From Eggerthellaceae bacterium (GTDB taxonomy: Bacteria; Actinomycetota; Coriobacteriia; Coriobacteriales; Eggerthellaceae): a stretch of DNA of 64,000 nt. Made by a program: the position numbers and the translations under genes. Shown in pieces: positions 1 to 64,000 of this stretch. The notes under the pieces were generated by a model. The model searched no databases. It was not told the origin of the DNA and saw only the letters and a list, made by a program, of their open reading frames with translations. The stretch covers positions 1 to 64,000 of the forward strand of contig SUUI01000007.1 in assembly GCA_015062605.1 (NCBI GenBank), read 5' to 3'. Positions within the stretch are counted from its first letter, which is position 1. The number at the start of each line of letters is the position of its first letter.

Positions 1-32
1 GGAGCCCGCAAATAGAACCATGTGCTGTACGT

Positions 33-2765
33 TTACTTGTCGGCGGGACCAGAATGCTTAAGCGCTGCCTGGGCGGCCGCGAGACGGGCCAACGGGACGC
101 GATACGGAGAGCAGCTGACATAGTCGATGCCGATCTCACTAAACATCTTAACGGAATCGGGATCGCCGCCATGCTCACCACAGACGCCGCATACGATATC
201 CGGATTACCCTCGTGACCGAGCTCAACACCCATCTTAACGAGCTTCGCAACACCGGGATCGATGGTCGCGAACGGGTTGTACGGCAGAAGCTTCTTCTCA
301 AGGTACTGCGGAATGAACTCAGCTTCGACGTCGTCGCGGCTGAAGCCGAACGTAGTCTGCGTAAGGTCGTTGGTACCGAAACTGAAGAAATCGGCTTGCG
401 TAGCGATCTCGTCAGCAGTGACGGCAGCGCGCGGAAGCTCGATCATCGTGCCAATCGGGATATTCAAACCGATAGCATATTCCTCGGAAACCTCGGCGAT
501 AACGCTCTCAGCGGTTTCGCGGAGCAAAGCAAGCTCGTTGACAGTGGATACAAGCGGAATCATGATCTCGGGTTTTGGATCGAAACCTTCCTTGAGAAGC
601 TTGGCGCATGCCGTAGAGATGGCGCGAACCTGCATCTCGGGCAATACCGGGTACACGATGCCGAGACGGCAACCGCGAAGACCCAGCATCGGATTCTGCT
701 CGGCGAAGCTGTCGCACTTCTCCATGAATTCACGATGGGCTTCGATCACTTCGGGATCGGCACCCTGCTCTTCCATGCGGGCGATCTTAACTTCGATGGA
801 GCGGCCGTTCTCGAGGAACTCATGCAGCGGCGGATCAAGCAGACGCACGATAACAGGCAGGCCATCCATTGCCTTGAACATACCATAGAAATCACCGGTC
901 TGGGCCTCGAAGAGGTCATCAGTCGCCTTCTTGCGAATGTCCTCATCTTCGTTGAGGATGAACGACTGAATAATTTGCTTGCGGTCGCCCAAGAACATGT
1001 GCTCGGTGCGGCACAAACCGATGCCGCCTGCACCGAAGTCGCGGGAAAGCTGAGCGTCTTCGGGGTTGTCGGCATTCGCACGGACACCCATGGTGCGGAA
1101 CTCATCTGCCCACTCGAGAATCGTATCGAGATCGCCGGTAAGCTCTGGCTGAACGAGCTCGACTGCACCCAAGACGACAATACCGGTGGTACCGTCGATG
1201 GAGATCATATCGCCTTCCTTGATGACGATATCAGTACCGGTAACGGCAGCCTGCTTCTTCTCGGCATCGATCTTGAGAGCTTCGACGCCGCAGACGCACG
1301 GAGCGCCCATGCCACGGGCGATAACAGCCGCATGGCTGGTCTTGCCGCCATGGGAGGTCAGGATGCCCTCGGCAGCGATCATGCCTGCGAGGTCGTCAGG
1401 CGTGGTTTCCCAACGTACCAATACGACCTTACGTCCAGCCTCGGAAGCAGCAACAGCATCGGCGGCGGAGAAGACCGCCTCGCCGACTGCAGCACCCGGG
1501 CTTGCATTCAAGCCACGGGCCAGAACATCATAATCGGCATTCTTATCGAACTGTGGATGAAGCAACTGATCGAGCGCTTCGGGATCGACGCGGGTCACAG
1601 CCTCTTCCTTGGAGATCAGGCCTTCCCTCTCCATGTCGATGGCGATCTTCAAAGCAGCGGCAGCGGTACGTTTGCCGACACGCGTCTGAAGCATGTAGAG
1701 CTTGCCCTGCTCGATGGTGAACTCGATGTCCATCATGTCACGGAAATGGTTCTCGAGAAGAACGAAAATATCCTCGAGCTCTTGACCTGCAGCTTCAAGA
1801 CCCGGAGTGCTCTTGAGCTCTGCGATCGGGCTGGTGTTACGGATACCGGCTACAACATCCTCGCCCTGTGCATTGACCAGATAGTCGCCATAGTATTCCT
1901 TCGTGCCATCGGCAGCGTTACGCGTGAACGCAACACCCGTAGCGGACGTGTCGCCCTTGTTGCCGAAAACCATGCACTGCACGTTGACAGCGGTGCCAAG
2001 ATCATCGGCGATCTTGTTCTGCTTGCGATACAACGTGGCACGCGGGTTGTTCCAGCTGCCGAACACGGCTTCGATAGCGAGCTTCAGCTGATCCATCGGA
2101 TCTTGCGGGAATTGCACCGCCCCGTCGACAACGAGTTGCGGATACTCTTCAGCGCTCACGTTCTCGGAGAAGATAGCCTTGAACGATCCGACGAGCTCTT
2201 CGAGGTCTGATGCGGACAAATCCGTATCGGAAGCGGCGCCGCGCGCTTCCTTGAGGGTGGTGATGGCATGCTCGAACTTGTCACCATCGACACCCATGAC
2301 GACGTTGGAGAACATCTGAATGAAACGGCGATAGGAGTCCCACGCGAAGCGCGGATTCTCGGTCTGCTTGATGAGGCCTTTGATCGATTCGTCGTTCAAA
2401 CCGAGGTTCAAGACCGTGTCCATCATGCCGGGCATCGACATCGGTGCACCAGAGCGAACGGAAACGAGCAGTGGGTCTTCCGAGTCGCCGATCTTCTTAC
2501 CCATACGGGCTTCGAGATCCTCGCGATATGCTTTGATTTCGTCCAAAGCGCCTTCCGGCCAAGTATTGTCGGCATTCGCGTACTCCATGCACGTTTGACA
2601 GGTGATCGTGAAGCCTCCGGGAACCGGAAGACCGATGTTGGCCATCTCAGCCAAGTTGGCGCCCTTCCCTCCCAGGATCATCTTCATATCGGTATTGCCC
2701 TCGGTTACATTGTTGCCCTGTGCATCCCTGCCGAATGCATAGACACGCTTGACTTGATCAGCCAC
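33..2765 (-). CDS. ppdK: Pyruvate, phosphate dikinase
   Basis: Interconverts pyruvate + ATP + Pi and PEP + AMP + PPi in the cytoplasm. The 910-residue length is normal for the family. The N-terminal ATP-grasp part (about 1-350) has the GGKGANLAEM loop near residue 32. The phosphohistidine domain has GGKTSHAAV with catalytic His478 and the neighbouring Thr476 that regulatory proteins phosphorylate in known PPDKs. The C-terminal PEP/pyruvate barrel ends with the CGVCGEHGGDP catalytic-cysteine region. The start is GTG, preceded by AAAGGAG at good spacing. It lies 71 bases after glyS and may be read from the same transcript. No clear terminator is visible in the 32 bases left after the stop. Confidence 0.97.
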   Translation of the reverse strand: MADQVKRVYAFGRDAQGNNVTEGNTDMKMILGGKGANLAEMANIGLPVPGGFTITCQTCMEYANADNTWPEGALDEIKAYREDLEARMGKKIGDSEDPLLVSVRSGAPMSMPGMMDTVLNLGLNDESIKGLIKQTENPRFAWDSYRRFIQMFSNVVMGVDGDKFEHAITTLKEARGAASDTDLSASDLEELVGSFKAIFSENVSAEEYPQLVVDGAVQFPQDPMDQLKLAIEAVFGSWNNPRATLYRKQNKIADDLGTAVNVQCMVFGNKGDTSATGVAFTRNAADGTKEYYGDYLVNAQGEDVVAGIRNTSPIAELKSTPGLEAAGQELEDIFVLLENHFRDMMDIEFTIEQGKLYMLQTRVGKRTAAAALKIAIDMEREGLISKEEAVTRVDPEALDQLLHPQFDKNADYDVLARGLNASPGAAVGEAVFSAADAVAASEAGRKVVLVRWETTPDDLAGMIAAEGILTSHGGKTSHAAVIARGMGAPCVCGVEALKIDAEKKQAAVTGTDIVIKEGDMISIDGTTGIVVLGAVELVQPELTGDLDTILEWADEFRTMGVRANADNPEDAQLSRDFGAGGIGLCRTEHMFLGDRKQIIQSFILNEDEDIRKKATDDLFEAQTGDFYGMFKAMDGLPVIVRLLDPPLHEFLENGRSIEVKIARMEEQGADPEVIEAHREFMEKCDSFAEQNPMLGLRGCRLGIVYPVLPEMQVRAISTACAKLLKEGFDPKPEIMIPLVSTVNELALLRETAESVIAEVSEEYAIGLNIPIGTMIELPRAAVTADEIATQADFFSFGTNDLTQTTFGFSRDDVEAEFIPQYLEKKLLPYNPFATIDPGVAKLVKMGVELGHEGNPDIVCGVCGEHGGDPDSVKMFSEIGIDYVSCSPYRVPLARLAAAQAALKHSGPADK

Positions 2766-2836
2766 CTTACTCTCCTTTACGCTATGGTTTCCATTCCAGT
2801 CAAACTAATAAACAACCCAATCTTACACCATACGAA

Positions 2837-4921
2837 CTATGCCGTTTTCGCCATCTTGCCAAAGTCGGCAACATGCGCGAAGACGGCAACGAATCTATTC
2901 AGCAACTTCATGCGATTTGCACGAATGGACAAATCCTCATCCATGACCATCAAGCTATCGAAGAAGGTATCTATCGGCTTGCGAAGCGCAGCTAACTCGT
3001 CGAGCGCGCTTGCGTACGCATCCGAAGCTAAATCGTCAGAAATCGCCTTCTCCGCTTTTGCGATAGCATTCAGAAGATCTATCTCAACGTCGCAGAGCAG
3101 GCTTTCATTCACGTCGGTACCGCACGCCGCATCGCGAAGGTTGTTCGCGCGTGCATATGCGGTCGCAAGATCCTCGAAGGTGTCCGGATTCTCCGTACGC
3201 GCCTGCTCGAGTGCACGAGCACGTGCGATGATGGTTGCAGGCTCTTCGATACCGGTTGCAAGCACGGCATCGACCGTATCGGGCGAGCAACCGCCATCAC
3301 GCAACATGACCTTCGTGCGCGTGATAAAGAAGTCGATGACCTGCGCATACGTAGCATCGCGATCGAATTCGAGGCCGCCTTCCTCATAAATGGCGAGAGC
3401 ATCGTCGACAGCCTGCGAAAGCGAAATGCCCAAGCCAGCTTCGAGCATCGCGATGATGCCGATAGCTGCGCGACGAAGCGCGAAGGGGTCAGACGAACCG
3501 GTCGGGGCCTGACCGACTGCGAACAGGCCGCAGATCGTATCGATCTTATCCGCGGTTGCGACAATGCGCCCAACCGAAGAGGCGGGCAGCTCATCGCCTG
3601 CGAAACGCGGACGATAATGGTCGGCGATGGCTTGGGCCACCTGAGCGGTCTCCCCGCTTGCGGCGGCATAATACGAGCCCATGATGCCTTGCACCGATGT
3701 GAACTCCACAACCGCGCTTGTAACAAGGTCGGCCTTTGCGAGCAGTGCAGCGCGTTTCGCATCCTGAGTATTCGCTTCGTCGAAGCCGGCCATATCTGCA
3801 AGCTTGCCAGCCAGTGCGACCATGCGATTCGCCTTTGCCCGCATAGTGCCGAGCGCTTCCTGGAACACGACTTCATCGAGGCGATCCACATAGGCCTCGA
3901 GCGGTTGCTTTCGGTCCTCATCATAGAAGAACTTCGCGTCATAGAGACGGGCGGCGACGACACGTTGATTGCCGTCGATGATGTTTTCAGCGAACGCCGG
4001 GTCGCCATTCGAGGTGATGATGAACTTGTTCGCAAGACTGCCGTCTGCGTTGAATAGTGGGAAATAACGCTGATGGACGAGCATGGCGTCTACGGTGATT
4101 TCTTTCGGGACCTCCAAGAACAGCTCGTCGAAGGTGCCGACCATGGCGGTCGGATACTCGCACAGGTTCACAACCTCGGCCATCGTTTTCGCCGGTAGCT
4201 CGGCAACAAGACCTGTCTTCTCCTCTATGGCGGCAACCTGCTCGCGGATATCGCGCTCGCGACATTCCTCGTTTGGGGTTACAAATGCTCCCTTGATGGT
4301 CTTAAGCAGTTCCTTTGCCTCAGGCACTTCGAAGGGACCAGGGGCCAAGAAGCGATGACCGTAGGTGAGGTTGCTTGACGTAAGGCCGGCATACTGAATC
4401 GGAATAACATCGCCATCGAGCATGGCAAATAGCCAACGTACCGGACGGCTGAACTGTTCGTTCGTGTTGCCCCAACGTTGCGATTTAGGCCACTGGATGC
4501 CGTTGATGACACCCAAAAGGATGTCTGGCAACAGATCGATCGTCGGTACTGCCGGCGTATCAACACATGCGAACACGTATTCCGCACCATTATCTTCGCG
4601 GCGGATGAGGTCCTCGACAGCTACGCCCTTGCCACGTGCGAAGCCTGCAGCAGCCTTCGTCGGATTACCATCTGCGTCGAACGCAATGCGGCACGCGGGA
4701 CCGCGGAATTCTTCGTGCTTTGCACTCGTCTCGTCAGCGACATCTTTCGCAAGCATGATGATGCGCCTTGGTGTCGTGCGAACGATCACGCTATCGTACT
4801 CGATGTTGTTTTTCGCAAACGAAGTTTCAGCAAGCTTCTGGACCTGATCGATAGCATCGTGCAGATCGAATGCCGGGATCTCCTCGGTACCGATTTCGAA
4901 AGCAAGCGTCTTCTTAGTCAT
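2837..4921 (-). CDS. glyS: Glycyl-tRNA synthetase beta subunit
   Basis: Beta subunit of the bacterial alpha2beta2 glycyl-tRNA synthetase, which carries tRNA-recognition functions for charging tRNA-Gly. The chosen ATG gives 694 residues beginning [16 protein letters not shown], the standard GlyS N-terminus, and has GGGAGGAGG upstream. The frame stays open upstream into glyQ, but that extension (47 residues) has no GlyS similarity. The start overlaps the end of glyQ by 8 bases, so the two subunits are probably translationally coupled. The C-terminal third resembles the DALR-type anticodon-binding region (family knowledge). Most actinobacteria use a single-chain GlyRS, so the split enzyme is a useful lineage marker. 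Confidence 0.97.
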
Positions 4922-5858
4922 TTGAGGCCTCCTCCCCTTCGCAGGAAGCAAGCTCTTTGTTGACCACATGCTCCAGATAGCTTGCACAGCAAGCCTTAGC
5001 GATCGTGCGTACGCGCAGGATGTACCCCATGCGCTCCGTGGCAGAAATGACACCACGCGCATCTAAGAGATTGAAAGCATGCGAGCACTTCAGGACGTAA
5101 TCATACGCAGGCAGCGGAAGACCCGCCTCGAGCACGCGGTTGCACTCAGCCTCGTAGCGGTCGAACTCACCGAAAAGGAAATCGGTGTCCGCGACTTCGA
5201 AGTTGTAAGCTGAGAACTCGCGCTCGTTCTCCAAGAACACATCGCCATACGTGAAGGTTAGACCGTCATCGGAACGGCTCCAAACGATGTCGTACACGGA
5301 ATCGACGCCTTGGATGTACATGGTAAGACGCTCGAGACCATAGGTGATTTCGGCAGGAACAGGACGGCATTCGAAACCTCCAACCTGCTGGAAGTACGTG
5401 AATTGCGTCACTTCCATTCCATCGATCCATACTTCCCAGCCAAGGCCCCATGCGCCGAGCGTGGGGCTTTCCCAGTCATCCTCGACGAAACGCACATCGT
5501 GCTCTTCGACCTTGATGCCGATAGCGCGCAGACTATCAAGATAGAGTTCCTGCACATCATCGGGCGAAGGCTTCAGGATGACCTGGAACTGATAGTAGTG
5601 TTGCAGGCGGTTGGGGTTCTCGCCATAACGTCCATCAGTCGGACGGCGGGACGGCTGCACGTAGGCCGTGCGCCATGCCCCGGGCCCAAGCGAACGGAGC
5701 GTCGTAGCGGTATGGAACGTGCCCGCTCCGACTTCATTGTCATACGGTTGCAAAACGACGCAGCCGAGGTCGGCCCAGTACTGCTCCAACCTCAAGATCA
5801 CATCTTGGAATGTTGGAGGCAGTGCCGTTTTGTTCTCAATCAACTCTTGGTTCGGCAT
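4914..5858 (-). CDS. glyQ: Glycyl-tRNA synthetase alpha subunit
   Basis: Catalytic class II subunit that activates glycine and transfers it to tRNA-Gly together with GlyS. The 314 residues include the near-invariant early segment [19 protein letters not shown], then [20 protein letters not shown] and the [17 protein letters not shown] block, all diagnostic of GlyQ. The ribosome site is weak (AAGGA rather far from the ATG). The gene begins 65 bases after lepB stops and overlaps glyS, giving a glyQ-glyS unit followed by ppdK. No T-box-like leader is visible in the short upstream gap. Confidence 0.97.
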
Positions 5859-5923
5859 CTCGTACTCTATTTCCTTTCCCTCTTATCGTGTATACGGAAA
5901 ACCAGGCTCTCCGCATGCATTCC

Positions 5924-6487
5924 CTATTTCAATACGCCGGCGTTTTCTATCGGCCAATACACGAAGGCGCCACGCCCAATGACGGAATCGAGGCTGATGG
6001 CGCCAAAGTATCGTGAATCCTGTGAGTTGGTACGATTATCACCCATCACCCAAATATATCCTTCGGGAACCGTGTACGGATAGGTCACCGTCCTCGAGTT
6101 CAGCGGATATGTGGGACGATCGTTAGTATAGGGCTCATCGAGCGCCACGCCGTCAACAACGACCTTGCCATCGATAAGATCAACCGTTTGACCGCCAACT
6201 GCGATGCAGCGTTTAATGAGATGGCGCCCTTCGACATTCATATCATCGAAGACGACGATATCTCCCGGCTGGGGATCGCGCAAATAATAGCTAACCTTCT
6301 CAGCAAGCACCATGTCGTCGGTCATGATGGTGGTCTCCATGGAACCGGAGGGTATGCGATACGGTTGGAAGATGAAGACATGAAGAAGCCAGACGACGAA
6401 TAAGACGCCTGCAATCAATAATAAGAATTCGAGGATGCCGCGAGCGCGGGATCGTTCGGGTGGCACGGCGTGCTGCCCTTGATCCAT
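5924..6487 (-). CDS. lepB: Signal peptidase I
   Basis: Membrane serine protease that removes signal peptides from exported proteins. With the ATG at 6487 the product is 187 residues: a short basic cytoplasmic end, one membrane helix (about 18-41), then the PSGSM box with nucleophile Ser49 and the general-base Lys92 in IKRCIAVGG. The MGDNRTNSQDSRYFG box lies near the C-terminus. A GTG 11 codons upstream is in frame but has no ribosome site, while AGGA precedes the ATG. The gene follows trmD by 105 bases, in an order (rpsP-rimM-trmD-lepB) common in Gram-positive bacteria. Confidence 0.95.
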   Translation of the reverse strand: MDQGQHAVPPERSRARGILEFLLLIAGVLFVVWLLHVFIFQPYRIPSGSMETTIMTDDMVLAEKVSYYLRDPQPGDIVVFDDMNVEGRHLIKRCIAVGGQTVDLIDGKVVVDGVALDEPYTNDRPTYPLNSRTVTYPYTVPEGYIWVMGDNRTNSQDSRYFGAISLDSVIGRGAFVYWPIENAGVLK

Positions 6488-6592
6488 GCGAGCACCAATC
6501 CTTTCATCGAAACAGTTCACGCCAAAAATGCTGGTGCGAACTCAGCGCATAAAACTCCTAGTTTGCATAATAACGCTTGGGATTGTGAGCTT

Positions 6593-7315
6593 TTATCGGT
6601 GCTCCAAGTTTTGCAGAAAAACACAGTCAGCGGCGCTCAAATCCGCGCCTTCTAATAGGTCTGGACGAAGCTGTGCCGTGCGGGCAAGACTCATCTCGCG
6701 ACGCCATTTGTCGATGGCGGCATGATTGCCCGACAACAACACCTCGGGCACATCGAGCCCACGATAGCTTGCGGGCCGTGTGTATTGAGGGTACTCGAGC
6801 AGATTTCCGGAAAAACTCTCCTCGATGGGGCCGAGGGAGTCCCCTAAAACTCCATCGATCTTTCGGACAACCGCATCGATGACGACCATGCTCGCAAGCT
6901 CGCCGCTTGTAAGAACGTAATCGCCGATGGAAAGCACGCGATCGGCAAGCGTGTACGCACGCTCATCTATGCCCTCATAGTGACCACAGATAAAGGCAAG
7001 ATGCTCCTTTTCCGATAGCTCGCTTGCTACCTCATCCGTGAAACGTTCACCCGTAGGAGCGAGGAAGATGACGTAGGGATCAGAATCCGCGAACAGCTCA
7101 TCGTACGCCTCGAAAATGGGCTCGCATTTCATAATGAGACCGTGTCCTCCGCCATACGGGTCATCATCGGTCGTACGATGCCTGTCATGCGTCCAATCTC
7201 GGAGGTCGTGCGTGTGAAACTCGAGCAGGCCCTTCTCTTGCGCAATGCGCATCATCGACGTGTTCATCACGGAATCGAACATCTCTGGAAACGTTGTCAG
7301 GGCTTCAATCCGCAT
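6593..7315 (-). CDS. trmD: tRNA (guanine-N1)-methyltransferase
   Basis: SPOUT-class (trefoil knot) enzyme that makes m1G37 in tRNAs using S-adenosylmethionine, which prevents +1 frameshifting. The 240 residues start MRIEALTTFPEMF and contain the DDDPYGGGHGL substrate loop, the ICGHYEGIDER and SIGDYVLTSGELA knot segments, and the RPASYRGLDVPEVLLSGNH C-terminal domain. All of these are typical TrmD features. It begins 11 bases after rimM, consistent with one ribosome-maturation operon. Confidence 0.97.
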   Translation of the reverse strand: MRIEALTTFPEMFDSVMNTSMMRIAQEKGLLEFHTHDLRDWTHDRHRTTDDDPYGGGHGLIMKCEPIFEAYDELFADSDPYVIFLAPTGERFTDEVASELSEKEHLAFICGHYEGIDERAYTLADRVLSIGDYVLTSGELASMVVIDAVVRKIDGVLGDSLGPIEESFSGNLLEYPQYTRPASYRGLDVPEVLLSGNHAAIDKWRREMSLARTAQLRPDLLEGADLSAADCVFLQNLEHR

Positions 7316-7326
7316 ACGATAACCTT

Positions 7327-7851
7327 CTATAGCTCCAACAGACCCTTGGGAATCGCAGTATAGACGATATGCGCATCCTCATCGATGCCTGTTACGAACT
7401 CGTCCACATAGGGAATCAAAACATCGCTTTTCCCCATAGCAGGGCAATCGATCACGAGGAGATCCTGCGCAGGATTGGATACGACATCGGTTACGCTACC
7501 GAGCTCCCCGAAACCATCGTCGACAATCGTGAAGCCGAGAAGCAGAAGCCCAGCGCTTTCGAGAGCATCGCTTGAAAGCTCATCCGTATCGATTAGGCAA
7601 TGCGAACCGACCATATTGATCATCTGCTGCATGGTTGTAAACGAATCGAACGTGACCGATGCGGACATGTCGTGTATTCCCTCTATCGAAATGATGCGCG
7701 CAGAGCGCGGGCAATCGATACGAGGCGGGACGAAGCGAAGCTCCATCCCCTCTTCAAGGAAAAAAGAAAGGCCCGTTGTGCAACGCACAACGAACCCTCC
7801 GATTTGGGTCTTCGTTTTCGTCAGAAGCGCAACGTCAGCCCATGCTTGCAT
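7327..7851 (-). CDS. rimM: 16S rRNA processing protein RimM
   Basis: Ribosome-maturation factor that binds S19 and the 30S head during assembly. The 174 residues comprise an N-terminal RimM barrel (about 1-85) with the GGFVVR segment, then a PRC-barrel domain whose QDLLVID and VLIPYVDEFVTGID strands are visible near the C-terminus. The middle is less conserved than usual, so the call rests partly on position between khpA and trmD. It follows khpA with no gap (start at 7851, khpA stop at 7852) and precedes trmD by 11 bases. Confidence 0.9.
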   Translation of the reverse strand: MQAWADVALLTKTKTQIGGFVVRCTTGLSFFLEEGMELRFVPPRIDCPRSARIISIEGIHDMSASVTFDSFTTMQQMINMVGSHCLIDTDELSSDALESAGLLLLGFTIVDDGFGELGSVTDVVSNPAQDLLVIDCPAMGKSDVLIPYVDEFVTGIDEDAHIVYTAIPKGLLEL

Positions 7852-8106
7852 TTAATCAAGCAGCTCGACTTCGGCATGATACCCTTCACGCGAAGCAGAA
7901 GCGCGAGCAAGAGTGCGAATCGCCTTGATCAAACGACCCTGACGGCCGATGACTTTGCCAGCATCCTCGGGATTAACACGGAGCTCGACGTAAATCGTGG
8001 CATCCGCTTCTTCCTCATATGTCATCTGGAAATCATCCGGATAGTCGAGGAGCGGGCGCACGATGGCTTCTACTAAACCGCCAATTTCGGCAGGCAGATC
8101 TTGCAT
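7852..8106 (-). CDS. khpA: KH-domain RNA-binding protein KhpA
   Basis: Small single-KH protein of the KhpA/YlqC family, which binds RNA and in Firmicutes pairs with KhpB to influence cell division and elongation. The 84 residues end in a KH fold whose loop is GKVIGRQG (GxxG type), followed by the RLIKAIRTLARA helix. The position directly after rpsP (4 bases) and directly before rimM is the standard location. It is present in one copy here; no khpB/jag partner is in the window. Confidence 0.93.
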   Translation of the reverse strand: MQDLPAEIGGLVEAIVRPLLDYPDDFQMTYEEEADATIYVELRVNPEDAGKVIGRQGRLIKAIRTLARASASREGYHAEVELLD

Positions 8107-8110
8107 GGCT

Positions 8111-8356
8111 TTATGCTTCCTTGCGAGCCTGCTCGATCAGACGGGCAACGGTGTCAGTCGGCTGGGCACCATTTTCGAGCCAAGCATCGACCTTCTCCAT
8201 ATCAAGGGAAACGAAAGCAGGGTCGGTGCAGGGATTGTAGCGACCGACTTCTTCGATAAAACGACCATCGCGGCGAGCGCGAGCATCAGCAACGACAACA
8301 CGATAATACGGACGCTTCTTTGCACCGTGACGTGCAAGGCGGATCTTAACAGCCAT
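8111..8356 (-). CDS. rpsP: 30S ribosomal protein S16
   Basis: Ribosomal protein of the small subunit body. The ATG at 8356 gives 81 residues starting [18 protein letters not shown], the conserved S16 N-terminus, with AAAGGAG nine bases upstream. Earlier in-frame starts would add 26 residues unlike any S16. A strong sigma70-type promoter (8422-8450) and a leader stem-loop (8386-8403) precede it. It is therefore probably the first gene of the rpsP-khpA-rimM-trmD-lepB unit and independently transcribed from ffh. Confidence 0.97.
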
Positions 8357-8385
8357 GAAGGTGAACTCCTTTTGATATCTCTTAC

Positions 8386-8403
8386 GAGGGAACCCTTTCC
8401 CTC
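8386..8403 (-). promoter_or_regulatory. rpsP leader stem-loop
   Basis: On the minus strand GAGGGAA and TTCCCTC form a perfect 7-bp stem around a 4-base loop. It lies about 30 bases before the rpsP ATG and just after the predicted transcription start. There is no T-run, so it is not a terminator. A role in mRNA stability or autoregulation is inference. Confidence 0.5.
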
Positions 8404-8421
8404 TGAAAACAGCAACTATAT

Positions 8422-8450
8422 AGTATAGGTCCACGAAATGCTTTTTTCAA
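8422..8450 (-). promoter_or_regulatory. Sigma70-type promoter for rpsP operon
   Basis: The minus strand reads TTGAAA, 17 bases, TATACT (-35 at 8450-8445, -10 at 8427-8422), followed by a leader of roughly 60 bases to rpsP. Both hexamers are close to consensus with ideal spacing. The site sits in the 135-base gap after ffh, at the place where a ribosomal/tRNA-modification operon would begin. Confidence 0.75.
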
Positions 8451-8491
8451 GAAGCCTTTCGCTAATGTACATAAATCGGGCGAACATACCC

Positions 8492-9904
8492 CTACTGGGA
8501 ATCGATCATATCCTGGATCTTGCGCAAGTCGGACATGCTCATGCCGCCACCTAGCATTCCTCGCGAACCTCTCCTCTTCTTTTTCTTGCCTTTCTTACCG
8601 CGACCGCCGGCCTCGCCGAACGCCGGCATCATCTTCTTCATCATCTTCTTCGTCTCATTGAATTTCTTGATGAGCTGGTTCACATCACTCACCTGAACGC
8701 CCGCCCCGCGGGCGATCCTTGCACGGCGGGAACCGTTCAAGATCTCCGGCTTCTGGCGCTCCTCCTTCGTCATGGAATTGATGATGACGACCATGTCATC
8801 GATAGCATGCTCATCGACTTCGCCCCTGCTTAAGGCGCGATCGCCGCCAGGCAATGCGGAGATCAGCTTCGAAACGCCACCGATCTTGTTGATCTTCTTC
8901 TGCATCTCGAGAAAATCGTCGAGCGTCAACCTCGCGCGCAAAAGGCGTTCGGCTTCCTCTTCATCCTCTTGATCTTGTTTGAGCTTCGCAGCTGTCTCGA
9001 TAAGGCTCACCATGTCGCCCATACCGAGGATTCGCTTCGCCATGCGATCGGGATGGAATTCCTCAAGTGAATCGGGTTTCTCACCTGAAGAGATGAACTT
9101 GATCGGCTTGCCAGTCACTTCGCGGATGGAAAGCGCACCGCCACCTCGTGCGTCGCCATCCATCTTAGACATGATCACGCCATCGAAGTCGACACGCTCT
9201 GAAAAAGCCGTCACCACGTTGACGACATCTTGGCCCGTCATCGCATCGACGACCATAAGCACCTGGTCGGGTTTCGTAGCATCCTTGATGGACTGTGCTT
9301 CCTCCATCATCTCCTCATCGACATGCAAGCGACCCGCCGTATCGATGATGACCACATCGCGTAAGGTATCGATGGCCTCTTGAATGCTTGCCTTCGCGAT
9401 TCCCACGGGATCTTTGCCATCGCCGCGGAAGACTTTGACACCGATCTCGGAACCGAGTGTTTCGAGCTGATCCGCAGCAGCAGGACGATAGACGTCGCAT
9501 GCCGCGAGCAACGGGACATGTCCCTGCTCTTTCAAACGATATGCGAGCTTCGCTGCAGCAGTGGTTTTACCCGAGCCTTGAAGGCCGACGAGCATGATGA
9601 CGCCGGGGATGCGGCTCCCCAAAACGAGCTTGGAATCGCTTCGGCCAAGAAGCTCTGTGAGTTCGTCGAGCACGACCTTTATGACGTTTTGCGCGGGAGT
9701 CAACGATTCTAAGACCTCGACGGTAAGGCAGCGCTCCTTCGTCTTAGCGATGAATGATTTGACCACTTTGAAATTAACATCGGCCTCAAGAAGAGCGATG
9801 CGGATCTCCCGCATGGCGAAGTTAATGTCTTCCTCATTCAAGCGGCCTTTGCCGCGCAGGCCAGAAAAAATGCCTTGCAATCGTTCGGAAAGGCTCTCTA
9901 ACAT
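8492..9904 (-). CDS. ffh: Signal recognition particle protein Ffh
   Basis: SRP54 GTPase that binds 4.5S/SRP RNA and signal sequences and delivers nascent membrane proteins to FtsY. The 470 residues show an N domain (1-90), a G domain with GLQGSGKTTAAAKLA and the DTAGRLHVDEEMM, TKMDGDARGG and SSGEKPDSLEEFHPDR motifs, then the M domain. The C-terminal M domain is rich in Lys and Met with an unusually basic KKGKKKKRRGSRG run and a short GGGMSMS tail. It is encoded 33 bases after ftsY, so the SRP protein and its receptor are co-transcribed. Confidence 0.98.
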   Translation of the reverse strand: MLESLSERLQGIFSGLRGKGRLNEEDINFAMREIRIALLEADVNFKVVKSFIAKTKERCLTVEVLESLTPAQNVIKVVLDELTELLGRSDSKLVLGSRIPGVIMLVGLQGSGKTTAAAKLAYRLKEQGHVPLLAACDVYRPAAADQLETLGSEIGVKVFRGDGKDPVGIAKASIQEAIDTLRDVVIIDTAGRLHVDEEMMEEAQSIKDATKPDQVLMVVDAMTGQDVVNVVTAFSERVDFDGVIMSKMDGDARGGGALSIREVTGKPIKFISSGEKPDSLEEFHPDRMAKRILGMGDMVSLIETAAKLKQDQEDEEEAERLLRARLTLDDFLEMQKKINKIGGVSKLISALPGGDRALSRGEVDEHAIDDMVVIINSMTKEERQKPEILNGSRRARIARGAGVQVSDVNQLIKKFNETKKMMKKMMPAFGEAGGRGKKGKKKKRRGSRGMLGGGMSMSDLRKIQDMIDSQ

Positions 9905-9937
9905 GAAAAACTCCTTATCGTTTCTTATTGCGCTTGG

Positions 9938-10873
9938 CTAGTCGGCATTTACATCTGTACGGGAATCGAAATCCCCTATCAATGCGCGCGCGAAATCGTT
10001 CGGATCGAAATCCTTCAGATCGTCGATACCCTCACCGACACCGATCTTGATGATCGGCAACATCAACTCGCGAGAAACGGCAAGCGCGATGCCGCCCTTA
10101 GCCGTGCCGTCGAGCTTCGTGATGATAAGCGCATCCAGATCGAGTTCCTTATTGAACTCCTTCGCTTGGGTTAAGCCGTTCTGGCCAGTGGTCGCATCGA
10201 TGACGAGTACTACGTAGACAGGCAGCTTGGAGCGCTTCCTAACCACCTGGACGACCTTTTGCAGTTCGCGCATCAAGTCAGCGGAAGTATGGAGACGGCC
10301 AGCCGTATCGATGAGAATGAGCTCGCTTCCAAGCTCCTCAGCCCGTTCAATAGTCGCGTAGCACACGCTTGCAGGGTCGCTTCCGCGTTCACGTGTGACC
10401 ACTTCGACGCCAGCGCGCTTCGCCCATACATCGAGTTGCTCGATGGCAGCTGCGCGGAACGTATCCGCGCTCCCCAGAATTACGCTTCGACCGTTATCGA
10501 CGGCTTCCTTGGCTAATTTTCCGACTGTCGTGGTCTTTCCCGTACCGTTGATACCGACAAAGAGCACGCATGCCGGTTCTCCACCGAGGATTTCTTCGCC
10601 TCCCGTCGTGAACGACGAGGCGATGGTTTCACTGAGCGAATCAAGCACGGCGTAAGCATCTGGTAAAGCCTTGCGCGTGGCTGTTTCCTGAAGCGAATGG
10701 ACGATATACGAAGCAGTAAGCGGCCTCATATCGGCGAGGATGAGCGTTTCCTCCAAGTCATCCCAAAAGTCGTCATCAAGTTGTGGCCCGCGATCAAGCA
10801 GGACGTTCATCGATTCAACGAACTTCGTGCGCGAGCGGCTCAGGCCCTCGCTGATCTTGTCGAAAAAGCCCAC
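9938..10873 (-). CDS. ftsY: Signal recognition particle receptor FtsY
   Basis: Membrane-associated GTPase receptor for SRP. The 311 residues lack the long acidic N-terminal A domain of E. coli FtsY, starting almost directly with the N domain (GFFDKISEGLSRSR, probably an amphipathic lipid-binding helix). The G domain has GINGTGKTTTVGKLA, DTAGRLHTSADLM, ITKLDGTAKGG and GVGEGIDDLKDF. It starts 22 bases after smc, a common neighbour pair in Gram-positive bacteria. Confidence 0.97.
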   Translation of the reverse strand: MGFFDKISEGLSRSRTKFVESMNVLLDRGPQLDDDFWDDLEETLILADMRPLTASYIVHSLQETATRKALPDAYAVLDSLSETIASSFTTGGEEILGGEPACVLFVGINGTGKTTTVGKLAKEAVDNGRSVILGSADTFRAAAIEQLDVWAKRAGVEVVTRERGSDPASVCYATIERAEELGSELILIDTAGRLHTSADLMRELQKVVQVVRKRSKLPVYVVLVIDATTGQNGLTQAKEFNKELDLDALIITKLDGTAKGGIALAVSRELMLPIIKIGVGEGIDDLKDFDPNDFARALIGDFDSRTDVNAD

Positions 10874-10895
10874 GTTTCCTCCTTATGCGTGCGAC

Positions 10896-13800
10896 CTACT
10901 CCGCGTAACGCAGAGCGCGGTCGAGTCGCTGGCTGATAACCTTGCTGATACCATCGGATTGCATGGATACGCCGAACAGAACATCGGCCATCTCCATGGT
11001 ACGGCGTTGATGGGTGATCATGACGAGCTGCGTGGATTCTCGCAATTCCTCAAGATACGAGATGAGGCGACGGAGGTTCGTATCGTCAAGCGCTGCCTCG
11101 ACCTCATCCAAGATATAGAACGGCGCGCTTCTGATTCTATATACCGCGAACATGAGCGCAAGCGCTACCAAGGACTTCTCGCCGCCGCTCATAAGCGACA
11201 TTTTCATGACGCGCTTGCCATAAGGCTGTGCGGTGACTTCAACGCCTGTTGTTTCCATATCGTCCGGATCCGCAAGCGAGAGATGAGCTTGGCCTCCCGG
11301 GAACAGGATGGCGAAGATCTCCTGGAAGTTCTCGTTCACCTGAACGAACGTAGTCGCGAAATCGTCCTTCATGCGAGCCTCTATGACGCGATCGATCTTT
11401 GAAAGCGAGGAACGAGCCGCATACAGATCTGAAAGCTGAGACGAAAGGTAATCGTAACGCTCTTTGAGCTGTTCGAATTCGGACGCCGCATCGGGATTGA
11501 TGGTTCCCATCTTAGCGATTCGATTACGCAAACGCGCAGCGGTCAATTCGACTTCTTCACGATTATTAAGCGGCTCAAGCTCGAGCGCTGCCTCGATCGA
11601 GGTTGAGCAGTCATGCACGATCGAATTGACAGCACCCTGCACCTTAAGCTCGAGGCGTCCCTTCTCGACGCGTACGTCGGAAAGACGGGCATTCGTCACA
11701 TCGAATGCATCATGTGCCGCGCGCGATACCGAGCGAGCCTCGGATTGCCGCTCATTCAAAAGCACCGAAGACTCCTGCGCCGCGGAGACCGATTGCTCGA
11801 GTGACTCATGACGGGCGCGAGCGTTTCGTATCACATCCGAAAGGCTTGCGATGATCGGTGCAGCATACAAAGATGCAAGATCATAACGCTGCGCGTTGAT
11901 CAGGCTATCTTCTGACAGGCGTTTGCTCTCGGAGTACTGACCTTCAAGCGACACGCGAGCCTGCGTGATATGACGCAAACGCTCGGCGAGCGTCGCAGCT
12001 TCGAGGCGGGCATCCACAAGGGCATCGGCAAGCTCTTGCTCTCGTTCACGCGCGGGGTCGGAAGCGCTGTGGGCACGCTCAAGTTCGAGCGCAACATCGC
12101 GCAAACGCTTCTCAAGCTCTTCGGAGGAAAGAGAGAGCTCATCGACACGAGGTTTCGAAGCTAAAAGCGTTTCCTTTGCATATGCTAATGCCTCACGAGC
12201 ATCGGATAAATCCCTTTCAAGAGCGGCTTGCCTTTCGCGTGCAGCATTCACATCCATGCGTGCAGCACTTAAGTTGCCGAGCACCTGAGCTGCCGTCTTC
12301 TCGGCAGCAAGACTCTCATCCTGTTTTGCGGAGAGGTTTTGGTCCTGCCTCTCCTCGAGAGCAGCGGCTTCTTCTTCTGCCGCATAAGCTCTCTCAAGAA
12401 GGCCTTTCACTTCATTGAAGCGTCGACCGCGCTCGAGAGCGCCACCCGAATTGCTTTGCTCGGGCGTGCCTAGATAGACTTTACCCGATGGGAATACCAC
12501 GAATCCGTCGGCTGTTGCGAAGCGAGCAGGCGCTTTCGCGCTCTCATGCATCTTCAATGCCTCATCAGCGCTTCGACAAACGACCACATCACCCAAGAGC
12601 GCTTCTGCAGCACGCTTAGCTTTCGCATCGACGTCGATTCGATCAATGAGAAGATATGCCTCATCATAGTCCATGGCATCCTTCGCAGTCTTCGACGTTA
12701 ACGCGACATCGTCTCGCAACACCAGGGTAACCGAGCCGGCGTCTCCCCTTTCTTTGAGAGCCCTGCCTAGCGCTCTCACACGATCTGCATCGTCGACAAG
12801 AAGCGAGGTTATATCGTCCGCGAGCAAACGCTCGATAAGCGGTTCTAATTCCTTCGGCGCATGGATGAGACGAGAAAGCGGAGCAGGAGCACCGAATGTC
12901 TCGTTGTCTTGCCCAGAAACCCAGCTATATGCTGCACCCGACGCCGAGGCGAGTGTGCGCTCGAGTTCCTCGATGCCAGCTAGCTCGGCGCTAAGCACTT
13001 GCACGCTTTCGCGCGCAGACGCATGATCCGCCCTCGCCTCATCACATGACTTTTTAGCTGCCTCAACGGCTTCTTGGGCGGCAGCAGTTCGGGACAAGCA
13101 TTGTCCATGCTGCTCGATGAGCTCATCGCGGCGAGAAGTGCACTCTTCGACCTGCTTGGTTATCGCCTCAAGCGACGACTCAAAATCGGCGATGCGTGCT
13201 TCTAAAGTCGCTGCCTTCCCCGATCCTGCGGCAAGCGATTCGCGATGCGAAGCGAGCTGTCTATCCACTTGCTCGAGTTTGGATGAGAGCACGGTGCGCT
13301 GCGCTTCCACATCGGAAACGCGCCTTTGGAGCTCCTGACACAGCGCCCGCTGCTCCTCATACGCGCGAGCAGCGTCATCTTGCACAATGCTAGCCTGTTC
13401 ATACGCCTTTTTGATGGAGTCGAGTTCCTCATCGATGCGGGAAAGCTCACTCGCTTGCTGATCGACGCGTGCTTTCAAGGAAAGATGCCGTGCCTTGGAT
13501 TCATCGGAACGGCTTTTCGCATTGCTTGATGACTGATTAAGGAGCGCGAGGTTCGCCTCAAGGCCTTGCACGTACGATCCTAGATGCTGGGATGTGCGCA
13601 CAACGGCCATAACATCATTCGAATCCTGGGTAATCTGCTTTTGCAGTTTCTCAGCGTGCTGTTCAGCGGCTTCGATGCGCTCCCGGTTTTTCTCGAGCTC
13701 GGCGATCAAGTCGCGCTCGAGCGCATTGCATTCTTCGTATTGCACCTGCAAGATGCGCAGATCATCGACGGCAAGCTTTAAAGTAAGATCGGCGAGTTCC

Positions 13801-14459
13801 GCGCTTACGCCCTTATAGGCAAGCGCGCGCTTCGCTTTACGTTCCAAAGGCCCGAGCTGGCGCTTCACCTCAGCGACAACGTCATTGACGCGTGCCAGGT
13901 GCTGGTCCATTTGCTCAAGCTTACGCTGGCTTTTCGCCTTCCGCTGCTTATGCTTAAGCACGCCGGCGGCTTCTTCGATCAAAGCTCGGCGGTCCTCGGG
14001 TTTCGACTGGAGGATGGAATCCAGGTGCCCTTGCGAGATGATGGAATGCGTACCGGTGCCGAGGCCGGAGTCGTGCAATATATCGAGGATATCCATACGA
14101 CGCGCAAGCGTTCCGTTGATGAGATACTCGCTTTCGCCGTTACGGTACATCCGCCTCGTGATGGAAACCTCATCGTAATCAACAGGAAGCGCTCCGTCAG
14201 AGTTGTCGAGCACGAGCGTCACTTCCGCGACATTGACGCTTCTTCGCTTGCTCGAACCAGCGAAGATGACATCTTCCATCACTTGACCGCGAAGATTCTT
14301 AGCATTGCGTTCGCCCAAAACCCACAGAACTGCATCTGAAATATTCGATTTACCGGATCCGTTAGGTCCTACAACGGCTGTTATCCCAGGCTCCAATGTG
14401 AGAACGCTTCGATCGGCGAACGACTTGAATCCTTTAAGCACTAACGATTTCAGGTACAT
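10896..14459 (-). CDS. smc: Chromosome segregation protein SMC
   Basis: Condensin-type ATPase that organises and segregates the chromosome. The 1187 residues have the full architecture: N-terminal head with Walker A GPNGSGKSN (31-39), a long coiled coil, a hinge around 500-660, a second coiled coil, and a C-terminal head with signature LMSGGEKSLVALALMFA and Walker B FYILDEVEAALDD. The start codon shares one base with the rnc stop (TGATG), so rnc and smc are probably translationally coupled. No scpA or scpB is in the window. Confidence 0.98.
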   Translation of the reverse strand: MYLKSLVLKGFKSFADRSVLTLEPGITAVVGPNGSGKSNISDAVLWVLGERNAKNLRGQVMEDVIFAGSSKRRSVNVAEVTLVLDNSDGALPVDYDEVSITRRMYRNGESEYLINGTLARRMDILDILHDSGLGTGTHSIISQGHLDSILQSKPEDRRALIEEAAGVLKHKQRKAKSQRKLEQMDQHLARVNDVVAEVKRQLGPLERKAKRALAYKGVSAELADLTLKLAVDDLRILQVQYEECNALERDLIAELEKNRERIEAAEQHAEKLQKQITQDSNDVMAVVRTSQHLGSYVQGLEANLALLNQSSSNAKSRSDESKARHLSLKARVDQQASELSRIDEELDSIKKAYEQASIVQDDAARAYEEQRALCQELQRRVSDVEAQRTVLSSKLEQVDRQLASHRESLAAGSGKAATLEARIADFESSLEAITKQVEECTSRRDELIEQHGQCLSRTAAAQEAVEAAKKSCDEARADHASARESVQVLSAELAGIEELERTLASASGAAYSWVSGQDNETFGAPAPLSRLIHAPKELEPLIERLLADDITSLLVDDADRVRALGRALKERGDAGSVTLVLRDDVALTSKTAKDAMDYDEAYLLIDRIDVDAKAKRAAEALLGDVVVCRSADEALKMHESAKAPARFATADGFVVFPSGKVYLGTPEQSNSGGALERGRRFNEVKGLLERAYAAEEEAAALEERQDQNLSAKQDESLAAEKTAAQVLGNLSAARMDVNAARERQAALERDLSDAREALAYAKETLLASKPRVDELSLSSEELEKRLRDVALELERAHSASDPAREREQELADALVDARLEAATLAERLRHITQARVSLEGQYSESKRLSEDSLINAQRYDLASLYAAPIIASLSDVIRNARARHESLEQSVSAAQESSVLLNERQSEARSVSRAAHDAFDVTNARLSDVRVEKGRLELKVQGAVNSIVHDCSTSIEAALELEPLNNREEVELTAARLRNRIAKMGTINPDAASEFEQLKERYDYLSSQLSDLYAARSSLSKIDRVIEARMKDDFATTFVQVNENFQEIFAILFPGGQAHLSLADPDDMETTGVEVTAQPYGKRVMKMSLMSGGEKSLVALALMFAVYRIRSAPFYILDEVEAALDDTNLRRLISYLEELRESTQLVMITHQRRTMEMADVLFGVSMQSDGISKVISQRLDRALRYAE

Positions 14460-15709
14460 CAGCGAGCAGGCTCCTCGTCGTCAATATCTTTAGCGAAGCC
14501 TTCTGCTTCGGATATCTCATTATTCACATCAGCCGCGATCTCTTCGGGCATCTCGGGAGTCTCGCCATCCGAAACCGTTTCGGCGTCGATGACGTGCTCT
14601 GCGTCTTGCGCGCTCATGGCAAGATTTTCGAGATATGCGGATCCTTCCTCGCTCAGGAAATACTCCTCATCTGAAGAATCGTATGCTTCGTCAGGAAGCT
14701 CGTAGCTTCCGTCGGGTGCGGGCAATTCTGCGACCTGAGGCGTCTCTTGGTATTCTTGCGTGTCCAAAAGCCATGCGAAGACGCCACCGGAGCCTTCCGC
14801 TTTGCGTCGTGCCTTCTCTTCCTTGGCCTTTTGCGCTGCAGCGGCCTTCTCTTCCTTGGCCTTTTGCGCAGCAGCAGCCTTCTCTTCTTTGGCGCGCTGC
14901 GCTGCAGCGGCCTTCTCCTCCTTGGCACGCTTTGCGGCAGCGGCCTTCTCCTCCTTGGCACGCTTTGCAGCAGCGCGCTTCTCGGGGTCGGCGTTCGTAA
15001 TCAAGTCGATGAATTCACCGAGGCGCGCAAGAGTCGATTTAGCTGCTTGGCTCTCCGCCTCCTTCTTTGTGCGGCCTGTGCCCTGAGCCAAACCCTGTGA
15101 ACCTGCGAATACTTGCGCAACGAACGTACGGTCATGCGGCGGGCCCTGGGTTTCAACAAGCTTGTACGTCGGCGTGATGCCGTCTTCTTGAAGCTTCTCT
15201 TGCAAAGCGCTCTTCGGATTCTCGGGCTCCTTGGCCATGTCAGCGTTCATGCGCGGAATCAGCGTGCGCATGACGAACTGACGAGCCGTCAATGTACCCC
15301 CATCCAAGAACAATGCTGCTACTACCGCCTCGTATACGTTCTCAAGAGCGGAATGAAGGCCGCGGCGACCCGTGCCCGCTTCCGATGAACCGAATACGAT
15401 GACGTCGGCGAAACCTAGTTGCGCCGATACGTCGGAAAGGCTCGCGCCCGATACGAGCGCCACCTTGATGCGAGTCAAGCCTCCTTCATCGAGATCATGA
15501 TATGCATTGAAGGCCTCTGCGGCGACGATTGCGCCTAACACGCTGTCACCCAGAAACTCCAGCCTTTCGTAGGAGTACCTGCGTGGCAGCCCTTCAACTG
15601 CAGAAGGATGCGTGATCGCCGAAAGCAGGAAGCTCTTATCACGGAACTCGTATCCGATGATCTCTTGTGCGAGCGCCAACTTTCGCTCCTGCTCTTCGGA
15701 AAGCTTCAT
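14459..15709 (-). CDS. rnc: Ribonuclease III with long C-terminal extension
   Basis: Double-strand RNA endonuclease for rRNA and mRNA processing. The nuclease domain (1-155) has the signature ERLEFLGDS (49-57) and YEAVVAALFLD (126-136). A dsRNA-binding domain spans about 163-235. Normal enzymes end near here (225-240 residues), but this one runs to 416: five 11-residue Ala/Lys/Glu repeats (about 245-300), then an acidic Asp/Glu-rich tail. Asn124 sits where most family members have a metal-binding Asp (ENVYEA against the usual AD-x-x-EA). The start is ATG at 15709 with AGGAGG nine bases away; a TTG one codon earlier is possible. It is followed by smc with a 1-base overlap. Confidence 0.94.
   Translation of the reverse strand: MKLSEEQERKLALAQEIIGYEFRDKSFLLSAITHPSAVEGLPRRYSYERLEFLGDSVLGAIVAAEAFNAYHDLDEGGLTRIKVALVSGASLSDVSAQLGFADVIVFGSSEAGTGRRGLHSALENVYEAVVAALFLDGGTLTARQFVMRTLIPRMNADMAKEPENPKSALQEKLQEDGITPTYKLVETQGPPHDRTFVAQVFAGSQGLAQGTGRTKKEAESQAAKSTLARLGEFIDLITNADPEKRAAAKRAKEEKAAAAKRAKEEKAAAAQRAKEEKAAAAQKAKEEKAAAAQKAKEEKARRKAEGSGGVFAWLLDTQEYQETPQVAELPAPDGSYELPDEAYDSSDEEYFLSEEGSAYLENLAMSAQDAEHVIDAETVSDGETPEMPEEIAADVNNEISEAEGFAKDIDDEEPAR
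14811..14975 (-). repeat. Five tandem 33-bp repeats within rnc
   Basis: Five consecutive, in-frame 33-base units with small differences encode 11-residue repeats of the type RAKEEKAAAAK or QKAKEEKAAAA. The encoded segment should be one long charged helix like the TolA/IgA-FC-receptor kind of repeat. Copy number is likely to vary between strains through slippage or recombination (inference). Confidence 0.9.
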
Positions 15710-15756
15710 CAATGTTCACCTCCTTACGTGTCTCCTGACGATGTTTCCTTCATATC

Positions 15757-16779
15757 CTATGCTTTGGCTTTGCCGTCGGCCTCGGCCTTCATGCGGGCTG
15801 CAGAGGCGGCGATGGTGGCAACCACTTCATTGCTCACAAGCGAAGCCGTAGCGAGAATGCCATTCTTTATAGCGGTCTCATTCGATGACCCGTGTCCCAC
15901 GATGCATGCGCCATTCACGCCCAAAAGCGGAGCACCGCCATGCGTGTCGGCAGAAAGGGAAGCTGCAAGCTTCTTAAGGTCATCCTTGAGAAGGAGCCCG
16001 CCGATTTTGCCCTTCGTCGAAGCGAGCATGGCTGATTTGACGGCCTTGAACAAGGTCTTCGCGGTTCCTTCGACCGTCTTGAGGCAGATATTGCCCGTCC
16101 AACCGTCCGTGACGAACACGTCGTATTTTGCGGAAAGCACATCACCAGGTTCCGCGTTGCCAACGAATTGAGGAATCGCTTCCTTAAGCGCCGCGAAACA
16201 TTCCTGTGCAAATGAGGAACCCTTTGCGTCCTCGGAACCGATATTCAGGAGCGCAACACGGGGATCCTCGATATGCATGATCGCCTGCGCGTAGGTGACA
16301 GCCATCTGAGCGAACTGCACAAGGTATGCAGGCTTGCAATCGGCGTTCGCACCGACATCGCACAAAAGCACATCACCACTCGGCGAAGGGACGATTGTAG
16401 CGAGCATGGGGCGAGAGATGCCCTTGCAGCGACCGATAACCAGCGTTGCTGCAGCAAGGCAGGCCCCCGTGGAGCCGGCTGAGAAGAATCCGTGCGCTTC
16501 ACCTTCCTTCACCAGACGGCAGCCGACCACGATGGAGGAATCCTTTTTCCTGCGGACCGCATGCGCAGGATGCTCGCCCATGGCGATGACCTCAGATGCC
16601 GGATATGCGATGCAGCGCTCATGGGCGCTCGAGAAAGGTTCTACGATGTCAGAGGGACCGCACAGTGCAATCTCGAGATCCTTGTTGGACTCGAGAGCAA
16701 GCGCGCAACCATTCAAGACAACATCGGGCGCGAAATCGCCACCCATCGCATCAACCGCAATGACCACTCTTTCGGACAT
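15757..16779 (-). CDS. plsX: Phosphate acyltransferase PlsX
   Basis: Peripheral membrane enzyme that converts acyl-ACP to acyl-phosphate, the donor for PlsY in phosphatidic acid synthesis. The ATG at 16779 gives 340 residues beginning MSERVVIAVDAMGGDFAPD, the family N-terminus, with GAGGAG upstream. ASEVIAMGEHPAHAVRRKKDSSI and FVTDGWTGNICLKTVEGTA are conserved PlsX blocks. The expected partner plsY lies 13 kb away (28757-29443). The gene probably has its own promoter and leads into rnc 47 bases later. No acpP is found between plsX and rnc, where many bacteria have it. Confidence 0.96.
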   Translation of the reverse strand: MSERVVIAVDAMGGDFAPDVVLNGCALALESNKDLEIALCGPSDIVEPFSSAHERCIAYPASEVIAMGEHPAHAVRRKKDSSIVVGCRLVKEGEAHGFFSAGSTGACLAAATLVIGRCKGISRPMLATIVPSPSGDVLLCDVGANADCKPAYLVQFAQMAVTYAQAIMHIEDPRVALLNIGSEDAKGSSFAQECFAALKEAIPQFVGNAEPGDVLSAKYDVFVTDGWTGNICLKTVEGTAKTLFKAVKSAMLASTKGKIGGLLLKDDLKKLAASLSADTHGGAPLLGVNGACIVGHGSSNETAIKNGILATASLVSNEVVATIAASAARMKAEADGKAKA

Positions 16780-16863
16780 GCAAGACTCCTCGTTGAACCG
16801 CTTTCCATTATCCGCATCTGAGCATATGTGACAGAGCACATTCAGCTAGACATAGGTATTTGT

Positions 16864-16892
16864 ATTATAGTCCAAACCACCATGGATTTCGC
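16864..16892 (-). promoter_or_regulatory. Candidate plsX promoter
   Basis: A perfect TATAAT lies on the minus strand at 16869-16864, about 85 bases before the plsX ATG. The -35 at the expected distance is poor (GCGAAA-like), so the call rests on the -10 and on its location between the rpmF terminator and plsX. Confidence 0.4.
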
Positions 16893-16996
16893 ACCCAGAA
16901 TCGCAAATCATTGCGCTTTATTGTCTGCCTCGAAAGCACAATTCTAACGATGCGGACAAATGCGCACCTATTCCCTACCACGCGGTCTTAAACCAT

Positions 16997-17030
16997 AAAA
17001 AAAGACCCCTCGCAGCTAATGCGAGAGGCC
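16997..17030 (-). terminator. Rho-independent terminator after rpmF
   Basis: On the minus strand CCTCTCGC pairs with GCGAGGGG (8 bp with one G-T pair) around a 7-base loop, followed by TCTTTTTTT. It lies 24 bases past the rpmF stop and separates the sepIVA-like/DUF177/rpmF unit from plsX. Confidence 0.85.
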
Positions 17031-17053
17031 TTCCTTCTTCTTGAGAAAAATGC

Positions 17054-17233
17054 TTACTCGGTCTCGAGGACTTCGCGATCCTTATAGTAGCCGCAGTTCG
17101 GGCACACGCGATGAGGAAGCTTCACCTCGCCGCACTGCGGGCAAATGGAACGAGACGGCGCAGCGATGCGATCGTTTGCGCTACGACGGGCACGAGTAGA
17201 CATACGACCCTTGCGTTGTTTAGGAACTGCCAT
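17054..17233 (-). CDS. rpmF: 50S ribosomal protein L32
   Basis: Small zinc-ribbon ribosomal protein of 59 residues starting MAVPKQRKGRMSTRARRS. A CPQC...CPNC zinc ribbon supplies four cysteines, so this is the zinc-binding (C+) form. The start has AAGAAGGAG upstream. It is followed by a strong terminator and preceded by DUF177, the family's usual partner. A short leader stem-loop (CCGAGC/GCTCGG) is visible before the start and might allow feedback control. Confidence 0.97.
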   Translation of the reverse strand: MAVPKQRKGRMSTRARRSANDRIAAPSRSICPQCGEVKLPHRVCPNCGYYKDREVLETE

Positions 17234-17313
17234 GACTATTCTCCTTCTTTAACCGAGCGTATTCGTTCATCTGCTCGGACTCATATCGTTGCTTCGTTAA
17301 GACGCGAAACGGT

Positions 17314-17342
17314 AGTTTATCAAAGAATCGAGCTCACCGCAA
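17314..17342 (-). promoter_or_regulatory. Candidate rpmF promoter
   Basis: In the 143-base gap before rpmF the minus strand reads TTGCGG, 17 bases, TAAACT. The match is moderate. It would allow rpmF to be transcribed separately from the DUF177 gene. Confidence 0.4.
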
Positions 17343-17376
17343 GCATTTAAATCGACTTGAACAACCGTACGCCGAA

Positions 17377-17931
17377 TTAATCCTCATCAAATCGATAACC
17401 GCTTAAGACAGAAAAGGGATTATCAGCCGCTACAGGCTTACCGGCATCAAGGTTCGCACACGCACATGTCTCTGTATTCAAATTGCAACCGCATATCGGA
17501 CACAGACCTTTGCAATCATCACTGCACAGAGGCTGCATCGGGACATCCATAAGCAATGCCGCGATGACGATTGGCTCCATGTCGATGATCGAGTCATCGC
17601 CAAGATACTCGAATTCATCGGCTTCCATATCACTCGGCGCGCCGGCATCCTTCTCGATGATGAAATAGCCTTCAAGCTCGCCAAAGAGCTCGTAATCGGT
17701 ATCGACTAAGCAACGGGAGCAGGATGTGCGCGCGCTCCCCTGAGCAAAGCCGGTGACCAGCAGCGCATCGCCGACGTTGCTTATTTCGGCCGACCATGTA
17801 ACAGGTGAAGAGAAGGCGTACGTATCCGGACCCGCTTGCAACTCGGCAAGATCGAGCTCTCCCTCAAAATGCAAGCTCTCCGCTGGCGCGAAGAGCTCGT
17901 TGGGAATCTGAATTCGTGCTTGTGAAGCCAT
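17377..17931 (-). CDS. DUF177 (YceD-like) zinc-binding protein
   Basis: A YceD/DUF177 family protein, linked in other bacteria to rRNA/ribosome metabolism and almost always encoded next to rpmF, as here. The 184 residues include a CSRCL pair in the middle and a C-terminal cysteine cluster (CSDDCKGLCPICGCNLN, then CAC) of the zinc-binding type seen in Gram-positive members. The ATG at 17931 follows the upstream stop by a single base, so translation is probably coupled and needs no strong ribosome site. An in-frame ATG at 17958 is less likely because it would overlap the upstream gene by 26 bases. Confidence 0.88.
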   Translation of the reverse strand: MASQARIQIPNELFAPAESLHFEGELDLAELQAGPDTYAFSSPVTWSAEISNVGDALLVTGFAQGSARTSCSRCLVDTDYELFGELEGYFIIEKDAGAPSDMEADEFEYLGDDSIIDMEPIVIAALLMDVPMQPLCSDDCKGLCPICGCNLNTETCACANLDAGKPVAADNPFSVLSGYRFDED

Positions 17932-17932
17932 A

Positions 17933-18403
17933 TTATCGAGTTGAGCGCAGGTTCGCATTCAGGCGATCGCGGCAACGACGCACATTGGAAAGCAGCGTAT
18001 CGAGGGATTGCTCGACATGGCCGAACACCTCGTCGGCATAATCCTCTGCACCAGCACGCGTCTGACGCTCGAGCTCGCGAGCATCGGCGATAAGCGCATC
18101 AGCTTGCTGTTGGGAAATGCGGACGATCTCCTGCTCGCTCGCAATCGTCATTGCCTGGCTGCGAGCATCCTCGATCATGCGGTTCGCTTCAGCCTCAGCA
18201 TCATCGAGCAGGCTTTGACGCTCGCGCACGATTTGACGGGCCTGGGAGAACTCGACCGGGAAGATGTCGCGGATCTCGTCGATGATCTCGAAAGCAGCAT
18301 CAACGTCGACCTGACGCAGGTTCTTCTTATTAAAGGCCGGCTTGGCCTCCTCGAGCAAAATGGAAAGCTCCTCAAGCAGTCCTAATACTCCAGTTTCGTC
18401 CAT
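17933..18403 (-). CDS. SepIVA/DivIVA-like coiled-coil protein
   Basis: The 156-residue product begins MDETGVLGLLEELSILLEE with GGGAGGA upstream. After a predicted N-terminal helical motif it is almost entirely charged coiled coil (about 55-145, with QARQIVRERQSLLDDAEAEA and heptad-like Glu/Arg/Ala spacing), ending LNANLRSTR. It has no membrane segment. In mycobacteria the gene directly before DUF177 is SepIVA, a DivIVA-type division and septation protein, and length, coiled-coil character and position match here. The sequence is too degenerate for a firm orthology claim; automatic tools may call it an ATP synthase B-like protein. Confidence 0.6.
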   Translation of the reverse strand: MDETGVLGLLEELSILLEEAKPAFNKKNLRQVDVDAAFEIIDEIRDIFPVEFSQARQIVRERQSLLDDAEAEANRMIEDARSQAMTIASEQEIVRISQQQADALIADARELERQTRAGAEDYADEVFGHVEQSLDTLLSNVRRCRDRLNANLRSTR

Positions 18404-18625
18404 TGTGTTCCTCCCATTGCGCACTATTTAAAGCGTACTGAAACGTACCGCCTACATAATCCACAAAATAGTAACACGTAATCGACTGAAGAGCAGCAGA
18501 ATTTGCCACATATCGCCCATTCAACACAAAAAACGCCTGCATATCGAGCAAAAAGACACATTTTGCACGAATAAACTCACATACATGCAAGAGAACGCCT
18601 TGCTAACCAGCGGATCTTTCGTCTT

Positions 18626-19102
18626 TTAACTTAGCTTCTCCCGAAGCGCTACGCGGACGCACTCGGGAACGAAAGCGCTGCAATCGGCGTTGAAGCTTGC
18701 AAGCTCGCGGACAATCGATGAAGAGAGATACATGTACTCGGGCGGCGACATGATGAAAATCGTCTCAAGTTCGGAATCAAGCTGGTAATTGAGTGCGGTC
18801 ATCTGGAATTCGTATTCGAAATCGGTGATAGCACGCAGACCCTTAACGAGAACCGATGCCTCCATCTGCTGCGCAAAATCGACGAGCAATCCCGTAAACG
18901 GCTCGACACGGACGTTGGGAAGATGCTTCGTCGCCTCGCGGGCGAGCTCGACACGCTCCTCGAGCGAGAACAGCGGATGCTTTCCCTCGGAACGGGCAAC
19001 GGCGACGATGACCTCGTCGAATAGCTGGGCTGCGCGGGTGATGACGTCGATATGGCCGTTGGTAATCGGGTCAAATGTCCCCGGAGTGAGAGCTCGCTTC
19101 AT
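18626..19102 (-). CDS. coaD: Phosphopantetheine adenylyltransferase
   Basis: Nucleotidyltransferase for the fourth step of coenzyme A synthesis (4'-phosphopantetheine + ATP to dephospho-CoA). The 158 residues begin MKRALTPGTFDPITNGHIDVI with the TxGH-type nucleotide motif and contain the KGLRAITDFEYEFQM loop and YLSSSIVRELASF (SSxxVR) motif. Alternative ATGs lie just upstream (19105, 19111); AAAGGA spacing fits the 19102 or 19105 start. The beginning overlaps the rsmD 3' end by about 30 bases, an order common in bacteria. Confidence 0.96.
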   Translation of the reverse strand: MKRALTPGTFDPITNGHIDVITRAAQLFDEVIVAVARSEGKHPLFSLEERVELAREATKHLPNVRVEPFTGLLVDFAQQMEASVLVKGLRAITDFEYEFQMTALNYQLDSELETIFIMSPPEYMYLSSSIVRELASFNADCSAFVPECVRVALREKLS

Positions 19103-19682
19103 CATCGTCATCCTTTCCGAATATATCGAAGGCAACTTTGCCTGCTTCCTTATGCTTATAGTGTCTCAGGCGCGGAAAGCACGTCTGAACGTAAGGCATT
19201 ATATCAATTGAACGTGCGTGTTCATAGGAAACGACGACATCAGATGCGAGTGCTCCAGCCGCATCGAGCTGCAACAGGAAATCCGCGATCTTCTTGGGCT
19301 CGAGCGCATACGGAGGATCGAGCATGACCAGGTCGAATGGCATACGCGGAGATATGGGCGGATAGGAAAGAACATCCCGTTTCGCAAGAGACGCGCGGTC
19401 TGCACCGACTCCGAACGCCTTAAGGTTGCAGGAAAGCGCCTTCGCCGCCTTGCCGTCTCGCTCGAAGAATTGCACAAAAGAAGCGCCGCGGGACAAGGCC
19501 TCGAGACCAAGGGCCCCGGAGCCGGCGAACGCATCGAGGACTATCGCATCCTCGAAACCGCCCCGCGCGCTCGCAAGCGAGCTCATCAACGACTCCCGAA
19601 CACGATCGGTAGTTGGACGCGTCGTATCGCCTTGAGGTGCGACAAGCGTCCTTCCTCGCCATTGTCCAGCGATGATACGCAC
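19071..19682 (-). CDS. rsmD: 16S rRNA (guanine966-N2)-methyltransferase
   Basis: S-adenosylmethionine-dependent enzyme that modifies G966 in the small-subunit rRNA head. The 203 residues have MRIIAGQWRGR at the start, the DAFAGSGALGLEALSRGA SAM loop and the MLDPPYAL catalytic motif (DPPY). The tail is an acidic, unconserved DDDDEASS stretch that overlaps the coaD start. It follows recG by 2 bases. Confidence 0.95.
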   Translation of the reverse strand: MRIIAGQWRGRTLVAPQGDTTRPTTDRVRESLMSSLASARGGFEDAIVLDAFAGSGALGLEALSRGASFVQFFERDGKAAKALSCNLKAFGVGADRASLAKRDVLSYPPISPRMPFDLVMLDPPYALEPKKIADFLLQLDAAGALASDVVVSYEHARSIDIMPYVQTCFPRLRHYKHKEAGKVAFDIFGKDDDDEASSHSGDI

Positions 19683-19684
19683 CT

Positions 19685-21895
19685 TTATCCTCCTTGGCGG
19701 ACGTGGGCGTCCTTGAACATGAGGCGAAGCTCCCGAGCAAGCGGAGCATGTTCTGGCAACGTAAGAAGAGGATCATCTTCGAGCATCGCAGCTGCAGCGT
19801 CATGGGCGGCCTCGATCATCGCTCCATCGCGTGTGACTTTCACCAAGCTGAGCATGGTGGCACCATGTTGGCGATTACCGAGGATATCGCCTTCCCTTCT
19901 CAGGGACAAATCATATCCTGCTAACTCGAAACCGTCCTCCGTACGCTCCATAGCACTCAAACGCTCGAGCGCGGAAGGAGCCTGGGAAGCTGATATCAGG
20001 AACATCTGGCCAGGAAGGCTACCGCGACCAACACGGCCTCTGAGTTGATGGAGCTGGCTTAAACCGAAACGATCAGCATCCTGGACGATCATGACCGTTG
20101 CAGCCTCGACATCCATGCCAACCTCGATGACTGTCGTAGAAACGAGGATCTGGACTTCGCCCGCGCGGAACGCATCCATCACCTGCTGCTTTTTCTCTGC
20201 GCTCATGCGTCCATGCAAAAGACCGACCTTGTAATCGATGAAAACACCTGACTGAAGATGGGCTGCTTCCTTTTCGGCAGCGATAAGGTCTACTTCACCA
20301 TAGTCGTTATCCGTTTCGATGCTAATGTCTGAAAACTCGTATGTATCCTCATCGAACGACGACGTCTCCTCAACATCTTTTTTGCCCGAACGGCCCTTGG
20401 GTGAAGCGTTTTCCGAAGATGATTGCCCGATCAGCGGGCATACCACGTACACCTGCTCTCCACGGGAAAGAGCCTCGCGCGCTGCATCAAACGCTATCCC
20501 CTGATCAGCGCGGCGCAATACCTTCGTAGACCGGTTTGCTTGGTTATGGGGCCGCATCTTGAGATAGGAAAGCGTAAGATCGCCATAGAGAGCCAACGCA
20601 AGCGTACGCGGGATGGGCGTCGCCGTCAGATAGAGCGCATCGGGGGCCTCCCCTTTCGAAAGAAGGCATTCGCGTTGATCCACGCCGAAACGTTGCTGCT
20701 CGTCGATGATGACCAAGGTGCATGCGCATGCGACAACGGAATCCTCGAGCAGGGCATGCGTGCCGATCAGCACATCGATCGTTCCCGCCGCGAGCTTCGC
20801 GAGGATGGCATCGCGCTCGTTTTGGCTCGTTGAGCCACACAGCACCTCCCACATGATGCCCGCCTTATCGAAAAGCGGCCCCATGCTCTGGGCGTGCTGA
20901 CGAGCGAGCAATTCCGTCGGAGCCATGAACAAAGCCTGCGTCCCCGTATCTGCCGCCGCCGCTATCGCGAATCCCGCAAGCACCGTCTTGCCTGTGCCGA
21001 CATCACCTAAGACCAAATGGTTCGCCACACGCGGCGACCCCATATGGGAAAGGATGGATGCAAGCGCCTCCTGTTGGTCTAATGTCAACTCGAATGGGAG
21101 CGCCTCGGAAAACGCCTGCAGGTGCGGTCCGTCGATCACGTGCGCGCAAGCCGTACCCTTGAGACTGCGCTGCATGCTTTCTCGCATGAGCATGAGCTCA
21201 AGGATCAGAAGCTGCTCGAAAGCGAGACGGCGACGTGCGGCGCGCGCTTCATCCATACTGGTCGGGAAATGGATTGCCCGAAGCGCATTCTGACGACTCA
21301 TCAGACGGAATCGCAAACGCAGATCGACAGGTATTGGATCTATGAGCCCGCTCACCTCTTCGAGAGCGTTCTTTATGAGCCTGCGCATGAGCGTTGCAGA
21401 TACTTTCTCGCATGCAGGATGAACAGAGATGATCATACCCGATGCGCCATCACTCTCGTCGAGCACCTGGATGACGGGATTCGTCATACGCTTGTATCCA
21501 AACGAGAACTCGACGGTGCCCGCAATGGCAACACGCATGCCCTCATGCAAAGATCGCGCAAGCCACGGTTGGCGGAATGCGGTTACGATAAGGATGGATG
21601 TTTCATCGACGATATGGATCTCGACGAGCTGAAAGCGGGGTTTGGGGGTCTTGAGCTGCACATGATGGATGATGCCGGCCACCGTGCACGACTGACCTAT
21701 TGAAGCCGATGCGATGGTCTCAACTGAAGAGAGGTCCACATACCTCCTCGGAAAATGAAAGACAAGGTCACGGACCGTTTTGATACCCAGGGATGCAAGC
21801 GCGGTAGCGCGCTGTGCGCTGACTTGGCGCACGCTGCTCACAGGCTCGTCGAGCATGAGCGTTGAACTCAACCTATCGCACGGTGCCTCAGCCAT
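19685..21895 (-). CDS. recG: ATP-dependent DNA helicase RecG
   Basis: Fork-reversing helicase that remodels stalled replication forks and Holliday junctions. The 736 residues contain the N-terminal wedge/OB domain (about 60-160) and helicase motifs: GDVGTGKTVLAGFA (I), TELLARQHA (Ia), IIDEQQRFG (II), YLTATPIPRTL (III), and the C-terminal VSTTVIEVGMDV and QLRGRVGRG (VI). An acidic, low-complexity stretch of about 60 residues (Ser/Asp/Glu-rich, coded near 20250-20430) interrupts the second RecA-like lobe after YVVCPLIG and is longer than usual. It follows the fakA-like gene by 27 bases. Confidence 0.96.
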   Translation of the reverse strand: MAEAPCDRLSSTLMLDEPVSSVRQVSAQRATALASLGIKTVRDLVFHFPRRYVDLSSVETIASASIGQSCTVAGIIHHVQLKTPKPRFQLVEIHIVDETSILIVTAFRQPWLARSLHEGMRVAIAGTVEFSFGYKRMTNPVIQVLDESDGASGMIISVHPACEKVSATLMRRLIKNALEEVSGLIDPIPVDLRLRFRLMSRQNALRAIHFPTSMDEARAARRRLAFEQLLILELMLMRESMQRSLKGTACAHVIDGPHLQAFSEALPFELTLDQQEALASILSHMGSPRVANHLVLGDVGTGKTVLAGFAIAAAADTGTQALFMAPTELLARQHAQSMGPLFDKAGIMWEVLCGSTSQNERDAILAKLAAGTIDVLIGTHALLEDSVVACACTLVIIDEQQRFGVDQRECLLSKGEAPDALYLTATPIPRTLALALYGDLTLSYLKMRPHNQANRSTKVLRRADQGIAFDAAREALSRGEQVYVVCPLIGQSSSENASPKGRSGKKDVEETSSFDEDTYEFSDISIETDNDYGEVDLIAAEKEAAHLQSGVFIDYKVGLLHGRMSAEKKQQVMDAFRAGEVQILVSTTVIEVGMDVEAATVMIVQDADRFGLSQLHQLRGRVGRGSLPGQMFLISASQAPSALERLSAMERTEDGFELAGYDLSLRREGDILGNRQHGATMLSLVKVTRDGAMIEAAHDAAAAMLEDDPLLTLPEHAPLARELRLMFKDAHVRQGG

Positions 21896-21922
21896 ACAGC
21901 TCCGTTTTACGCTATAGAACGG

Positions 21923-23554
21923 CTATTCGAGACCGAACAGCACAGGATACAAGGGCTGATCACCGCGATGAGCATCGATATCGAGATTCTCGTAGGCCTC
22001 TTCGATGATCCCTACGAGCTCTTCGAGGTCATCCTCACTCAAGTCTTCTCCAGCAAGCAGGGTCATGGTATCTGCATCGTCCGCATCCATCACGTCGAGC
22101 AATTCCATGACGACTTCCTCTAAGCTCGAACCAACCGCTTCGATTGCACCATCAGAAATGCCGATGACGTCGCCTTCGGCAATCGGGTTGTCGTGTGCGT
22201 CGTGTGAATCCTTGATGGCCGTGGTAACCTCGGCCGTCCTGATGAATTCCAGGGATTCCGTCATGGTCGCAACATTCGTATCGAGATCGACGTCTTGGCT
22301 CGTATTGAACATAGCCGTGAAAGCAGCTGGTAGGCTCTTCGTGGGGACGACGGCGCACGGCATAGTGGCAAGCTCTGCCGCAGACTGCGCAGCCATGATG
22401 ATGTTGGAGTTGTTCGGAAGGATGATGACCGCATCGGCGTTAACGCTCATGGCGGCATCGAGAAGATCCTTCGTCGACGGATTCATCGTCTGACCGCCGG
22501 AAACGACCACATCCACGCCTAAGCTCTTCAGGATGTTCGCATTGCCCTCGCCCGCCGCGACAGCGACGAAGCCGATGGCCTTATGTGCGCCTTGTTGTTC
22601 GGCAGCAAGCTTATCGTTGCGCTCCTCGCTCTGCAGCTGCATGTTATGGATGAACACTTCGCTGATCTGGCCACGCTCCAAGAAATACGCGAGGACCTTG
22701 TCGGGCGTATTGGAATGGACATGGACCTTGAATTTAGGATTAGAACCGACGCAGAGCTCGCAATCGCCCATGGTAGAAAGGAAATCGAGCGCCTCATCCT
22801 TGTCGAGCGTATCCGAATCGACGAGGAACTCATTGCAGTAACGGTACTTCGAACCTGCCCAGTCGTTGATCTGCTCGATCTCGACCTTTGGCGCCTGCGT
22901 ACGCGCGAAGCTCAGTTCGTCAGCAGCAAGACCCTCCTGACCAGTCAGGCTCGCGACGATGCCCGAAAGAAGGATGGCAAGGCCGAAACCGCCTGCATCG
23001 ACAACGTTGTTCTCCTTGAGAACCGGCAAAAGATCGGGCGTGCGCTGCACCGAGGCGAAAGCCTCATTCGCGACGTGCTCGAGCGCCTCATCTAAAGACA
23101 TGCGCTTCTTCTTCGCGTAATGGCATGCTGCAGCTGCATCGTGGAGCACCGTAAGGATCGTTCCTTCGACAGGCTTGCGAACCGCTTGGAACGCAACTTC
23201 CTCGGCACGAGACATGGCGGAATCGAAACAATCGAGATCAAAGGTATCGAAGCCCTCGCTTCCCTCGCACAGGCCACGAAGGATCTGGGATGTGATGACG
23301 CCGGAATTGCCGCGAGCGCCCATGAGCGCGCCTGAGGTGATGGCCTTGCGGGCATCCTTTGAGGTTGCGCCTATGGGAAGCTTCGCAAGATGCTCTACCA
23401 CGCTCTCGAGCGTCAAGGACATGTTCGTTCCCGTATCGCCGTCTGGCACAGGGAAAACGTTGAGGCGATTAATCTCTTCCTTACGCTCGGAAAGCAACTT
23501 GCTTGCCGCCGCAACCGCGTTGATTACACTGTATTTGTTATATGAGTCAGCCAT
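21923..23554 (-). CDS. fakA: DhaL-domain kinase, FakA/YloV family
   Basis: Two-part protein of 543 residues. The N-terminal DAK2/DhaL ATP-binding domain (about 1-200) has NVFPVPDGDTGTNM and GARGNSGVITSQIL. The C-terminal DegV/FakA-type domain has NPSTKDLLDAA and ILPNNSNIIMAA. In Firmicutes FakA phosphorylates fatty acids bound to FakB for phospholipid synthesis, and its genes sit after asp23 and before recG, as here. No FakB (DegV) gene is in the window. The substrate here is inferred from family and context. Confidence 0.88.
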   Translation of the reverse strand: MADSYNKYSVINAVAAASKLLSERKEEINRLNVFPVPDGDTGTNMSLTLESVVEHLAKLPIGATSKDARKAITSGALMGARGNSGVITSQILRGLCEGSEGFDTFDLDCFDSAMSRAEEVAFQAVRKPVEGTILTVLHDAAAACHYAKKKRMSLDEALEHVANEAFASVQRTPDLLPVLKENNVVDAGGFGLAILLSGIVASLTGQEGLAADELSFARTQAPKVEIEQINDWAGSKYRYCNEFLVDSDTLDKDEALDFLSTMGDCELCVGSNPKFKVHVHSNTPDKVLAYFLERGQISEVFIHNMQLQSEERNDKLAAEQQGAHKAIGFVAVAAGEGNANILKSLGVDVVVSGGQTMNPSTKDLLDAAMSVNADAVIILPNNSNIIMAAQSAAELATMPCAVVPTKSLPAAFTAMFNTSQDVDLDTNVATMTESLEFIRTAEVTTAIKDSHDAHDNPIAEGDVIGISDGAIEAVGSSLEEVVMELLDVMDADDADTMTLLAGEDLSEDDLEELVGIIEEAYENLDIDAHRGDQPLYPVLFGLE

Positions 23555-23642
23555 GAAAAAGCTCTTTCGCTGCTAGAACACTACAAAAGGCACGTTTTCG
23601 TGCTTTACAACTTCTATATTCGGCATAACTGCCGTTTCTTCC

Positions 23643-23987
23643 TTAGCGTACCTTAACGCCCTGGACATGGATATCGATGCCATCGATCTCAACGCGCGTG
23701 TACTCACGCAACGCAAAGGTGACCGCATCGGTTAGGTTTTTGGAAACGACGCTTAGAGATGTGCCGTAGCCGATGATGACGTACATATCGATATGGACGC
23801 CCTTCTCGGTCGTCGTGATGACGACACCGCGGCGCAAACGCGAAGATGGGAGGATCTTCTGAACCGAGTCGGCGACGTTCGGCGCTGCCATGCCCACCAC
23901 GCCGTAGCATTCCATAGCGGCGTTGCCTGCAATATCAGCGAGGACATCGTTGGCGATGTGCAAATCGCCAGAAACATGCGTAGCCAT
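23643..23987 (-). CDS. Asp23/Gls24 family envelope-stress protein
   Basis: An alkaline-shock-protein-23 family member of 114 residues starting MATHVSGDLHIANDVLADIAGNAA, with VVGMAAPNV, a central VITTTEKGVHIDMYVIIGYGTSLS segment and the VTFALREYTRVEIDGIDIHVQGVKV C-terminus. It has no membrane segment. Family members associate with the membrane through partners and are linked to envelope stress. The ATG at 23987 has AAAGGA upstream; earlier in-frame starts add 66 residues without Asp23 similarity. It leads the fakA-recG-rsmD-coaD unit and is divergent from rpmB. Confidence 0.92.
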   Translation of the reverse strand: MATHVSGDLHIANDVLADIAGNAAMECYGVVGMAAPNVADSVQKILPSSRLRRGVVITTTEKGVHIDMYVIIGYGTSLSVVSKNLTDAVTFALREYTRVEIDGIDIHVQGVKVR

Positions 23988-24037
23988 ATGCATCCTTTCG
24001 TACTTAAGTGGTCTCCTTTGGGAAACCAGCGCGAACA

Positions 24038-24066
24038 AGTATAGCGCATGTACAAAACCGTGTAAG
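24038..24066 (-). promoter_or_regulatory. Promoter for asp23-fakA-recG unit
   Basis: The minus strand reads CTTACA, 17 bases, TATACT (-10 at 24043-24038), ending about 50 bases before the asp23 ATG. It is back-to-back with the rpmB promoter. Confidence 0.55.
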
Positions 24067-24107
24067 CGAGCCTGTGATGCTCTTTCGCGATATTGCATGA
24101 AAAATCC

Positions 24108-24137
24108 TTGTAAGCGGGATGGAAACTGTGCTATAGT
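24108..24137 (+). promoter_or_regulatory. Promoter for rpmB
   Basis: TTGTAA (24108-24113), 18 bases, TATAGT (24132-24137), followed by a leader of about 60 bases to the rpmB ATG. It faces away from the asp23 promoter in the same 215-base gap. Confidence 0.6.
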
Positions 24138-24202
24138 GTTCAGGCTTTTTTGTTCACAAGCGTATTGATCAAGATCGCAATACATAGTTGGAGTTGATAG
24201 AA

Positions 24203-24394
24203 ATGTCGAAGGTTTGCGAAGTTTGCGGTAAGGCTCCTGTTGCGGGTCGCAGCATCAGCCATTCTCATCGCGTCTCTAACCGCACGTTCCGCCCGAACGT
24301 TCAGAAGGTTACCATCAAGGATGCCAACGGCGTCGTCCGTAAGGCTAACATCTGCACGAAGTGCCTGAAGGCCGGCAAGGTCGTCCGCGCCTAG
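24203..24394 (+). CDS. rpmB: 50S ribosomal protein L28
   Basis: Large-subunit protein of 63 residues beginning MSKVCEVCGKAPVAGRSISHSH, the conserved L28 start, and ending with the CTKCLKAGKVVRA element. The two CxxC pairs make it the zinc-binding form. GGAG precedes the ATG by nine bases. It is one of only two plus-strand genes before 58 kb, with its own promoter and a hairpin terminator. Confidence 0.97.
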   Translation: MSKVCEVCGKAPVAGRSISHSHRVSNRTFRPNVQKVTIKDANGVVRKANICTKCLKAGKVVRA

Positions 24395-24425
24395 TTCACA
24401 CTTCCATAAACAAGCACCAAACGAT

Positions 24426-24445
24426 AGGCTCGCAATTGCGAGCCT
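24426..24445. terminator. Bidirectional hairpin terminator after rpmB
   Basis: A perfect 20-base palindrome (AGGCTCGC around AATT) lies between the convergent rpmB and the coiled-coil zinc-ribbon gene. On the plus strand it is followed by TTTGTGCGTTT. The T-runs are short on both sides. Confidence 0.6.
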
Positions 24446-24507
24446 TTGTGCGTTTATGGCATGTTTTTAATCTGATGCCTTTTCAGCCTCGGGGTGTATG
24501 AACCCCT

Positions 24508-25242
24508 TTATCGCTCAATCGGAGGATCGATGATGAGCAAACGCTTGCACGATGGGCAAACGCCTAACGGCTTGGAGGCTCTTAAGTCGATGAGGTGCGA
24601 CTCATCGATCGATGAACGGCACACGGAGCATTTATTGCCCTCGAGCACGCCAAGTGCGACACCAGCGCACTTCTTGGCCGTCTTCTCGTACAGCTTCGTC
24701 AATTCGTCAGGCAGCGTCGAAGCATATTGCGCGGCCGAAGCTTGCGCCGAGGCAACCTTTGCCTTCAGCTCCCCTCCTTCTGCTCGGAAGCTCTCAACAG
24801 CCGCATCCTCTTCCGCTTGAATCTGCGAGAGTATAGTCTCGATTTGGGCTTCGACGGCTTTGATCTTCTCAAGCCGCGCATCAACCTGCTCGAGCTGAGC
24901 ATCGAGGGCGGAGCGGCGCTTCTGGAGACCGTTGAGCTCTTTCGTGTGCGCTTCAACGCTTCTGAAATCTCCATGAACCGAATTGATAGTCGCCTGCACA
25001 GCAGACTGCTTATCAGCGAGCATGGCATCCTCGTCGGAGATCTTCGCGAATTCCCGCTCGGCCGATTTTCGCATCTCAGCGACGCTTTGCTGCTTCTCAA
25101 GAATCGAAGCGCGCTTCTTCCGTGCAGCGAGGATTTGCGAGCGTTGCGGCAATTCATCGAGTTTCTTCTGCGCGGCAAGAGCGACCCGATCAGCCTTCGA
25201 AAGTGCAATCAGATTGATGAGATCTTCGCGAGATGCGTACAT
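24508..25242 (-). CDS. Coiled-coil protein with C4 zinc ribbon
   Basis: A 244-residue protein of the family found next to Nif3 genes in actinobacteria (zf-RING_7, Rv2229c-like). Residues 20-180 are predicted coiled coil with Lys/Glu/Ala heptads. A C-terminal zinc ribbon is formed by CSVCRSSI and CPSCKRLL. Family structures suggest a nucleic-acid-associated hairpin of helices; no enzymatic motif is visible. It starts nine bases after the Nif3 gene and is probably co-transcribed with it. Confidence 0.85.
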   Translation of the reverse strand: MYASREDLINLIALSKADRVALAAQKKLDELPQRSQILAARKKRASILEKQQSVAEMRKSAEREFAKISDEDAMLADKQSAVQATINSVHGDFRSVEAHTKELNGLQKRRSALDAQLEQVDARLEKIKAVEAQIETILSQIQAEEDAAVESFRAEGGELKAKVASAQASAAQYASTLPDELTKLYEKTAKKCAGVALGVLEGNKCSVCRSSIDESHLIDLRASKPLGVCPSCKRLLIIDPPIER

Positions 25243-25251
25243 AGAACTCCC

Positions 25252-26145
25252 CTAAATACGAATCGATTCCGGATTTGACCAGTTCGTGCTCTGATCGAGC
25301 AAGGTAATGCGCTTTTTGTCGACTCCGACATGCTCGATCGTAGCAGCAAGCGTCGCGATGAAAGGAAGCTCGCTGACATCGTGGCCAAGCTCGATGACAC
25401 AGATACCCGCCTGTGAAAGCTCGAGGGCATGGTGATAGCCGATTTCGCCGCAAATGAGGCAATCGATGCCTGAAGCCGCGCACTCTCCAACGATGCTGTT
25501 CACGCTACCATTGCATGTGCCAACCGTATGAAGCTTCTTCGTGAAATCGCCCCAGACCCGCGGCGGGCGCCCGAAGACAGACAGGCAACGTGCACCGAGT
25601 TGCCCGAGCGTCATGCCATCTTCGCGCTTCGAGAAAGCACAGAGCGTCCCGTAGCCTTTATTCTCATCATGGTCAAGAGCGTGAATCAACCCCGTAACCT
25701 CAAGGCTGAGCATCTTTGGGAGCATGTGGTTGCCCAGCACACTCGAATCAAGCGCAGTATGGAAACTCATGATGGCGATACCGTCTCGAATAGCTTGCCA
25801 GACCACAGGACCTGCATCGATTTGCCCCGACTCGGCAGGAGTGAACAAACTCGGAGGCTCGATGAATAATGGATGGTGGGTTACAAGGAGGTTCGCTTGG
25901 GCGTTCGCTGCAGCCCTAACGGCAGAAAGCGTCGGGTCTAAGGCAACAGCGACGCCTTCGAGGTGCTCTGAGCGATCGCCGACGACAAGACCAGTACGAT
26001 CCCATTCCTCGGCATCCTCCGCGGGGAAATTGGCGAGCAGCGCTTGCTCGAGCGCGCCGATCGTGTCGATGATCTCCTTCTTTGGAACAATCGAGGTGTT
26101 GCTCCTTTTGGCTAACCCCTTGATTCGGTTTGTGAAGAACCCCAT
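25252..26145 (-). CDS. Nif3-like dinuclear metal-binding protein
   Basis: A Nif3/YqfO family member (GTP cyclohydrolase I type 2 homologue by older naming) whose function is unsettled. The 297 residues show the metal-ligand motifs THHPLF near the middle, the FHTALD segment and the C-terminal ELGHDVSELP. The ATG at 26145 has AGGAGG upstream. Upstream in-frame codons lie inside the cysteine desulfurase 3' end, so the longer start is rejected. The first 30 residues (basic, GLAKRSN) precede the Nif3 core and are not conserved. Confidence 0.9.
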   Translation of the reverse strand: MGFFTNRIKGLAKRSNTSIVPKKEIIDTIGALEQALLANFPAEDAEEWDRTGLVVGDRSEHLEGVAVALDPTLSAVRAAANAQANLLVTHHPLFIEPPSLFTPAESGQIDAGPVVWQAIRDGIAIMSFHTALDSSVLGNHMLPKMLSLEVTGLIHALDHDENKGYGTLCAFSKREDGMTLGQLGARCLSVFGRPPRVWGDFTKKLHTVGTCNGSVNSIVGECAASGIDCLICGEIGYHHALELSQAGICVIELGHDVSELPFIATLAATIEHVGVDKKRITLLDQSTNWSNPESIRI

Positions 26146-26188
26146 ATCAACCTCCTCTACACGAACCGTATCAGCCCATTTGCATGGC

Positions 26189-27412
26189 CTACGCGGAATG
26201 GATGCATGCATTTAGAGCGTCTGCAAACGCATCGAGTTCATCTATTGTTGTATACCTGCCGAACGAAATGCGCAATGCCCCAAGCGCAGCGTTTCGGGAA
26301 ACGCCCATTGATAAAAGAACATGGCTCGGCTCGAGCGAATGGCTCGCGCATGCCGACCCCCCTGAAACCGCAAAGCCTTTCGCATCAAGCCGCAATATCA
26401 AGGTCTCGCTTTCGAAGCCATCGACCAGAAGGTGCACGATACCCGGCATGAACGATTCCCCTTCACGTCCTACCCCAACAGTCGCATTCACGCCTTCGAT
26501 TTCGTCTATGCGAGCATACAGATGGTCGCGCAGGGCAGTAAGGCGTGCGTTTTCCGCGTCCAGCGAATCGCATGTGGCGCACACTGCGGCGGCGAAACCC
26601 ACCACACCCGGAACATTCTGTGTACCGCTGCGGCGCGCAGATTCTTGACCCCCACCGAGCATCTGCGCGGAAATGGGAGTACGTGTTCGCACATAAAGAG
26701 CGCCAACACCTTTGGGACCGTACACTTTATGTGAAGAGAAACTCGCTGCATCGACATCGAGCTTTGTGACGTTGAACGGTATTTTCCCAAGCGCTTGCGT
26801 CGCGTCCGTATGGAACACGGCACCTGCCGCATGCGCATGCGCTGCGAGAGCGGCTATCCTTTGAATGCTGCCGATTTCCGCATTGGCAGTCTGAATGGAG
26901 ACCAAAACAGTGTCTGATGTCAAAGCGTCCTGGAGCGCTTCCTCGGTGATGAAACCATGACGTGTAGGACGAAGGAACACCACATCGAAACCTTCACGAG
27001 AGAGACGCTTGGCAGGATTGAGAACAGCATCATGCTCGATTTCAGTAGAGATGATTCTCGGTGAGGACGGAGCACGCCCCTGCTTCTTTCTCTGCTCGAC
27101 AGCTGCATGCGCCAATCCGAAAAGCGCAAGGTTATCCGCCTCGGTTGCGCCGGATGTGAAGATGAGCTCATCGGGTTTTCTTGCCCCGATTGCACGTGAG
27201 ATATCGCGACGCGCCTGTTCAAGTGCATTGAAAGCGTTCCTTCCAGGCGTATGCAAAGAATTAGCGTTCGCAGAAGACTGCATGTTTGCCGGACCAGCCG
27301 CAAAATACGGCGCCATGGCATTTGCGGCCTCTTCGCACAAAGGCGCAGTCGCCGCATAGTCGAGGTATGAATACTTCGCTTTCCCTGCAGCCATCGCGCT
27401 CGATGCCCCCAT
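26189..27412 (-). CDS. Cysteine desulfurase (NifS/IscS family)
   Basis: Type V PLP aminotransferase-fold enzyme that takes sulfur from cysteine for Fe-S cluster or thio-cofactor synthesis. The 407 residues show YLDYAATAP at the start, the TSGATEADNLAL loop, the FHTDATQALGKI cofactor region, the SSHKVYGPKG lysine that binds PLP, and SGGSACASHS with the catalytic cysteine. The start shares one base with the rpe stop (TGATG), so the two are coupled. A second in-frame ATG at 27394 is possible. No IscU/SufU scaffold or ThiI is adjacent, so the sulfur acceptor cannot be assigned. Confidence 0.94.
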   Translation of the reverse strand: MGASSAMAAGKAKYSYLDYAATAPLCEEAANAMAPYFAAGPANMQSSANANSLHTPGRNAFNALEQARRDISRAIGARKPDELIFTSGATEADNLALFGLAHAAVEQRKKQGRAPSSPRIISTEIEHDAVLNPAKRLSREGFDVVFLRPTRHGFITEEALQDALTSDTVLVSIQTANAEIGSIQRIAALAAHAHAAGAVFHTDATQALGKIPFNVTKLDVDAASFSSHKVYGPKGVGALYVRTRTPISAQMLGGGQESARRSGTQNVPGVVGFAAAVCATCDSLDAENARLTALRDHLYARIDEIEGVNATVGVGREGESFMPGIVHLLVDGFESETLILRLDAKGFAVSGGSACASHSLEPSHVLLSMGVSRNAALGALRISFGRYTTIDELDAFADALNACIHSA

Positions 27413-28119
27413 CAGGCCTTGAGTTTTTCCAACGCCGACATACGGGCCTGTTCGGCAACGGCAGTGATCTCAGCGATTGCCGAAGCGGGATCTGAGGCCG
27501 CGCACACGGCATTGCCTGCTACGAGCACATCAGCCCCTCGGGCGCAAACGAGCGGTGCGGTCTTAACACCGATGCCGCCGTCAACCTCGATAAGCGGAGA
27601 GACACCCGCTTTGCGTGCTATAGCTACGACCTCGGCTACCTTGTCCTCGCTTCCTTCGATGTACGATTGCCCCGAGAATCCGGGCTCAACGCTCATGACA
27701 AGCACCATGTGCAAGCGTTCGATCACGTTCTCGATAACGGATACGGGAGTTTTCGGCTTGATGGCGACCGAAGGATATGCACCCAAATCAGCAATCAGCG
27801 AGATTGCCTTATCAAGCTCGCCGTTATCTGAAAGCGCCTCAGCATGAACAGTCACGATATCAGCCCCAGCATCGATGAACCAAGGAATCTGACGTAAGGG
27901 GTTATCGATCATCAGGTGCACGTCAAGCGGCATTCCCGACGTTTTCTTGAGCTGTTTGACCAAGGGAACGCCCATTGTGAGATTCGGAACGAAATGGCCG
28001 TCCATGACGTCGACGTGAACATAGCGTGCCCCACCGCATCGAAGCACATCGATATCATGTTGGAGATTCATGAAATCGGCCGATAGAATCGATGGTGCGA
28101 TCGCAATGGGAGAAAACAC
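27412..28119 (-). CDS. rpe: Ribulose-phosphate 3-epimerase
   Basis: Pentose phosphate pathway enzyme interconverting ribulose 5-phosphate and xylulose 5-phosphate. The 235 residues form a TIM barrel with APSILSADF, HVDVMDGHFVPNLTMG, DVHLMIDNP, MSVEPGFSGQ and EVDGGI, all catalytic or metal-binding RPE motifs. It is the first gene of the rpe-cysteine desulfurase-Nif3-zinc-ribbon unit and divergent from the MGMT-like gene. Confidence 0.97.
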   Translation of the reverse strand: MFSPIAIAPSILSADFMNLQHDIDVLRCGGARYVHVDVMDGHFVPNLTMGVPLVKQLKKTSGMPLDVHLMIDNPLRQIPWFIDAGADIVTVHAEALSDNGELDKAISLIADLGAYPSVAIKPKTPVSVIENVIERLHMVLVMSVEPGFSGQSYIEGSEDKVAEVVAIARKAGVSPLIEVDGGIGVKTAPLVCARGADVLVAGNAVCAASDPASAIAEITAVAEQARMSALEKLKA

Positions 28120-28241
28120 GGCTTCCTCTTTTCGAGCTAGATGATAGTCACTTCGTATTGTAGTCTACTTCGCACTCCCCCAGACTCAAAAATGAAGTAA
28201 GATGGTCTTTGTTAGCAGAAGCTAAACATCGCGGAGGGAAC
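28120..28241. promoter_or_regulatory. Divergent promoter region rpe / MGMT-like
   Basis: This 122-base gap must hold both start sites. A TACAAT (-10-like) lies on the minus strand at 28162-28157, and TAAGAT on the plus strand at 28198-28203. Neither has a convincing -35. Confidence 0.35.
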
Positions 28242-28736
28242 ATGGGACGTACGCTCACCTACTTCTCGTACAACAGCCGTGTTGGGCTCGTGACCATCGC
28301 AGCAAGCGACTCCGGAATCACGGCACTTGCGTTTGGCAATACGCCTATCGCTGATGCGAAATGCGCCCCATGCGCGCTTACCAACGAGGCCGCCACCCAA
28401 ATCCAAGAGTATTTTGCAGGAAAACGCCGCACTTTCGATTTGCCACTCGATGTGCACGGAAGCGCGTTCTCCGAGATGGTATGGAGGGCTATCCGAGACA
28501 TCCCCTACGGATCAACTATGACCGCTACGCAAATCGCAAAGACGATTGGAAAACCCGAATCGGTGCGCGCCGTCGGAAGCGCGGTATCCTCGGTGCCAAC
28601 GGAATTGCTCATACCCGTTCATCGCGTCGTCAACGCTCAAGGACGCCCCCGTGGAACCGGCAAGCAAGCTCGACAGCATCAGCATCTCGTTTCGTTTGAG
28701 CGTGCAAGAGCCTCAAATGGTTCCGAAAAACAATAG
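28242..28736 (+). CDS. MGMT-like protein lacking the catalytic cysteine
   Basis: Shares the fold and motifs of O6-alkylguanine-DNA alkyltransferases: SAFSEMVWRAIRDIPYG, the SVRAVGSA helix with the Arg109 finger that flips the damaged base, a winged-helix end, and Glu153. The active site that should read PCHRV is PVHRV: codon 126 (28617-28619) is GTT, Val. The usual Asn of the NP pair is also Val (118). It therefore cannot transfer the alkyl group to Cys. Alkyltransferase-like proteins (ATLs) also lack this Cys (usually Trp) and flag lesions for excision repair. That role is inference here. The ATG at 28242 follows GGAGGG closely; length is 164 residues. Confidence 0.85.
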   Translation: MGRTLTYFSYNSRVGLVTIAASDSGITALAFGNTPIADAKCAPCALTNEAATQIQEYFAGKRRTFDLPLDVHGSAFSEMVWRAIRDIPYGSTMTATQIAKTIGKPESVRAVGSAVSSVPTELLIPVHRVVNAQGRPRGTGKQARQHQHLVSFERARASNGSEKQ

Positions 28737-28756
28737 TATTCGATTGTCCGTATAGC

Positions 28757-29443
28757 TTATTGCTTGGTGATGCGGTCTTTCTTCGAACCCATCCGATTCT
28801 CCGTACCGCTTCTAAGCCTTTGGATGTTGCCCCTATGCGCCCAAATAGCCGTCGCAGCAGCCACGAGACAACAAAGCAAGTTCACCCAGCTCGGTGATGA
28901 GCCGGCCGGTGTTTGGATAACATACATGAAAAGCGAGACGAACGGGCATAGGACCGCAGCGGAAATCGAGCCAGCCGAAATATAGCGGGTTGTAAGCGCA
29001 ACGATGCCGAAAACAGCGATTTCAGCCAAACATCCCCAGATACCGAACACCATGAGCAGGCATCCTCCGGCAACAGCGATGCCCTTTCCACCCTTGAAAT
29101 GAAGCCAAGGATTGAACACATGGCCCCACATGCATGCGAGAAGAGAGATACCCAAAAGCATCGCTTCGATCTCCCATGAAGTTAGGCCCGCTCCACCCGC
29201 AACATACGAAGAAACGATTTTCGCAGCTAATCCGGACAAGACGCCTTTTACGAAGTCGAGAACGAAGACGACATAGCCGACCTTGCCGAGTACGCGAACC
29301 GCGTTCGTGGCGCCGATGTTGCCTGAACCATGCTCGCGCAAATCGACATGATAGAAGACGCGGGAAATCACAAGTCCCCACGAAATGGAACCCAAAAGAT
29401 ACGCCACGACGAAAACGATTATGCATGCAATAGGAAGCGACAT
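28757..29443 (-). CDS. plsY: Acyl-phosphate glycerol-3-phosphate acyltransferase
   Basis: Polytopic membrane enzyme that acylates glycerol-3-phosphate with the acyl-phosphate made by PlsX. The 228 residues show several hydrophobic helices and the conserved loops GSISWGLV, HGSGNIGATNAVRVLG and HVFNPWLHFKGGKGIAVAGG. The ATG at 29443 has GGGGAGG ten bases upstream. It is the last gene of the serC-ilvB-ilvN-DUF512-der-plsY series and converges with the MGMT-like gene. Confidence 0.96.
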   Translation of the reverse strand: MSLPIACIIVFVVAYLLGSISWGLVISRVFYHVDLREHGSGNIGATNAVRVLGKVGYVVFVLDFVKGVLSGLAAKIVSSYVAGGAGLTSWEIEAMLLGISLLACMWGHVFNPWLHFKGGKGIAVAGGCLLMVFGIWGCLAEIAVFGIVALTTRYISAGSISAAVLCPFVSLFMYVIQTPAGSSPSWVNLLCCLVAAATAIWAHRGNIQRLRSGTENRMGSKKDRITKQ

Positions 29444-29491
29444 AGCCTGCAATCCTCCCCTTACAACTCGCGAATGCGCCTCGCGCCCGCG

Positions 29492-30811
29492 TTAATCCTT
29501 CTTCTTAAATTTCATCGATATCGGAGTTCCTGTCAAATCGAAGCTCTTGCGAAGGCGGTTTTCGAGGAATCGGCGGTAATTGTCGGTTACGATGTCGGGG
29601 CGGTTGACGAAGAATGTGAAATGCGGCGGGCACGTCGATGTCTGTGTCACGTATTTCATGCGCAAAACGCGCTTGCCTTTAGTCACAGTGACACCGCTCT
29701 CCCTGACCTCGGTCAACCAAGCATTGAGCTTGCTTGTGGAGATCGTTCCAGAGAAATGCGCGTATGCCTCGTCGACCAGCTTCCAGATACGCTCGACGTT
29801 CTTGCCTGTCAGAGCCGAGATCGCCACCACAGGAGCATACCCGACGAACATGAGCCTATCATGTATGCGTTCGCGGATCTCTGCCTTCTTATCCGGACCC
29901 TCGATCAAATCCCACTTGTTGAGCACGATCACCATCGCGCATCCGCGTTCTGCTGCGAAGCTGGCGACGCGTTGGTCTTGGTCGGTCAATCCGAGAGTGG
30001 AGTCGATGACGAGTATCGCGACATCTGCGCGGTCTATGGCGCGCATGGCGCGGACGAACCCGTAATACTCGACATCTTCGTCAATCTGGCTCTTACGGCG
30101 AAGACCAGCCGTATCGACGATGGTATAGCGCGTGCCGTTATGCTCGACGAGCGTATCGATGGCATCGCGTGTCGTTCCAGCCACGTCGCTTACGATGCTG
30201 CGATCGTTATCGGTCATCTTGTTCGTAAGCGAGGATTTGCCAGCATTCGGACGACCGATGATGGCGATGTTAATGGAAGGTTCCTCGGGTTCGGGTTCCT
30301 GATCGAGCCCCAAACGGCGAAGATGCGCTACGACCTCGTCGAGCAGGTCCCCTGTGCCGTTGCCATGCGTTGCCGAGACGGGCCATGGATCGCCGAGACC
30401 AAGCTGATAGAACTCCCACATCTCGTCCTCTCGACCTGGCGTATCCATCTTGTTGACGACGAGCATGACAGGCTTTTCGCTCTTGCGAAGGATGCGGGCG
30501 ACCTCCTCGTCATCGGCATTGATGCCAGCTTTAGCATCAACGAGGAAAATGATGACGTCGGCCTCTTTGGTTGCCTCGAATGCCTGATTGCGGATGGAGC
30601 CCTGGAAGGCGTCATCGTCGCCCATCTCGATTCCGCCCGTATCGATGAGCCTGAAGCTCACGCCATTCCAGTCGGCATCATGGTATGAGCGGTCGCGCGT
30701 CACGCCGCGCATTTCATGCACGATGGCCTCATCAGCCTGCGCGATACGGTTCACAAGCGTCGACTTGCCAACATTCGGACGCCCAACAACTGCAATAATC
30801 GGTAATGACAT
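29492..30811 (-). CDS. der: Ribosome biogenesis GTPase Der
   Basis: Essential 50S-assembly GTPase with two tandem G domains. The 439 residues contain GRPNVGKSTL (G1 of domain 1, near residue 9), GRPNAGKSSL (G1 of domain 2, near residue 190), NKMDTPG and NKWDLIEG, and a C-terminal KH-like domain with a basic KFKKKD end. It starts 2 bases after the DUF512 gene stops, a pairing also seen in Firmicutes and other Coriobacteriia. Confidence 0.98.
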   Translation of the reverse strand: MSLPIIAVVGRPNVGKSTLVNRIAQADEAIVHEMRGVTRDRSYHDADWNGVSFRLIDTGGIEMGDDDAFQGSIRNQAFEATKEADVIIFLVDAKAGINADDEEVARILRKSEKPVMLVVNKMDTPGREDEMWEFYQLGLGDPWPVSATHGNGTGDLLDEVVAHLRRLGLDQEPEPEEPSINIAIIGRPNAGKSSLTNKMTDNDRSIVSDVAGTTRDAIDTLVEHNGTRYTIVDTAGLRRKSQIDEDVEYYGFVRAMRAIDRADVAILVIDSTLGLTDQDQRVASFAAERGCAMVIVLNKWDLIEGPDKKAEIRERIHDRLMFVGYAPVVAISALTGKNVERIWKLVDEAYAHFSGTISTSKLNAWLTEVRESGVTVTKGKRVLRMKYVTQTSTCPPHFTFFVNRPDIVTDNYRRFLENRLRKSFDLTGTPISMKFKKKD

Positions 30812-30813
30812 AT

Positions 30814-32220
30814 CTACTCCTGTGCGAAAAGACAGCAGGTCAATTCTTTAAGATAATCGGACGCGTTGCAGGATACCACAGCGATGCGGGCGCCTGCAGC
30901 GTTTTGCAAATCCTGCACAGCGAACCCATCGAGCGTAAGACCATCATCGTTGAAGACAACATTGGGAATCGCGAACATGCAATGCGGCTTTGAATCGGAT
31001 GACATTCTGGAAAGCACATCCTGTATCGCATGCACGATATCGCACCCGCACAAAAGCCCCGTCACATCGACGTTTCCCCCGAAATAGTCATTGCGTACAG
31101 CCAGCGGATGCAGACGCGCTCTCAGCGGGCTTTCGGCGACTAGCTGTGAGAAGTACGGTTCCATCGCGAACCCGGTCACGTAAAACAGATGCGTATCGGT
31201 GGCATCAAGCGCACTGAGGCAGTCTGCATATTCGCCCTTCTCGAAAGCTTCCGTCCAATCATCGACGAAAGTGCGAATAATGCCTACGCCGTCCTCGAAC
31301 ATGGAGAAATCACCGTAGAACGAAGCTTTCGGAAGATGCACAAGGATGTCCTCCTGATAGGCATTTCGGTAGAACTCATCCGCCGCGAAAGCCCATGCAT
31401 GGCCCCTCTCCTCCAAAGCCCTCATTTGGAAGGGCTCGAGCAATTCCAGTACTGCCAAGGCCGCATCCCTATCGTTGAAACTTGTGGTGAACTTCATCTG
31501 ATGGGATGTGTATCCTAAGGGAACGATGCACACATCCAAGATGCCCGGTCTATCGTATGCCCACGCAAGAGTCTCTTTAAGCACTTCCCCATCGTTTTCC
31601 CCAGGAAGAAGCACGATTTGAACGTGGAATTCGATACCGCACGACAAAAGGCGCTCAAGCGAATCGATGCCATGCTTGGCATGCTTTCCAATCAGACGCG
31701 CACGCACGCCATCATCGACCGCATGGAGCGACATCCTTAAGGGGGAAAGGCGCATATCCACGATGCGCTGCTCATCTTCGGGTGTCATATTCGTCAAGGT
31801 AACGAAGGTTCCGCTCAAAAAGCTCAATCGATAATCATCATCGCGCACATACAGCGAGTCCCGCATGCCGCGCGGCAATTGGTGCATGAAGCAGAACGTG
31901 CACGCGTTTCTACATTGACGCACGCCATCGAACACGACGCCTTCAAAGGAAAGCCCGAAGCCACTTCCCTCACCCCGCTCGAGCGTCACCTCGCCCGTAT
32001 CGCCATCGAGGTCGATATACCCTACCGAAATGACATCGTCGGCAGTATGCCAACGCCAATCGATGATATCGCGCAAAGGTTCGCCATCGACCGTCGTGAT
32101 GATGCAACCAGGCGTAAAGCCCGCATCGTCCGCGGGAGATAAGGGCTCCACATCGACGATAAGCGCACCGAAGTCATGCTTCGCCGTACGTGCAGAATCG
32201 ATTGTGGGATAGATTGCCAT
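30814..32220 (-). CDS. DUF512 radical SAM-type Fe-S protein
   Basis: A 468-residue protein with an N-terminal PDZ-like domain (about 18-60, VEPLSPADDAGFTPG), then CRNACTFCF (Cys103, Cys107, Cys110), the CxxxCxxC motif of radical SAM enzymes, and the C-terminal DUF512 domain. The reaction is unknown; homologues are described only as Fe-S oxidoreductases. Its position directly before der and after ilvN suggests housekeeping rather than accessory function, but nothing in the sequence identifies the substrate. Confidence 0.85.
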   Translation of the reverse strand: MAIYPTIDSARTAKHDFGALIVDVEPLSPADDAGFTPGCIITTVDGEPLRDIIDWRWHTADDVISVGYIDLDGDTGEVTLERGEGSGFGLSFEGVVFDGVRQCRNACTFCFMHQLPRGMRDSLYVRDDDYRLSFLSGTFVTLTNMTPEDEQRIVDMRLSPLRMSLHAVDDGVRARLIGKHAKHGIDSLERLLSCGIEFHVQIVLLPGENDGEVLKETLAWAYDRPGILDVCIVPLGYTSHQMKFTTSFNDRDAALAVLELLEPFQMRALEERGHAWAFAADEFYRNAYQEDILVHLPKASFYGDFSMFEDGVGIIRTFVDDWTEAFEKGEYADCLSALDATDTHLFYVTGFAMEPYFSQLVAESPLRARLHPLAVRNDYFGGNVDVTGLLCGCDIVHAIQDVLSRMSSDSKPHCMFAIPNVVFNDDGLTLDGFAVQDLQNAAGARIAVVSCNASDYLKELTCCLFAQE

Positions 32221-32265
32221 GATGGGATGCCTTACGCGAAAGCGGCAACAAGCCGCATCGTGGGA

Positions 32266-32745
32266 CTACACTGGATTCCGTGCTGTTGCAACGCGACCCG
32301 AACGGACGACCTCGACGATGCCGTAGGCATCGAGCAGGCCTTGCAGGCGCTCGAGCGTCGCCGCATCGCCCACCGCTTCGATAGTCAGGCGCTTCTTGCC
32401 CACATCGACGATGGAAGCATTGAATACAGATGTGATCTGGGTGATCTCGGCAAGCTTATCGGGCTCGGCATTGATCTTGAACAACACGAGCTCATGCTCG
32501 ATGGGATCCTTCTTCGTAAGGTCGGTCACCGTCAGCACGCTCACGAGCTTGTTAAGCTGCTTGGTGATCTGCTCGTAAGAGATGTTGTCGGCTTCAACGA
32601 CCGCAACCAGGCACGACCACGCGGGGTCCTGCGTCGGACCGACAGAAAGCGATTCAATGTTGAATCCACGACGCGAGATGAGTCCGGTGATGCGTTGCAG
32701 CACGCCCGGCTTGTTCTCAACGCGGGCGGAAAGAACGTGTCTCAT
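32266..32745 (-). CDS. ilvN: Acetolactate synthase small subunit
   Basis: Regulatory subunit carrying valine feedback control of acetolactate synthase. The 159 residues begin MRHVLSARVENKPGVLQRITGL, the ACT domain with its ligand-binding loop, followed by the VSVLTVTDLTKKDPIEHEL linker and a second ACT-like half. It starts 3 bases after ilvB, ensuring matched expression with the catalytic subunit. Confidence 0.97.
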   Translation of the reverse strand: MRHVLSARVENKPGVLQRITGLISRRGFNIESLSVGPTQDPAWSCLVAVVEADNISYEQITKQLNKLVSVLTVTDLTKKDPIEHELVLFKINAEPDKLAEITQITSVFNASIVDVGKKRLTIEAVGDAATLERLQGLLDAYGIVEVVRSGRVATARNPV

Positions 32746-32748
32746 CGC

Positions 32749-34527
32749 TTATGCCTCCCCTTCGCCATCCGCGGTCAAAGCCGTATCGAGCACACCGAGC
32801 GCCTCATCAAGGCACGCACCGGGCACCACCATGGGATACACGTTGTGGTCGCGGACCACCATCACATCGAGCAAGGCAGGGCCCTTGCATGCGAGCAAAT
32901 CGTCAAGTGCCTCATCGAGATCGTCGGGGTCTGCCACGCGTGCGGCTTGCCAGCCGTAAGCCTCGGCAAGCTTCACGAAATCGGGAACCGCATCGAGCTT
33001 GGTTGCGATGTAGCGCCCTCCGCAGAACAGCTCCTGCTGTTGGCGCACCATGCCAAGGCTCCGATTATCGAGGATTAGCACTTTGACCTGGGTATTATTG
33101 GCAATCGCAGTCGCCATCTCCTGTTCGCACATCTGGAAGGAGCCGTCACCGGCGATGCAGACGATTTGCTTATCGGGACGGCCGAGCGCCGCACCGATAG
33201 CCGCAGGGAACCCAAAGCCCATGGTGCCTAGACCACCACTCGTGATGAAGGAACGCGGCACATCGCGCTCGATAAGCTGTGCGGCCCACATCTGGTGTTG
33301 GCCAACCTCGGTGGTAACGATGCTTGCGAGCGGGTCAAGCCGCTGCGAGAGCTTCGCGCACACGAGTTCGGGCGACAACCCGCCTTCGAGAGCCGTGGTA
33401 CCCCGCTCGAAGGGATACCGCGCCTTAAGCTGCCTCAAATGTTCAAGCCATGCACCCGTGTCAAGAGCAATCTCCTCCTTTTCGAGGCGCTCGATGAGTG
33501 CTGCAAGCACGATGCGCACATCGCCGACGATGGGTACGTCTACGGGGATGACCTTGCCGATTTCAGCGGGATCGATATCGATATGGATGATGCGGGCATC
33601 TTTCGCGAAGCACTCGGGTTTGCCTGTCACGCGGTCGCTGAAACGCGTTCCGCATGCCAAAAGCACATCGGCTTCGCACAAGGCCTGATTCGCGAACTTC
33701 GAGCCGTGCATGCCAGCAAAGCCAAAGCACAATGAATCGTCTTCGGGTAAGGCGCCCTTGCCCATCAAAGTGGTCACCACAGGGGCGTTGAGCGCGTGCG
33801 CAAGATCATGCAGCTCTGCACGCGCGCCAGATGAGACGATACCGCCTCCAGCCAAGATGACCGGCCGGCTTGCACCCGAAAGCATCGCGACAGCCTGCTT
33901 TATCTGCCGCGCATTGCCTTTGTACGTGGGTTTGTACGAAGGAAGATCGATATGCGAAGGATACGAAAACTCCAGCGTCTGCGCCGCCACATCACTCGGG
34001 ATGTCAATCAGCACGGGACCCGGACGGCCCGTGCGCGCGATATGGAAGGCTGCGCGGAAGGTCTCAGGCAGCAATGCCGCCGATTTCACGAGGAAGCTAT
34101 GCTTGACCACAGGCATCGACATGCCCATGATGTCGGATTCCTGGAAAGCATCCGTACCGATCATCGTAGTCGGCACCTGTCCCGTCACGATGACGAGCGG
34201 CACGCTATCCATGTAAGCCGTTGCGATGCCGGTGACCGTGTTCGATGCACCAGGACCGCTTGTGACCAAAACCACGCCCACCTTGCCGGTTGCACGCGCA
34301 TAGCCATCGGCCTCATGCACGGCACCCTGCTCATGACGTGCGGTGATGTGCGTAATCGGCGATGCATACAACGCATCGTAGATCGCAAGCACCGATCCAC
34401 CAGGGTAGCCGAATACCAGCTCGACACCCTCCGCCTCAAGCGATGCGATGACCGCCTGCGCTCCAGTCAGGAGCGGAGCTGGTTCGCGCAGGCGCGATTG
34501 TCTGTTATGTGCACGTGATTGCGTCAT
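32749..34527 (-). CDS. ilvB: Acetolactate synthase large subunit
   Basis: Thiamine-diphosphate enzyme catalysing the first common step of valine, leucine and isoleucine synthesis. The 592 residues show FGYPGGSVLAIYDAL and the catalytic Glu in RHEQGAVHEADGYAR, the FAD/quinone-oxidase-type middle domain, and the C-terminal TPP motif GDGSFQM...NNTQVKVLILDN. The first 20 residues are unconserved; the ATG has GAAGGAA nine bases upstream. It lies 38 bases after serC, linking serine and branched-chain amino acid synthesis. No attenuator peptide or T-box is visible. Confidence 0.97.
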   Translation of the reverse strand: MTQSRAHNRQSRLREPAPLLTGAQAVIASLEAEGVELVFGYPGGSVLAIYDALYASPITHITARHEQGAVHEADGYARATGKVGVVLVTSGPGASNTVTGIATAYMDSVPLVIVTGQVPTTMIGTDAFQESDIMGMSMPVVKHSFLVKSAALLPETFRAAFHIARTGRPGPVLIDIPSDVAAQTLEFSYPSHIDLPSYKPTYKGNARQIKQAVAMLSGASRPVILAGGGIVSSGARAELHDLAHALNAPVVTTLMGKGALPEDDSLCFGFAGMHGSKFANQALCEADVLLACGTRFSDRVTGKPECFAKDARIIHIDIDPAEIGKVIPVDVPIVGDVRIVLAALIERLEKEEIALDTGAWLEHLRQLKARYPFERGTTALEGGLSPELVCAKLSQRLDPLASIVTTEVGQHQMWAAQLIERDVPRSFITSGGLGTMGFGFPAAIGAALGRPDKQIVCIAGDGSFQMCEQEMATAIANNTQVKVLILDNRSLGMVRQQQELFCGGRYIATKLDAVPDFVKLAEAYGWQAARVADPDDLDEALDDLLACKGPALLDVMVVRDHNVYPMVVPGACLDEALGVLDTALTADGEGEA

Positions 34528-34565
34528 GGGGTCGTGTTCCTTCGGATGGACGGGCCTGTACAGTC

Positions 34566-35648
34566 TTATGCGTGCTTCTTCTCGAAATCCTCCATGAATT
34601 CGACGAGCTTCTCAACACCCGCGCGAGGCATGGCATTGTAGATGCTTGCACGCATGCCGCCTACGCTGCGATGGCCCTTGAGGTTCTCCATGCCGGCTGC
34701 CTTCGCTGCCGCGATGAACTCGGCATCGAGCTCGGCCGAACCTGTGACAAACGGGATGTTCATGATGGAGCGGTCCTTCGGGTCGACCGTGGACTTGAAC
34801 AGCTTGCTGGAATCGAGGAAATCGTACAGAAGGTTCGCCTTCGAGACGTTGCGCTCCCGCATCGCTTCCAGACCACCCTGGGCCTTCAGCCACTTGAAGA
34901 CCTTGCCGCAGATGTAAATCGTGTAGCACGGCGGCGTGTTGTACATGCTGTTGTTCTTGGTGTAGGTGTCATAACGCAGCATGATCGGCGTCGGGAACAA
35001 AAGATCCTCGCGCACCAGATCCTTGCGGATGATGACGATGGCCATACCTGCAGGGCCAACGTTCTTCTGCACACCGCCATAGATGACGCCGTACTTCTCC
35101 ACGTCAACGGGCTCGGAGAGGAAGCACGAGGAAACATCGGCAACGAGCGGCTTTCCATTCGTATCGGGAAGCTCATGATAGAGCGTTCCGTAGATGGTCT
35201 CGTTCTGGCAGATGTACACATAATCGGCATCATCAGATACCTTGATGGAATGGACATCGGGCACATAGCTGAAGGTCTTATCCTCGCTTGACGCAAGCAG
35301 GTTCGCCTTACCGAAAAGCTGCGCCTCCTTATAGGCCTTCTTAGACCACGAGCCGCTCACGATGTAGTCGGCAACCTTGTTCTGCATAAGGTTCATCGGG
35401 ATCATAGCGAACTGCGTCGTCGCACCACCCTGGATGAACAGTACGTGGTAGTTCTCGGGGATGCCCATGAGATCGCGGATATCCGCTTGGGCCTCATTGA
35501 TAATCGTATCGAACGCCGCCGAGCGATGGCTCATCTCCATAACGGACATACCGCATCCGCGGTAATCGAGCATTTCCTCGGCAGCCTCAGCGAGGACTTC
35601 CTCGGGAAGGACCGCGGGACCAGCGGAAAAGTTGTAGATACGGGTCAT
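34566..35648 (-). CDS. serC: Phosphoserine aminotransferase
   Basis: PLP enzyme converting 3-phosphohydroxypyruvate to phosphoserine. The 360 residues begin MTRIYNFSAGPAVLPEEVL and contain the MSHRSAAF phosphate-binding loop, the ADVSSCFLSEPVDV cofactor region and GGVQKNVGPAG with the PLP lysine, plus GHRSVGGMRASIYNA. AGGAG precedes the ATG at 35648. It starts the serC-ilvB-ilvN group. serA and serB are not in the window. The 150 bases upstream hold no clear promoter. Confidence 0.97.
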   Translation of the reverse strand: MTRIYNFSAGPAVLPEEVLAEAAEEMLDYRGCGMSVMEMSHRSAAFDTIINEAQADIRDLMGIPENYHVLFIQGGATTQFAMIPMNLMQNKVADYIVSGSWSKKAYKEAQLFGKANLLASSEDKTFSYVPDVHSIKVSDDADYVYICQNETIYGTLYHELPDTNGKPLVADVSSCFLSEPVDVEKYGVIYGGVQKNVGPAGMAIVIIRKDLVREDLLFPTPIMLRYDTYTKNNSMYNTPPCYTIYICGKVFKWLKAQGGLEAMRERNVSKANLLYDFLDSSKLFKSTVDPKDRSIMNIPFVTGSAELDAEFIAAAKAAGMENLKGHRSVGGMRASIYNAMPRAGVEKLVEFMEDFEKKHA

Positions 35649-35798
35649 GTGAACTCCTAACATCTTCGATTTATCGCCGCACCTTCATTGTGCAAGCATA
35701 TTTGTCCAAAGCTTAATGATAGCGCTTTTCACGCATTACAGATAGTTTTTCGGGACATCAGGTTGCCTGGAAACGGCAAGGATACGAGACAAAACGCC

Positions 35799-36686
35799 TT
35801 ATTTTGCGCAACGGGCTACCAAAATACGCGGCCTTTCAGTAAGGTCGTATGCGATGCGCACATCGGAGAAGCCCTTCTCATAGGCAAGCTGTGAAGCCTC
35901 ATCGAGGCTTTCTTCGAATAGTTCGACGGCAAGCACGCCTTGAGGCTTCAAATATGCCCATGCCTGATCGAGGAGGGTGCGGAAAGCATCAAGGCCATCG
36001 GCTCCCCCATCAAGCGCAAGGTGCGGTTCGAAGCCTGCAACCTCATGCGGTATCGTGTCGATAAGGGATGTCGGAATATACGGCGGATTGCTTATGATTG
36101 CATCCATCTCTCCGATAAGCGCCTCGTCAAGCCCAGAAAGCATATCGCTTTCGATCACGGTAACGCGATTATCAACACCGCACCTAATCGCATTCTTCTC
36201 GCATAGTGCGAGCGCCTCAGGCGCGATGTCTAGCGCATAGAGATGGGTATCTGATCGCTCTGAAGCAATTGAACAAGCGATGCATCCGCTGCCCGTACCG
36301 ACATCGACGATACGAAGAACCGCTCCCTCTTCTTCGTCTGGTAGGTTCGTCATGAGCTCGCTCACAAGCACCTCGGTCTCGGGACGCGGGATCAAGACTC
36401 CTCGAGCTACCTCGATTGAGAGGAAGCGGAAGCCAACCTCTCCGATGATGTATTGTAAGGGCTCCCCTCCTGCGCGCCTCTTCACATAGTCGCGCAAGCG
36501 GTCACGCTCCTCCAAGCTGAGAGGCCGATCGAGGTTGGTATACAGCTCGATGCGGGATAAGCCGCAGGCATGTGCGATGAGCTTCTGAGTCGAAACGCGT
36601 GGATTCTCATCGCCCTTCCGCTCTAAATACCCCATCGTCCAATCAAGGGCTGCCTTGATCGTCCATATGTCATTCGATTGCGCCAT
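35799..36686 (-). CDS. prmC: Release factor glutamine methyltransferase
   Basis: Methylates the glutamine of the GGQ motif in RF1 and RF2. The 295 residues have an N-terminal helical domain, the RPETEVLV motif, the DVGTGSGCIACSIA SAM loop and the SNPPYIPTS catalytic motif. The chosen start MAQSNDIW has a weak ribosome site; longer starts run back into prfA. It follows prfA, its substrate gene, by 28 bases, the classical arrangement. Confidence 0.95.
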   Translation of the reverse strand: MAQSNDIWTIKAALDWTMGYLERKGDENPRVSTQKLIAHACGLSRIELYTNLDRPLSLEERDRLRDYVKRRAGGEPLQYIIGEVGFRFLSIEVARGVLIPRPETEVLVSELMTNLPDEEEGAVLRIVDVGTGSGCIACSIASERSDTHLYALDIAPEALALCEKNAIRCGVDNRVTVIESDMLSGLDEALIGEMDAIISNPPYIPTSLIDTIPHEVAGFEPHLALDGGADGLDAFRTLLDQAWAYLKPQGVLAVELFEESLDEASQLAYEKGFSDVRIAYDLTERPRILVARCAK

Positions 36687-36714
36687 AAGCGAATGCGAGA
36701 CCCCACCTGCGCTC

Positions 36715-37797
36715 TTAAATGGCCGCTTCGAGCTTCTGGGCACGATCGGCAGCCTGAAGCGCGGTGATGAGCTCAGAAAGGCCAGCACCGCCTGCACCGA
36801 GCAATACGCCGTTATACGTGCCGTTATAGCCGATGCGGTGGTCAGTCACACGATCTTGCGGTGCATTGTAGGTGCGGATCTTCTCCGCACGATCACCCGA
36901 ACCGATTTGCGCCAATCTCTCGGCACCTTCGGCGGCCTGCTGCTCGGCGAGCATCTTCTCGTACAGGCGTGCGCGAAGCACGGCCATGGCAGCGATCTTG
37001 TTCTGAAGCTGGGATTTCTGATCTTGGGATTGAACTACCAAACCTGTTGGAAGATGCGTGATGCGCACGGCACTATCGGTCGTGTTAACGCACTGACCAC
37101 CCGGACCACCTGCGCGATACACATCGATACGCAAATCACCGTCATTGATCTCAACCTCAACCTCATCGGCTTCCGGAAGCACGGCTACCGTGGCAGTAGA
37201 GGTATGGATGCGCCCTTGGCTCTCGGTCTTAGGAACACGCTGCACGCGATGTACGCCGCTCTCGAATTTCATGACGGAATACACATGATCGCCCTTGACC
37301 TTGAATTGGATCTCCTTGTATCCGCCAGCCTCTGAGGGCGACACATCGAGCGTCTCGGTTTTCCATTTGCGCTCGGAGGCGAATCGCTCGTACATCTTAT
37401 AAAGGTCTCCCGCGAAGATGGCAGCCTCATCGCCACCAGCGGCAGCGCGGATCTCTACGATGATGTCCTTATCATCAGCGGGATCCGAGGGGATCAGCAT
37501 GTACTTGATGTCCTCCTCAAGGCCAGGAAGTCGCGACTCGATATCAGCTATCTCCTCTTGCGCGAATTCCTTCATCTCAGCATCCGAGAGCATCTCCTTC
37601 GCCTCGGCCAGATCGTCAACAGCAGACACGAATTCGCGTGCTTTGGCAACGAGCGGACCTTGATCGGCATACTCCTTTGCTAAACGGTTGTACTCGCGCT
37701 GGTTGGACAAAACGTCTGGATCGCCCATCTTCGCTTGGAGCTCTTCATATGATTCGATGATTTTTTGCAACTTCGCATACATATCGGGTTCTTGCAT
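36715..37797 (-). CDS. prfA: Peptide chain release factor 1
   Basis: Terminates translation at UAA and UAG. The 360 residues include the GGQ loop ([18 protein letters not shown]) and the [15 protein letters not shown] segment whose PxT tripeptide is the RF1-type stop-codon reader (RF2 has SPF). The ATG at 37797 has GAAAGG eleven bases upstream; a second ATG five codons later is possible. prmC lies directly downstream. Confidence 0.97.
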
Positions 37798-37837
37798 CGT
37801 TTGATATGCCTTTCAGAATCGTGGCCTTACCGAAGCA

Positions 37838-37869
37838 TTGCCCGCAGCGCTCTATCGCGCAGCGGGCAA
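37838..37869 (-). other. Strong intergenic stem-loop, trxA-prfA
   Basis: TTGCCCGC pairs perfectly with GCGGGCAA (8 bp). After one T-T mismatch a GCGC/GCGC inner stem closes a 6-base loop. There is no T-run on the minus strand, so it is not a canonical terminator. It may be a processing or stability element between trxA and prfA (inference). Confidence 0.6.
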
Positions 37870-37892
37870 CGTGATATCAGGTTATTATGCAG

Positions 37893-38285
37893 CTAAAGAC
37901 CGAGGAAACGCTCTACGTAGGACTTCGGAATGGCACCCGTTGTCGAATTGGTCTCCTTGCCATCCTCGAACAATATCATCGTCGGAACGGCATACACGCT
38001 GTAACGACCTGCCAAATCGCGGCATTCGTCGATATTGCACGAATAGATCTTTACCTCATCCTTGTGCTCTTGGGCGACTTCCTCGAGAACCGGAGCAAGC
38101 GCATGGCACGGACCGCACCAGATTGCGGAGAAATCGACAAGAACCTTGCCCTTCGCGTTCAGGACCTTCTCCTCGAAATCCGCCGAGGTGACTTTTCCAA
38201 CAACGCTTTGCGGAGCGATTTTCGGCTCAGGAGCCGAAGAGGCCAAGATCTCGGGGTCGTTGGCGTTGTTCATGATTCTTCCCAT
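37893..38285 (-). CDS. trxA: Thioredoxin
   Basis: Cytoplasmic disulfide reductase of 130 residues. The active site is WCGPCH within VLVDFSAIWCGPCH. The cis-proline loop YAVPTMILFEDGKE follows. An N-terminal extension of about 30 residues (Asn/Ala/Pro-rich, ending APQSVVGKV) precedes the fold and is longer than in E. coli TrxA. No signal peptide is visible. It lies between thrS (34 bases upstream) and prfA. Confidence 0.94.
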   Translation of the reverse strand: MGRIMNNANDPEILASSAPEPKIAPQSVVGKVTSADFEEKVLNAKGKVLVDFSAIWCGPCHALAPVLEEVAQEHKDEVKIYSCNIDECRDLAGRYSVYAVPTMILFEDGKETNSTTGAIPKSYVERFLGL

Positions 38286-38319
38286 GGTTATGTCCCTTCC
38301 GTATGTCTTCGATCGTTTC

Positions 38320-40233
38320 TTACAGGGCAGCTTCCGCTAGGATGTCGACCAGCTTCTCTACCGGCCACGAACCCTGGTCGCCTTCATGACGGCTTCGGAC
38401 GCTGATAGTGCCATTCTCGATTTCTTTGTCGCCGAGGACGACCATGTACGGGATGCGCTGGGATTGGGCCTTGGCGATTTTAACGCGCATCGGCTCATTT
38501 TGGGCATACACGTCTACGCGTCCGCCTGCCGCGCGCAAGGTTGCCGCGAGCTCCTCGGCGGCATCGTTGTGGCGGTCAGCAAGCGGGAGCACGGCAACTT
38601 GGACGGGTGCGAGCCATAAGGGCAATGCACCTGCGTAATGCTCGATTAAGATGCCCAGGAAGCGCTCAATGGAGCCGAAAATCGCACGATGAAGCATCCA
38701 CGGACGCTCCTCGGTGTTGTCTTCAGTACGATAGGTCAAGCCGAAGCGCTCAGGCAGGTTGAAGTCAACCTGCACGGTCGAGCACTGCCACGTGCGCCCA
38801 ATCGCATCCTTGACCTTGATGTCGATCTTCGGACCGTAGAACGCACCGTCACCCTCGTTGATATCGTATGCAAGGCCATGGCGAGCACATGCATCCTTGA
38901 GCACGTTCGTCGCATGCTCCCACATATCATCCGTACCGATGCTCTTCTCAGGACGGGTCGAGATCTCTGCGGAGTACTCGAAACCGAAGGTCGACATGAT
39001 ATGGTCGACCAAATCGAGGATGGCAAGCACCTCGTCGACCAGCTGCTCACGTGTGCAGAACACGTGGGCATCATCTTGCGTGAAGCCGCGAGCGCGCAAA
39101 AGGCCATGCACGACGCCGCTCATCTCGTGGCGATATACCGTGCCGAACTCAAAGTAGCGCAACGGCAGGTCTCTATACGAATGCAGATCGTTCTTGTACA
39201 GCATTACATGACCGGGGCAGTTCATCGGCTTGACGCCGTACTCGGAATAACGCGGATTGTCGGCGTCGCCCTCGTTGATGTTGAAGAAGTACATGTTGTC
39301 GTGATAGTAACCATAGTGGCCCGACGTCTTCCATACCTCGGCATTGTAGATATGGGGCGTGATGACCTCTTCATAACCGCGGGCGTACAGATCGCGGCGC
39401 AGCCATTCCTGCAAGGTGCGGATGATGCGCGCACCCTTGGGAAGATAGAGGGGCAAACCGACGCCAGCCATGGGATCCATGGTGTAAATGCCCAGCTCAC
39501 GACCGAGTTTACGATGGTCGCGCTTCTCGGCTTCCTCAAGATTGTGCAGGTATTCATCCAAGTCCTTCTTCTTGAAGAACGCGGTACCGTATACACGGGT
39601 GAGCTGCTCACGCGAAGCATCGCCTTTCCAGTAGGCGCCTGCAACCTTCATGAGCTTGAACGCGCCGATAAGACCAGCACTCGGGATATGCGGGCCATTG
39701 CAAAGGTCGATGAAGTCTCCGTGGCGGCGAACGATGATCTCTGCATCGGAGTCGAGCTCGTGCAGATGCTCGACCTTCAGACGCTGATTGATGAACAGAC
39801 CAGCAGCTTCCTCCCGGGAAACAACCTCGCGCACGAAAGGCTCATCTTTGGCGATGATCTCAGCCATCTTTGCCTCGATGGCCGGGAAATCCTCAGTGGA
39901 GAGCGGAGACGGAAGCGCGAAATCGTAATAGAACCCGTCCTCCGTTGCGGGACCATAGCCGATCTGCACGCCGGGGTACAGGATTTGCACTGCTTCTGCG
40001 AGCACGTGGGCGCAAGAGTGGCACAGGATCTGACGTGCATCAGGCGATTTCTGGGTGATGATCTCAACTGTTGCGCCTTCGGGAACAACAGTATCAAGAT
40101 CAGCATATGCGCAGTTGATCTTGCCGCCGATGGCAGCCTTGGCCAAGCCAGCTCCGATGGACGCCGCTACGTCGGCGATCGTTGCCCCCTGCTCGACCTG
40201 TTTGATCGATCCGTCTGGAAGTGTGATGTTCAT
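38320..40233 (-). CDS. thrS: Threonyl-tRNA synthetase
   Basis: Class II synthetase. The 637 residues contain the N-terminal TGS domain (MNITLPDGS...), the editing domain with the HSCAHVLAEAV zinc/serine-editing motif, and the catalytic core with PMNCPGHVMLY, the RGFTQDDAHVFC motif 2 loop and HRAIFGSIERFLG motif 3, then the anticodon-binding domain. The ATG at 40233 has AAAGGA six bases upstream; an ATG two codons earlier sits directly on that site. A 113-base leader holds two stem-loops (40253-40311). Confidence 0.97.
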   Translation of the reverse strand: MNITLPDGSIKQVEQGATIADVAASIGAGLAKAAIGGKINCAYADLDTVVPEGATVEIITQKSPDARQILCHSCAHVLAEAVQILYPGVQIGYGPATEDGFYYDFALPSPLSTEDFPAIEAKMAEIIAKDEPFVREVVSREEAAGLFINQRLKVEHLHELDSDAEIIVRRHGDFIDLCNGPHIPSAGLIGAFKLMKVAGAYWKGDASREQLTRVYGTAFFKKKDLDEYLHNLEEAEKRDHRKLGRELGIYTMDPMAGVGLPLYLPKGARIIRTLQEWLRRDLYARGYEEVITPHIYNAEVWKTSGHYGYYHDNMYFFNINEGDADNPRYSEYGVKPMNCPGHVMLYKNDLHSYRDLPLRYFEFGTVYRHEMSGVVHGLLRARGFTQDDAHVFCTREQLVDEVLAILDLVDHIMSTFGFEYSAEISTRPEKSIGTDDMWEHATNVLKDACARHGLAYDINEGDGAFYGPKIDIKVKDAIGRTWQCSTVQVDFNLPERFGLTYRTEDNTEERPWMLHRAIFGSIERFLGILIEHYAGALPLWLAPVQVAVLPLADRHNDAAEELAATLRAAGGRVDVYAQNEPMRVKIAKAQSQRIPYMVVLGDKEIENGTISVRSRHEGDQGSWPVEKLVDILAEAAL

Positions 40234-40252
40234 CTTCATTCCTTTCTTGCCG

Positions 40253-40311
40253 GGTGGATACAAACCACCTGCAGTTATTCCTAAGCCGCGCCAACCTTCA
40301 TGCTGCGGCTT
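40253..40311 (-). promoter_or_regulatory. Two stem-loops in the thrS leader
   Basis: Reading the minus strand, AAGCCGC pairs with GCGGCTT (40311-40283, 15-base loop), then GGTGG with CCACC (40269-40253, 7-base loop), ending about 20 bases before the thrS ATG. Autogenous control by ThrRS is known in E. coli, but the elements here have no specific similarity. The first hairpin is followed by T5 on the plus strand, so it could also stop antisense transcription. Confidence 0.35.
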
Positions 40312-40346
40312 TTTCTAACGAGCTTTATGTCGTGAATGCGGCGCCT

Positions 40347-40784
40347 CTAACGGTCTGCCCTGATCTTCGTAGCGCAATATGGGCAGATGCTCCATTCTGG
40401 CTCGAGTGCATGATGGCATGTCGGGCACAGGTTCTTCAGCTGCGTATGGCAATGCGGGCACAAAACGAAATCTGCCTCGATGGGATAGCCGCATGCAGCG
40501 CATTCGCCGTATTTGAGAAGCTCGCGCTTCTTCATCTCGATTTCGAGCGTTTGCTCCTCCTGGTCGATCTTGTATAGCGGCGGGCGCAACATGCAGTATG
40601 CAAGCAGGCCCAGTAACGGAATCAGGGCGATGATTCCCCACATCACCCATTTATCGGTACGCTGATAGGCATCCTTGATGACCCAGATGATTGAGAGGAC
40701 ATACAAGATGACAAGGAAGATCACGATGACCGTCACGGCTGTCTGCAGTTGTGGTGTCCATAATGTCGAGAACAATTCGCTCAT
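40347..40784 (-). CDS. Membrane protein with double zinc ribbon
   Basis: A 145-residue protein not assignable to a characterised family. Residues 12-35 and 49-68 are two hydrophobic helices (TAVTVIVIFLVILYVLSIIWV and MWGIIALIPLLGLLAYCML). The second half carries four CxxC knuckles (CAACG, CPHC, CPTC, CPYC) forming two zinc ribbons, presumably cytoplasmic. The start at 40784 has a GAGG site. It stands between valS and thrS with a likely promoter of its own. Confidence 0.8.
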   Translation of the reverse strand: MSELFSTLWTPQLQTAVTVIVIFLVILYVLSIIWVIKDAYQRTDKWVMWGIIALIPLLGLLAYCMLRPPLYKIDQEEQTLEIEMKKRELLKYGECAACGYPIEADFVLCPHCHTQLKNLCPTCHHALEPEWSICPYCATKIRADR

Positions 40785-40887
40785 GCTAACCTCATCTTCT
40801 TCTCGTGCAAGTCGCATTCACGCTTGCGAAACCTTACGATGCTTTCTCCGCTAGTGCTGAAACCTTCATCGTAGAAACCAACAGAAC

Positions 40888-40896
40888 AGTATATCA
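40888..40896 (-). promoter_or_regulatory. Extended -10 promoter candidate
   Basis: The minus strand reads TGATATACT, an extended -10 (TGN plus TATACT), 11 bases after the valS stop and about 105 before the zinc-ribbon membrane gene. The -35 region is poor, as expected for extended -10 sites. Confidence 0.4.
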
Positions 40897-40906
40897 AAAC
40901 CCTTTC

Positions 40907-43567
40907 TTACAGGTTTTCCAGTTGCTCATCGATGCGCGCGAGCCTGTCCGTCAAATCGGCGAGCTTACCGCGATCCTTCTCGATGATCTCGGGTGCCGCC
41001 TTCGCCAGGAAGCCCTCATTCGAAAGCTTCTTGGTAAGCTTCGCCACATCGGCATCGACCTTCGCGCGCTCCTTGGAAAGGCGTGCACGCTCCGCTTCGA
41101 AATCGACCAATCCGCTCAGGCATACATACACCTCTACGCCAGCGGAAAGCACAGCGCTCGACTCAGCCGGCTTGCTCGCATCGGCCGCAGCGCTTAAACG
41201 CGCAGCACCAATCGACTCGACTAAGGCCTTTTCGGAATTCAGCAGCTCGACATCGGCATCATTCGCCTTTACGACCACATCGAGCGGCGTCTTCGGAGAA
41301 ATGCCATAGCGGGCACGGGAAGAACGGATCGCGCCGATGACCTGGCAGACCAGTTCGATTGAGCGCTCTGCCGACGTATTGCAATACTTCTCGAAATCCT
41401 CGGCATCAGGCCACACCGCACCGATCAGGTACGGGGAATCCTTCTCGCAAGGAAGCTGCTGGTATATCTCTTCCGTTACGAACGGCATGATGGGGTGAAG
41501 CAGGCGGATCGATTGGTCGAGGATGAATACCAGATTACGCTGGCAGTTCAAACGATCCTCGGGATCGTTGTCCGCGGAAAGGCGGCTTTTCGAGAACTCG
41601 ATGTACCAATCGCAGAACTCGTTCCAGAAGAACGTGTACAGGCTCCTCGTTATCTCCCCGAAATCATAGGTTTCGAATGCGGCATCGACATCTTTGATCA
41701 GCGCCGTAAGACGGCTGAAAATGCACATGTCGGCAGGCGTGGTCAGCTTCGGCTCACCAGGCGTATAGCCGTCAAGATGCATCATTACGAAACGCGCTGC
41801 GTTTCTGATCTTGTTCGCGAAATTGCGGCTGCTCTCGATCTTCTGATAATCAAAACGCATAGCCTGTGCGCCTGTGACCTGCATCAACAATCCGAAACGC
41901 ATGCCATCGGCACCATAGTTCTTCATCAGCTCGACTGGATCGACGCCGTTTCCGCGGCTCTTCGACATCGGCTTGCCGTCGGCACCCATGACCGTCGGAT
42001 GGATGAGCACGTGATAGAACGGGATCTGATGAGTGCAATACAGCGACGACATCACCATGCGTGCAACCCACAGACCCATGATGTCTCGCGCCGTGGAAAG
42101 CACCTGCGTCGGATAATGCTTCACCAAATCCGGCGATTCATTACCGAGCTGCGCCCACTTCTGCGTTGCGAAGGGCCACAGTTGCGACGAGAACCACGTG
42201 TCGAGCACATCATCGTCCTGACGAACCTTAGCACCGCATACGGGGCATGTATCGATATCCTCGAGGCTCGCATCTTGCCAGCCGCACTCATCGCAGTAGA
42301 ACATGGGGATTCTATGGCCCCACCACAATTGACGCGAGATGCACCAATCCTTCAGGTTCGCGATCCAGTCGAGATACACCTGGCTCCACCGTGCCGGGAA
42401 GAACTGGATCGTCCCATCCTCGACAACTTCTGCCGCACGACGTTTCAATTCATCAACCGCGACGAACCATTGCTCGGAAAGCCATGGTTCGAGTTTGTTG
42501 TGGCAGCGATAGCAATGCATGACCGAATGATCGTGGTCCTCGATATGGTCGAGCAAGCCCATCTCTTCGAACTTCGCTACAACCGCTTCGCGCGCCTCAT
42601 CGCGGTCCATACCGGACAAATCCCCATAGCCTTCCACAACATGCGCGGTCTCATCGAAGATGTTGACGCGCGGGAGGTCGTGACGCTCCCCCATGGCGTA
42701 GTCGTTCGGATCATGGGCAGGCGTGACCTTCACGCAGCCCGTTCCGAATTCCTTATCCACGTAGAAATCGGCGAAGATGGGGATCTCGCGATTCACGATG
42801 GGAAGCATGACGGTCTTGCCGATAAGATGCTTGTAGCGTTCGTCTTGCGGGCTCACGGCAACGCCGGTGTCGCCAAGCATGGTCTCGGGACGCGTGGTTG
42901 CGACCACGATGTAATCCATGCCGTCAACCGGCTCGGTCAACGGATAGCGCAAATACCACAAGTGGCCTTTCTCGTCTTCGTACTCGGCCTCGTCATCAGC
43001 AATGGCCGTCGTGCAGCTCGGGCACCAATTCACGATGCGCTTTCCGCGATAGATAAGATCATCGTGGTACCAATCGACGAAGACCTTGCGGACAGCTTGG
43101 CTGAACTCCTCGGACATCGTGAACTGCTCGTCTTCGTAATCGCATGAGCAGCCCATCATCGAAATCTGGTTCACGATGGTCGTACCGTATTGGAGACGCC
43201 ATTCCTGGCAAGCCTCGATGAAAGCCTCGCGTCCGATCTCACGGCGGTTGATGCCCTGTTCGGCAAGATGCTTGTCGACCTTGGTCTGCGTAGCGATACC
43301 GGCATGGTCGGTTCCCAATATCCAGCGAGTCTGGAAACCGCGCATGCGCGCACGGCGGATGCACGTATCCTGGATGGTGTCATTGAGAGCATGGCCCATA
43401 TGCAAAACGCCGGTGACGTTCGGCGGTGGGATCACGATCGTGTAGGACTCGCCGGCATGCTTTCCAAAGCCTTTGGAACGCTGGAAATAGCCCGCGTCCT
43501 TCCATGCCTGGAAAAGCGGGCGCTCATGCGCTGCGAAATCGTATTCGATCTTCTTGTCTTCGGCCAT
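40907..43567 (-). CDS. valS: Valyl-tRNA synthetase
   Basis: Class I synthetase that charges tRNA-Val and edits Thr-tRNA-Val. The 886 residues show PPPNVTGVLHMGHALN (HIGH motif near residue 48), the editing domain, zinc-type CxxC pairs (CDECG, CPVC), the MSKSRGNG KMSKS motif, and the C-terminal coiled-coil arm (FEAERARLSKERAKVDADVAKL). It follows clpX by 19 bases. Confidence 0.98.
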   Translation of the reverse strand: MAEDKKIEYDFAAHERPLFQAWKDAGYFQRSKGFGKHAGESYTIVIPPPNVTGVLHMGHALNDTIQDTCIRRARMRGFQTRWILGTDHAGIATQTKVDKHLAEQGINRREIGREAFIEACQEWRLQYGTTIVNQISMMGCSCDYEDEQFTMSEEFSQAVRKVFVDWYHDDLIYRGKRIVNWCPSCTTAIADDEAEYEDEKGHLWYLRYPLTEPVDGMDYIVVATTRPETMLGDTGVAVSPQDERYKHLIGKTVMLPIVNREIPIFADFYVDKEFGTGCVKVTPAHDPNDYAMGERHDLPRVNIFDETAHVVEGYGDLSGMDRDEAREAVVAKFEEMGLLDHIEDHDHSVMHCYRCHNKLEPWLSEQWFVAVDELKRRAAEVVEDGTIQFFPARWSQVYLDWIANLKDWCISRQLWWGHRIPMFYCDECGWQDASLEDIDTCPVCGAKVRQDDDVLDTWFSSQLWPFATQKWAQLGNESPDLVKHYPTQVLSTARDIMGLWVARMVMSSLYCTHQIPFYHVLIHPTVMGADGKPMSKSRGNGVDPVELMKNYGADGMRFGLLMQVTGAQAMRFDYQKIESSRNFANKIRNAARFVMMHLDGYTPGEPKLTTPADMCIFSRLTALIKDVDAAFETYDFGEITRSLYTFFWNEFCDWYIEFSKSRLSADNDPEDRLNCQRNLVFILDQSIRLLHPIMPFVTEEIYQQLPCEKDSPYLIGAVWPDAEDFEKYCNTSAERSIELVCQVIGAIRSSRARYGISPKTPLDVVVKANDADVELLNSEKALVESIGAARLSAAADASKPAESSAVLSAGVEVYVCLSGLVDFEAERARLSKERAKVDADVAKLTKKLSNEGFLAKAAPEIIEKDRGKLADLTDRLARIDEQLENL

Positions 43568-43586
43568 AAAACCTGCTCCTTTATAC

Positions 43587-44945
43587 TTATGCGATGAGCT
43601 TGATCTTCGGTTTTGTCTCGCCTTTCACGTCGCTTGCACGCACGGTCACGCTCTTCTTGCCCGGCGTTTCCGGGAGATCGTACATGACATCTTGCAAGAC
43701 GCGCTCGCAGATGCTGCGAAGGCCTCTCGCACCAGTGCCGTGTTCGGCAGCCTCGTGTGCGATCGCCTCGAGCGCACGACGTTGGAAAGTAAGCTCTGCG
43801 TCTTCGAACGCGAAAAGCTTCCTGTATTGCTTGACGAGCGCGTTCTTCGGCTCGGTCAGGATACGGACCAAATCCTCTTCCGAAAGTTCGCAAAGCGCCG
43901 TGATGACGGGGATCCTGCCCACGAACTCGGGAATCATGCCGTACTTGTTCAGGTCCTCGGGAAGCACCTGCTCGAGAAGCTCCGCCTCGGCCTGCTTCTT
44001 GCTCTCGGGAAGCTCTACGTTGAATCCAAGCCCATGCTTGCCCACGCGCTGCGCGATGATGTCGGATAACCCGACGAATGCGCCGCCTAGGATGAATAGG
44101 ATGTTCGTAGTGTTGATATGGATGAGCTCCTGCTGGGGATGCTTGCGGCCACCTTGCGGCGGAACGCTTGCTTCCGTGCCCTCGACGATCTTCAAGAGCG
44201 CCTGCTGCACACCCTCGCCCGACACATCGCGCGTGATGGAAAGGTTCTCGGCTTTGCGTGCGATCTTATCGATCTCATCCACATACACGATGCCGATCTC
44301 GGCACTCGGGATATCGAAATCCGCTGCGGTGATGAGCTTAAGAAGGATGTTCTCCACATCCTCACCCACGTATCCCGCTTCGGTGAGCGTCGTGGCATCG
44401 GCAATGGCGAACGGCACTTGCAGGGTACGGGCGAGCGTTTGCGCCAAAAGCGTCTTGCCCGAACCCGTAGGACCTAAAAGCAGGATGTTGCTCTTTGCGA
44501 GCTCGACATCATCATCGTCGGTCGCAACGCCTAAGCTGATGCGCTTGTAATGGTTGTAGACGGCGACCGAAAGCGCACGCTTTGCCTTCTCCTGCCCGAC
44601 GACATGCTCGGAAAGGCGCTCGTAGAGCTCATGGGGCGTCGGCAGGTTGGCAAGGATCTGCTCGGGATTGATGGTCCCGTCTGCATTATGGGCGACAACC
44701 GTTCCGTAGCGTTGCTTTTTCGCATGCGCTTCCGAATCGCGATAGCCATAATCGGAAGGCGTGCGAAGACCCATCCCCAAATCGGTCATCATGGCATCGG
44801 CGCAGATGGACACGCACTCGTCGCAAATGTTGATGCCGTTGGGGCCCGATATCATCGCAGCGACTTCATTGGCGTTCTTGCCGCAGAAGGCGCAGACGAT
44901 GGACTTGGGATTACGGTTGAAGCCGTCGTCGGATTTCTTGGACAT
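43587..44945 (-). CDS. clpX: ATP-dependent protease ATPase subunit ClpX
   Basis: AAA+ unfoldase that feeds substrates into ClpP. The 452 residues start with a zinc-binding domain (CAFCGK...CDECVSIC), then Walker [13 protein letters not shown], Walker [11 protein letters not shown], and the [12 protein letters not shown] sensor-2 region. The IGF-type loop that docks on ClpP is seen as LGFNVE nearby. It starts 3 bases after clpP, so protease and unfoldase are co-expressed. Confidence 0.98.
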
Positions 44946-44948
44946 GCC

Positions 44949-45575
44949 TTATTCGCTCTTCTCCTCGGCAGGGGCGCCATGGCTTGAAGTGATCTGATCG
45001 ACCAAACCATAGGCAAGCGCCTCTTCGGCGGTCATGTAGTTGTCGCGCTCGGTGTCGCGCTGAATCGTCTCAAGAGTCTGGCCGGTATTGTCGGCAAGGA
45101 TCTTATTGAGACGCTGACGTGTCTTGAGCATGAAATCAGCGACGATGGCGATCTCGGTTTGCTGACCCTGCGCCTGACCCATCGGTTGATGGATGAGCAC
45201 CATGGAGTTCGGGAGGCAGAAACGCTTCCCCTTCGCGCCAGCGGACAGGAGCACGGCGGCCATGGATGCGCACTCGCCGATGCACACCGTCGACACATCG
45301 CACTTGATGAAGTTCATCGTATCGAGGATGGCAAGGCCGGCGGTTACGGAACCGCCCGGCGAATTGATGTAGAGCGAGATGTCCTTATCCGGATCGGTGT
45401 TCTCCAGATGGAGAAGCTGCGCGACTACGGAATTCGCAACAGCATCGTCGATCTGCTCGCCCAAGAACACGATGCGATCGTTGAGCAAGCGGGAATAGAT
45501 GTCAAACGAGCGCTCGCCGCGCGGACTCTGCTCGATGACGTACGGGATCAATGCTTGACGTACCTGATTATCCAT
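44949..45575 (-). CDS. clpP: ATP-dependent Clp protease proteolytic subunit
   Basis: Serine protease ring subunit of 208 residues. The catalytic triad is visible: Ser in [14 protein letters not shown], His in LIHQPMGQ and Asp in [31 protein letters not shown] is the conserved N-terminal segment. The start has GTGAGG upstream. Actinobacteria often carry two adjacent clpP genes; only one is here. It is preceded by tig and a pair of strong stem-loops. Confidence 0.98.
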
Positions 45576-45643
45576 ATGTGCCTCACTTCCAGCAGCCGTT
45601 TTCTGCAGCTGCTTCTCGGTGTTAATCCCTTACATGTGTATAA

Positions 45644-45686
45644 CGAGCCTGCGAAACCATCCGGGATGGATGCTTGGGCAGGCTCG
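45644..45686 (-). other. Nested stem-loop, tig-clpP gap (distal)
   Basis: CGAGCCTGC and GCAGGCTCG form a 9-bp outer stem that encloses a 5-bp CATCC/GGATG inner hairpin. On the minus strand it is followed by TTATAC, not a T-run. It lies between a 12-bp hairpin and clpP. Confidence 0.6.
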
Positions 45687-45691
45687 GCTCC

Positions 45692-45719
45692 CGCCAAAAG
45701 CGCATGAGCGCTTTTGGCG
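45692..45719 (-). other. 12-bp perfect hairpin after tig
   Basis: CGCCAAAAGCGC and GCGCTTTTGGCG pair perfectly around a 4-base loop, 10 bases past the tig stop. No T-run follows. It may protect the tig 3' end or mark a processing point before clpP (inference). Confidence 0.65.
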
Positions 45720-45729
45720 ATGCATTTGG

Positions 45730-47127
45730 CTATTCGGTCTCAGCAGCTTTGTCGGAATCTTCCTTGGAGGCGCTGCGGTCGGTGACGAACTTCACGTCAT
45801 CTTCACCGGCGTCATCACCATATTCGGTGACCACGGCGTTCTCGACAACATGATCGAGCGCCTTCTGACGCGCAAGACCTGCACGGACCAGATACAGACG
45901 TCCGCCGTTCTTCCACTCCTCGTAGAGCGCCTTCGGATCCGTTGCGCCGGACTTCTCGAATTCGGCGACGACATCGTCTTCCGTGATCTCGATGCCAAGG
46001 TTGCGGGCCACGGCATCAAGCGCGAGATCCTCCTTGGCCATATCGGTCGCCTGGCGCTTGATGTCCTCCCTGAACTGGGTGGCATCGATGCCAGCCTGCA
46101 TGAGATAGGCATCGAAAGTGATGGCCTGGTCCTGCAAACGCTTGAAGAAGTCCTTTAAGATTTCCGACTCGTTATCGGTAACCATATCTTCAGGAGGCTC
46201 ACCCTCGAGACGCTCGCACAAAACGCGCAGGCAGTTGTTTTCCTTCAGGCGCGGAATGATGTCTTCCTTCTGCTGCTCGATGGACTCGATGACGCGCTCG
46301 CGCAGCTCGGCAGCCGTCTCGAAACCGAAGGTATCCTTGACCCACTCGTCCGTAAGCTCTGGCTTGATCTTCTTGAGCAGGCTCAAGACCTCGATGTCGA
46401 GATGGATCTTCTCGGTCTTGCCGTTAAGACCAGCGGTGTAAGCGGTCGGCTCTTCGGGGACATCGATGGCGAACTGCTTCGTATCGCCTTTCTTCAGACC
46501 CATCAGCTCCTCATCGAAAGAGGCCGGATACAGACCGGATCCGATGGTGTATTGCATGGATTCCTCAGAGACGTACGGGAGGTTCTCGCCCTTATCGTCG
46601 GTTGCAACGACTTTGAGGCTTACCGTAGAGTCGGCCTTGACCTTGGTGTTGGCAGGTGCGGGATCATAGTGATAATAGTGCTCGGTCAAAGCATCGAGCT
46701 GATCGGCGATCTCGCCTTCCGTAGCGGCATGCTGCGGCAATGCGACTTCGACGGGGTCGTAACTATTAAGCTCGAACTCGGGCTTGGTGTCGATCTCGTA
46801 GACGTAGGTGTAGTCCTTGCCGCGCTCAACAAGACCGTTCTCGGGGTCGGGCTCAAGCTGTCCGACAGGATACAGGTTCACATCTTCGAAGGACTGGGGG
46901 TACGTGTCATTGATGACATCGTCGGTAACCTGTGCCCGAATGGCTTCCGGCCCTAACGCGTTATCGATGACGGGCCGAGGGGCCTTGCCCTTGCGGAAAC
47001 CCGGGAAATTATACTTGTATGCGGCATCCTTATATGCCTTCTTGATACGTGCGTCGATCTCCTTGGACTCAACCGTGACAGTTACCTTGCAGCGATTGCC
47101 TTCCAAGGCCTCCATTGTTGTTTTCAC
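45730..47127 (-). CDS. tig: Trigger factor
   Basis: Ribosome-bound chaperone and peptidyl-prolyl isomerase. With the GTG at 47127 the protein has 465 residues, starting (V)KTTMEALEGNRCKVTVTV. The ribosome-docking signature appears as NFPGFRKGKAPRPVI near residue 40. A PPIase FKBP-like middle domain (about 160-245) and the long helical C-terminal arm domain follow. GGAGGA precedes the GTG by six bases, which decides the start; an ATG four codons later is less well placed. The tig-clpP-clpX order is classical. Confidence 0.96.
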   Translation of the reverse strand: MKTTMEALEGNRCKVTVTVESKEIDARIKKAYKDAAYKYNFPGFRKGKAPRPVIDNALGPEAIRAQVTDDVINDTYPQSFEDVNLYPVGQLEPDPENGLVERGKDYTYVYEIDTKPEFELNSYDPVEVALPQHAATEGEIADQLDALTEHYYHYDPAPANTKVKADSTVSLKVVATDDKGENLPYVSEESMQYTIGSGLYPASFDEELMGLKKGDTKQFAIDVPEEPTAYTAGLNGKTEKIHLDIEVLSLLKKIKPELTDEWVKDTFGFETAAELRERVIESIEQQKEDIIPRLKENNCLRVLCERLEGEPPEDMVTDNESEILKDFFKRLQDQAITFDAYLMQAGIDATQFREDIKRQATDMAKEDLALDAVARNLGIEITEDDVVAEFEKSGATDPKALYEEWKNGGRLYLVRAGLARQKALDHVVENAVVTEYGDDAGEDDVKFVTDRSASKEDSDKAAETE

Positions 47128-47300
47128 GAAACTTCCTCCATTTTTTACGATTCTTATGGGCAAATGCGCCAACAAAGTATTATCGCATAAGTGTCTCCTC
47201 TTATTGCTGGCACTTCGCTATTTGTGGAGAAAAGCACGAATAAGCACACCGCGATGCAACGATGGGCGGTGCCGCATTGAAAACGATATGGAAAATGGGC

Positions 47301-47762
47301 TTATCGCGTAAGGAGCGCTGCGATGCGGTCGCTGTACTGCGCGTCTGCAAAACCGTCCTCTAAAGAGAGGTCGATGATGGGCGCTTCGTTCCACAACTCC
47401 TCGAGCTGGTAGAAATCACGTGCCTCAGGCTGGAAAACATGCACGACGAATGATCCGTAATCCAATAACGCCCAGATACCGTCATTCGTGCCTTCGGTAT
47501 GCAAAGGCTTCACGCCGCCTTCCTTGCGCTCCGCTTCTTCGATTGCGTCGATGATGGCAGCAACCTGACGGTTGTTCGCAGCAGTGGCGATGACGAAGTA
47601 ATCGGTCACGCTTACGAGCTCCCGCACGTCTTGGATCATGATATCGGTCGCCTTCTTACTGCACGCAGCGCGCGCGGCGATGAGCGCGCATTCCCGCGAG
47701 CTTGCTTCCTCCTTAGGAGTAGATTCGGCGCTACCGGCAACGATTTCATTTATGCGGGTCAT
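47301..47762 (-). CDS. rsfS: Ribosomal silencing factor RsfS
   Basis: Binds L14 and blocks subunit joining when nutrients are scarce. The 153 residues have a variable 25-residue head, then ATDIMIQDVRELVSVTDYFVIATAANNRQVAAI and the WALLDYGSFVVHVFQPEARDFYQLEELW block typical of RsfS (Iojap). Its ATG overlaps the stop of yqeK by 4 bases. A weak GC-rich stem-loop near 47254-47282 may end the operon. Confidence 0.96.
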   Translation of the reverse strand: MTRINEIVAGSAESTPKEEASSRECALIAARAACSKKATDIMIQDVRELVSVTDYFVIATAANNRQVAAIIDAIEEAERKEGGVKPLHTEGTNDGIWALLDYGSFVVHVFQPEARDFYQLEELWNEAPIIDLSLEDGFADAQYSDRIAALLTR

Positions 47763-48421
47763 GTAAGTTCCTTTCGCATTTCCTTAAAGCTCTTCTTGCC
47801 GCACGGTTTGAACCGATTGGCATATTCGTTCCATACGGTAATGGTATCAGGATGAAGCGACGAGGTGCGGTTCAAAAGCAAAATAGTCCAAAAGCGATAG
47901 GTTTCGAAGAACAGCTTTTCGAGCGTTTCCTTCCCTACCATCCCGCGCAGCTGTTCCACCTGCACTCCAAGTTTCTTGGGATCTCTGTTCACCTCTATCG
48001 CGTCAGCGACATAGAGCGCCATATCAAGCGGCTGCATGTCCACAGATGCGACGGTATGACGAGAGATGGCTTGAATCACATCTTCGGGGATTTCTGGATA
48101 ATCGCGCGCAAGGGCAAGGGCTGCGGTCATTCCATGCAGGGCTTGAGGTGCCATGTCCAACACCTCGGCATCGACGTCGAGGGCGACCTCATGCGCACGT
48201 CTCCTGATGCCGTCATCGTCATAGCATTTATCCCAATCATGTAAAATCCCGGCAAGGCGCGCCTTGCGTTCATCGATTCCATACGTGTGCGCAAGCATCA
48301 CGCACGCATCGACCACGCCTAAGCTGTGGTTATAACGGCGCGCGGTCACACGTTGCTCAAGTTCTTTTTTCCTTTGCTCGAAGAACTCATCTGAAAGAGG
48401 ATCGCAGTGCTCGAAGGTCAT
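47759..48421 (-). CDS. yqeK: HD-domain phosphohydrolase YqeK
   Basis: YqeK-type HD hydrolase; characterised members split diadenosine tetraphosphate symmetrically. The 220 residues show RRYNHSLGVVDACVMLA, the metal-binding LAGILHDWDK (HD), HGMTAA and the ISRHTVASVDM and YVADAIE segments. The C-terminal extension of about 40 residues is poorly conserved. It overlaps nadD and rsfS by 4 bases on each side, the usual nadD-yqeK-rsfS order. Confidence 0.93.
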   Translation of the reverse strand: MTFEHCDPLSDEFFEQRKKELEQRVTARRYNHSLGVVDACVMLAHTYGIDERKARLAGILHDWDKCYDDDGIRRRAHEVALDVDAEVLDMAPQALHGMTAALALARDYPEIPEDVIQAISRHTVASVDMQPLDMALYVADAIEVNRDPKKLGVQVEQLRGMVGKETLEKLFFETYRFWTILLLNRTSSLHPDTITVWNEYANRFKPCGKKSFKEMRKELT

Positions 48422-49023
48422 TGGATGCCTCTCTTATACAAGCCCTTCTTCTGGATATAGGCGCACACTGGATACGGACACAGATACCTGATCGAGCGGC
48501 CCTCGGCTACAAGGCGGCGGATCTCCGTCGAGGAGATATCCACCCGTGCAGCGCGGATCGAGATGATGGAAAAGCCCTGCTTTTCAAGCTCAGCGCACTC
48601 GTCATCGGTCATTTCCGCACCAGGGCGGTCGATTACGATGAAGCTCGCCAGACGCGCAAGCGTTTTCGGTTTATACCACTTAGGCAAGCTTTTCGCCGAA
48701 TCGGAACCCGTGATGAAGAACAGCTCATCGTCTGGATATGCCTCGCGAAGGTCGGAAAGCGTGTCTGCCGTGTAGGTGATGCCGCCTCGCACGATGTCGA
48801 CATCGCTGATGTCGAATGCCGAGTTTCCCGCTATGGCAAGCTTGCACATGTGCATGCGGTCATCGGTTTCCAGGACGGGATCGATCTTCGTTGCAGCCGG
48901 TATAGAAACAGGTACGAATAAGACCGTATCCAGCCCACAGGCATCCCTCGCCTGCTCGGCGCACATCAAATGCCCGATATGAATCGGATCGAAGGTGCCT
49001 CCGAAAATGCCGATACGAGCCAT
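48418..49023 (-). CDS. nadD: Nicotinate-nucleotide adenylyltransferase
   Basis: Adenylates nicotinate mononucleotide in NAD synthesis. The 201 residues begin MARIGIFGGTFDPIHIGHL with the GxFDPxHxGH nucleotidyltransferase motif, and contain FITGSDSAKSLPKWYKP and the DISSTEIRRLV (SSTxIR) motif. The ATG at 49023 falls two bases after the proA stop; the upstream in-frame GTG-type starts lie inside proA. Confidence 0.96.
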   Translation of the reverse strand: MARIGIFGGTFDPIHIGHLMCAEQARDACGLDTVLFVPVSIPAATKIDPVLETDDRMHMCKLAIAGNSAFDISDVDIVRGGITYTADTLSDLREAYPDDELFFITGSDSAKSLPKWYKPKTLARLASFIVIDRPGAEMTDDECAELEKQGFSIISIRAARVDISSTEIRRLVAEGRSIRYLCPYPVCAYIQKKGLYKRGIQ

Positions 49024-49024
49024 G

Positions 49025-50284
49025 TTAGGAACGCACCTGTCCTTCACCGTTCAAGAGATACTTGTACGAGGTCAAACCCTCGAGCGCGAACGGGCCGCGT
49101 ACGTGCAGCTTCTGCGTGGAGATTCCGATCTCGGCGCCTAATCCGAATTGACCCCCATCGGTGAATGCCGTAGAGGCATTCGCATACACGCTCGAAGCAT
49201 CGACGCGCTGCTGGAAGGCTTCGATGGCACAGGCATCCTGGGCGACGATCGCCTCGGAATGCTTCGTTCCATACGTATTGACGTGATCGATGGCAGTATC
49301 CACGCCATCGACGACACGGACCGCGATCTCGGGGGCAAGGTATTCAGTCGCCCAGTCGACTTCGGTGGCATGCACGCATCCCACGCCCGCATCCGCCGCG
49401 ATTTGGGCAGCGCGCTCGTCGGCATGGATCAGCACGCCCTTCTCGGAAAGGCTTGTAAGGATGCCGGGCAGAAACGCCTCGGCAACCGCTTCATCGACGA
49501 GCAGGGTCTCCGCAGCGTTGCACACGCCGTAGCGGCGGCATTTCGCATTCATGACGATGGTATGCGCCATCTCCAGATCCGCAGAGGCATGAACGTACAC
49601 GTGGCAATTGCCCGTGCCTGTCTCGATAACGGGTACCTTCGCCGTCTCAACGCAGTGGGCGATAAGCCCCGCGCCGCCACGCGGAATCAGGACATCGACG
49701 ATGCCATGGAGTTGCATCAACTCGTCGGTAGCGGCATGGTCGGTCGTCGCGATGATTTCGATGCATCCCTTCGGCAGACCAGAGGCGACCGCAGCCTCGT
49801 GGAGGATGTCAGCGATGGCCTTGCAGGACTTCGCAGCCATGGAACCGCCACGCAGTACGGCAGCATTACCGGATTTCAGACATATACCGCACGCATCGGC
49901 GGTTACATTGGGACGGGCTTCATACACGATGGCGACGACACCGAGCGGCACAGTTACCTTCCTAAGCTGCATGCCGTTGTACAGGATGCGATCCTCTAGC
50001 ACGCGGCCCACGGGATCGGGCAGTTTCGCCAAATCCTCAAGCGCATCGGCCATATCGAACACACGGCCCTCATCCAACATCAAACGATCGAGAAGGGAAT
50101 CAGAGGTATTGCGGGCCTTCGCCGCCTCCATATCCGAAACATTCGCTGCAATGACCTCATCGACGTTATCGCGGAGGGCAGCCGCCATGGCGAAAAGCGC
50201 TTTGTTGCGGTCCTCGCAGCTTATGGTCATCATCTGCGCCGATGCAGCCTTGGCGCGCAATGCGATGTCGCGTACAGAATCCAT
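49025..50284 (-). CDS. proA: Gamma-glutamyl phosphate reductase
   Basis: Second enzyme of proline synthesis, reducing gamma-glutamyl phosphate with NADPH. The 419 residues have an aldehyde-dehydrogenase fold with the PLGVVAIVYEARPNVTADA nucleotide segment, LIPRGGAGLI and the catalytic-Cys region KCRRYGVCNAAETLLV. It starts nine bases after proB, so the two consecutive enzymes of the pathway are made together. Confidence 0.97.
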   Translation of the reverse strand: MDSVRDIALRAKAASAQMMTISCEDRNKALFAMAAALRDNVDEVIAANVSDMEAAKARNTSDSLLDRLMLDEGRVFDMADALEDLAKLPDPVGRVLEDRILYNGMQLRKVTVPLGVVAIVYEARPNVTADACGICLKSGNAAVLRGGSMAAKSCKAIADILHEAAVASGLPKGCIEIIATTDHAATDELMQLHGIVDVLIPRGGAGLIAHCVETAKVPVIETGTGNCHVYVHASADLEMAHTIVMNAKCRRYGVCNAAETLLVDEAVAEAFLPGILTSLSEKGVLIHADERAAQIAADAGVGCVHATEVDWATEYLAPEIAVRVVDGVDTAIDHVNTYGTKHSEAIVAQDACAIEAFQQRVDASSVYANASTAFTDGGQFGLGAEIGISTQKLHVRGPFALEGLTSYKYLLNGEGQVRS

Positions 50285-50293
50285 GGTGCCTCC

Positions 50294-52869
<2,576 letters not shown>

Positions 52870-52881
52870 TTATCGCACATG

Positions 52882-52887
52882 ATTGTA
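52882..52887 (-). promoter_or_regulatory. Candidate -10 for obgE operon
   Basis: TACAAT lies on the minus strand just past the rpmA terminator, about 85 bases before obgE. The -35 is weak (GCATCT at 17-base spacing). It is supported mainly by the terminator that precedes it. Confidence 0.3.
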
Positions 52888-52912
52888 TTACAGCTATGCA
52901 CCGCAGATGCGC

Positions 52913-52944
52913 AAAAAGGGGCAAGATGCCATGCATCTTGCCCC
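52913..52944 (-). terminator. Rho-independent terminator of rplU-rpmA
   Basis: The minus strand has GGGGCAAGATGC paired with GCATCTTGCCCC (12 perfect base pairs, 3-base loop), followed directly by TTTTT. It lies 33 bases past the rpmA stop. Confidence 0.92.
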
Positions 52945-52976
52945 GATAGCGCTGAAACGCTTCTCTTTGAAACGAC

Positions 52977-53225
52977 TTACTCCGGAATGACGCTGATCTT
53001 GCGCTTGACGCCACGCGTGAACTCGAGCGTGCCATCGCACAGAGCGAACAGCGTGTCGTCCTTGCCGCGACCGACGTTGTTGCCCGGATGGAAATGCGTG
53101 CCGCGCTGACGCACGATGATGTTGCCAGCCTTCACATGCTCGCCTGCGAACTTCTTGACACCGAGTCGCTGCGCATGGGAATCGCGGCCGTTACGGCTGG
53201 AACCTAAACCTTTTTTATGAGCCAT
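52977..53225 (-). CDS. rpmA: 50S ribosomal protein L27
   Basis: Ribosomal protein of 82 residues reaching toward the peptidyl-transferase centre. It starts [24 protein letters not shown] with no cleavable N-terminal extension of the Firmicutes type, and has the [28 protein letters not shown] block. It lies 21 bases after rplU and ends at a strong terminator. Confidence 0.98.
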
Positions 53226-53246
53226 GGATTATCCCTCCCTTACGCG

Positions 53247-53639
53247 TTACTCGGCGGCCTCATCGGCAGCTTCGACGGTCTTCTCCTCGACAGCTTCTTT
53301 AGCAGGCTCTTGCTTCTTGGCGGCCTTCTTCGCTGCGCCGATGGACTTGATCTCGACGCGAGTGAGAAGCTGGCGATGACCCTTCTTGCGCTTGTAGTTC
53401 TTGCGCTTCTTGAACTTGAAGACGATTGCCTTCTCGCCCTTGAATTGCTCGAGGACCTCGGCGATAACCTCGACCTTTGCGGCCTTGGCGGGATCGGCTT
53501 CGACCTTATCGCCATCAACGATGCAGATAGCCTCAAGCGCGACGGTTTCGCCGACATGGGCATCGAGCTTCTCGATGTTAAGTTTGTCTCCCTCGGCGAC
53601 CTTGTATTGCTTGCCGCCGGTCTTTACGATTGCGTACAT
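53247..53639 (-). CDS. rplU: 50S ribosomal protein L21
   Basis: Ribosomal protein of 130 residues starting MYAIVKTGGKQYKVAEGD and containing FKFKKRKNYKRKKGHRQLLTRVEI, the standard L21 RNA-binding segment. The last 28 residues are an added Ala/Glu/Lys tail (AAKKAAKKQEPAKEAVEEKT), longer than the ~103-residue norm. A near-consensus promoter lies 37 bases upstream, and AAGGAG precedes the ATG. Confidence 0.97.
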   Translation of the reverse strand: MYAIVKTGGKQYKVAEGDKLNIEKLDAHVGETVALEAICIVDGDKVEADPAKAAKVEVIAEVLEQFKGEKAIVFKFKKRKNYKRKKGHRQLLTRVEIKSIGAAKKAAKKQEPAKEAVEEKTVEAADEAAE

Positions 53640-53675
53640 GAATTACTCCTTGGATGTGATTAAACGCAATGGTGT

Positions 53676-53704
53676 ATTGTACTTTCGCCTTATGTTTAAG
53701 TCAA
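53676..53704 (-). promoter_or_regulatory. Strong sigma70-type promoter for rplU-rpmA
   Basis: The minus strand reads TTGACT (53704-53699), 17 bases, TACAAT (53681-53676): five of six matches in each hexamer with ideal spacing. The leader is only about 30 bases. It overlaps the end of the polA transcript region. Confidence 0.85.
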
Positions 53705-53738
53705 TAACCCAATTTGTGTTTTTCGCATTGGAATCGGC

Positions 53739-56378
53739 TTAATGGGCTTGGGCCCATTGCTCGCCGTACGAGACGTCGACGCGAAGCGGCACACTCAAGG
53801 CCACTGCATGCTCCATAATCTCCCCTACGAGCCCGCTTACGTATTCCAGCTCGTCGTGCGGCACCGAGAAATCCAGCTCGTCGTGCACCTGCAAAAGCAT
53901 GGTCGTCTTCAAGCCCTCCGAAAGCAGGCGCTCCTGAATCCGCCTCATCGCAAGCTTGATGATGTCGGCAGCCGACCCCTGCATCGGATGGTTCATAGCG
54001 GTACGTTCACCGAATGCGCGCATGTTCGCATTGCCCGCACGAAGCTCTGGGATATGGCGCTTGCGGCCGAACATGGTCTGCGCGTATCCGAGCTCCTTCG
54101 CGTGCTCGACCGTTTGATCGAGGTATTCCCTGACGCGAGGATATGCGGAGAAATAGCGCTCGATCATGCTGCGCGCCTCGGGAACGGGAATGTCGAGGCT
54201 TTGCGCCAACCCGAACGCCTGCTGTCCGTATACGATGCCGAAATTGACCGCCTTCGCACGGCTTCTCATCGCAGGCGTGACCTCATCGACGGAAACTCCG
54301 AACACAGATGCGGCCGTCGCGGCATGGAAATCGGCTCCCGAGCAGAACGCTTCGATGAGTCGCTCGTCCCCGGAAAGGTGCGCAAGCAGCCTCAACTCGA
54401 TTTGCGAGTAATCTGCCGACAAGAACACTTCCCCGTCGTTGAGCGGGATGAAGCACGTTCTGATCTGCTTCCCGAAATCGGTGCGCACGGGGATGTTCTG
54501 CAAGTTGGGATCCGAAGAAGAGAGTCGTCCAGTCGTTGTGACCGTCTGGTTGAACGTGGTATGCACCCTGCCATCGCTCGCGCGAGCCGCCATGCGAGGG
54601 AGCGCATCGATGTAGGTGGATTTCATCTTCGCCAATTCGCGATAGGAAAGCACCAATCCTGGAAGCTCATGATCATTTGCAAGGTCTTTGAGTACGCTCG
54701 CATCGGTCGAGTAACCGCGCTTCGTCTTCTTTCCGTGGCGAAGCCCCAATACCTCGAAAAGGATGTGAGCGAGCTGCTGCGGTGAATCAATGTTGAATTC
54801 CTCGCCGGCCAGTTTGTAGATCTGATCGCGAAGCTGCTCGAGATCCCTTGCGGTAATATCGCCGAGCTCCGAAAGGCGCTTTGCATCGATTCGCGCGCCT
54901 GCGCGCTCCATCGCGGCAAGTACACCCACCAAAGGAGCGTCGATTTGGGCATATACGCTCCAGCTCCCATCAGCTTCGAGCGCTTTAGTGAGCGGATCGA
55001 CCAAGGCAGCGCAGCAAACCGCAGCGCATGCGGCACGGGCAAGATCATCATCTAGGGCGGGCAACGTAGATCCGAGATGGTATTCGACAAGGCCTGCAAG
55101 CGTATGCTTTCTAGACGAATCGAGAACGTAAGCAGCGACATCGACGTCGAAGGCATCCATGTTCAAGAGCGCCTCCGCATCGACGTAGGCGACTTCACCG
55201 CTGTCCGCAGGGAAGATCTCGCGAAGCGTTTCCTTCAGATCGAACGCGGAAAAACTCGCGCTTCTCACGACATCCGCGAATGCTTCGAGCGCCTCTGCAT
55301 CCTCGAGAATCGCAACGCCATCAGGACAGGCGAACGCAATCGATAAGCTTGAGCCGAACAAGGTCTCTTGGGCGTTTCGGCAAAATGCGATGCCGATGCG
55401 GGAGCCGGACCCGATAGCCGCTTCAAGGGCGCTTTTCGCATCCTTTCCGGTAAGCATTGGCTCGAAACGTATCTGGGAGGCAGATGTGCTGTCGTCAGGA
55501 GCGTCTTCGCCTTGCAGGCTCAGAACCTTGGAGAGATGCGTCGAGAAACGGTATTTCCCAAAAGCTTCGCGTAGTTTGTCAGCATCGAACGCGGGGAATG
55601 CGACCGATTCCACATCAAGATCGAGATCGACATCGCGCACGATGGTGGCGACTTGCCTGCTTATATAGGCAAGGTCCTTGTTGTCGCGCACGTGCTCGAG
55701 CTGCTTACCTTTGAGCTTATCAAGATTCTCGTATAACCCGTCCATGCTGCCGAATTGCTGCAAAAGCTTGGCGGCGGTCTTTTGCCCGATGCCCGGAACG
55801 CCGGGGATGTTGTCAGAGGAATCCCCCATCAAACCCAAGAAATCGGGAAACTGCGCAGGCGTGACACCGTACTTCTCCTCGACCATCGCCGGATCGAACA
55901 CCACGACATCGGTGATGCCCTTTTTTGTCGTCACGATGAACGTCTTATCGCTTGCGAGTTGGCAAGCATCCTTATCGCCCGTCACCAAAAGCGTCTCGTA
56001 CCCGAGCGCCTCATCACGCGCGGCGACGGTTCCTAAGATGTCATCCCCTTCCCATCCGGGCATCTTCACGACAGGGATGCCCATCGCACCAAGCAGCTCT
56101 TCCATAATTGGAAACTGCACGCGTAATTCGTTATCCATCGGAGGGCGCTGCGCCTTATACTGCTCGAGCGCTTCCATGCGGAACTTCGGCTTTCCCGCAT
56201 CGAACGCGCAGATAATGGCATCGGGATGAGCGATATCGATGAATTTCAGGAGCATCGACAGAAAGCCGAAGCATGCGTTGGTCGGCGTGCCGTCAGGCGC
56301 GTTCATAGTCGGCGGCACGGCGTGATACGCACGATGCATGAGCGAATTGCCATCGATGCATGCGACTTTCTTAGGCAT
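53739..56378 (-). CDS. polA: DNA polymerase I
   Basis: Repair and Okazaki-fragment polymerase of 879 residues. The N-terminal 5'-3' exonuclease (about 1-290) has DGNSLMHRAYHA, GWEGDDILGT and GLMGDSSDNIPGVPGIGQKTA. The middle domain lacks the Asp/Glu metal ligands of a 3'-5' exonuclease, so proofreading is probably absent, as in Bacillus and Thermus enzymes. The polymerase motifs are complete: LSADYSQIELRLLAHLSGD (A), RSRAKAVNFGIVYGQQAFG (B) and LLQVHDELDFSVP (C). It lies 49 bases after the response-regulator-like gene. Confidence 0.97.
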   Translation of the reverse strand: MPKKVACIDGNSLMHRAYHAVPPTMNAPDGTPTNACFGFLSMLLKFIDIAHPDAIICAFDAGKPKFRMEALEQYKAQRPPMDNELRVQFPIMEELLGAMGIPVVKMPGWEGDDILGTVAARDEALGYETLLVTGDKDACQLASDKTFIVTTKKGITDVVVFDPAMVEEKYGVTPAQFPDFLGLMGDSSDNIPGVPGIGQKTAAKLLQQFGSMDGLYENLDKLKGKQLEHVRDNKDLAYISRQVATIVRDVDLDLDVESVAFPAFDADKLREAFGKYRFSTHLSKVLSLQGEDAPDDSTSASQIRFEPMLTGKDAKSALEAAIGSGSRIGIAFCRNAQETLFGSSLSIAFACPDGVAILEDAEALEAFADVVRSASFSAFDLKETLREIFPADSGEVAYVDAEALLNMDAFDVDVAAYVLDSSRKHTLAGLVEYHLGSTLPALDDDLARAACAAVCCAALVDPLTKALEADGSWSVYAQIDAPLVGVLAAMERAGARIDAKRLSELGDITARDLEQLRDQIYKLAGEEFNIDSPQQLAHILFEVLGLRHGKKTKRGYSTDASVLKDLANDHELPGLVLSYRELAKMKSTYIDALPRMAARASDGRVHTTFNQTVTTTGRLSSSDPNLQNIPVRTDFGKQIRTCFIPLNDGEVFLSADYSQIELRLLAHLSGDERLIEAFCSGADFHAATAASVFGVSVDEVTPAMRSRAKAVNFGIVYGQQAFGLAQSLDIPVPEARSMIERYFSAYPRVREYLDQTVEHAKELGYAQTMFGRKRHIPELRAGNANMRAFGERTAMNHPMQGSAADIIKLAMRRIQERLLSEGLKTTMLLQVHDELDFSVPHDELEYVSGLVGEIMEHAVALSVPLRVDVSYGEQWAQAH

Positions 56379-56427
56379 GTTCGTACTCCTTAGATGTGTC
56401 CTTGCATAAATCCAGGTGAAAGCAGGC

Positions 56428-57105
56428 TTATACGGTCCACAGGTAACCGACGCCGCGCACCGTCTCGAGATGCTGTGCCAGCTCCGGGCCGAGCTTCGCG
56501 CGGACTCGGCGTACGTGCACGTCGACCGTACGCGTGCCTCCGTAGTAATCGAAGCCCCATACTCGGCTTAAGAGCACATCACGCGAATACGTCTTTCCTG
56601 GATGAGTGACCAAAAACGCGAGTAGCGCATACTCGAGATATGTGAAGTCGATGGGCTCACCGTTGATCTTCACCTGGTACGTTGAGAGGTTGATGGTCAT
56701 ATCCTCGACCGTGATGCAGTCGCTAACCGCGCTCTCGTTTCCCGGCCACAGCAAGTGGCGCACGCGCACGCCGCATTCCTCTATCGAAGCGTTTCGCACC
56801 ACGAAATCGCTTTTGACGCGCATCGGCATCCGGAAATCGGCAACCACGCGTTCGTCGACGATGATGAGAAGCGATGCCTGCGTGGCATCAACCAAGAGGT
56901 CCTCCACGGATGCAAGCACATCGAGGCTGCCATTCCGGACCTCGAAAACCACCAAATCGCAATCCTGATGCTCTAAGATCAGCGAGCGAAGCTTCATCGA
57001 GGACCCCGTATAAACCTCGGTATCCATCTTCGAGAGGAGCGTTTTGAATTTATGGGCGTTATCGAGGCTATCAGCGACGAACACCACTTTCTTGCGGCGC
57101 ATCAT
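56428..57105 (-). CDS. Atypical OmpR-type response regulator beside glnA
   Basis: A 225-residue protein with a receiver-like N-terminal domain (1-115) and a C-terminal winged helix (about 125-222) of the OmpR/PhoB type (YLEYALLAFLVTHPGKTYSRD, then a VDVHVRRVRAKL recognition helix and RGVGYLW). The phosphorylation pocket is broken: Glu55 stands where the acceptor Asp should be (DLVVFEVRNG), and only one residue of the usual acidic pair remains (FVADS). It has no histidine kinase neighbour. It starts within the glnA stop (TGATG; an alternative GTG overlaps by 4). Actinobacterial GlnR has this same orphan, non-phosphorylated OmpR design, so a nitrogen-regulatory role is plausible but unproven. 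Confidence 0.85.
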   Translation of the reverse strand: MMRRKKVVFVADSLDNAHKFKTLLSKMDTEVYTGSSMKLRSLILEHQDCDLVVFEVRNGSLDVLASVEDLLVDATQASLLIIVDERVVADFRMPMRVKSDFVVRNASIEECGVRVRHLLWPGNESAVSDCITVEDMTINLSTYQVKINGEPIDFTYLEYALLAFLVTHPGKTYSRDVLLSRVWGFDYYGGTRTVDVHVRRVRAKLGPELAQHLETVRGVGYLWTV

Positions 57106-58442
57106 CACAATACCCCCAGATACCTATCGTGTTCCCATGAAGAAACATGGCGCTGGTACTCGTCCCATTCGGCGCGCTTCGCTTTAACTAAGAAGTCGTG
57201 GATATGCTCGCCGAGCACTTCGCGCATAAGCTCGCTTTTAGCGAAGATCTCCACTGCCTCCCCCAGTGTTTCGGGAAGGACGGCGATGCCGCGGCTGCGA
57301 AGCTCGTTGCGCGAGAGCTTCTTCAAGCTCGCGTCCTCGTTCGGAGCATCGAGTTCGAGCTCGTCGGAGATGCCTTTGAGGCCTGCTGCGAGCAGGACGG
57401 CGAACGCGAGATACGGATTCGCAGCCGGATCGGGGCTTCGCAGCGCGAAACGGCATGCGATGGGGCTGTTCGGACGGTAACCGGGCACGCGGATGAGCGA
57501 ATCGCGATTATTCATCGACCATGTGACACCGATGGGAGCATCGCCATTCGGAACCAAGCGCTTATACGAATTGACCGTCTGATTCGTTACCAAGCAGTAT
57601 TCGGGTGCATAACGCAAAAGCCCAGCCAAAAAATGCTTTGCGAGCGGGGTCAGATGATAGCCATCAGGATCGTTCTCGTCATAGAACAGGTTCTCGCCTT
57701 CTAAGTCGAGCAGGCTCATGTGCACATGCATGCCATTGCCCGGTTGATCTTCCATAGGCTTGGGCATAAACGACGCATACACGCCATGCTTGTCGGCAAC
57801 TTCCTTCACAACGAGCTTGTAAGTCATGACCGCGTCCGCCATGGAAAGAGCATCGCAGAAGCGCAGATCGATCTCGTGTTGGCTCGGTCCGCTTTCGTGA
57901 TGGGAATACTCGACGGGAATGCCCATCTTTTCAAGGGTCAATACCGTATCACGGCGCAAATCGCTCGCATAATCCAAACTCGTCAGATCGAAATAACCGC
58001 CTTGGTCGAGCACCTCCGTGCCGTTGGGATCCTTGAAATAGAAGTACTCGAGCTCCGGACCGACGTTGAATGAATAGCCCATATCCAAGGCGCGCTTGCA
58101 GATCTTATCGAGTACCCAGCGCGGATCGCCCGCCGCATGCTCGCCATCAGGCGTCTTGATCGTGCAGTACATACGTGCAACCGCATTCGAAGCCGGTCTC
58201 CATGGGAGGACCTGGAACGTCGAGGGGTCAGGGAAGGCAAGCATGTCGGAATTCGAATCGGTGCTGAATCCGGCGACGCACGTTCCGTCGAAGCCCATCC
58301 CCTCTTCGAATGCCCAATCGAGCTCCGAGGGGATGACGGCAAACGACTTGATTGCGCCGAGCGTATCAGTGAACCAGAACCGCACGAAGTGCACATCGCG
58401 GCTCTCGATGGTCTTAAGCACAAAGTCCTGTTCGGGGTTCAT
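57105..58442 (-). CDS. glnA: Glutamine synthetase, type I
   Basis: ATP-dependent ammonia assimilation into glutamine. The 445 residues contain the beta-grasp N-terminus (VHFVRFWFTDTLGAIKSFAV), FDGTCVAGF, the FNVGPELEYFYF metal site, GNGMHVHMSL, the NSYKRLVPNGDAP nucleotide region and RVPGYRPNSP with the active-site Arg. The length matches the short GSI-alpha group, and no adenylylation Tyr motif (NLYDLP type) is visible. The ATG at 58442 has GAGGAAGG upstream; earlier in-frame codons are noncoding leader. It leads the glnA-regulator-polA unit and is divergent from the surface-polymer genes. Confidence 0.96.
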   Translation of the reverse strand: MNPEQDFVLKTIESRDVHFVRFWFTDTLGAIKSFAVIPSELDWAFEEGMGFDGTCVAGFSTDSNSDMLAFPDPSTFQVLPWRPASNAVARMYCTIKTPDGEHAAGDPRWVLDKICKRALDMGYSFNVGPELEYFYFKDPNGTEVLDQGGYFDLTSLDYASDLRRDTVLTLEKMGIPVEYSHHESGPSQHEIDLRFCDALSMADAVMTYKLVVKEVADKHGVYASFMPKPMEDQPGNGMHVHMSLLDLEGENLFYDENDPDGYHLTPLAKHFLAGLLRYAPEYCLVTNQTVNSYKRLVPNGDAPIGVTWSMNNRDSLIRVPGYRPNSPIACRFALRSPDPAANPYLAFAVLLAAGLKGISDELELDAPNEDASLKKLSRNELRSRGIAVLPETLGEAVEIFAKSELMREVLGEHIHDFLVKAKRAEWDEYQRHVSSWEHDRYLGVL

Positions 58443-58510
58443 GAGAACACCTTCCTCGTTAGAAAAAGCAGAAAACGACACAAAAGAACACGGAGTTTTT
58501 CCAAAAGAAT

Positions 58511-58516
58511 ATTGTA
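58511..58516 (-). promoter_or_regulatory. Candidate -10 for glnA
   Basis: TACAAT lies on the minus strand about 70 bases before the glnA ATG. The -35 at 17 bases (CTCACA) is weak, as expected for an activator-dependent promoter. A 12-base palindrome is centred about 60 bases upstream of the likely start site. Confidence 0.4.
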
Positions 58517-58561
58517 CCGTATCCTGTGCGATGTGTGAGATAAACCCTTCGACGTGCAATT

Positions 58562-58573
58562 ATTCACGTGAAT
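58562..58573. promoter_or_regulatory. 12-bp palindrome, possible operator
   Basis: ATTCACGTGAAT is a perfect inverted repeat in the glnA/glycosyltransferase divergent gap. It lies inside the spacer of the candidate plus-strand promoter and about 60 bases upstream of the likely glnA start, so one bound protein could affect both directions. Confidence 0.35.
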
Positions 58574-58577
58574 GCCG

Positions 58578-58583
58578 TATACT
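58578..58583 (+). promoter_or_regulatory. Candidate -10 for surface-polymer genes
   Basis: TATACT lies 66 bases before the first glycosyltransferase-like gene. The -35 at 17 bases (TGCAAT) is poor. Confidence 0.35.
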
Positions 58584-58649
58584 TCTATCGGCGTAAATAC
58601 CCTATGAATCAAAGCTCTTGCGCCGCCGTCCAGAAAGGAATCGCCACCT

Positions 58650-59657
58650 ATGTCGTTTGCGAAAAAGGCATTCAAGGCAATCGATAAGAACCCGATCGGC
58701 CATAAGCTCGCCGTCGCGCGACGCGGCGCACTCGATGCTTTAGCTGATCCTTCGGTCGTGACCAAGGCGCCCTATCGATTCATAGACAGGAGCCACGGGT
58801 CCGAATCGATGTGCATGATCCTCGCGGGCTACAAGCCCACGCTTTGGAATGATGTCTTCGCCCGCTTGGCAGCATCGCTGCCAAGCGGTTTCGATGTATG
58901 CGTGCTTTCGAGCGGATTGTTCGACGAGCGCCTCGACAGAATAGCAGAGGAGCATGGTTGGTCGTACCTGTCAACCGAAGTCAACCAGCTTGCGAATATT
59001 CAGAACAAGGCCATCGAACTCCATCCGAGCGCAACTTGGATATACAAAGTCGACGAGGATATCTTCGTCACCGACGGGCTCTTCAATGGTCTGCGCGAAG
59101 GCTTAGAGCGGGTAAGCGAGACAACATGTTGGCGCCCTGCATTCGCGGCGCCTTTGCTCAATGTGAATACATATACGAGCATCCGGCTCCTCGAGCTTGT
59201 AGGGCTTACCGAGGACTTCCAAGCTCAAGGGCTCTGCGAAGTGGCATACACGGACGGCATCACCCATAACATCGGTCTGCTCGAAGACCCGCGAGTCTCT
59301 AAGTACATGTGGGGAGAAAGCCAAGAAGTGCTCGCGGATATCGATGTGCTCGCCAGAGCATTGGCCCTGCAGCCGTTCTCCTTTTCGCTGTGCCCAGGAC
59401 GTTTCAGCATCGGCGTCATCCTGTTTTCACGTGCGACGTGGGAAGCCTTCGACCACTTCCCCGTAAACAGCCGCAAAAACGGTTTGGGCGATGACGAGGA
59501 GCACGTTGCCACGTTCGCATGCCTTACGGGCCATCCCATCCTCGTCTGTGAGAACCTGCTTGCCGGCCATCTCGGATATGGTCCGCAAACCGAAGACATG
59601 CTCGCCTATCACGAAGCGCATCCCGATGTATTCGCATTCAAGGGAGACATGAGATGA
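58650..59657 (+). CDS. Glycosyltransferase-like protein
   Basis: A 335-residue soluble protein not recognised with certainty. Residues 50-170 resemble a nucleotide-sugar-binding fold (CMILAGYKPTLWNDVF; FDVCVLSSGLFDERLD) and contain YKVDEDIFVTDG, an acidic DED of the metal-binding DxD kind, near residue 131. A later FSIGVILFSRATWEAFDHF and GLGDDEEHVA segment fits a GT-A acceptor region. There is no signal peptide or membrane helix. AAAGGA lies ten bases before the ATG. It overlaps the DUF4422 gene by 4 bases (ATGA), so they act together. Confidence 0.6.
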   Translation: MSFAKKAFKAIDKNPIGHKLAVARRGALDALADPSVVTKAPYRFIDRSHGSESMCMILAGYKPTLWNDVFARLAASLPSGFDVCVLSSGLFDERLDRIAEEHGWSYLSTEVNQLANIQNKAIELHPSATWIYKVDEDIFVTDGLFNGLREGLERVSETTCWRPAFAAPLLNVNTYTSIRLLELVGLTEDFQAQGLCEVAYTDGITHNIGLLEDPRVSKYMWGESQEVLADIDVLARALALQPFSFSLCPGRFSIGVILFSRATWEAFDHFPVNSRKNGLGDDEEHVATFACLTGHPILVCENLLAGHLGYGPQTEDMLAYHEAHPDVFAFKGDMR

Positions 59658-60697
59658 TCAACATCGTCGAAAAGCTTAGAAACGTCGCATCGCAGGCGAG
59701 CAAATCCGACGGGGATGCCGTCATCGAGGGCGATGTGCCCGCCGTCATCATAGCGGTCTCATGTCATAAGCCCACGTCGATTCCCAAGGCAGGGGCATAT
59801 CTGCCCATCCATGTCGGTGCAGCACTCGCGCAGGAGCCGATCGCCTCAATGCAACCCGACGACGAAGGCGACAACATCTCTGCGACCAACCCCCGTTTCT
59901 GCGAGCTCACCGCGCAGTATTGGGCATGGAAGCATGTCGAAGCCGAATATGTCGGACTCTGCCACTATCGCCGCTACTTCTGCTTTGACAGCCTCGACCA
60001 CGAAATGAACGATCACGCTCAAATCGAAGTGAGCGACCTGACACCTGAAACCGCACGCGAATACCGCCTCGACGACGATGTGCTGATCTCCCAGACGGTG
60101 CAGCAATACGACATGATCATCCCCAAAGAGTGGGACATCCGCGGAGTGTATACGCCTAAGGGACCGAAACGCTCCGTTGCGAAGCACATGATCGCCTATG
60201 GTCTTGTCACGAAGAAGCTCCTTAAAGCACTTGACAAGGCAGTCGCGAAGCGACAGCGCGCATATCGCAGGGATCTCAACGACTACCTTAGCGGGTCAAC
60301 CTATATCGGATACAACTGCTTCATCGCGCGCCGCGACCTGTTCGACAAGCTCTGCGATTTCGAGTTCGATGTCCTGGACGCCTTAGATGAGAGCTTCGAT
60401 TTCTCGAACGACCCCAAAAACGGCGAACGCGTCTTCGGTTATCTCGGCGAAATCCTCTTCAGCGCGTTCGTTGTGCACCTTGCACGCGAAGGCAAGGCGA
60501 ATATCGGAGAGTTCCCACTTGTTTTCTTCGAATACACCTACGGAGAAGAGGAGCTCGCCGCACTCTTGGAGAAGGGGCCGATCGTCCACGAGAGGGGTGA
60601 TCCAGGCGCCATCGCCCGCGCGAAGGAGCGCCTGCTCCCCTACGGCAGCAGGCGACGCGCAGCGGCCAATACCGTGCGCGGCCTCTTCCGAAGATAG
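59654..60697 (+). CDS. DUF4422 glycosyltransferase
   Basis: A 347-residue protein with the DUF4422 signature region: VIIAVSCHKP near the start, then SATNPRFCELTAQYWAWKH and YVGLCHYRRYFCFD near residues 80-115. DUF4422 members are GT-A-like transferases in capsule and surface polysaccharide clusters, such as UDP-galactopyranose transferases. The exact sugar is unknown. The C-terminal RRRAAANTVRGLFRR is basic and may touch the membrane. It is translationally coupled to the gene before it. Confidence 0.85.
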   Translation: MINIVEKLRNVASQASKSDGDAVIEGDVPAVIIAVSCHKPTSIPKAGAYLPIHVGAALAQEPIASMQPDDEGDNISATNPRFCELTAQYWAWKHVEAEYVGLCHYRRYFCFDSLDHEMNDHAQIEVSDLTPETAREYRLDDDVLISQTVQQYDMIIPKEWDIRGVYTPKGPKRSVAKHMIAYGLVTKKLLKALDKAVAKRQRAYRRDLNDYLSGSTYIGYNCFIARRDLFDKLCDFEFDVLDALDESFDFSNDPKNGERVFGYLGEILFSAFVVHLAREGKANIGEFPLVFFEYTYGEEELAALLEKGPIVHERGDPGAIARAKERLLPYGSRRRAAANTVRGLFRR

Positions 60698-60720
60698 GGT
60701 ATCGGGGCGAACCAAGCGGA

Positions 60721-62829
60721 ATGGTTCAGATCGATCGAAAAGAGGGTTTCGGTTTCATCGCAAGGCGTTGCGTCATAGCCGCCTATGACGCGTTTTCTCT
60801 GTTGGCAGTCTCCGCCATCATCGCACTCGGCATCCCTGAGAACGCGTATGCCTACGTCGATCCCTCTGTCATGACCTACACGATCCAAGCGCTCGCCGGC
60901 GTCGCCGTCGCACTCGGAGCGGTCGCTGGCGTCGCCTTCCGAAGGACGAGAAGAGTGCTGTTTAATCTGCTGCGAATCGACGAGAACGCCGGCAAGACAG
61001 TTGAGAGAAAGGTGTTTCGCATCGCAGAAGGCGACGTTAGGGCACATGCCGTTGCAGATAGGCAAGCGAAAAGGATGATCGCCTCGATGACGAAAACCGG
61101 CCAAAGCGAGCTTTCTTGGAAATCGCGGTTCTTGTTCGCGCTCATCGCTTCGGGTTTCTTCACGTTCACGTTCTTCGTCGCGTCCCCATATGAACTGATC
61201 GGCGGAGGGTCGGACAGCCTCATGTTCGGCCTTTCCGAAACATGGAGGCCCTTTGCTGTAGCAGGCATCATCATATGGATCGCACTTGCCGTCATCATCT
61301 CGCTTCTCAAGGGCAAAGCGTTCAACATCTCCGTCGCCTCGGTCATCGGATTCGGATTATTGTGCTATCTGCAGGCTCTTTTCGGGAACGGATCGCTCCC
61401 CTCCGCCGATGGCGCCGAGGTCGCGTGGGACAACTTCAGTACGACGACGATCATCAACGGCATCTTATGGCTTCTGGGCATCGTTGCACTTGCCATTTTC
61501 CTTTGGAAAAAACCGACGCTGTGTCGAAACGCCCTGTGCGTCTTGGCTGTGTGCGTGGCAATCGTCGAGGCTGTTGGCGTAGGGAGCCTTTTCCTCGATC
61601 CGGTCGTCATGGCAAAGTCTGCCAACGATTCGGAAGTGCATGTAACCGAGGATGGCCTCTTTGATATTTCCGATAAGGAAAACGTCGTTCTGTTCCTCCT
61701 TGATTGGTACGACAACGCAACGCTTAATTACCTGTACGACACGAATCCGAACATGCTCGATGAGATGACAGGGTTCACCTATTACAAAGATGTATCGGGT
61801 TCGATCGCACCGACCAGATACGCCGTCCCATGGATCTTAACCGCTCAGATGATCCAGCATGACGAGCTCTATTCCCATTACCTTTCAACCATTTACGATC
61901 GCTCGACCTTCCTCGATGACCTGAAGGCAACCGGATACTCGATAGGCATCTACACTGACACATTCGGCGCAACGAAGGCAGAGGTTTCACGCGGCATCGA
62001 ATACACCTCCGAACGCGCCTTCAACATAAAGCCCATCGAGACAATCGGCTTAGACGTCCCGGCTGCTTTGCTGGTCATGTACAAAGCGTCTTGCTATCGG
62101 AATCTACCGTGGGTAGCAAAACCGGCCTTCTGGTTCTATACAGACCAGATCAACCAGGCCATGGCGCAGAAGAACGAGCCGGGCACGAATCCAGCTAATA
62201 CGCCCTATATCATGGACGATGCAGGCTATTACGCAAAGCTCAAGCAGACCCGCCTGAAGATCAACGATGATGACACTGGATCCTTCCGCATCATCCACCT
62301 CATGGGAATCCATGAACCATTCAACCTTGACGAGAATGGCGAAGCGCTACCCGAGGGAACGATGAGCAACGAATACCGCCAAGGTCTCGGCGTCATGAAG
62401 ATGGTTTCTGAATATATCCATCAGCTAAAGGAGCTGGGCGTTTACGAAAAGACGACCATCATCATTTCCTGCGACCATGGCACATGGATCTGGGACGAGG
62501 TGCCACTTGCAGTGCCGAACAGCCCCATCATGCTCGTCAAACCTGCTGGCGCTGGGGACCAAGACGGTCCTGCTAAGCTCTCATATGCCCCCATCAGCCA
62601 ATACGATCTGCACGCGAGCATCATGAAGGCTATCACAGGAGACGGCTCCAAGTACGGCACTGCCTTCGATGAGGTCGACGAAGATGCGCATCGCGTGCGC
62701 ATGTATATCCACCCCACAATCGACGTTCCGCCCGACGACACGGATTTCATCGAGTATGAAATCGATGGATACACACTCGATTTCAGCAATTGGCATACAA
62801 CCGGCAAGGTCTGGAGCTGCTTCGAATAG
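60721..62829 (+). CDS. Polytopic membrane protein with sulfatase-fold domain
   Basis: A 702-residue protein. The first 295 residues contain about seven hydrophobic helices, two of them flanking a YAYVDPSVMTYTIQALAG segment followed by an RRTRR stop. The rest (about 310-702) is an extracytoplasmic alkaline-phosphatase-superfamily domain: FLLDWYDN with a likely metal ligand Asp328, SIAPTRYAVPW where the nucleophile is expected (Ser361/Thr365), HLMGIHEP, and SCDHGTW (Asp585-His586). This architecture resembles LtaS/EptA-type transferases of phosphoglycerol or phosphoethanolamine, but the nucleophile assignment is uncertain. The ribosome site is weak, so the start could be slightly later. It lies 23 bases after the DUF4422 gene. 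Confidence 0.75.
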   Translation: MVQIDRKEGFGFIARRCVIAAYDAFSLLAVSAIIALGIPENAYAYVDPSVMTYTIQALAGVAVALGAVAGVAFRRTRRVLFNLLRIDENAGKTVERKVFRIAEGDVRAHAVADRQAKRMIASMTKTGQSELSWKSRFLFALIASGFFTFTFFVASPYELIGGGSDSLMFGLSETWRPFAVAGIIIWIALAVIISLLKGKAFNISVASVIGFGLLCYLQALFGNGSLPSADGAEVAWDNFSTTTIINGILWLLGIVALAIFLWKKPTLCRNALCVLAVCVAIVEAVGVGSLFLDPVVMAKSANDSEVHVTEDGLFDISDKENVVLFLLDWYDNATLNYLYDTNPNMLDEMTGFTYYKDVSGSIAPTRYAVPWILTAQMIQHDELYSHYLSTIYDRSTFLDDLKATGYSIGIYTDTFGATKAEVSRGIEYTSERAFNIKPIETIGLDVPAALLVMYKASCYRNLPWVAKPAFWFYTDQINQAMAQKNEPGTNPANTPYIMDDAGYYAKLKQTRLKINDDDTGSFRIIHLMGIHEPFNLDENGEALPEGTMSNEYRQGLGVMKMVSEYIHQLKELGVYEKTTIIISCDHGTWIWDEVPLAVPNSPIMLVKPAGAGDQDGPAKLSYAPISQYDLHASIMKAITGDGSKYGTAFDEVDEDAHRVRMYIHPTIDVPPDDTDFIEYEIDGYTLDFSNWHTTGKVWSCFE

Positions 62830-62952
62830 GGAATCGAAGAAGCGGGCGATCGCATCCTGCACATTGTCCCTTTGCCTTGGATAAATACGTCTCTAACCTT
62901 GCATATTTCATGCACTTCGCCTGCATATTCATTTATGCGTATCGAATGGTAG

Positions 62953-62958
62953 TAAAAT
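62953..62958 (+). promoter_or_regulatory. Candidate -10 before the YidC-like fusion
   Basis: TAAAAT in the 170-base gap, about 40 bases before the ATG, with no good -35 (TTCATT at 19 bases). The rest of the gap shows no terminator or other signal. Confidence 0.35.
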
Positions 62959-62999
62959 GAAAAGTCGGATTTTAAACGACGTAGAAGGATTATTCACTG

Positions 63000-64000
63000 A
63001 TGCTTGAAGCAATAGCCAGCGTTCTGTCGCTGATTGTCCAACCCTGTTACGACCTTACGGGCAATTGGTGGATCGCCATCCTCCTGTTCACGCTCATCAC
63101 CAAAGTCATCTTGATGCCCATGGCGCTCTGGTGCCAGAAAAACGCCATCGTCATGGTGCAGCTCATGCCGGATTTGTTCCGTATCAAAATCAAGTATTTC
63201 GGTGATAGCGAGACGATTGGCGAAAAGCAAAACGCACTGTACAAGGAAAAGCACTATCACCCCCTTTTGAGCCTCGTTCCACTCGCCGTTCAAATCATCA
63301 TCCTGTTCGGTTTGGTTGATGTAATCCACTCCATTACCGACAACGGCGCCCCCGGAACCGAATTCTTGGGCCTCATCCCCATCACCGATGGCGGCATTTC
63401 GTGGATTATGCCTATCCTTGCGGGTCTTTCCGCTGTGCTCATGGGATTCGCGCAGAACCGCATCAACCCGCTTCAACGTGAGCAAACCCGCGCGGAGAAG
63501 AACCTCACTAACGGCCTCTCGATTGCGCTCTCGTTCTTCTTGGGCATCTTCGTTGCGGCTGGCATGGCCTTCTACTGGATTTGCTCGAACCTAAGCGCCA
63601 TCCTCGTCCAAGTCCTTTGCAATATCATCATCAAGCCGAAGAAATACATCGATTACGAGGATTTGGAAGCATCGCGTAAGGAATTCGAGGCACTCAACGC
63701 CCTCGATGCCGAGCGCAAGACGAAATGGTACCAGCGCGACCCGCTTGCGAAACGCGAGAAGGCCGACTACAAGCGCTTCATGAATATCGTCAACAAGCAC
63801 ATCGTGTTCTATTCAGAAGGGAGCGGCTTCTTCAAGTATTTCAAAGGAGCCATCCGCTACCTGCTCGCGAACTCCAACACCGTCATCCATTACGTCACCA
63901 ATGACCCGAACGATCAGGTGTTTGAACTCTCCAAGACCAACCCGCGCATCATCCCCTATTACATCGGCGAGAAGCGCGCTATCACCTTGATGATGAAGAT
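63000..64000 (+). CDS. YidC/Oxa1-like domain fused to CDP-glycerol glycerophosphotransferase-like domain (partial)
   Basis: The frame is open from the ATG (AGAAGGA ten bases upstream) to the window edge, 333 codons with no stop. Residues 1-213 match the YidC/Oxa1 core: five hydrophobic helices (about 5-17, 22-44, 89-111, 133-152, 173-213), a GNWWIAILLFTLITKVILMP helix with Lys35 where insertases have the groove Arg, a charged hairpin with VQLMPDLFRIKIKYFGDSE, and HPLLSLVPLAVQI. Residues 214-260 are a charged linker. From residue 268 HIVFYSEGSGFFKY, AIRYLLANSNTVIHYVTNDP and IIPYYIGEKRAITLMMK resemble the start of TagB/TagF-like CDP-glycerol transferases. The 3' end is missing. Confidence 0.75.
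   Translation, partial: MLEAIASVLSLIVQPCYDLTGNWWIAILLFTLITKVILMPMALWCQKNAIVMVQLMPDLFRIKIKYFGDSETIGEKQNALYKEKHYHPLLSLVPLAVQIIILFGLVDVIHSITDNGAPGTEFLGLIPITDGGISWIMPILAGLSAVLMGFAQNRINPLQREQTRAEKNLTNGLSIALSFFLGIFVAAGMAFYWICSNLSAILVQVLCNIIIKPKKYIDYEDLEASRKEFEALNALDAERKTKWYQRDPLAKREKADYKRFMNIVNKHIVFYSEGSGFFKYFKGAIRYLLANSNTVIHYVTNDPNDQVFELSKTNPRIIPYYIGEKRAITLMMK

Follow-up and report, generated by a model that had tools for sequence, protein, structure and literature searches.

We report that an Eggerthellaceae bacterium encodes, in a single gene, a membrane domain of the YidC/Oxa1 insertase family joined to a transferase domain of the TagF/TarL family, an observation confirmed by reading the complete gene, and that the fusion is usually encoded next to an LtaS-like protein with a sulfatase fold. 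Our preferred reading, held tentatively and with a confidence a little short of even, is that the fusion is the subunit that provides the membrane and cytoplasmic parts of a two-sided envelope transferase, in which the groove of the YidC domain would pass or scramble a lipid-linked intermediate. The component families are known; the fusion arrangement is apparently undescribed in the open-access literature searched, which leaves subscription journals mostly uncovered and in which we found no published YidC-transferase or YidC-sulfatase fusion, single-chain form or swap.

The fusion gene and its domains

The window, by which we mean the whole stretch of 64,000 nucleotides that was analysed, belongs to contig C15, which extends past position 64000, in a draft genome of 1.7 Mb that is 98% complete. 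The first-pass annotation, made from the window alone, had called for the continuity of the gene to be checked. The contig extension shows that the reading frame, which begins with an ATG at 63000 and is still open at 64000, ends at contig position 64934 and encodes 644 amino acids with no stop or frame break. The features of the gene that fall in the window are as follows.

62983..62989, + strand: Shine-Dalgarno-like AGAAGGA, ten bases 5' of the fusion start codon (read directly)
63000..64000, + strand: YidC-transferase fusion gene, first 333 of 644 codons (ORF list, contig, Pfam)
63000..63635, + strand: YidC/Oxa1 domain, residues 1-212, with an N-terminal helix, five transmembrane helices and a cytoplasmic hairpin (Pfam, AlphaFold, Foldseek)
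63102..63104, + strand: codon of the groove lysine K35, aligned with E. coli YidC R366 (alignment)
63576..63578, + strand: codon of W193, aligned with E. coli Y517 (alignment; PMC8920935)
63636..63746, + strand: charged helical linker, residues 213-249 (AlphaFold; conservation below that of either domain)
63747..64000, + strand: start of the TagF/TarL-family (PF04464) domain, which as a whole spans residues 250-640 (Pfam, Foldseek, alignment)

The first pass had assigned the N-terminal ~213 residues to YidC/Oxa1, citing a lysine in the groove and a charged hairpin on the cytoplasmic side, and the C-terminal part to glycerophosphotransferase-like proteins of the TagF/TarL family on the strength of three quoted motifs; the motifs are all present and both assignments were upheld. 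Pfam 60KD_IMP (YidC/Oxa1; PF02096) matches residues 23-208 with 96 bits (cut-off 35; E 2.4e-27), covering model positions 1-162 of 163, and NCBIfam TIGR03592 gives 83.5 bits, slightly below its cut-off of 84.3. Pfam Glyphos_transf (PF04464) matches residues 263-540 (E 2e-9, 37.3 bits against a curated cut-off of 22.1). The AlphaFold model (mean pLDDT 82.5) combines the helix arrangement of YidC with a GT-B-type domain C-terminal to it; the former comprises an N-terminal helix at 2-20, transmembrane helices at about 23-43, 88-114, 136-155, 164-184 and 187-211, and the hairpin at 44-86. Foldseek with this model places TagF first (3l7k, 1.9e-11), a TagF-like capsule polymerase second and YidC lower (6al2; 3wo7 with a TM score of 0.63), and a profile of the transferase domain searched against the PDB by sequence alone finds Cps3D (3.8e-7), TarL (2.8e-5) and TagF (6.6e-4).

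Like the TagF/TarL/Cps3D polymerases (PF04464; 3l7k, 8va1, 8qoy), the transferase domain has a GT-B fold, RPHP and TDWSS-type motifs and a conserved His, H367, which we infer to be equivalent to TagF H444. The active-site-type residues H367, RPHP 473-476, D522 and S524 fall outside the window and are invariant over 14 diverse members. The motif that in TagF is of the WHGTPLK type reads FHHMTST in the fusion. Unlike these polymerases, the fusion has a YidC membrane domain of its own, and unlike other members of the YidC/Oxa1/Alb3 family (PF02096; 3wvf, 3wo7), its YidC domain is fused to a transferase and found within envelope gene sets.

An LtaS-like partner, single-chain forms and a reciprocal module

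The fusion gene is preceded in the window by a gene for a sulfatase-fold membrane protein that carries a distinctive N-terminal element.

60721..62829, + strand: LtaS-like sulfatase-fold protein P0005 with N-terminal YVDPS element (Pfam, alignment, PDB profile)
60841..60930, + strand: YVDPS transmembrane element, about residues 41-70 of P0005 (alignment; most conserved stretch of the partner family)

A second partner, P0006, is encoded 3' of the fusion at contig positions 64927-67038 and is 63% identical to P0005, and the source locus thus has a sulfatase-fold partner on both sides of the fusion. The best solved relative of the partner in a PDB profile search is LtaS (2w5r, 3e-11). As in LtaS and related phosphotransferases (2w5r, 4uoo, 4uop), a sulfatase fold is combined with conserved Thr, His and Asp-His residues: T363, H524, H529, D583 and H584, the active-site Thr and the metal His/Asp positions, are invariant. 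The NCBIfam LtaS model gives P0006 only 16.2 bits against a cut-off of 970, and the partner is, as judged by fold and distant sequence similarity, LtaS-like and not an LtaS equivalog. It differs from LtaS in bearing the YVDPS element and in being paired or fused with a YidC-transferase. The element (A-Y-V-D-P-S-V-M-T-Y-T-I-Q-A-L-A-G-V-A-V-A-L) lies after a signal-like segment and before an Arg/Lys cluster, and 22 of its 30 positions are invariant, as against 4-12% of positions in the remainder of the partner; it is probably a transmembrane element of N-out, C-in orientation.

The association of the fusion with sulfatase-fold genes, anticipated in the first pass, was borne out by a survey of the 53 named loci whose sequence continues for 1.5 kb or more past the fusion. 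The sulfatase-fold part comes next after the fusion in 45 of them, mostly as the next gene and often overlapping the fusion gene; it is encoded immediately upstream in 1 and within about 10 kb in 2, and no sulfatase-fold gene was found on the examined sequence of the other 5, of which 3 are short contigs. Sulfatase-fold genes were the only widely recurrent neighbours, and no conserved third neighbour that could supply a donor was found in 67 loci.

Four loci (L058, L069, L070 and L103) contain three tandem sulfatase-fold paralogues behind one YidC-transferase gene; in these, diversification has affected the outer enzyme, with the YidC-transferase kept as one copy.

All four parts (YidC, transferase, element and sulfatase) are joined in one ORF of 1357-1387 amino acids at 6 named loci, and Pfam recognizes all three families in the two single-chain proteins submitted to it, although in L093 the transferase match (18.6 bits) is below the cut-off of 22.1. 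A reciprocal form occurs in the source genome and nine others: here it is the sulfatase-fold enzyme that is joined to YidC, and the element is found on the transferase, where it reads YIDPGTGSMLFT. The source genome encodes this second module on contig C29.

L004:6520-9456, contig C29: YidC-sulfatase-fold fusion (up to 978 aa) of the second module
L004:9475-10821, contig C29: PF04464 transferase with YIDPG element, after the YidC-sulfatase gene

The element is present on the reciprocal-type transferase in 10 of 10 loci and absent from the YidC-bearing chains of both two-chain modules in the source genome. Each two-chain module therefore consists of one YidC-bearing and one element-bearing chain, with one inner and one outer enzyme, the enzymes being exchanged between the chains; all three PF00884 proteins and both PF04464 proteins found in the source genome belong to the two modules. 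Because each two-chain module keeps the same parts with the enzymes swapped, there is strong genomic evidence that YidC, the element and both enzymes would act together. The earlier suggestion that the insertase domain has come to form part of an envelope-polymer machine is likewise supported.

Conservation and putative role of the YidC domain

Compared over one and the same set of 11 genomes, the fused YidC averages a pairwise identity of 0.71, its own transferase domain 0.60 and the housekeeping YidC 0.53, and the fused YidC exceeds the transferase domain in 52 of 55 genome pairs and the housekeeping YidC in 50 of 55. Its lead over the transferase domain is not explicable by horizontal transfer, since both parts share one gene. 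Because the fused YidC domain is more conserved than both of these, it is probably not a mere anchor. K35 is invariant in 23 fusion proteins, and W193 is invariant as well. In the YidC-sulfatase type, W206 is kept in 11/11, and the groove charge position is N44 (Ser in one; N or S in 11/11), the second-module YidC on contig C29 having Asn in place of the groove Arg/Lys. The groove charge has been reported to be dispensable if position 517 is hydrophilic or aromatic, the role of the charge being to keep the groove wet (PMC8920935); since the residue pairs of both fused types are compatible with a working groove according to that mutagenesis, both would be expected to keep the groove hydrated. 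In a YidC tree the two fused types and the housekeeping YidCs form three separate groups, whose branching order the tree does not resolve, the fused YidC making up a clade distinct from the housekeeping copies in its host organisms.

In the two-sided transferase that we tentatively propose, the TagF/TarL-like domain would act in the cytoplasm with an activated phospho-alcohol or similar donor and a membrane-bound acceptor, and the YidC-like domain and the element would form the intramembrane part that joins the inner to the outer enzyme. A lipid-linked intermediate would be passed or scrambled along the YidC groove from the inner to the outer enzyme, with its polar head crossing, and the LtaS-like phosphotransferase, anchored by the YVDPS/YIDPG element, would complete the transfer on the outer face. 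Lipid scrambling in vitro is known for E. coli YidC and its relatives, and simulations locate it in the insertion groove (PMC10491306). This activity, together with the conserved pairing, the single-chain versions, the reciprocal swap and the stronger conservation of YidC, makes this the best-supported model, in which the physical complex, the groove route of the intermediate and the chemistry are inferred. Several findings stand against the proposal: a finished polymer could be exported by a TagGH-like ABC transporter encoded in the source cluster; TagD/TarI-like enzymes are missing from most carriers and a sulfatase-fold gene from the 5 loci noted above; and a sister relation of the two fused YidC lineages is not supported by the tree. 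In addition, at one locus of another actinobacterial class (L147) a free transferase adjoins an LtaS-like gene without a neighbouring YidC, and the YidC part is therefore not indispensable to the enzyme pairing as such.

The proposed arrangement would resemble multi-component transmembrane glycosylation of the CsbB/GtcA/YfhO type (PMC8035078) in its division of labour into cytoplasmic loading, membrane passage and extracellular transfer. Both enzymes and a YidC unit are encoded together. The families differ: here the putative passage unit is of the YidC type, the enzymes are TagF-like and LtaS-like, and the parts lie in one or two chains. The results suggest that an insertase fold took on a new use, the transfer of building blocks of the cell envelope across the membrane. 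The more specific idea that the YidC/Oxa1 fold became a dedicated scramblase or flippase for a lipid-linked envelope intermediate, within one assembly line spanning the membrane from the TagF-like to the LtaS-like enzyme, with two YidC lineages joined reciprocally to the same enzyme pair, is conceivable, though on balance we lean against it. If the YidC domain were shown to be the passage unit, the system would merit a class of its own. The fusion would also define an unrecognised envelope pathway in Coriobacteriia, which are common human gut and oral bacteria and on whose surface polymers we found almost no literature. Oxa1-superfamily insertases scramble lipids in vitro with no physiological lipid role shown (PMC10491306), and a YidC domain that is fused to lipid-polymer enzymes and conserved above housekeeping YidC is a test case, offered by nature, where handling lipids could be the principal function.

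It is also possible, if somewhat unlikely, that the YidC fold has lost its transport function and is a scaffold or anchor holding the transferase by its LtaS-like partner, while the product crosses by the ABC transporter or a general flippase. Proximity is a frequent purpose of fusions, the cluster in the window has its own TagGH-like transporter, and the groove positive charge is lost in the reciprocal-type YidC. Against this, YidC is the most conserved part, whereas a mere anchor would be expected to drift, and K35 does not vary. Alternatively, the YidC domain could be a private insertase devoted to inserting the partner, for example its N-out YVDPS/YIDPG element. In favour of this, short N-out helices are among the substrates of YidC, the element-bearing transferases begin with a short N-tail and lack a signal peptide, YidC-bearing chains pair with element-bearing chains, and the groove residues are kept. 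We nevertheless consider this unlikely: a separate canonical YidC (~260 aa) is present in 55 of the 60 genomes with the full-length fusion, the 5 without it being fragmented drafts; in the single-chain versions, the segment to be inserted would belong to the same polypeptide as the insertase; and the attached catalytic domain is left unexplained. The source genome itself, where the first pass had asked for a separate YidC to be sought, has its housekeeping YidC in the usual order rnpA-yidD-yidC-jag.

Donor chemistry, distribution and surrounding genes

The donor was examined through the cytidylyltransferases of the carriers. TagD scored above the cut-off in 4 of the 60 fusion genomes and is absent from 56, the source genome included; its frequency with and without the fusion (4/60 and 50/338, Fisher p 0.10) indicates no significant enrichment or depletion. 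A second IspD/TarI-like enzyme is present in about 13 of the 60, and about 44 lack both this and TagD. The source genome encodes CoaD, NadD and a PepM-cytidylyltransferase fusion, with no TagD and a single IspD in an isoprenoid setting. CDP-glycerol as the donor is doubtful because TagD, the enzyme that makes it, is missing from most carriers; the CDP-glycerol transferase proposed in the first pass thus stands as to PF04464 family membership and is weakened as to chemistry. Canonical CDP-glycerol chemistry via TagD is unlikely on these counts, and CDP-ribitol via TarI was set aside on the count of second IspD-like enzymes. The fusion could still be a standard CDP-glycerol teichoic acid polymerase whose membrane-binding region has been exchanged for YidC, a part that would move nothing, as the matches to PF04464 and TagF/TarL/Cps3D and the conservation of H367, H475, D522 and S524 would allow; the scarcity of TagD, which sets the carriers apart from the TagF/TarL/Cps3D systems, and of TarI-like enzymes makes this very improbable.

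A candidate source of a CMP-phosphonate donor is the PepM-cytidylyltransferase, found in the source genome and adjoining the free transferase homologue of L147. The latter (genome G560), the one free homologue among 296 genomes of the same phylum, is the nearest relative found outside the class and lies in a phosphonate setting.

At L147:6522-13040, genes for a PepM-cytidylyltransferase, a decarboxylase-like protein, an iron alcohol dehydrogenase, the free transferase homologue and a sulfatase-fold membrane protein stand in a row that looks like a pathway for hydroxyethylphosphonate transfer to an envelope polymer. At L112:1-2824 (contig C13), LicD, the PepM-cytidylyltransferase fusion and a phosphonopyruvate-decarboxylase-like gene adjoin; phosphonate decoration of a surface glycan is their probable role.

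The full-length fusion, at 53-73% identity, occurs in 60 of 398 Coriobacteriia genomes (59 besides the source genome), and a divergent fusion, at roughly 35-48% identity, in 11 more, in one of which (G328) it is apparently split over two reading frames; in total at least 70 of the 398 are carriers. These include Eggerthella sinensis, Gordonibacter, Slackia, Adlercreutzia, Raoultibacter, Olsenella, Atopobium and Lancefieldella rimae. Among named records, Eggerthellaceae MAGs come closest, and one from goat jejunum (L041), at 99% identity, is the nearest. A scan of 84,980 species genomes, with patterns that also missed the divergent Coriobacteriia forms, found no fusion outside Coriobacteriia, returning only Coriobacteriia-type records and one plain clostridial YidC; in plasmid records, the matches listed were plain YidC only. 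That the gene is an assembly artefact or a chance read-through of neighbouring genes, which the first pass could not exclude because the window end cuts the gene, is now a negligible prospect, as the contig ORF is uninterrupted and 59 further genomes, some of them isolates with long contigs, have full-length homologues.

Four genomes (G203, G273, G315 and G348) each have two full-length or near-full-length YidC-transferase fusion genes.

Upstream of P0005, the window contains two further genes of a polysaccharide cluster.

58650..59657, + strand: 335-aa protein, first gene of the polysaccharide cluster, neighbour only (ORF list)
59654..60697, + strand: DUF4422 protein, neighbour only (Pfam; not kept beside the fusion elsewhere save in the closest relative)

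The first pass had linked DUF4422 to the fusion; the neighbourhood survey of fusion loci rules it out as a conserved partner; apart from the source genome, only the closest relative has such a gene next to the fusion. The 335-aa protein has no Pfam or NCBIfam match and has a 90% counterpart in a near relative (L042). The second sulfatase gene is followed immediately by a gene for a GlfT2-like galactofuranosyltransferase (L003:8854-10938; contig C15 66854-68938), with LicD, GT4, GT2 and rfb genes 3' of it, and the cluster is one for a rhamnose-containing polysaccharide, probably with galactofuranose. Further along contig C15 (84527-86371; L008:6527-8371), the C-terminal part of a TagH-type ABC ATPase weakly matches CWB2 (E 1e-4, just below the cut-off), a cell-wall-binding repeat that is odd for a cytoplasmic ABC subunit.
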